A DNA stretch of 25,087 nucleotides from a bacterium (GTDB lineage: Bacteria > Chloroflexota > Dormibacteria > UBA8260 > Bog-877), in assembly GCA_021791345.1 (NCBI GenBank), contig JAJYWT010000211.1, positions 1-25,087 on the forward strand. The letters run 5' to 3'. A program made the position numbers and the translations under genes. Shown here in pieces: positions 1 through 25,087 of the stretch. The number at the start of each line of letters is the position of its first letter. Position 1 is the stretch's first letter. Below the pieces are notes generated by a model. That model saw nothing but the letters and a program-made list of their open reading frames with translations. It ran no database searches and was not told the origin of the DNA.

Positions 1-2
1 GG

Positions 3-485
3 GTCGTCCCGGACATCATGACCGCCGCCAAGGGGCTAGGGGGCGGGCTGCCGCTCGGGGCGATGCTGGTGTCGCCGGCGGCCGACTGCCTCGAGCCTGG
101 CGATCACGGCAGTACCTTCGGCGGCAACCCGGTCTCCTGCGCTGCCGGCCTGGCGGCCCTCAGGGTGATCCAGGAGGAGCGCCTGCCGGCGCGGGCCGCC
201 GTCGCCGGCGAGCAGTTCAAGGAGGGAATCCTGGAGCTCCGCTCGGTGGGCCTGCCGGTCGCCGAGGTGCGTGGCAGCGGCCTGCTCCTGGGCGTGGGCC
301 TCTCGGCCCCCCTGGCACGGGAGATGGCGGCCGCCGCCATCGAGGAGGGGCTGCTGATCAACCCCATCGGCGACGCGACGATCCGGCTGGCTCCGCCGCT
401 CGTCATCTCCGACGACGAGATCGCCCTGGCCTTGGCGGGGCTGCGCCGGAGCCTGGAGCGCGCGGTGGCGGAGCTCACCAATTGA
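3..485 (+). CDS. argD: Acetylornithine aminotransferase, 3' part only
   Basis: This is the C-terminal part of a class-III PLP-dependent aminotransferase that transfers an amino group from glutamate in ornithine/arginine synthesis. The frame is open to the left edge, so the start lies outside the window. The PLP-binding lysine is visible in PDIMTAAKGLGGGLPLGA (Lys codon 30-32), followed by the family's GSTFGGNPVSCAAGLAAL stretch and a C-terminal NPIGDATIRLAPPLVIS block. The gene ends in TGA at 483-485, overlapping the TTG start of argR by four bases. Assignment to argD rather than another ornithine-type aminotransferase rests on the argR-argG-argH context. Confidence 0.93.
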   Translation, partial: VVPDIMTAAKGLGGGLPLGAMLVSPAADCLEPGDHGSTFGGNPVSCAAGLAALRVIQEERLPARAAVAGEQFKEGILELRSVGLPVAEVRGSGLLLGVGLSAPLAREMAAAAIEEGLLINPIGDATIRLAPPLVISDDEIALALAGLRRSLERAVAELTN

Positions 486-979
486 TCGCGCAGGTGGGCA
501 AGCGGGAGCGCCAGGCCGCGATCGCGGAGATCCTGTGGGAGGTGCCCATCGAGACCCAGGAGCAGCTGGCCCAGGAACTGCGCCGTCGCCATATCGAGGC
601 CGACCAGGCCACCGTCAGCCGCGATCTCCGCGAGCTCGGGGTCTCCCGCGTCGCCGGGAGTCCCGGGCGCCGCTACCTGGCTCCGCGCCGGCTGGCCCCT
701 CCCTGGGAGCGGGCGCGCCAGGTGCTCAGCAGCCAGCTGGAGCGGCAGGAACGGGTGGGGTTGATGGTGGTGTTGCACACTCCGGTGGGGGCGGCCCCGG
801 TGGTGGCGGCCGCGATCGACGCTTTGGAGCTTCCCGTCGTGGCCGGGACCGTCGCCGGCGATGACACTATCTTCATCCTTGCCCGGACCGCGGCCGGAGC
901 CCGGTCCGTGGCTCAGCAGCTGGAGGCCCTAAGGCAGGCGCCGCCCCCGGCACAGCTCCCAGGAGGGCCCGAGACTTGA
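482..979 (+). CDS. argR: Arginine repressor ArgR
   Basis: This encodes the 165-aa arginine-responsive regulator, which in this family forms hexamers and represses arginine biosynthesis genes. The N-terminal winged helix shows the recognition segment TQEQLAQELRRRHIEADQ followed by ATVSRDLRELGV. The C-terminal oligomerisation and arginine-binding domain contains GTVAGDDTIFI, whose acidic pair contacts arginine in characterised ArgR. The start is TTG 482, coupled to the argD stop (TTGA), and the stop overlaps the argG start the same way. Lying inside the operon it should control, the gene is probably autoregulated. No clear ARG box is seen here; it would be expected upstream of the window. Confidence 0.95.
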   Translation: MIAQVGKRERQAAIAEILWEVPIETQEQLAQELRRRHIEADQATVSRDLRELGVSRVAGSPGRRYLAPRRLAPPWERARQVLSSQLERQERVGLMVVLHTPVGAAPVVAAAIDALELPVVAGTVAGDDTIFILARTAAGARSVAQQLEALRQAPPPAQLPGGPET

Positions 980-2259
980 GCGAACGACCGCGGTGTGTGC
1001 TGGCGTTCTCCGGTGGGCTGGACACCACTGTGGCGGTCCATTGGCTGACCCATCAGCGTGGATTCGACGTGATCACCCTCTCGGCCGACCTCGGCGAGTC
1101 GAGATCTGCCGAGGAGCTGCAACGGCGGGCGCTGCTGGCGGGCGCGGTGGCCGCGCATGTGGTGGATGCCAAGGAGGTTCTGCTCCGCGACTTCGTGTTC
1201 CCCTCGCTGCAGGCGGGAGCTATGTACCAGGGGGTCTACCCGCTGGCCACCGCCCTGGGCCGGCCCTTGATCGCCCGCCTGCTGGTGGAGGTGGCCCGGG
1301 AGACCGGGGCGGCCGCGGTGGCCCATGGCTGCACCGCCAAGGGCAACGACCAGGTCCGCTTCGACGTGGCGGTGGGCGCGCTGGCGCCGGGGTTACAGGT
1401 CGTGGCTCCGGTGCGGGAGTGGAGCATGGGGCGGAGCGAGGAGATCGCCTACGCGGAGGAGCACGGGCTCACGGTCAGGGCCACCCGTGAGAGCCCCTAC
1501 AGCGTCGACGCCAACCTCTGGGGTCGCAGCGTGGAGGCGGGGGTGCTGGAGGATCCGTGGCAAGCGCCCCCCGAGGATGCCTTCGAGTGGACCGTCCCCG
1601 CCGCCGCGGCCCCTCCCGACGGCGAGACGGTGGAGATCCATTTCGAGCAGGGGGTTCCCGTGCGCCTGAACGGTGGTGAGACCTCAGCGGTCGAGGTCGT
1701 GGTCGCCCTCAACGAGCTGGGCGGGAGGAACGGGGTGGGGCGCATCGACCATGTTGAGGACCGGCTGGTCGGGATCAAGTCGCGGGAGGTGTACGAGGCG
1801 CCGGCCGCCGCCATCCTGGATCAGGCGCATCGGGCCCTGGAGTCACTCACGCTGGCGCGCGACGTGCTGCGGTTCAAGCGCCAGGTGGCGGATGAGTGGG
1901 CGCAGCTCACCTACGATGGCCTCTGGTACTCCGCGCTGCGCCAGAGCCTTTACGCCTTTGTGAGGTCGACCCAGCAGTTCGTGACCGGGGATGTGCGCCT
2001 GCAGCTGCGTCAGGGAGCTGTGACCCTGCTCGGGCGCAGCAGCCCGGCGTCGCTCTACCGCCGCGAGCTGGCGACCTACGAGCGCGCCGAGGATCGCTTC
2101 CGTCACCAGTCCGCGGAGGGGTTCCTCAACATCTTCGGGCTGCCGCTGCGCACCCAGGCGGCGATCCAGGGCAACCTCTGGGAGGAGTCCAAGCCGTTGC
2201 TGAGCTCGATGCCGCACGGCATCGCGGGGGGAGGACCGGACGCTGACGCCACCACCTGA
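976..2259 (+). CDS. argG: Argininosuccinate synthase
   Basis: This enzyme joins citrulline and aspartate with ATP to give argininosuccinate. The protein has 427 aa, close to the usual 400-450. The N-terminal ATP-pyrophosphatase P-loop is FSGGLDTTVAVHWL. Substrate-binding blocks follow: AHGCTAKGNDQVRFDV, then REWSMGRSEEIAYAEEHG, ESPYSVDANLWGRS, and the synthetase-domain segment GRNGVGRIDHVEDRLVGIKSREVYEAP. The TTG start at 976 overlaps the argR stop by four bases. Its 3' end contains the ribosome-binding site and probable CTG start of argH. All recognisable catalytic blocks are present. Confidence 0.96.
   Translation: MSERPRCVLAFSGGLDTTVAVHWLTHQRGFDVITLSADLGESRSAEELQRRALLAGAVAAHVVDAKEVLLRDFVFPSLQAGAMYQGVYPLATALGRPLIARLLVEVARETGAAAVAHGCTAKGNDQVRFDVAVGALAPGLQVVAPVREWSMGRSEEIAYAEEHGLTVRATRESPYSVDANLWGRSVEAGVLEDPWQAPPEDAFEWTVPAAAAPPDGETVEIHFEQGVPVRLNGGETSAVEVVVALNELGGRNGVGRIDHVEDRLVGIKSREVYEAPAAAILDQAHRALESLTLARDVLRFKRQVADEWAQLTYDGLWYSALRQSLYAFVRSTQQFVTGDVRLQLRQGAVTLLGRSSPASLYRRELATYERAEDRFRHQSAEGFLNIFGLPLRTQAAIQGNLWEESKPLLSSMPHGIAGGGPDADATT
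2230..2245 (+). promoter_or_regulatory. Ribosome-binding site and CTG start of argH
   Basis: GGAGGA at 2230-2235 lies seven bases before CTG 2243-2245. In the argH frame there is no ATG, GTG or TTG between the upstream stop (TGA 2201-2203) and GTG 2426, yet ArgH-like protein sequence begins by about 2291. The CTG is therefore the best-placed start codon seen. Confidence 0.6.
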
Positions 2260-3763
2260 GGAGGAGCACTCAAGGAGGGCGCCCAAGGCCTGGAGCGGGC
2301 GCCTGCAGGAGCCCACCGCTCCCACTCTGGAGGAGTACAGCTCCTCTTGGCCGTGGGATCTGGAGCTGGCCGAGGACGACGTCCGGGGGTCGAGGGCGCA
2401 CGCTCGAGCTCTGAGCGAGGCGGGGGTGCTGGAGCAGGCCACGCTCGAGCGTTTGCTCCTGGGCCTGGATCTGGTGCTGGAGGAGCTCAGGGCGGGGACC
2501 TTCGCGGTCCTCAGCTCCGACGAGGACATCCACATGGCGGTCGAACGGCGCCTCACCGAGCTGGTCGGGGAGGCGGGGCAGCGCCTCCACACCGGTCGCA
2601 GCCGCAACGATCAGGTCGCGCTGGACCTCCGCCTCTACGTCCGGCGTATGTGCGTCCGCCTGGTGCAGGCGGTGGCGGACCTCCAGGAGGTGCTGCTGCA
2701 GCGTGCCCGGGAGCATCGCCGCACCATCCTGCCGGGCTACACCCACCTGCAGCGCGGGCAACCGATCCAGCTCGGGCATCACCTCCTGGCCTACCTGGAG
2801 ATGCTCGGCCGGGATGTCCGGCGGCTTCAGGGCTGCCGGGAGCGGGCCGACGAGTCTCCCCTTGGGGCCGGCGCGCTGGCGGGGACCACTCTGCCGATCC
2901 CGCGCGCCGGCGCCGCCGCCGAGCTCGGCTTCGCCCGCCTCTCCGCCAACAGTCTGGACGCGGTCTCAGACCGCGACTTCGCGGTCGAGCTCGTCTTCGA
3001 CTGCGCGCTCCTGGGCGTGCACCTCTCGCGGCTGGCGGAGGACCTGATCCTCTGGAACACCGCCGAGTTCTCCTTCGTGAGCCTCCCGGACCGTTGGGCG
3101 ACCGGCTCCAGCCTCATGCCCCAGAAGAAGAACCCCGACCTGCTGGAGCTGGTCCGAGGCCGGGCCGCGGTACCCATCAGCGGCCTGATCGGGTTGCTCA
3201 CCCTGCTCAAGGGGCTGCCGATGAGCTACAACCGCGACCTCCAGGAGGACAAGCGTCACCTCTTCACCGCGGTCGAGGCGACCCTGGCCAGCCTGCGCGC
3301 ACTGGGCGGCCTGCTGGCGGAGCTGGAGTTCCAGCCCTCGCGGATGCTCGAGGCGGCTTCGGATCCTGAACTGCAGGCGACCGACCTGGCCGAGCTCCTG
3401 GTGGCGCACGGCGTCCCCTTCCGCAGCGCCCACGAGACCGTGGGACGTGCGGTGCAACGGGCGCGTCGGCAGGGGATTCCCCTTGACCGGCTGGTGGAGC
3501 TGGAGGGCGCGGGTCTCGGCCTTCCGCCGGAGGCGGCCCAGCTCTTCGACCTCCGCCGCTCCCTGCGGCAGCGCGAGCAGTTCGGCGCCCCCGGGCCGCA
3601 CGCGACCCAGCTCGCGCTGCGCCGGGCCGGTCGCCAAATCCTGGCGGCGCGGAGGTGGGCCAGCCGCAGGGCTGGGGACGAGCCCCCTCATCGAAGACAG
3701 TCCGGCACCGGTGAGGTTGCTACGATCACACGAAAGCAGCCATCCGTCAACCGGGAAGCCTGA
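2243..3763 (+). CDS. argH: Argininosuccinate lyase, probable CTG start
   Basis: This enzyme splits argininosuccinate into arginine and fumarate, the last step of the pathway. Signature blocks are HTGRSRNDQVALDLRLY, GYTHLQRGQPIQLGHHLLAY and the fumarase/lyase signature TGSSLMPQKKNPDLLELV. The first usual start codon (GTG 2426) would remove about 61 residues, including WSGRLQEPTAPTLEEYSSS and AEDDVRGSRAHARALSEAG, which match the normal N-terminus (LWGGRF...EYDIRGSIAHA in family members). CTG 2243 with a good ribosome-binding site restores it and gives 506 aa. The protein is longer than the usual 460 aa because of a basic C-terminal tail of about 30-40 residues. The stop TGA shares one base with the next ATG (TGATG). 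Confidence 0.92.
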   Translation: MTPPPEEEHSRRAPKAWSGRLQEPTAPTLEEYSSSWPWDLELAEDDVRGSRAHARALSEAGVLEQATLERLLLGLDLVLEELRAGTFAVLSSDEDIHMAVERRLTELVGEAGQRLHTGRSRNDQVALDLRLYVRRMCVRLVQAVADLQEVLLQRAREHRRTILPGYTHLQRGQPIQLGHHLLAYLEMLGRDVRRLQGCRERADESPLGAGALAGTTLPIPRAGAAAELGFARLSANSLDAVSDRDFAVELVFDCALLGVHLSRLAEDLILWNTAEFSFVSLPDRWATGSSLMPQKKNPDLLELVRGRAAVPISGLIGLLTLLKGLPMSYNRDLQEDKRHLFTAVEATLASLRALGGLLAELEFQPSRMLEAASDPELQATDLAELLVAHGVPFRSAHETVGRAVQRARRQGIPLDRLVELEGAGLGLPPEAAQLFDLRRSLRQREQFGAPGPHATQLALRRAGRQILAARRWASRRAGDEPPHRRQSGTGEVATITRKQPSVNREA

Positions 3764-5763
3764 TGTATCGCAAGCTCTACCTGCCCCTGGACAATTCGGA
3801 TCACTCGACCGCGGCTGCGGAGGTCGCGATCCGACTCGCCAAATCGACCGGGGCTGAGATTGTCGGCAGCCACGTTTACGCGGCGCGGCTGCATGACTAC
3901 CGCTTCAAGCAGATGGAGTACACCCTGCCCGAGGAGTACCAGGACGAGGTCGAGCTGGAGCGCCAGCGCAAGATCCATGACAGCCTGATAACCAAGGGTT
4001 TGGGGCTCATCTCCGACTCCTACCTGGAGGCCGCCGAACGGCGCTGCCGGGAGGAAGGCGTGGAGTTCACCCCCAAGACCTTCGATGGCAAGAACTGGGA
4101 GGTGCTGGTCAAGGACATCGAGGAGTCCGACTACGATCTGGTCCTCATGGGGGCCTGCGGGCTGGGTCAGGTCAAGGAGACTCAGCTCGGCACGTGCGTG
4201 GATCGGGTGGTGCGCCGGGCGTTCCGTGACACCATCGTGGTGCGTCACCGGGAGGGCCGGGACCCGCTCTCCGGGCCGATCGTGGTCGCGATCGACGGAT
4301 CCCCCCAGTCGTTCGCCGGCCTGCGTTCCGCGCTGGAGATGGGCCGAGCTCTGGATCTGCCGGTGGAGGCGGTTGCCGTCTACGACCCCTACCTGCACTA
4401 CGTGCTCTTCAACGGCATCGTCGACGTGCTCTCGGAGGAGGCCGGCAAGGTCTTCCGCTTCAAGGAGCAGGAGGCGCTGCACGAGGAGATCATCGACACC
4501 GGGCTGGCGATGATCTACTCCTCCCACCTCAAGGTGGCCAAGGAGGTGGCCCGCGCCGAGGGCTACGATCTGCCGATAACTTTGCTCGACGGCAAGGCGT
4601 TCGAGCAGGTGCTTCGCTACGTCCGCGAGGTGGACGCATCGCTGCTGGTCTGCGGCAGGATCGGCGTCCACTCCGACCAGGGCATGGACATCGGGGGCAA
4701 CAGCGAGAATCTGCTGCGGCTGGCCCCCTGCAGCGTGATGCTTTCGTCGCGGACCTACGTGCCCCCCATCGATGTGATGGGGGCGGCCTCGGTGGTGTGG
4801 ACCCCGGAGGCCAACGAGGTGCTGGAGCGGATCCCCTGCTCGGCGCAGGGGCTGGCCCGCACCGCGGTGCTGCGCTGGGCGATGGAGCGGGGCCACTCCA
4901 TCATCTCCCAGGACCTGGTCTCCTCAGCCCTGGGGGACATCCTTCCCCCGGAGGCCTCGGCCGCGATCGGGATCCGGCGGGAGTCCACGGCGGCCTTGGT
5001 CACCGAGCAGGAGGTTCACATCTGTCGCGAGTGCGGCTACACCGCCCATGGCGTGCGGCCGGTGGCCTGCCCGGTGTGCGGTGGGGCCCAGGAGCAGTTC
5101 GCCCGCGTGGACCACGAGAGCCTGATGCAGCAGGCGGCCGCGGAGGGGGAGGTGACCGAGGAGTTGACCTTCGACAACCGCAAGATCGGTTGGTCCACCG
5201 AGGCGCGCAACCTGCTCCACGAGATGCCGGCCGGCTACCTGCGGCGCAGGATCAAGGCCAAGGTCGAGAAGGTCGCCCGCACCAGGCGTCTGGCTGTGGT
5301 GACCCTGCAGGTGGCGGCCCCGCTGATCGAGCCCGAGCTCGGGCGCACCGCCAATGCCCAGCCGCATCGCACCCCGCTGGAGGACGAGGAGCCCGGCCGC
5401 GCCGCCGTGGCGGTGGGTGGCTTCGGGGGCCCAGATGGGGAAGGGGATGAGGTCGATCGGGCGCTGCTCACCTACGCCGCGGGCGGCCAGGGCGGGCGCT
5501 ACATCCCTCGCGAGGCCTCTCCGACCGTTGCCCGTCTCCGGCCCCGCGAGGAGGGGACGACCCCGGGCTTCGCCGCTCAGCCCGCCGGGCCGGCCGACCC
5601 CGCCGCAAGGTGCCCGGTTCACGGCAGGGAGGACCTGGAATCCGCGGTGGTCGAGCGGCTCACGGTGGCCGCGGCCCCCGATAACGGACCCGCCGACGCC
5701 GCGCGCTGCCCGGTCGCCCACGGCACTGATCGGGGCGCTGCCCCCAAGGAGCCGGCGCCCTAG
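3763..5763 (+). CDS. Double universal-stress protein fused to PCP_red-like domains and a zinc ribbon
   Basis: This 666-aa cytoplasmic protein (no signal or membrane segment) has several parts. Usp domain 1 spans about 1-160 with the ATP motif G-x2-G-x9-GT (GACGLGQVKETQLGT). Usp domain 2 spans about 173-332, where the same motif ends in GGNS. A segment from Trp346 (WTPEANEVLERIPCSAQGLA) resembles the PCP_red domain at the end of light-independent protochlorophyllide reductase subunits. A zinc ribbon follows (C421, C424, C436, C439), then a second PCP_red-like segment from Trp477 (WSTEARNLLHEMPAGYLRRR). The Pro/Ala-rich tail carries two Cys-Pro motifs, RCPV at C617 and C649, like heme-regulatory motifs. 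The start is coupled to argH (TGATG). No photosynthesis genes are nearby. A redox or stress sensor is possible; the function is unknown. Confidence 0.85.
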   Translation: MYRKLYLPLDNSDHSTAAAEVAIRLAKSTGAEIVGSHVYAARLHDYRFKQMEYTLPEEYQDEVELERQRKIHDSLITKGLGLISDSYLEAAERRCREEGVEFTPKTFDGKNWEVLVKDIEESDYDLVLMGACGLGQVKETQLGTCVDRVVRRAFRDTIVVRHREGRDPLSGPIVVAIDGSPQSFAGLRSALEMGRALDLPVEAVAVYDPYLHYVLFNGIVDVLSEEAGKVFRFKEQEALHEEIIDTGLAMIYSSHLKVAKEVARAEGYDLPITLLDGKAFEQVLRYVREVDASLLVCGRIGVHSDQGMDIGGNSENLLRLAPCSVMLSSRTYVPPIDVMGAASVVWTPEANEVLERIPCSAQGLARTAVLRWAMERGHSIISQDLVSSALGDILPPEASAAIGIRRESTAALVTEQEVHICRECGYTAHGVRPVACPVCGGAQEQFARVDHESLMQQAAAEGEVTEELTFDNRKIGWSTEARNLLHEMPAGYLRRRIKAKVEKVARTRRLAVVTLQVAAPLIEPELGRTANAQPHRTPLEDEEPGRAAVAVGGFGGPDGEGDEVDRALLTYAAGGQGGRYIPREASPTVARLRPREEGTTPGFAAQPAGPADPAARCPVHGREDLESAVVERLTVAAAPDNGPADAARCPVAHGTDRGAAPKEPAP

Positions 5764-6018
5764 GTCGCGTCGACCGGGAGTCCCGTCCCACATCGGAACC
5801 GCGCCGCCACACCTCGCCTGTCCGCGGCCGTGGCGCCCCGCTCGCCGCGCTGGCCGGGAGGCCAAGGCGGAGCGATGGGGACTCGGCCGCCGCACGCCCG
5901 ACGGGGCGGGCTCAGGGTCGTCGAGCCCGATGGTGAGCTTGGGGTCCGGCTGGGAGCGCCCGGCCGGCGCCGGTCCGAGCACCAGCCCGCCGCCCGGTCG
6001 CGATCTCGGCACAGCGCC

Positions 6019-8343
6019 TCACAGCAGCTGCCCGCCGCGCTCCACAGCCGGGTCGATCAGCCCTTCGCTGCCGCGCATGAGCTGGCGCATCTGCTCCCCC
6101 TGCCGCGGTTCGGCCAGGGCGCTCACGACATCTCCCACCTGAAGCTCGGTCGAACCCGAGGCGAATGTCAGCTCGGCTCCCCGCAGGACGGTCACGATGA
6201 TGCAGCCGGGTGGCAGCTTCACCGAACGCAGCGGCTTTCCGGCCAGCGGAGACCCCTCGCCGATCCGCTCCTCGATGCTCATGGTGTGGCTGCTGACCTG
6301 GGTCATCACCCCGAGGTTGCTGGAGAGCGCCTGCTGGTAGCCGGCCACCACGTCGCCGAAGGTCAGTATCCCCAGGACGTGACGGGCGCCGTCGGTGACC
6401 GTCACCCAATGGCCACCCGCCTGGGTCAGGGCCTCCAGGGCCAGGTCGAGCCTGGCCTTGGCGGCGATGGTGGGGGTGGTGGCATCCACCAGCTGGGAGA
6501 GGGCCGGCGGGGGGTCCTGGGCGGCGGCCCGGGTCAGCACGTCCACGCCGACCGTTCCCAGGTAGATCCCCTGCGAGTCCACGACAGGGGCTCCGGGGAC
6601 GGCAGCGCTCAAGGCTGCCGCCAGCGCCTCCTTGACCGATGTTGACTCCGCCAGGACCAGGCGGGGTTCCGTGGCCACCTCGCTCACCTCCACCCCGCCT
6701 AGCAGCGGCAGCCCGAACTGGAGACGCGAGGCTGGCGAATCGGACCGGGTGCGGAGCTGGCTGCGATAGATGCTGTCGTCGAAGCGGCGCACGATGAAGG
6801 TGGCGAGGGCCACCGCCACCATCGCCGGCGCCAGCAGGGAGATGGTCCCGGTCATCTCCGCGACCATCAGCATCACCGCCAGCGGCGCGCGGGCGATCCC
6901 GCCGAAGCACGCCATCATGCCCACGATGACGAACGCGGCCGGGTCGTGCGGCACCCAGGGAGCGACCGGCTCCAGGAGCCGCCAGATCGCGGCCCCGGTG
7001 AAGGCGCCGATCACCATCCCCGGACCGAACACCCCACCGGATCCGCCGGTACCGATGGACAGGGAGGTGGCCAGGATCCGCGCCACCGGGAGCAGGAGGA
7101 CCGCGTAAAGGGGGATCTGCAGCAGCTCGGGGCCGAGCCCCTTCTGCACCCAGCCGTAGCCAGTGCCGAGCACCTCGGGCAACCCCAGTGCGATCGCCCC
7201 CACCAGCAGCCCTCCCAAGGCGGGGCGGAGCTTGCGGCTGATCGGCAGTCTGGCGTTGAGCCCCACGACCCCGTAGAAGCCTTTGGCATAGAGGACGCCG
7301 ATCAGGCCGGCCACCACCCCGATCACCGCAAACCAGATGAGCTGCCCAGGAGCGCTGAAGTGGTATCCCCCCGGGACCAGGAACAAGGAGCGATAGCTCT
7401 CGAAGGCGCCGAAAATCACATAGGCCACGATCGACGCGGCCAATCCCGGAAAGAGGGCGGCGAACTCGAAGTCGTCCCGGTAGAGGATGTCGGCGGCCAG
7501 CACCGCGCCCCCCAGGGGCGCGCTGAAGATGGCGCCGATGCCCGAGCCGATACCCACCGCGACCGCCAGCCGGCCGTCATCCGGGGAGAGGTCGAGCACG
7601 CGGGCGAGGAGCGACCCGAACCCTGCGCTGATCTGAGCTGTCGGGCCCTCTCGACCTCCCGAACCTCCGGAGCCGATTGTCACCGCCGACGCCAGGATCT
7701 TGACGGCGACCGCCCGGAGCCGAATACCCCGCGGATTGCGGTGGAAGGACTCGATCGCGGCGTCGGTGCCGTGTCCCTCCGCCTCCGGCGCCCAGGTGAA
7801 GATCAGGAGCCCTGAGATGAGCCCTCCCAGGCCGACCACGAGCGGAATCGCCCACGGTCTGGCGAAGCCCGACGAGCCGGGCTGGTTGCCCTCTCCTCCG
7901 GGGGTGGGGATGTGGTAGCCGGCCAGATCGACCAGGAACAGATGGGTTCCCACCTGGAGGGCGGTGTAGAACAGGACCGCCCCGAGCCCCGCCACGATCC
8001 CGATCAACACCCCCAGGACCAGCCACCGCTGCGCGTACGGGAGCGCGCTGATGCGACTCCCCAGGCGGCTGCCCAGGGTGCGCCAGCTGATCCAGCCATC
8101 TCCGAAGAGCCGCCCTTCCCAGGTGAGGGCCGCTGTGGTCAGGCCGCGTCGCGGTTGGCTGGGGGGTGCCGCATCGGGCCCTCTGGTGCCAGGGCGCGCT
8201 CCCAGGCGGTGGGCCAGGCCACGCAGATCAGCTGCGGCGCGCTGCCACCGCTTGGCGTGGGGGTCGGCACTCTCAGGATCGCGGTCGGATGCTTCTTCGG
8301 ATGGGGGGTGAGGGCGGAGGCGTCGGCGCCAGCGGGAGATCAT
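6019..8343 (-). CDS. CLC-family chloride channel/transporter with CBS and TrkA-C domains
   Basis: This 774-aa membrane protein moves chloride or related anions. After a basic cytoplasmic N-terminus of about 100 residues come about ten membrane helices carrying the CLC filter motifs: GSGGREGPTAQIS (gating Glu near residue 232), GIGSGIGAIFSAPLGG and GTGGSGGVFGPG. Two CBS domains (from VATEPRLVLAESTSVKEA to GILTFGDVVAGYQQ) and a TrkA-C domain (PLAGKPLRSVKLPPGCIIVT) follow. The position aligned by eye with the proton glutamate of E. coli ClC-ec1 reads LAADILYR, apparently lacking that Glu, so it may be a channel. ATG 8343 overlaps the TetR stop (ATGA), so the two genes are co-transcribed. Substrate and ligand are not determinable. 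Confidence 0.93.
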   Translation of the reverse strand: MISRWRRRLRPHPPSEEASDRDPESADPHAKRWQRAAADLRGLAHRLGARPGTRGPDAAPPSQPRRGLTTAALTWEGRLFGDGWISWRTLGSRLGSRISALPYAQRWLVLGVLIGIVAGLGAVLFYTALQVGTHLFLVDLAGYHIPTPGGEGNQPGSSGFARPWAIPLVVGLGGLISGLLIFTWAPEAEGHGTDAAIESFHRNPRGIRLRAVAVKILASAVTIGSGGSGGREGPTAQISAGFGSLLARVLDLSPDDGRLAVAVGIGSGIGAIFSAPLGGAVLAADILYRDDFEFAALFPGLAASIVAYVIFGAFESYRSLFLVPGGYHFSAPGQLIWFAVIGVVAGLIGVLYAKGFYGVVGLNARLPISRKLRPALGGLLVGAIALGLPEVLGTGYGWVQKGLGPELLQIPLYAVLLLPVARILATSLSIGTGGSGGVFGPGMVIGAFTGAAIWRLLEPVAPWVPHDPAAFVIVGMMACFGGIARAPLAVMLMVAEMTGTISLLAPAMVAVALATFIVRRFDDSIYRSQLRTRSDSPASRLQFGLPLLGGVEVSEVATEPRLVLAESTSVKEALAAALSAAVPGAPVVDSQGIYLGTVGVDVLTRAAAQDPPPALSQLVDATTPTIAAKARLDLALEALTQAGGHWVTVTDGARHVLGILTFGDVVAGYQQALSSNLGVMTQVSSHTMSIEERIGEGSPLAGKPLRSVKLPPGCIIVTVLRGAELTFASGSTELQVGDVVSALAEPRQGEQMRQLMRGSEGLIDPAVERGGQLL

Positions 8344-8936
8344 CGCGGCTCCAGCGCCCTCAGCAGCAGGTCCACCGTGACCCGGATGTTCTCCCACTTG
8401 AAGGCCTCGGGGTCCAGCCGGGCATGGATGGTCAGCCCATCCCCCAGCGCCAGCATCAGGGACGCCAGCGCGTTGGCGGGGGCGCCGACCAACTCTCCGC
8501 TGGCGACGCCCGACTCAATCCAGGACCTGAGGATCCGCCTGCGGCGGGCGGTGCTGGCGCCCACGACCCGGCGCACCCGCGCATCGGAGAGCATCGCGGC
8601 CCAGAGGTCTGCCGCTATCTGCGCCCGCCCCGGCGCCTGGGCGTGCTCCAACATCGAGGCGGCAAACGATCGGAGGCGCATGAGCGCACTCGGTTCGGCC
8701 GCCGCAAGTTTGGCCATGTGGTCCTCCATGGCATGGGCATCGTCCTCGAGGAGCGCCAGCAGCAGCGCCTCCTTGTGGGGGAAGTAGCCGTAGAAGGCAC
8801 CCTTGCTGATCGAAGCCTGCAGGCAGATCTCGTCCACCGACAGGTCCGCGTAGGAGCTCTTGGCCAGGCATTGCCAGCCTGATTCGATCAGGCGCTGGCG
8901 GCGATCGGCGCGCGTGGCCTCGCTCAGCTTGGGCAC
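8340..8936 (-). CDS. TetR/AcrR-family transcriptional regulator
   Basis: This is a 198-aa one-component repressor. The N-terminal helix-turn-helix reads ADLSVDEICLQASISKGAFY followed by GYFPHKEALLLALLEDD, a typical TetR signature. The C-terminal ligand domain is unassigned. GTG 8936 was chosen because the open frame further upstream is low-complexity and does not look like TetR, and because a perfect operator-like palindrome lies just upstream. The gene overlaps the CLC gene by four bases, so the regulator probably controls itself and the channel. The inducing ligand cannot be read from the sequence. Confidence 0.92.
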   Translation of the reverse strand: MPKLSEATRADRRQRLIESGWQCLAKSSYADLSVDEICLQASISKGAFYGYFPHKEALLLALLEDDAHAMEDHMAKLAAAEPSALMRLRSFAASMLEHAQAPGRAQIAADLWAAMLSDARVRRVVGASTARRRRILRSWIESGVASGELVGAPANALASLMLALGDGLTIHARLDPEAFKWENIRVTVDLLLRALEPR

Positions 8937-8949
8937 CTGCTCATGATAA

Positions 8950-8963
8950 ACCGACCAGTCGGT
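8950..8963. promoter_or_regulatory. TetR-type operator palindrome
   Basis: ACCGACCAGTCGGT is a perfect inverted repeat (6-bp arms, 2-bp centre) 13 bases upstream of the tetR GTG. On the minus strand it fills the gap between TTCGAA and TTTATC, 17 bp apart, a possible weak -35/-10 pair. Binding here would block that promoter. This is inference from position and symmetry. Confidence 0.65.
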
Positions 8964-9037
8964 CTTTTTCGAAGCGCGACCAACCCCGCCTGACCCCCGT
9001 GCCCGGCCCTTGCTAGGCCGCGGCGCGTCCGGGGCTG

Positions 9038-9424
9038 TCAGGGCTCCTCCGGGTCCTCCTCGGGCTCGCTGAAGGCACCCAGCAGGTGCTCGGATCCCTC
9101 CTCGAAGGAGAAGACGCTGCCGCAGGCAGGGCACTCCAACTGCGAGCTGGGGTCAGGGTCGTCCGGAGGCAGAAGGCGCGCCTGGCATGAGGGGCAGACC
9201 ACCGTCGCCATCGCTGCGGCACCGAGGTCGCGAGCCCGGGCGGCCGCGGCGGCGGCGAGATCGATCGCGACCGACCCACAGATCTCGCAGCGGAAGGAGG
9301 CCAGGCGGTCCTCGTGGCTCAAATACCGGCCCTGCGGATCCACGAAGACCGCGCCCCCGATCAGCTCGAAGCGCCCCGGTTGGCAACCGTATGGGCAGAC
9401 CAGGTGGCGTCTCCCGGCGGTCAA
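9038..9424 (-). CDS. Small zinc-ribbon protein, function unknown
   Basis: This is a predicted soluble protein of 128 aa with four cysteine pairs: CPYGC (10-14), CEIC (46-49), CPSC (77-80) and CPAC (98-101). They could form two zinc ribbons. The C-terminus is acidic (FSEPEEDPEEP). TTG 9424 was chosen because it lies just after the dus stop with GAGGGG about ten bases upstream, and because residues further upstream are out-of-frame dus sequence. Same-strand position directly behind dus suggests one transcript. A link to RNA or transcription is only a guess; no family is recognised. Confidence 0.72.
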   Translation of the reverse strand: MTAGRRHLVCPYGCQPGRFELIGGAVFVDPQGRYLSHEDRLASFRCEICGSVAIDLAAAAAARARDLGAAAMATVVCPSCQARLLPPDDPDPSSQLECPACGSVFSFEEGSEHLLGAFSEPEEDPEEP

Positions 9425-9431
9425 GCCGAAG

Positions 9432-10493
9432 TCACCCCTCGCCGCTGGAGAACGAAGGCTGATGCCATCCCTGGGGTCCCTCGCCAGCGGCTTGGATCTC
9501 CTCATACATCTCGTCCAGGTCAGCTTGCGTGTGGAGGTCTGCGACTCGGGCGCGCAGCCGGGCGGCACCACCGCAGCCCTTGATGGCCCACACCACGTAC
9601 TTGCGGGCCAGGCGCACCCCCCGCTGCTCCCCGTGGTGGTCCACCACCGCATCCCAGTGCCGACGGGCCAGGTCCAGGCGTTCACCGAAGGTCGGCTCCG
9701 GTCCCGGCTCCCCGAAGCGGAGCTGGGAGACGGTCCGGGGCAGCAGATGCCAGTCCCCCATCATGCCGCGCGCGATCACCACGCCGTCGACGGTTCCCGA
9801 CCGGATGTGCCGTTCCACCTCCTGGGGATCGCGCACGTCGCCGGAGCCCAGCACGGGAATGTGGCGCACGGACTCCTTCACGCGGGCGATCTCCCGCCAG
9901 TCGGCGTAGCCGGTGTAGCGCTGAGCCCGGGTGCGGCCATGGATGGTGACCGCCGCGACCCCGACATCCTCCAGCGCTCGGCACAGCTCTGGGGCGTTGA
10001 TGCTCTGGTGATCCCAGCCCAGGCGCATCTTGGCAGTGACGGGCACCGGCACGGCGTCGACCATCGCCTGCAGGACGCGGACGGTGGCAGGGATCTCACG
10101 GGCGAGGGCGGCGCCCGACCCCAACTTCACCACCTTGGGTACCGGACACCCCAGGTTGACGTCGATCAGGTCGGCACCCCTGGCCACGCAGACCTGGGCG
10201 GCGTCGGCCATCATCTGGGGGTCGCATCCGACCAGCTGAGCGGCCACGGGGTGCTCGCTCTGGTCCAGGTCGATCACCCGCTCCAGCAGAGGGTCCGGAG
10301 CCCGCACGACCGCCGCCGCCGCCGTCATCTCCGTGCAGGTCAGCCCCGCGCCCAGCTCACGGGCGAGATCGCGGAATGGCCGGTCGGTGATCCCGGCCAT
10401 GGGCGCGATGAAGATCGGGTTGTCCAGGGTCACGGTTCCGATCCGAAGGGAGCCGGTATCGGCCTGGCGAGGAGATGGGGTGCTCACGGACAA
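9432..10493 (-). CDS. dus: tRNA-dihydrouridine synthase (DusB-like)
   Basis: This FMN-dependent enzyme reduces uridine to dihydrouridine in tRNA D-loops. The FMN barrel begins with PIFIAPMAGITDRPFRDLAR. The catalytic cysteine lies in DVNLGCPVPKVVKLGSGAAL. KMRLGW, then TIHGRTRAQRYTGYADW and GSGDVRDPQEVERHIRSG, are family blocks for substrate and FMN binding. The C-terminal helical region includes RKYVVWAIKG. The start is uncertain: TTG 10493 has AGAGG about ten bases upstream, whereas GTG 10487 is too far from it. The predicted length is 353 aa, normal for the family. It is divergent from coaX; dus, coaX and lysS cluster in other bacteria too. Confidence 0.94.
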   Translation of the reverse strand: MSVSTPSPRQADTGSLRIGTVTLDNPIFIAPMAGITDRPFRDLARELGAGLTCTEMTAAAAVVRAPDPLLERVIDLDQSEHPVAAQLVGCDPQMMADAAQVCVARGADLIDVNLGCPVPKVVKLGSGAALAREIPATVRVLQAMVDAVPVPVTAKMRLGWDHQSINAPELCRALEDVGVAAVTIHGRTRAQRYTGYADWREIARVKESVRHIPVLGSGDVRDPQEVERHIRSGTVDGVVIARGMMGDWHLLPRTVSQLRFGEPGPEPTFGERLDLARRHWDAVVDHHGEQRGVRLARKYVVWAIKGCGGAARLRARVADLHTQADLDEMYEEIQAAGEGPQGWHQPSFSSGEG

Positions 10494-10666
10494 TGTGGGC
10501 TTACCTCTGATCAAGAGTGGTGGCGCGGCCAGGTGGCGGCGCGCCCAATCTCCCAGTATCGACCATCGCCGACGGGGCCGCGCCGCTGCAACGGCCAGGG
10601 CGGGACGCCCGATATAGTCGGCAGCCAAGAAGATGGCGTCATTCCCGATTGGCGGAGGGCCCCAAG

Positions 10667-11437
10667 GTGCTGCTCGCGCTCGACGTCGGCAATTCCAACC
10701 TGACCATCGGCATCTTCGAGCAAGACCGCTTGGTCGCGCACGGGCGGTTCGCGACCCGGCGGGACGCGACCCCCGACGAGCTCGGTGGGCAGCTTCTGAC
10801 ATTCCTCCAGCAGCGGCGGCTGCCGGCGGCGATGGACCGGGTCGCGATCAGCTCGGTGGTGCCGCCTCTCACCCAGCCCCTGGTGGAGATGAGCCAAACC
10901 TATTTCCGCGTTGCCGCGCTGGTGGTCGGCCTCGGGACCGAGACGGGGATGCAGATTCACTATGACCCGGCCCGGGACGTCGGCGCCGACCGGATCGTGA
11001 CCGCGGTCGGGGTGCATCACCGTTACGGCGGTCCCGCGATCATGGTCAGCTTCGGCACCGCCACGGTCTTCGACGCGATCGACGAGCGGGGCGACTACTT
11101 GGGCGGGGCGATCGCGCCCGGCCTGCAGCTGTCGGTCGACGCCCTCTTCGCTCGCGCCTCCCGCCTGCCCCGGGTGGACCTGGTCGCCCCCGGCACAGTC
11201 CTGGGTCGGACCACGGTGAGCTCGATGCAGGCGGGCATCATGTACGGCGCGGCCGCGCAGGCCGAGGGGATGATCGCCCGGATCCGGGCCGAGCTGGCCA
11301 TCCCAGTCAAGGTGGTCGCCACCGGGGGGCTCTCCCCGGTCATCGCCCCACTGGTGAACGGCATCGACTTCGTCGACCCCTTCGTCCTGCTGGAGGGACT
11401 TCGAGTTCTGGCGGAGCTGAACCCGGCCAGCCCATGA
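10667..11437 (+). CDS. coaX: Type III pantothenate kinase
   Basis: This enzyme phosphorylates pantothenate in the first committed step of coenzyme A synthesis. The type III fold is shown by LLALDVGNSNLTIGIF (phosphate-binding Asp), GADRIVTAVGVHHRYGG, SFGTATVFDAID and ATGGLSPVIAP. GTG 10667 was chosen because GGAGGG ends seven bases upstream and it gives 256 aa, the usual size; the open frame further upstream overlaps the dus promoter region and is not family-like. It is divergent from dus and upstream of greA-lysS-serS. Confidence 0.94.
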   Translation: MLLALDVGNSNLTIGIFEQDRLVAHGRFATRRDATPDELGGQLLTFLQQRRLPAAMDRVAISSVVPPLTQPLVEMSQTYFRVAALVVGLGTETGMQIHYDPARDVGADRIVTAVGVHHRYGGPAIMVSFGTATVFDAIDERGDYLGGAIAPGLQLSVDALFARASRLPRVDLVAPGTVLGRTTVSSMQAGIMYGAAAQAEGMIARIRAELAIPVKVVATGGLSPVIAPLVNGIDFVDPFVLLEGLRVLAELNPASP

Positions 11438-11448
11438 GTCCCCCAGCC

Positions 11449-11481
11449 AAAGAAAAAGGGCGCCCCCCGAAAGGGACGCCC
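11449..11481 (-). terminator. Intrinsic terminator reading leftward
   Basis: On the minus strand, GGGCGTCCC (11481-11473) pairs with GGGGCGCCC (11466-11458) around a six-base loop (nine pairs, one G-U), followed by TTTTTCTTT. The U-run lies only on the minus-strand side, so it does not terminate coaX. No protein gene on the minus strand runs into it. Confidence 0.7.
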
Positions 11482-11529
11482 CGAGAGGGGGGGGCTAGTT
11501 GAGGGCTCGGACCTCCACGCTCCGAAACC
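11449..11529 (-). ncRNA. Candidate small RNA between coaX and greA
   Basis: A minus-strand promoter-like pair at 11536-11564 is followed about 80 bases later by an intrinsic terminator, with no convincing open reading frame between. The transcript would begin near 11529 and be about 80 nt long. The only short frame, GTG plus six codons ending in TAG at about 11494, is too small and lacks a good ribosome-binding site. No known RNA family is recognised. Confidence 0.35.
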
Positions 11530-11535
11530 AACGTT

Positions 11536-11564
11536 AGAGTAGCACCCCGTGTTGGGGGCGGCAA
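11536..11564 (-). promoter_or_regulatory. Promoter-like pair for the candidate small RNA
   Basis: Read on the minus strand, TTGCCG (11564-11559) and TACTCT (11541-11536) are 17 bp apart, a sigma70-type arrangement with four of six consensus bases in each box. Confidence 0.4.
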
Positions 11565-11610
11565 ATTCCGAACTGGTGAAGGACCCGCTACAGCTGTGTC
11601 GAAGCGCAGC

Positions 11611-11639
11611 TTGCGATACCCGCAAGGTTTAGGTAGACT
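11611..11639 (+). promoter_or_regulatory. Promoter of greA-lysS-serS
   Basis: TTGCGA (11611-11616) and TAGACT (11634-11639) are separated by exactly 17 bp, giving a start near 11646 and a leader of about 75 nt before the greA ATG. Confidence 0.5.
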
Positions 11640-11722
11640 TCCAATTCCCCGGCCCGTGCCATCACCTTAGGCACGAGGGGAGCCACTGAGGCCGGTCGTA
11701 CCCGGCAAGGAGCGATGGAGCC

Positions 11723-12190
11723 ATGCAGGACAAGCCAGTACTCCTGACCCAGGAGGGTCTGCAGAAGCTGCAGGAGGAGCTAGACCACCTGATCAACGTG
11801 CGGCGCCCAGAGATCGCGCAGCGGATCAAGCATGCCAAGGAGTTCGGCGACCTCAGTGAGAACGCCGAGTATGAGGACGCCAAGAACGACCAGGGGTTCG
11901 TCGAGGGCCGGATCATGACCATCGAGCAGATGATCCGCAACGCCAGCCTCATCGACACTGATGAGAAGGTTGATGGATTCGTGCACCTCGGATCGACCGT
12001 GAACGTCAAGGATGAGTTCGGGGAGACCAGCTACACGATCGTGGGCTCCGCCGAAGCCGACGCGGGGTCGGGCAAGATCTCCCTCGAGTCGCCCGTGGGC
12101 AAGGCGTTGATGGGACGCCGCAGCGGCGACGAGGTCGAGGTGGAGACTCCGGGCGGGTCGCGCCGGGTCCAGATTCTCCAGGTGGCGTGA
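11723..12190 (+). CDS. greA: Transcription elongation factor GreA
   Basis: GreA rescues backtracked RNA polymerase by stimulating cleavage of the nascent RNA 3' end. The 155-aa length is typical. The N-terminal coiled coil (LTQEGLQKLQEELDHL onwards) carries the acidic tip in FGDLSENAEYEDAKNDQ, which reaches the polymerase active site. The C-terminal FKBP-like domain includes YTIVGSAEADAGSGKIS and SPVGKALMGRRSGDEVEV. ATG 11723 has AAGGAG ten bases upstream (11707-11712). The stop overlaps the lysS GTG (GTGA), so the genes are translationally coupled. Confidence 0.97.
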   Translation: MQDKPVLLTQEGLQKLQEELDHLINVRRPEIAQRIKHAKEFGDLSENAEYEDAKNDQGFVEGRIMTIEQMIRNASLIDTDEKVDGFVHLGSTVNVKDEFGETSYTIVGSAEADAGSGKISLESPVGKALMGRRSGDEVEVETPGGSRRVQILQVA

Positions 12191-13689
12191 GTCCCGCGCC
12201 GCCCGCCGGCGGCGAGCCACTGCCGGAGGCGCTCGCGGACCGGCGACGCAAGGCGCTCGCTCTGCGTGACCGGGGGATCAGTCCCTGGGGGGTTGACTTC
12301 CACCCCAGCCATACTTGCCGACAGGCCAACGACCTCGCTCCGCAAGAACCGGGCCCGGTGGGTGAGTCCGTGCTGGTGGCGGGCAGGCTGCTGCGGATCC
12401 GGCGCGCAGGCGGGATCGCGTTCGCCGACTGCTTCGACGAGTCGGGCAGGATTCAGCTTCTGATCAGCCGGGAGGTTCCGGCCGCCATGGAGTTGCTGGA
12501 CGAACTGGATGTGGGGGACATCGTGGGAGCCCAAGGCAGGGTGACCCGGTCCCGCTCCGGGCAGCCCAGCGTACTGGTAGAGCGGCTCACGCTGCTGGCC
12601 AAGGCCCTGCGACCCCCGGCGGCCAAGCACCGAGGGGTGGTGGATCCCGAGCTGAGGTACCGGAGGCGGTATCTGGACCTCCTCTCGGACCCCCAGCATC
12701 GTCTGGTGTTCAAGCAGCGCTCCGCGATCGTCTCGGCCCTGCGATCGGAGCTGGAGCAGCGGGGTTACCTGGAGGTCGAGACCCCGATCCTGCAGCCGAT
12801 TCCGGGAGGCGGGGATGCTCGTCCGTTCCGGTCGCACCACAATGCACTGGACTCCGACTTCTACCTGCGCATCGCGATCGAGCTGTACCTGAAGCGGCTG
12901 CTGGTGGCCGGGTTCGAGCGGGTGTTCGAGATCGGGCGCACCTTCCGCAACGAGGGGCTCTCCCCTCGGCACAACCCGGAGTTCACCCTCCTGGAGGCCT
13001 ACGAGGCCTACGGCGACCTGGAATCGATGATGGAGCTGTGCCAGGCTCTGGTCCAGTCTGCCTGTGCCGCGTCAGCGGCCCTGGGGGGCGAGCCGCCGGA
13101 GATGTTGGTGAAGCCGTTCGCGGTCACCACCATGTCCGACCTTGTCCTGGAGACGGTCGGCTTCGACGCGATCGGTCTGTGGGATGCTCCGGAGGAGATG
13201 CGAGCCCGGGCCGGTCGCCTTGGCGTCCACCTTCCGGCCGAAGCCCTGCCCGGGAGGGTACTCTTCGAGGTCTACGATCAGCTGGTGGAGCCCAAGATCA
13301 CCCAACCGACGTTTGTCGTCGGCCATCCTGCGGACGTTTCACCCCTGGCGCGTCGGGGGGATGACCCCAGGTTCGCGAAGCGGTTCGAGCTGGTGGTGGG
13401 GGGCCGGGAACTTGCCAACGCCTTCTCGGAGTTGAACGATCCCTTGGAGCAGAGGGAGCGGCTCTTGGAGCAGGCGCGGCGGCGGAGGGCTGGCGATGTC
13501 GAAGCGCAGCCGTTCGACCTGGACTTCGTCGAAGCGTTGGAGCATGGGATGCCGCCAGCGGGGGGGATCGGGATGGGGGTCGACCGGCTCGTGATGCTGG
13601 TGACCGGAGCCGAGAGCATCCGCGACGTGCTGCTGTTCCCCACGCTGCGCCCGTTGCCCGAGGGCGACCACGGTTCTCGTACCCTTTAG
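12187..13689 (+). CDS. lysS: Lysyl-tRNA synthetase, class II
   Basis: This enzyme charges tRNA-Lys. The protein has 500 aa, normal for class II LysRS. The N-terminal OB fold recognises the anticodon (VLVAGRLLRIRRAGGIAFAD). Catalytic motif 1 is GYLEVETPILQPIPGGGDAR, motif 2 is FEIGRTFRNEGLSPRHNPEF, and motif 3 is GIGMGVDRLVMLVTGAESIR, with FELVVGGRELANAFSELNDP between them. GTG 12187 shares four bases with the greA stop and gives a family-like N-terminus (ADRRRKALALRDRGISPWG). The stop is three bases before the serS GTG. Confidence 0.97.
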   Translation: MSPAPPAGGEPLPEALADRRRKALALRDRGISPWGVDFHPSHTCRQANDLAPQEPGPVGESVLVAGRLLRIRRAGGIAFADCFDESGRIQLLISREVPAAMELLDELDVGDIVGAQGRVTRSRSGQPSVLVERLTLLAKALRPPAAKHRGVVDPELRYRRRYLDLLSDPQHRLVFKQRSAIVSALRSELEQRGYLEVETPILQPIPGGGDARPFRSHHNALDSDFYLRIAIELYLKRLLVAGFERVFEIGRTFRNEGLSPRHNPEFTLLEAYEAYGDLESMMELCQALVQSACAASAALGGEPPEMLVKPFAVTTMSDLVLETVGFDAIGLWDAPEEMRARAGRLGVHLPAEALPGRVLFEVYDQLVEPKITQPTFVVGHPADVSPLARRGDDPRFAKRFELVVGGRELANAFSELNDPLEQRERLLEQARRRRAGDVEAQPFDLDFVEALEHGMPPAGGIGMGVDRLVMLVTGAESIRDVLLFPTLRPLPEGDHGSRTL

Positions 13690-13692
13690 GGT

Positions 13693-14973
13693 GTGCTCGC
13701 ACTTCAGTTCATTCGCGATCACCCTGATTTGGTCAGGGAGGGCGCTCGCAGGAAGGGCGAGGATGCCCCGATCGACGAGATCCTCGCGCTCGATCGGGAA
13801 CACCGGCTGCTGGTCGGCGAGGAGGAGTCGCTGCGTGCTGAGCTGAGGTCCAGTTCGGCCAGGTTCCAGGAGCTGCCCGCCGGCGGCGAGGCGCAAGAGG
13901 CGCTCCGCGGAGAGCTGGCGGCGCTCAAGCTGCGGGTGCAGGAGTTCGCCCAGCGGCGCAAGGAGATGGAGAGCCGACTTCAAGGGCTGCTCCTGGTGGT
14001 CCCCAACCCTCCCCACGAATCGGTCCCTGACGGCACCGGAGACGACGACAACCAGGTGGTCAGGACCTGGGGTGACCGTCCGCAGTTTGACTTCGAACCC
14101 CAGACTCATTACGACCTGGGGGACAGGCTCGGGATCTTCGACTTCGAGCGCGCGGTCAAGATTTCCGGCAGCCGCTTCGCGGTGCTACGGGGCGCGGGTG
14201 CGCGCCTGGAACGGGCACTCAGTTCGCTGATGTTGGATCTGGCCACGCGGGAGCACGGCTACCTGGAGGTCGCCCCTCCGTACATGGTGAGTCGCGAGTG
14301 CATGACCGGGACCGCCAACCTGCCCAAGTTCGAGGAGGACGCCTTCCACGTGGTGGAGGGTGACCGGTTCTTGATCCCCACCGCCGAGGTCCCGGTCACC
14401 AACCTGTACCGGGAGGAGATTCTGGACCGAGAGCGCCTGCCCATCCGGCATGTCGCGTGGACCCCCTGCTGGCGCAGTGAGGCGGGGGCTCCGGGGCGGG
14501 ATACCAGGGGCTATGTTCGCCTACACCAGTTCAGCAAGGTGGAATTGGTGAAGTTCGTCCATCCCGAGGGGTCGTTGGAGGAGTTGGAAACGCTGGTCCA
14601 GGATGCGGAGTCGGTGCTGCAGGCGCTGGGGCTGCACTACCGAGTCCGGCTCATGTGCAGCGGGGACATGGGTTTCGCGCAGTGGAAGAAGTACGACATC
14701 GACGCCTGGGCGCCCGGTATGGATCGTTACCTGGAGGTGTCATCCTGCTCGGTCTTCGGTGATTTCCAGGCTCGCCGGGCCAACATCCGGTTTCGCACCG
14801 CGGGGGGCAAGCCCGAGTTTGTCCACACCCTGAATGGCAGCGCCCTGGCGCTGCCCCGAACCTTGGATTGCCTGGTCGAGTCCTACCAGACCAAGGATGG
14901 GGGGATTCGGATTCCCGACGCGCTCCGACCGTATCTGGCGGGCCTCGAGGAGATCCTTCCGCCAGCCAATTGA
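13693..14973 (+). CDS. serS: Seryl-tRNA synthetase
   Basis: This enzyme charges tRNA-Ser. The protein has 426 aa. The N-terminus [20 protein letters not shown] and the following long helical arm match SerRS, whose arm contacts the tRNA variable loop. Catalytic blocks are [38 protein letters not shown] with [12 protein letters not shown] (motif 2), [20 protein letters not shown], and [14 protein letters not shown] (motif 3). The start is GTG 13693, three bases after lysS and without much room for its own ribosome-binding site, consistent with coupling. A tRNA-Ser gene lies 3.6 kb downstream, probably by chance. Confidence 0.97.
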
Positions 14974-15462
14974 GTTGGTCTGCGGCGGCGCCGATCGCCA
15001 CTGACCGAGGATGCCCACGAACCCAGGGCAAAGGGTGCTTGCGGATGCTCCGATCGCGCCCGACGGAGGGTCGTGCCGGGCGGTTTCGGGCGCGCACGGC
15101 CACGTTGCGGAGGGCTGAGCGATTGCGGTGGACTCGCTCCACGTCGGGTGGGCCAACGGGACCGATCTGAAACGGTGGTATGGCACAGAGCACCGGGCGC
15201 GAAATTGCCGGGAAGTTGAAGGCGCGCGCGAAGGGGTCGACGTCAGCCCCTGAAAATCGCCCATAACCCACGGTTGCGCGCCTCAAGGCGGGCCACATGG
15301 GGGTCCGGACGACCTCCCATCGGACGGCTGCCAGCCTTGGGGCACCCGGCCGAGTGGTCCAGCGCCGGTGAGCCAAGGCGTCCCGATCAAGGCGCCACCG
15401 CGTCCCCGCCGACGCGACTGTCCGTGCCCCAACGGGTCATTTGCGAGGCGCCGGTGCGGGAA
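14974..15462. other. 489 bp without a recognisable gene
   Basis: No frame here has a family-like sequence, a convincing start or a ribosome-binding site. Open frames on both strands are Arg/Pro-rich, as expected from GC-rich non-coding DNA. No tRNA or terminator with a T-run is seen after serS. It marks the change from the compact housekeeping block to the looser accessory region. Confidence 0.5.
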
Positions 15463-15996
15463 TCATGCCCGGCCTGAAGGGTCGCGTTCGTCGTCGACCT
15501 TGACGCCCATGCCGTAGAACATCTGCAGGGCCATGGGCACGATCTGGGCCGAGTCGATGACTACGCCACGAAGATAGGCAGCGCCCTTGAGTTCATCGAA
15601 TCTGGACCCATGCAGTCGGGCCCCAGCCAGCGCGGCCTGTGAGAACTCGGCTCCCGTGAGGTCGCAATCGAACAGGCGGAGGCCGTCAATGCGCGCGGCG
15701 TAGAAGTCAGCCTCGCGCAGATCGCAGCGATCAAAGGCGATCCGGGCTCCCCTTGCCATGCGCAGCACCGCCATCTTCATCTGGCAATCCGTGACGCGCA
15801 CGTCATGAAAACTGCCATCAGGGATGGTGACCCCCAGCATGCGGCAGCCGACGAACTCGACCCGCACAAACGACGCCCCGCGGAGGATGGTGCCAGAGAG
15901 ATCGCAACCGCGAAACACCGAGTCGGTGATCCTCGCCCGCTCCAGCACGGCCGAAGTGAACGTGGAGCCGATGACCTGACAGCCAGTGATCTCCAT
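15463..15996 (-). CDS. Pentapeptide-repeat protein
   Basis: Consecutive five-residue repeats of the A(D/N)LxX type run through most of this 177-aa protein: CDLSGTILRGASFVRVEFVG, then FDRCDLREADFYAARIDGLR, LFDCDLTGAEFSQAALAGAR and LHGSRFDELKGAAYLRGVVI. Such repeats fold into a right-handed four-sided beta helix. The C-terminus IDSAQIVPMALQMFYGMGVK with an acidic end resembles many pentapeptide proteins of unknown role. The start is uncertain: ATG 15996 has GGAAGG very close upstream, and some repeat-like sequence (WIERSIQGNFGG) continues before it. Some relatives protect DNA gyrase from quinolones, but nothing here supports that role specifically. Confidence 0.75.
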   Translation of the reverse strand: MEITGCQVIGSTFTSAVLERARITDSVFRGCDLSGTILRGASFVRVEFVGCRMLGVTIPDGSFHDVRVTDCQMKMAVLRMARGARIAFDRCDLREADFYAARIDGLRLFDCDLTGAEFSQAALAGARLHGSRFDELKGAAYLRGVVIDSAQIVPMALQMFYGMGVKVDDERDPSGRA

Positions 15997-17328
15997 GCCT
16001 TCCCGGGTCTGCCCGCCGAAGTTCCCCTGGATGCTTCGCTCGATCCACTCAGTCGCGTGCGACAGCGGAGGCGGTCCATCCCAATCGCCTGACGGCGACC
16101 CCGGGTGAGGAGTGTGTGGAGGGCCGGACCCGCTTGGACTCAAGAGTCCACGCCCATCCGGCACCCGGTCCCAGACTCGTCGCAAGCCAACATGTGGGGT
16201 TGAGTCTCTCAGGTAGCCGGTGACGGCCTGCGGCCCGCACCCCGGGGCCACCGGCGGGATGGCTCTGCCGGGTGGCCCGACTCCTGCTGGCAGGGCCCCC
16301 CGCGGGGGACCATGCGGCCCCCCGGGAGCCGCCGGATCCGGGGATTGAGGGTCCCCCCGTTCCGGGGCTCTGAGATGCGCAAGGAGGCGATGTCGAGCGC
16401 CACCGTCGATCAGGATGGACCAGCGGGCGGCCCTGCATCGCACGCCTGGGTGAGTGAGTGCTCACCTGGTGTCGGCTCCGACGAAGAGTGTGTCCCCACT
16501 GACCGCAGTTGTTCAAGCGCTCCCCTGGACCCTCTCCCCGTTACCGCTACGGCTGGGGTGAGGACAAGCCCGGTTGCGTGCCCATCAGGGACGTCGAGAA
16601 CTGAAAGCCGCCCATGGAGCCGTGGCATGTGACAAGGGCATCGCCGGGTGGCAGGCGGCCGCGACCTGAGCAAGATGGTGGGAGTGGACCGGTTCCTAAC
16701 GCATTTCCGACCTGGCGGAGTCCTGGTAGACCGGGGCCAGCATTGGACCTTTGGAGGATTGCCAAGTGGGCTGGACCGTCGCGCCTATCATGGCGGCCGA
16801 GTACTACCTCAAGCGCTGACCGGTCGATGTAGGGCCGGTCGGGATCGACGAGCGCTGCCACCGCTGCTCTAGGCCACACCGTGCCATCACTGTAGTCGTC
16901 GTCGCGGAGGCCGATGCGCGGGCACAGCTCAGCCTCGGCGACGATCTCATCCTGGACTTCGGCCATAGCCGAGGTTTTGCGGGACGCACTCGATCCCGCC
17001 GGGCTGACGGAGCGGAAGGTATGCACCCTGAAGATCCGCCGCTCCCGGCAGCGGCCAGAAGGGCGTCCGTCGAACTGGTATGTCTGGTGCGACGCCATCC
17101 TGGGCTCGCTCCGGCTCAGTGAGGCGGGGCGGGCGATCGAAGCATAGCGCCAGCCGAGGCACGTCTTCGCCCACATGCCAGGTCTCTCTTGACGCGCTTC
17201 CCCAGGCCGCGAGCCGGTGGCTGGGCCAGGGTGGCTGCGGCCCAGACTGTGACTGCGGGGCCAAGGACGGTACCGAGAACGAGCCTGAGCTGTCGTGGTA
17301 GGCTCGAGCTGAGGATTAGACTTCGGGC
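15997..17328. other. 1.3 kb without an assignable gene
   Basis: No known family is recognised. From about 16100 to 16900 the open frames look like GC-rich noise. Between 16800 and 17150 two overlapping frames have coding-like third positions. One is on the + strand (16914-17147, ending LRLSEAGRAIEA). The other is on the - strand from ATG 16989-16987 or nearby (MAEVQDEIVAEAELCPRIGL). Neither has a clear ribosome-binding site, and both cannot be real over their whole length. They may be remnants of lost genes. Confidence 0.4.
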
Positions 17329-18243
17329 ATGGCAGTTGATCTCGACGCCCTGATCCGGGCAGTTCGGACAAACCCGGAGGCTCGCGACACGCTCAGGCGT
17401 GAACTCCTCACCGAGGAGCTGTTGGGCCTGCCTGGGTTGGTCGCGCAGCTCACGGCCCGGATGGACCAGCTCACCCAGCGAGTGGACCAGCTCGGGGCCC
17501 GGATGGATCAGCTCACCCAGCGAGTGGACCAGCTCGGGGCCCGGATGGACCAGCTCACCCAGCGAGTGGACCAGCTCGGGGCCCGGATGGATCAGCTCAC
17601 CCAGCGAGTGGACCAGCTCGGGGCCCGGATGGATCAGCTCACCCAGCGAGTGGAGCAGCTCGGGGCCCGGATGGATCAGCTCACCCAGCGAGTGGACCAG
17701 CTCACGGCTGGGATGGAAGGGCTCACTGCTAGTCAGGCGCAAAGCGAAAAGTGGCTTGTGCGGGTGGCCAAGCAGGCAGAGCGGGCCGATGGCCGGGTGG
17801 GTGACCTCTGGGGGAAGCAGTACGAGGCGCGGGTCTTGCGAACTCCCTTCCATGTGGAAGACGCGATTGGGGCAGCCCCCGGGACGGTTAGGCCCTTGTC
17901 TCCCGCCGATCTGGAGGCACTGGTGAACCCAGCGGTCATCGCTGGGGCGTTGCCGCGCGAAGAGCGCGCCGCTCTTGGTGACGCCAATGGCATCTTCGTA
18001 TGGGACCGCGGGGCCGGGTCCGCTCCAGTCTATTGCGTAGTGGAGATATCAGCCACTGTGGATGCCCACGATGTTGAACGGGCGGCGCAGCGAGCTGCCT
18101 GGCTTGCCAAGACTGGTGTTGCCACGCGCCCAGTCGTGATGGGCGATGTGGTGGAGCCTGGGGCCAAGCCAGCCATGGACACCCAGCGCGTGGCATGGGA
18201 GCGTGTTCCGCTCAAGGGGAGCCACAAGCTCCCAACCTCCTGA
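17329..18243 (+). CDS. Coiled-coil repeat protein with a C-terminal PD-(D/E)XK-like domain (DUF3782-like)
   Basis: This 304-aa soluble protein has three parts. Residues 1-44 form a short helical head (LDALIRAVRTNPEARDTLRR). Residues 45-128 are six 14-residue repeats of MDQLTQRVDQLGAR, two heptads each, predicting a long coiled coil. The C-terminal domain (GDANGIFVWDRG, CVVEISATVDAHDVERAAQR, ATRPVVMGDVV) resembles a nuclease-fold tail common in Chloroflexota and cyanobacteria and usually annotated DUF3782 or PD-(D/E)XK; here the usual ExK appears as EIS, so catalysis is doubtful. TAGACT at 17317-17322 lies six bases before the ATG, so the transcript may be leaderless. The role is unknown. Confidence 0.8.
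   Translation: MAVDLDALIRAVRTNPEARDTLRRELLTEELLGLPGLVAQLTARMDQLTQRVDQLGARMDQLTQRVDQLGARMDQLTQRVDQLGARMDQLTQRVDQLGARMDQLTQRVEQLGARMDQLTQRVDQLTAGMEGLTASQAQSEKWLVRVAKQAERADGRVGDLWGKQYEARVLRTPFHVEDAIGAAPGTVRPLSPADLEALVNPAVIAGALPREERAALGDANGIFVWDRGAGSAPVYCVVEISATVDAHDVERAAQRAAWLAKTGVATRPVVMGDVVEPGAKPAMDTQRVAWERVPLKGSHKLPTS
17461..17712 (+). repeat. Six tandem 42-bp repeats inside the coiled-coil gene
   Basis: Copies start at 17461, 17503, 17545, 17587, 17629 and 17671. They are almost identical in DNA, differing at the second codon (GAC or GAT), at one GTGGAC/GTGGAG change in copy 5, and at the end of copy 6. The unit keeps the frame, so copy number can change without breaking the protein. Confidence 0.95.
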
Positions 18244-18300
18244 TCCGGGTCGAACGGCTGGCCTGCTGGGGCGCCTGGCTACCCTCTCCCGCTCCCCCGT

Positions 18301-18469
18301 TATCCGGGGCAGAGCGCCGCTACTCTGCTCCTGGGCCAAGGGGTGCATCCTAAATGTCGTCGCCGATCTCCTGGGGCACACGACGGTCACGATCACCGTG
18401 GATCGGTATTCTCATGTGGCCATGGCGATGCACCAGGAAGGGACGGATGCCCTCGAAGCGGTCCTGTAG
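18301..18469 (+). pseudogene. Tyrosine recombinase (integrase) C-terminal remnant, frameshifted
   Basis: The end of a phage-type integrase is readable in two frames. Frame one gives SAATLLLGQGVHPK up to 18354. After one extra T (18355), frame two gives VVADLLGHTTVTITVDRYSH, with the conserved LLGH histidine and the nucleophile tyrosine, then AMHQEGTDALEAVL and a stop at 18467-18469. Removing the T joins HPK-VVADLLGH exactly as in intact integrases. The usual RHS/RHT arginine box just upstream is degraded to PGQS, and no N-terminal part is found. It ends 93 bp before tRNA-Ser, a common integration target. It is non-functional. Confidence 0.85.
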
Positions 18470-18562
18470 GACCAGCACATTTCTTGGGTTGGATCAACGG
18501 CTGGATCAAGCTTCCCGGAGTCACGGCCAGAATCGGAGTGATCTGATCTCAAATTTCCCTCT

Positions 18563-18652
18563 GGAGGGATGGCAGAGCGGTCGATTGCGGCGGTCTTGAA
18601 AACCGCTGAGGCGGCAACGCTTCCGGGGGTTCGAATCCCTCTCCCTCCGCCA
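18563..18652 (+). tRNA. tRNA-Ser (anticodon UGA)
   Basis: This is a 90-nt class II tRNA. The acceptor arms GGAGGGA (18563-18569) and TCCCTCC (18642-18648) pair fully. The anticodon stem GCGGT/ACCGC encloses loop CTTGAAA with anticodon TGA. A long variable arm, typical of tRNA-Ser, is present. The T-loop is TTCGAAT, and G plus encoded CCA ends the gene. Confidence 0.97.
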
Positions 18653-18982
18653 GTTTGATCTCGATTGGAGGCTTGATGTCTAGTGGTTTGGGCGCCAGAC
18701 CCATACGCTTGACGGCAACCGTGACGGCAACCCGCCGAGCAACATAGCCGCAAGGCTGAGGCACCTTCCACGGTGGGGGAATGTCTTCGCCTTGACCCAC
18801 GGCTTCTCGGCGCGACCGGAGCCAGCGGACTCCCTTGGAAGACGTGACCGAGCTCACCGCAGCGGCTGGCAGTGGCCCGTCAACCGCTTCCGTCGTGGGT
18901 GGGATCTGGACGCCAAGCGCTCGCCACAGGATGTCCCACCTGATGAGTTCCGGAGTCTGGAGGCAGGCGGCGTCGGGACTCC
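18653..18982. other. 330 bp without a recognisable gene
   Basis: This stretch lies between tRNA-Ser and the decayed phosphotransferase. No protein-like frame, terminator T-run or copy of the tRNA 3' end (possible att site) was found. Confidence 0.5.
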
Positions 18983-19671
18983 TCAGGCTTTGACTGCGGC
19001 GTCCCAGAGTCCGATGCGTTCCTCGACGTAGTTGGCGTCGGCCGGCCAGACCGCTCTGTGCCCCTCACGCCAGAGCCGGCTCATGGCTCACGCCCGGACC
19101 GGTGACCCTGTCCGAGGAGGTTGTACATGGAGCGGATCCTCGGGACAAGCAACGCCCCGAACTGGTGGCGGCCTCCTTCGTCTAGCCCGTAGCCGTCGAC
19201 GAGGCTGGCAAGTCTGCTGGCGGCCTCAAGGTCGCGGACGGAGGAGCCCTCCGCGAGCGGCACGAAGCCGTGCGCGGCATAGACGAGGTCCCAGAGTCGT
19301 GACCCCGGCCCGGGTGCGTCCCAATCGATGAACACGAGGCTGGACGGGCTGCGGGCCAGATTCCAAGGGGCGAGGTCGTGATGCCAGATCAGATCCTCGT
19401 AGTCAGGAAGAATGGCAACATTCCACACGGATCCACGCGGTAGCGCGAACAGGGTGTCGGCATCGTGGAATTCCCGGATCATCCTGCCGATGTCAGCCAC
19501 CCGCCCAAAGTCCAGGTCCGACGGATTCGGATCCGCGTGTCCCTCGGCAAAGGAGAAAACCTGCCTGCCCGCTTGGTCGTGGCCGTGAGTCCGCGGCTCG
19601 CCCTCATATCCGGCCAGTTCCAGATGCAAGAGGAGGGCGCCCTGCTCCGGTCCAGAGGAGGGCCTCCTCCT
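18983..19671 (-). pseudogene. Aminoglycoside phosphotransferase-like kinase, truncated and frameshifted
   Basis: The central APH/choline-kinase fold is clear: LIWHHDLAPWNLARSPSS holds the catalytic Asp and the Asn, and VFIDWDAPGPGSRLWDLVYA holds the Mg-binding Asp. Two lesions are visible. The N-terminal ATP-binding start is missing; the readable part begins at about RRRPSSGPEQG exactly where the VOC gene stops. The main frame hits TGA at 19083-19081, but a shift at that point continues as LWREGHRAVWPADANYVEER and IGLWDAAVKA to a stop at 18985-18983, matching the family's normal C-terminus. A shortened product from TTG 19629 is conceivable. It probably does not confer resistance; the original substrate is unknown. 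Confidence 0.82.
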
Positions 19672-20090
19672 CAGCCCGGGTCGCTCTCCTCGTATCCGAT
19701 AAGCCAGTGCAGACCGTACCGATCGACTACCTGGCCGTCGGATGCTCCCCACGGCCGCGCCTGCAAGTTATCCACAACCCGCCCACCTTCCGACAGCTTG
19801 GAGAACCAGTCCCTCAGAGTTGAGGGGTCAGCGGTGCCCAACAGAGAGAACATCAACCCCTCACATCGGAACGGGAGGTCGTCCCCGGCCACATCGGCGG
19901 CAAAGAGCCGGACTGGCCCGTTTGTGAGACCACCATGGGCAATCGCGTCAGCGGGCCCATCTGCGCGGTTGAAGTCTTGGAATGTGTGCAGCTGAACGGA
20001 GCAGTCGAACACATGCCCGTAGAAGTTCAACACCTCCCGAGCGGTACCGGGGCAGTGAAGGTAAGGCGTCGGAGGCGTCGCATCTTCCAT
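19671..20090 (-). CDS. VOC-superfamily protein (PhnB / glyoxalase-like)
   Basis: This 139-aa protein of the PhnB-like vicinal-oxygen-chelate family shows PTPYLHCPGTAREVLNFYGH at the N-terminus, the GLTNGPVRLFAADV middle block, and RDWFSKLSEGGRVVDNLQAR then VVDRYGLHWLIGYEESD at the end. Members bind metals or small substrates, and many have no known reaction. ATG 20090 was chosen over an upstream in-frame start because the homology begins right after it and GGGGA lies upstream. It is divergent from the MFS gene with a 129-bp gap, and its stop abuts the truncated phosphotransferase. Confidence 0.85.
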   Translation of the reverse strand: MEDATPPTPYLHCPGTAREVLNFYGHVFDCSVQLHTFQDFNRADGPADAIAHGGLTNGPVRLFAADVAGDDLPFRCEGLMFSLLGTADPSTLRDWFSKLSEGGRVVDNLQARPWGASDGQVVDRYGLHWLIGYEESDPG

Positions 20091-20219
20091 GGTGTCCCCA
20101 CTTCCTCGTGTGAGTTTCACCACCGAGTATAGAGATCGGTCGGGCGAGGAGGCTAATGGCGTGGCCCGCCTGCGACTCGTGATCAGAGTCGATCCCTGGG
20201 CCCGTGCGAGAATCCGACG

Positions 20220-21480
20220 ATGATTCGAGCTGTGTCGGGGTGGCGGACTCGGGTGGGGCCACTTCGAGAACGAGACTTTCGCATCCTGTTTGAGGCCCGG
20301 TCGCTCGCCTCGATCGGCACATCTATGACCCCAATTGCGATCACCTTCGCGGTGTTGGAGGGCCTGGGCTCGGCGGCGGCACTCGGGGCGGTGCTGGCGG
20401 GCGGAACGGTGGTGGAGATCGTCCTGGTGCTATTTGGCGGCGCATCCTCGGACCCGCATCCCGCGTCGAGCCGTGGTGATAGCGAGCGACGTCACACGGG
20501 CGCTGGCACTCCTCTGCACAGGCGCTCTGCTGCTGACAAGGCACGGCTCCATCTGGGAGCTCGCCATCGCCTATGCCGTGTTGGGGGCCTCAACGGCATT
20601 CTTCCATCCTGCCATGACCGGGCTGATCCCAGAGACTGTCTCGTCACAACATCTCCAGGCGGCCAATGCCCTGCGCGGCCTCTATGTGTCGCTGAGCTCG
20701 ATAATCGGGCCGGCGCTCGCCGGCCTTGCGGTGGCGCTGGGCTCACCGGGATGGGCTGTGCTCGGGGCTGGCGTGACCTACGCCATCTCCTCTGTTCTCC
20801 TCTTGCGCATGAACGCGGGGAGGACACCGGCTGCGGCGCCAATGCCCCTTCTGCGCCAGCTTCGAGCGGGCTGGAAGGAGTTCGCGTCCCGGAGCTGGCT
20901 GTGGAGCGTCGTCGGACAGTTCTCCCTCTGGCACTTGATCGTTTGGGCGCCGTTCTTCGTTGCCGGCCCCGTGCTTGTCCTCGATCATCTTGGCGGCGCG
21001 TCCACCTGGGCTTGGATGCAGAGCCTGGGCGGCGTGGGAGCGATCTTGGGCTCGATCCTCGGCCTGCGCCTGCGGCCGCGCCGCCCATTGATAGTCGCGC
21101 TGGCTGGAATGCTGGGGTTCGTGGCAGTGCTAGCGGTGCTCGCAGCCCAAGCTCCAGTTGCCGTGGTCCTGATCGTCTCGCCCCTCATCGGGTTGGGGCC
21201 GGCGCTGTTCACGGTCATATGGGACACCAGCATTCAGCGCGACGTGCCAGCGCATGTTCTATCCCAGGTCAGCTCCTATGACTACTTCGGATCAGTCGCC
21301 ATCCTGCCTATTGGGTACGCCGTTGCCGGGCCCCTAGTGCTCGCGATCGGGCCACGAGCCATGCTGTGGGCGGCAGCGGTGGCGGCGCTGCTGTTGCCCC
21401 TGGCAAACCTGATGGTCGGTGGGGTCCGGCGATTTCCCACGGCATCCGCTACGGTTTCCGTGGACCCCGAGACAAGCTGA
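20220..21480 (+). pseudogene. MFS transporter with a single-base frameshift
   Basis: This drug-efflux-like major facilitator is complete apart from one shift. Frame one runs MIRAVSGWRTRVGPLRERDF to LVLFGGASSD (about residue 78). An extra C in the run 20453-20455 then moves the frame; removing it gives SSDRIPRRAVVIASDVTRAL, the normal loop 2-3 region after helix 2, and the rest continues to ASATVSVDPETS. Repaired, it has 419 aa and about 12 membrane helices, resembling macrolide-efflux-type MFS proteins. The stop TGA 21478-21480 is also part of the direct repeat bordering the next element. It could be an assembly error, but nearby genes are broken too. Confidence 0.85.
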
Positions 21481-21483
21481 CTT
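21475..21483. repeat. Left direct repeat AGCTGACTT
   Basis: The same nine bases occur at 22305-22313 on the other side of the inverted-repeat segment. The core CTGA (21477-21480) directly borders the inverted repeat and may be a target-site duplication. Confidence 0.6.
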
Positions 21484-21505
21484 GGGGGTATCCGTCTTGG
21501 CGGAG
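21481..21505 (+). repeat. Left terminal inverted repeat
   Basis: These 25 bp match the reverse complement of 22282-22306 at 23 of 25 positions, with a perfect 18-bp core GTATCCGTCTTGGCGGAG (21488-21505). Confidence 0.85.
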
Positions 21506-21596
21506 CCGATGAGGCTTTCCACATAGAGCAGCCGACAGCGATCCCCTCCACTCCGACGCCCTTCAGCCCGCAGGCCGAGCGGTGTCAAGGTTGCCC

Positions 21597-22199
21597 TCAG
21601 CGGATCGCGGTCACAGTGCTGAGGATGGTCGCATAGGTCCGGTGCCAGACAGGTGTCCGAAACCCAGCCGCAGTCACCAGCCGAGTCGCCCGTGCACGCG
21701 TCCGGGCCCGCCCGCGCCTGCCCACGAGCAAGGTCGGCCACAGCCAGAACGTGAAGAGGTCGGTGAGCACCAGCCGGCCCCCAGGCGCCAGCACCCGCGC
21801 GCACTCCAGCAGACCGGCCCCCTGGTCCACCCAATGGTCAAAGGAGGTGGTGCTCACCAAGAGGTCGAAGCTTGAATCGGGAAACGGGAGGTCCTCGGCA
21901 GCGCCGAGGAGCGCGCGGATCCGTGCATCTCCGGTGTGCGCCTCCAGGGCGACGTCGACCATGTGGGGTGCCGGGTCAACGCCGACCAGCTCCACGGCTC
22001 TTGGGATGCGGGAGGCCAGCAGGCGCAGGAGGTACCCCGTGCCGCAGCCAACGTCGAGAATCCGCGACGGCTCGACGGCGCAGGCGAGAGCGATGTCCGC
22101 GGTGCGCCGAGCGATGTCCTGATGCCAGCCGCCCCGCCAACCGGTCTCGTACGTGGGCGCACGGTCATCGAAGACCTGCACGTCGCGCTCGTGGGGCAC
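21597..22199 (-). CDS. SAM-dependent class I methyltransferase
   Basis: This is a small methyltransferase of about 200 aa. SAM-binding motif I is ILDVGCGTGYLLRLLASR, the acidic residue after strand 2 is in ELVGVDPAPHMVDVA, and the post-motif blocks are AEDLPFPDSSFDLLVSTTSF and ECARVLAPGGRLVLTDLFTF. The N-terminus HERDVQVFDDRAPTYETGW is typical of UbiE-like enzymes acting on small molecules. GTG 22199 was chosen because homology begins just after it; a TTG at 22304 inside the inverted repeat would add 35 unlike residues. No clear ribosome-binding site precedes GTG 22199. The substrate is unknown. It is the only gene between the inverted repeats. Confidence 0.87.
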   Translation of the reverse strand: MPHERDVQVFDDRAPTYETGWRGGWHQDIARRTADIALACAVEPSRILDVGCGTGYLLRLLASRIPRAVELVGVDPAPHMVDVALEAHTGDARIRALLGAAEDLPFPDSSFDLLVSTTSFDHWVDQGAGLLECARVLAPGGRLVLTDLFTFWLWPTLLVGRRGRARTRARATRLVTAAGFRTPVWHRTYATILSTVTAIR

Positions 22200-22281
22200 G
22201 TCGCTGATTCTACCGCCGGGGCAGATCCGACTTTGCCAGTAGGGCGGGGCTCTGCAGCGCCGGGGATCACTTGAGAACCAA

Positions 22282-22306
22282 CTCCGCCAAGACGGATACT
22301 CCAAAG
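22282..22306 (-). repeat. Right terminal inverted repeat
   Basis: This is the reverse-complement partner of 21481-21505, with the perfect core CTCCGCCAAGACGGATAC at 22282-22299. CTGA follows at 22307-22310. Confidence 0.85.
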
Positions 22307-22468
22307 CTGACTTTACAGCTTTGTCAGCGAACAGCCGCTACGGTTCCTTGTTACGGGCAGTCCGCCGAGAGAGGGACGGGAGCGATGATTGGTGGGAGAG
22401 CCCCGCTTGGGTGACTCATCCGTGAGTGAGCCGGCCAACGGGGCGCACACCGCCCCCGGCTCTAGAAC

Positions 22469-23125
22469 TCACCCAGGTTGAAAGCTGGTGAGTCGGCCAT
22501 TCGTGCATGTGTATCCGTACGTGGTGCCGCCGACGGTCACTTGCCCTGCGGCTTGCTGGGAGGACACTGATCCGCTGCTGGTCATCCCGCTTCGGCCGCT
22601 GGCAGACCCGAAAAGAGTCCAGATCGGAACACTGCTCTGCACGCCGCTCGGCATGCACCCGACGACAGGCCCGCTCATGGACAGTGCGCTGAGAGGGATG
22701 AGACCGACGGAGAGCAGCAACCCTCCCCCAATCAGAAAGTGGCGCCCGCCGAGGGGCGAGTGGTCAGTGAGGCGCAGGCGGATCACCAAGCTGGCGATGG
22801 CAGCCAGGAGAAGGCCCAGCCCGATCGAGAATATCGTGAGGAATCCCCACAAGAAGAGCAGCGCCGTCAGCACTGTCAACCAGGGGCGCAGTCCGTTGGT
22901 GTCGCGGGCGGCGACGTAAGCGCCAACCATGGTCAGCACTCCGCAGAAGGCGGCGACGGCCACCACTGAGACCGGCATGGCGTAATTGGGTTCCCGCCAC
23001 TCCTGGCCGATCACGACTGCGGTCCGTGCGGCGAAGGCGACGGCCAGCAGCCCGAGAGCCACCAAGACCAATTGAGAGGGCCAACCCTTGCTTTGATTGC
23101 CTGACGTCACTTGGGAATGCCTCAT
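22469..23125 (-). CDS. Membrane protein of unknown function
   Basis: This 218-aa protein has four to five hydrophobic segments: LVLVALGLLAVAFAARTAVV, PVSVVAVAAFCGVLTMVGAY, a long stretch WLTVLTALLFLWGFLTIFSI continuing into GLGLLLAAIASLVI, and FLIGGGLLLSVGLIPLSALS. A C-terminal soluble part rich in Ser and Gly follows (TVGGTTYGYTCTNGRLTSF), with two cysteines that could form an external disulfide. ATG 23125 gives a short polar N-terminus but lacks an obvious ribosome-binding site. No family is recognised, and no co-transcribed neighbour helps assign a role. Confidence 0.65.
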   Translation of the reverse strand: MRHSQVTSGNQSKGWPSQLVLVALGLLAVAFAARTAVVIGQEWREPNYAMPVSVVAVAAFCGVLTMVGAYVAARDTNGLRPWLTVLTALLFLWGFLTIFSIGLGLLLAAIASLVIRLRLTDHSPLGGRHFLIGGGLLLSVGLIPLSALSMSGPVVGCMPSGVQSSVPIWTLFGSASGRSGMTSSGSVSSQQAAGQVTVGGTTYGYTCTNGRLTSFQPG

Positions 23126-23447
23126 CGCGGGGGTTTCCAACAGCTGCTCACGGGCGGCCGCCCGCTTCCTGTCGCGTGGCCCGGTCCGCGTCCGTCGCAA
23201 TGGCGGACGTTTGGCGTGCCGGCCGCAGTCTCTCCCCGCACCGGCGCACCTTGCGCTCGATGTTGCTGCAGTTCAATCGGGACTGGGTCCGGCGGTTCTG
23301 GTTGACGCTACGGGAATACCACATCGCCAAGGGTTCGCGTCCCTCCATGGACGCGATGGTACGCCGCTCACGGCATAGGTCAAAGTTGGTCTGCGTCAGG
23401 TTATGGCTCAGACGCATCTGGAGCGGACCAGCTAAACTGGAGCAGTT
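23126..23447. other. 322-bp intergenic region with the gntR promoter area
   Basis: No gene is recognised. Near its right end TAAACT (23433-23438) lies nine bases before the gntR GTG, a possible -10 of a nearly leaderless transcript. CTGGAGC occurs twice (23419-23425 and 23438-23444), 19 bp apart, and might be a regulator site. Confidence 0.4.
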
Positions 23448-24233
23448 GTGAGCCCCACCCTGGAACGGGACAGCCCGGTGCCGTTGTATCAGCAGTTGGC
23501 AGATCACCTGCGCCAGGACATTGCGGAGGGGCGCCTGCCGGCGGGGGTGGCTTTCCCATCGGAGCGCAAGCTGATGGCCCGCTACCAGGTCACCAGGACC
23601 ACCGTGCGGAGCGCCATCGGCCTCTTGAAGCAGGAAGGGATGGTGGTCGCCGAACACGGGGCTGGCAGCTTCGTGCGCGACCCCAAGGCGGATCGGAGAC
23701 TGGTCGACGCGACACAGGTGAGCTCGGCCCGGTTGTCGGCGTGCGTGGATGGGGGTGCGACCGGATCTGGTCCCGTGAGGTCGTTCCGGCTCAGCGCCCC
23801 GATCGAGCCGGCGACGCGTCGGTTGCCCGCGACTCCCTGGATATCGGGTCTGCTCCAGGTGGAGGCCGGGACGGCGGTTCTGGTGCAGGAGTCGGTGGGA
23901 TACGGGGCCGAGGGCATCCCCTCGCTCCGTCGTGCTTGGCTTCACCCCAGGGTCGAGCAGGACCTGAGGTTGACAGCGGCGGATCTGGACGGTCAGTGGC
24001 TTCCCGATCTGCTCGCAAGCCGGGGGATGGCGGCAGGGGACGGAGAGGATGTCGTTGAGGCGATGATGCCGGCGCCGGACCTCAAGCGGGTCTTGGCCGT
24101 GCCGGACGGGGTCCCGGTGCTTCAGCTGTACCGGGTCATGAAGCAGGATGCCCTGGTGGTGGCGGTCATCGAGGTCCACCTGCCAGCCGACCTGACAGCC
24201 CTGGTCTTTCGCCGGACCCCGCTCGGCCGCTGA
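23448..24233 (+). CDS. GntR-family regulator, HutC subfamily
   Basis: This 261-aa repressor-type regulator has an N-terminal winged helix, VPLYQQLADHLRQDIAEGRL then AFPSERKLMARYQVTRTTVR and AIGLLKQEGMVVAEHGAGSF, the standard GntR sequence. The C-terminal part fits a UTRA ligand domain (VLVQESVGYGAEGIPSLRRA, VPVLQLYRVMKQDALVVAVI). GTG 23448 follows GGAG (23439-23442) by five bases. GntR/HutC proteins such as KorSA control transfer genes in actinobacterial integrative plasmids; the strong promoter and unknown small genes just downstream are compatible with such a role here, but that is inference. Confidence 0.9.
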   Translation: MSPTLERDSPVPLYQQLADHLRQDIAEGRLPAGVAFPSERKLMARYQVTRTTVRSAIGLLKQEGMVVAEHGAGSFVRDPKADRRLVDATQVSSARLSACVDGGATGSGPVRSFRLSAPIEPATRRLPATPWISGLLQVEAGTAVLVQESVGYGAEGIPSLRRAWLHPRVEQDLRLTAADLDGQWLPDLLASRGMAAGDGEDVVEAMMPAPDLKRVLAVPDGVPVLQLYRVMKQDALVVAVIEVHLPADLTALVFRRTPLGR

Positions 24234-24341
24234 AGGGGCACGCAGAGCCCGGTCCATCCAAGGGGATGCCCATTTGGAAGGGTGTCCCGCAGCCAGTGGC
24301 CGAGGGTTGGGCTCGGGGGCGAGTGGGGGTTGGCGCACCCC

Positions 24342-24369
24342 TTGACTCCGCGTGTGGTCGTGATATAAT
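24342..24369 (+). promoter_or_regulatory. Strong sigma70-type promoter with an overlapping palindrome
   Basis: TTGACT (24342-24347) and a perfect TATAAT (24364-24369) are 16 bp apart. GTGGT (24354-24358) and ACCAC (24377-24381) form an inverted repeat centred on the -10 box, a possible operator for the upstream GntR protein. It drives the gene at 24417. Confidence 0.7.
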
Positions 24370-24416
24370 GGACCGTACCACATGGCGCGGTGCAGCGAAT
24401 CACCGGGAGGCGAGAG

Positions 24417-24920
24417 ATGGCGGAGACCGGGCGAAGCACTCGTGAGCTCGCCGCTCTCGCGTACCCGATGCAACCGAGTGAGTCAGCTGCCCGACCGATG
24501 TGGTCCTGGCTCGCGAACGGGGTGGTCGAGGTTGTGGAACTCAGCCGCTGTGCCCTGCGCGCAAACCGGGCCACCCGCGCCGCCAATGAGGCGGAGAGCG
24601 GGTGGCCCGGTGCTCGGGCCGGAGCGGAGAGGGCGGCTTGGGCCGGAGCGGAGAGGGCGGCTTGGGCCAACCTCGGCCGCTGCATCACGAGGGCCAGAGT
24701 CGCCGCCGACTTCGGGCAGCGGCCAACCCAACTCGACCTCAGCGGAAGTGAGTGTGGTCCATCCCGCATGAGCGGAGCGAATCCGCCAGACAGAATCGCG
24801 GTAGGCCCGCTGCCGGCCGTGCGGGTCAGGTGGAGTTCCATCAGCCCACAGCCACCAGGGGTGCTTGTAACACCCTGGTGGCAAAGTACATTGGCTCGAG
24901 ATCAGGGCGAGATCGAATGA
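24417..24920 (+). CDS. Hypothetical protein of 167 aa
   Basis: ATG 24417 has GGGAGG (24405-24410) six bases upstream and a strong promoter before it, so translation is likely. The protein begins MAETGRSTRELAALAYPMQP and is rich in Ala, Arg and Glu. It contains the tandem octapeptide AGAERAAW twice, from a 24-bp DNA duplication. No signal peptide or membrane helix is evident, and no family is recognised. The last 25 residues are read through a strong DNA hairpin, so that end may be shaped by a DNA site rather than by protein function. Its stop overlaps the next ATG (ATGA). Confidence 0.55.
   Translation: MAETGRSTRELAALAYPMQPSESAARPMWSWLANGVVEVVELSRCALRANRATRAANEAESGWPGARAGAERAAWAGAERAAWANLGRCITRARVAADFGQRPTQLDLSGSECGPSRMSGANPPDRIAVGPLPAVRVRWSSISPQPPGVLVTPWWQSTLARDQGEIE
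24616..24663 (+). repeat. 24-bp tandem duplication
   Basis: The unit beginning GGGCCGGAGCGGAGAGGGCG occurs twice without change (24616-24639 and 24640-24663) and adds eight residues (AGAERAAW) to the unknown protein. Confidence 0.9.
24851..24882. other. Long inverted repeat (hairpin)
   Basis: GCCACCAGGGGTG (24851-24863) pairs with CACCCTGGTGGC (24871-24882), leaving a seven-base loop (CTTGTAA) and one bulged G. It lies 34 bp before the next start codon. There is no T-run, so it is not a standard terminator. A replication or transfer origin hairpin, or translation control, is possible. Confidence 0.6.
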
Positions 24921-25087
24921 GCATGGTCAATCTCCTCACCTCTGGAGTGGACACCATCCACGCCTCGGCGCCGGGTCTGCTCCGCGCGGGCCTGCGCCAG
25001 GAGCTGGCTGGGCTCCGCAGCGAAGCTGGTGCTGACGGGTCCATGGTCGACCTCGGCGAGAACCCCGAGGGCTTCATCCTCAAGCCG
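24917..25087 (+). CDS. Unknown protein, 5' part only
   Basis: This frame runs off the right edge; 57 codons are visible. It begins MSMVNLLTSGVDTIHASAPG and continues with a helical stretch GLLRAGLRQELAGLRSEAGA, then GENPEGFILKP. ATG 24917 overlaps the previous stop (ATGA), implying translational coupling. The N-terminal VDTIHAS pattern loosely resembles the start of plasmid replication-initiator-like proteins, but this is weak and cannot be confirmed from the fragment. Confidence 0.6.
   Translation, partial: MSMVNLLTSGVDTIHASAPGLLRAGLRQELAGLRSEAGADGSMVDLGENPEGFILKP

Follow-up and report, generated by a model that had tools for sequence, protein, structure and literature searches.

A probable transposase-less insertion cassette with IS1595-type ends and a methyltransferase passenger in a member of the presumed Dormibacteria

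The block at positions 21483-22304 (822 bp) of the window, by which we mean the whole 25,087-nt stretch of DNA that was analysed, is very probably a mobile insertion cassette, in which IS1595-type inverted repeats surround a single passenger methyltransferase gene. Three of the features that mark such cassettes were found together, and mobilisation in trans by a cognate transposase would be the fourth: inverted repeats related to those of insertion sequences (ISs), a passenger without a transposase, and a target duplication along with an empty site.

Boundaries of the block and empty sites in relatives

The block is delimited by a 25-bp inverted repeat with arms at 21481-21505 and 22282-22306, complementary at 23 of 25 positions (92%) and separated by 776 nt. 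The window holds two copies of an 18-nt core of the arms, and a search of it at up to three mismatches detected no other. Shuffled windows yielded 0.03 expected core matches per window, and two cores were present in none of 100 shuffles; the paired cores are not expected by chance. A less specific test, which looked for an 8-bp repeat together with a 20-nt inverted repeat at up to six mismatches, is not discriminating by itself, with 81 of 100 simulated windows holding some such pair; in the window the cassette pair had two mismatches and the next best pair had five.

A 10-bp direct repeat, AAGCTGACTT, is located at 21474-21483 and 22304-22313, overlapping the outer edges of both arms. Because the element ends (TT...AA) resemble the target, the length of the duplication is ambiguous at about 7-11 bp, and we favor a reading of 7-8 bp, AGCTGAC(T), within the 10-bp repeat. 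Using the 8-bp reading, the copies of AGCTGACT occupy 21475-21482, where the left copy contains the stop codon of the adjacent transporter gene, and 22305-22312. The terminal inverted repeats then are TGGGGGTATCCGTCTTGGCGGAG on the left (21483-21505, plus strand) and, read inward, TTGGAGTATCCGTCTTGGCGGAG on the right (22282-22304, minus strand), and the outer ends of the cassette read TTGGGG and TGGGGG. A preliminary description of this DNA had reported 25-bp inverted repeats matching at 23 of 25 positions around one methyltransferase gene, and both the arms and the core were recovered here. The direct repeat that it placed outside the arms is also present, but is one base longer than had been given. 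Its proposal of CTGA as the duplication corresponds to the smallest possible case and is the less likely reading.

The gene to the left of the block encodes a transporter of the major facilitator superfamily (MFS; 20220-21480, plus strand; Pfam MFS_1, 1.2e-21 for 20335-21480), and the gene to the right encodes a hypothetical protein without a Pfam match (22469-23200, minus strand). As a comparison set we used the 110-genome class of G358, taken as the class of the window; G358 was reached by way of the phylum to which a Caldilineaceae record belongs, and the seryl-tRNA synthetases of G358 and the window share 79% identity. This class, comprising G358 and its relatives, is probably the Dormibacteria. 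It contains orthologues of the MFS transporter in G549 (90%) and G548 (88%), and in both of these relatives the conserved right neighbour adjoins the MFS gene. Downstream of the transporter, alignment resumes from 22388 (G549) or 22395 (G548), with about 77 nt and 136 nt, respectively, between the aligned stretches instead of the block. No cassette-type ends at up to 7 mismatches in 25 were detected in the 17 kb around either site. When the window flanks were joined at one repeat copy, the product aligned through the junction (GAGACAAGCTGACTTTACAGC versus GAGACGAGCTGACCTGATAGC in G549 and GGACGAGCTGATCGGTC in G548), the left duplication junction aligning to the empty sites in both relatives, which hold a single copy, AGCTGAC or AGCTGAT. 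The block is an insertion: G549 and G548 keep the sequence on both sides in colinear order and have an empty orthologous site. The preliminary description had proposed a non-autonomous transposon with a passenger enzyme and no transposase, and had named an empty site in relatives as a check; two genomes that lack the block at the orthologous junction now back that proposal.

The TGA stop codon of the MFS gene lies at the left edge of the cassette and aligns with TGA in both relatives. The earlier statement that insertion left the coding end of the transporter unchanged holds in this respect, yet the gene as sequenced does not form a single open frame, the break lying some 1 kb upstream of the cassette. 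Compared with the G549 orthologue, residues 1-74 are encoded in frame 3 (20234-20455) and residues 74-411 in frame 1 (20454-21467), a change of frame near 20454 that may reflect either a pseudogene or a sequencing error.

Elsewhere in the window, the end of an ORF at 18146-18469 resembles, by eye, the C-terminal motif of a tyrosine recombinase; the ORF has no Pfam match and is situated just upstream of a tRNA-Ser gene (18563-18652). The region 18146-18652 is a possible remnant of an integrated element. Tandem 21-nt repeats at 17404-17781 within the ORF at 17329-18243 give a coiled-coil-like heptad protein.

The passenger gene and searches for further copies

The passenger (21597-22199, minus strand) encodes a class I SAM-dependent methyltransferase of 200 aa, with a GTG start, taken from the database protein P0001, and a TGA stop. 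It was the one ORF within 21483-22304 that was submitted to Pfam, where it matched Methyltransf_11 (1.8e-23). The gene is intact and is the sole gene in the block with a recognised family; no transposase remnant was recognised among the block's ORFs, and the gaps between the gene and each arm are only about 80-90 nt. Its family suggests a small-molecule-type passenger rather than a mobility protein. The third-position GC content of the gene (0.83) falls inside the range of five other genes of the window (0.77-0.88), so that its composition does not point to a foreign origin. Of 7996 candidates that were scored in a homology search with the protein, 3664 had E ≤ 0.001, the closest homologues being at 76-83% (P0002-P0007). 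One relative was labelled Candidatus Dormibacteria by its source, and others were labelled Acidimicrobiales and Streptosporangiaceae. At a threshold of 1e-30, the methyltransferase has a patchy distribution, being found in 12 of the 110 genomes of the class, with neither G548 nor G549 among them. The cassette would provide a concrete route by which such a patchily distributed enzyme can be gained.

The exact 18-nt core was present in 13 stretches from 84,980 genomes (one per species), in unrelated taxa and with a single match each, a second match having been sought in just one of these stretches (L012). Viral contigs yielded five single 16-nt matches, and 18 plasmid records gave short, weak matches, none of which spans 80% of the block. 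Eleven methyltransferase loci of relatives lacked the core at up to four mismatches. Among 14 methyltransferase loci that were tested for an 8-bp repeat with 16-nt ends, one (L065) had a weak pair that is probably due to chance. The further copies of the cassette for which the preliminary description had suggested searching were thus not found among the relatives' methyltransferase loci examined.

Related ends in the class and their link to IS1595 transposases

Ends related to those of the cassette occur elsewhere in the class. A pattern first applied to the genomes of the class matched 32 places compared to 13 for the reversed control, and was set aside as mostly chance; four of these places were inspected, of which two (L074 and L095) lie in coding sequence, a third (L075) has the same context as L095, and the fourth (L076) was kept. 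The same pattern yielded an end on contig C205 of G358 that is nearly identical to the left arm (23/25), and a broadened pattern built from this end matched 16 places in 15 genomes. The pattern GGTATCCATSTARCCGGAG, at up to two mismatches, matched 23 places in 14 of the 110 genomes versus 2 for the reversed pattern. The expected outer bases (TTGG or like it) were present at 17 of the 23; the six places without them (L127, L128, L132, L133, L134, and L136) are probably chance matches. Two of the 17, in G346, duplicate the G549 locus with identical sequence. The sequence around the miniature inverted-repeat transposable element (MITE) of G549 (L116, contig C154) and its counterpart in G346 (L131, contig C166) is identical over at least 2.5 kb, and this stretch may be one contig that was binned into both assemblies. 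At nine of the 23 places the contig stops within 250 nt on the inward side, a behaviour typical of repeated elements in draft assemblies. The related ends enclose unrelated DNA in other genomes.

A weight matrix was constructed from 11 ends in five genomes (G058, G139, G155, G075, and G548), with the window left out. The left and right arms of the cassette ranked first and second in the window, with scores of 23.9 and 20.2, and the third place scored 5.6; in 40 mononucleotide-shuffled windows, the best scores averaged 9.0 and reached a maximum of 16.2. Transposase coding was recognised inside only the G139, G075, and G548 ends of the training set. Judged from this comparison, the window arms belong to the class-wide family of ends, not as close members: 15-18 of 22 positions are like those of the G058, G139, and G549 ends, and the match to the transposase-linked G139 end is only 18/22 and 16/22. 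The closest end is the lone one on contig C205 of G358 (20/22 and 18/22), for which no inverted partner was found; neither of the two PF12762 matches of G358 is on that contig. On another stretch of G358, two window-type ends (L108:11660 and L108:14359) lie in direct orientation 2.7 kb apart. The DNA between them holds glyoxalase-like ORFs, with a Pfam match for one of two, together with a further ORF; the search for inverted partners of these ends found none.

Coding sequence of IS1595-type transposases was found inside ends of this family in three genomes. Reading inward from the G139 ends, two encode N-terminal-like segments and one a C-terminal-like segment of an IS1595 transposase, as judged by eye. 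The N-terminal piece gave a best BLAST value of 5e-4 against other IS1595 frames of the class, and the C-terminal piece gave 8e-10 against the G075 copy, which itself matches PF12762 (2.9e-8); the short frames of the supposed transposase at L138 and L130 had no Pfam match. The G548 copy (L167) matches NF033547, the IS1595 family transposase model, with a score of 152 bits (cut-off, 75). An end with 7/24 mismatches to the consensus lies beside this gene on one side, and a decayed end that has the inner 13 bp CATTTGACCGGCC in common lies on the other. No intact IS1595 element with window-type ends was recovered from the 110-genome class, and among 23 loci with PF12762 matches (three below the cut-off) only one, L155, gave ends by the repeat test. 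That locus (L155:1014-3058, in G358) holds an IS1595-family element of 2045 bp with a transposase and a 284-aa ORF without a Pfam match; it has its own 20-nt ends (16/20), which differ from those of the window, and an 8-bp direct repeat, CCTATTGG.

The cassette thus shares its repeats with transposase-carrying elements, as indicated by the matrix and by the comparison with the G139 end, and its AGCTGAC(T) duplication falls in the 7-9 bp range that is described for the IS1016 subgroup of IS1595 in PMC12561309. A DDE transposase of the ISXO2/IS1595 type was not recognised in the element. Lacking a transposase, the element is therefore not an IS1595 IS, and would be a derivative of the family by its ends only. 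The earlier suggestion of a possibly undescribed family is unsupported, because ends related to the window's go with IS1595-family elements elsewhere in the class.

We considered three other explanations for the block. It might be ancestral and deleted in the relatives, with the methyltransferase gene as a resident and the inverted repeats around it serving a regulatory or structural role; inverted repeats around one gene can be regulatory, and just two relatives bear on the site. This reading is very improbable given that a direct repeat brackets the block while the relatives keep one copy, that ends of this kind flank unrelated sequence elsewhere, and that the methyltransferase was not found in G548 or G549 at 1e-30. 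A reading that overlaps with the cassette interpretation is that an IS1595 element carrying both a transposase and the methyltransferase lost the former, perhaps after insertion. ISs that carry passenger genes have been described (PMC3129680 and PMC7986276), and the 2045-bp element of G358, with its second gene and 8-bp repeat, offers an example within the class. We regard such decay as rather unlikely: the ends of that G358 element differ from those of the window, no transposase remnant was recognised among the ORFs of the block, and merely 80-90 nt or so separate the gene from each arm.

The third alternative assigns the ends to the IS1202 (ISNCY_2) family. An ISNCY_2 frame (L108:14374-15531; NF033594, 325 bits) lies 14 nt from a G358 end, a pattern match in G551 is some 1 kb away from an ISNCY_2 match, some of the targets look dif-like, and GATAA is found beside several of the insertions analysed here. 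According to PMC10132070, the outer ends of the family read 5'-TGT...ACA, whereas those of the window read TTGGGG and TGGGGG. Moreover, when the 13 transposase matches from 10 of the 110 genomes were scanned along with flanks of up to 1.5 kb, only those in G358 and G551 showed an end at up to two mismatches, and the G551 end lacks the outer bases. Homologues align to the G358 frame only to about residue 313-324 of 385, so that the frame looks broken, and IS1595 coding lies inside such ends in other genomes. These observations led us to reject the transposase beside the G358 end as an indicator of the ends' family, and an IS1202 assignment is extremely improbable.

For the mobile insertion cassette that we favor, an IS1595 transposase supplied from elsewhere would bind both ends and move the block, and its staggered cut would create the 7-8 bp duplication AGCTGAC(T). 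Insertion at the MFS stop codon, possibly in a hairpin, would keep the end of the transporter unchanged. The cassette itself could have arisen when two ends captured the gene, or when a passenger-bearing IS lost its transposase.

Target choice and comparison with known systems

Besides that of the window, three insertions could be paired: those in G139 (L130 with L138) and G155 (L137 with L140), and the MITE of G549. The direct repeats that flank them read AAGGGGTACTT, AATGTCCACTT, and AAGTGGGGGTT, respectively, compared to AAGCTGACTT in the window; an AA-N6/7-TT direct repeat is common to all four, and a 7-8 bp duplication would fit each of them. The G549 MITE is 114 bp in length and the short element of G155 is about 255 bp (249 bp between the outer edges of its 19-nt ends). 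The MITE interrupts the loop of the palindrome AGTGTCCGATAA-N7-TTATCGGAC, directly after a lipoprotein gene. An intact palindrome with the same arms follows a similar lipoprotein gene in G279 (by tblastx), and the two flanks of the G139 insertion reveal the same palindrome as the target of the MITE. Among the 110 genomes, only G279 and G385 have the form AGTGTCCGATAA-N7-TTATCGGACACT intact, with one copy apiece; the palindrome was traced at L116, L130, L138, and L179 and is broken by end-family elements in G139 and G549. The sequence GATAA occurs in the outer 19 nt at 9 of the 23 places, or at 7 of 15 when the six probable chance matches and the two repeats are removed, and the window has GACAA at this position.

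Hairpin folding was scored against mononucleotide shuffles. The joined window site, at the MFS stop, had a z-score of -2.8, the target of the G549 MITE -4.4, and the G279 palindrome -7.8; the two empty sites fold no better than shuffles (L096, -0.5; L097, +1.1). A preference for hairpin targets is suggestive only. We tentatively raise the further possibility, to which we assign well under even chances, that an IS1595-type lineage prefers AA-N6/7-TT hairpin loops after genes, and that its ends act as a transposase-less device for capturing and moving single enzyme genes. Such loops would be a nearly harmless target, and the preference would explain tolerated insertions; if this is true, the novelty would lie less in the cassette by itself than in an IS1595 lineage that targets hairpins.

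As far as our searches show, the kind of cassette is established, and its passenger, host group, and end sequence are new. Judged from titles and the starts of abstracts for part of the literature matches, with subscription journals outside the search, no IS1595-type cassette with a methyltransferase was found. No literature joining "dormibacter" with "insertion sequence" was retrieved, and "dormibacter" with "transposase" was rare. The cassette would be a case in which IS ends have moved one enzyme gene, within a bacterial class with little-described mobile DNA.

MIC231 consists of IS-type ends around unrelated DNA, and IS231 belongs to the IS4 family. This element, which is IS231-related and found in the Bacillus cereus group, is like the window element in being IS-derived and without its own transposase, as indicated in PMC3129680; it differs in its IS231 ends, where the window element has IS1595-type ends and a methyltransferase passenger. 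In the terms given by PMC3129680, IS derivatives without a transposase comprise MITEs and mobile insertion cassettes, some of which can be activated by a cognate transposase, and ISs that bear passenger genes are transporter ISs, for which that source cites Siguier et al. 2009 (IS1595). The IS1595 members described in PMC12561309, namely ISApl4 (8-bp repeat, ends GGGGCTGTACTAGA) and the IS1016 subgroup, resemble the window element in the G-run at the start of their repeats and in their 7-9 bp direct repeats, whereas the window element has no transposase and has an inverted repeat that is longer and different. Transporter ISs likewise combine IS ends with a passenger gene, but they keep the transposase that the window element lacks. 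MITEs are non-autonomous and have the same kind of ends, and the 114-bp element of G549 and the ~255-bp element of G155 share the end family; in contrast to these short and gene-free elements, the window element is 822 bp in length and carries an intact 200-aa gene, which sets it apart from MITEs.
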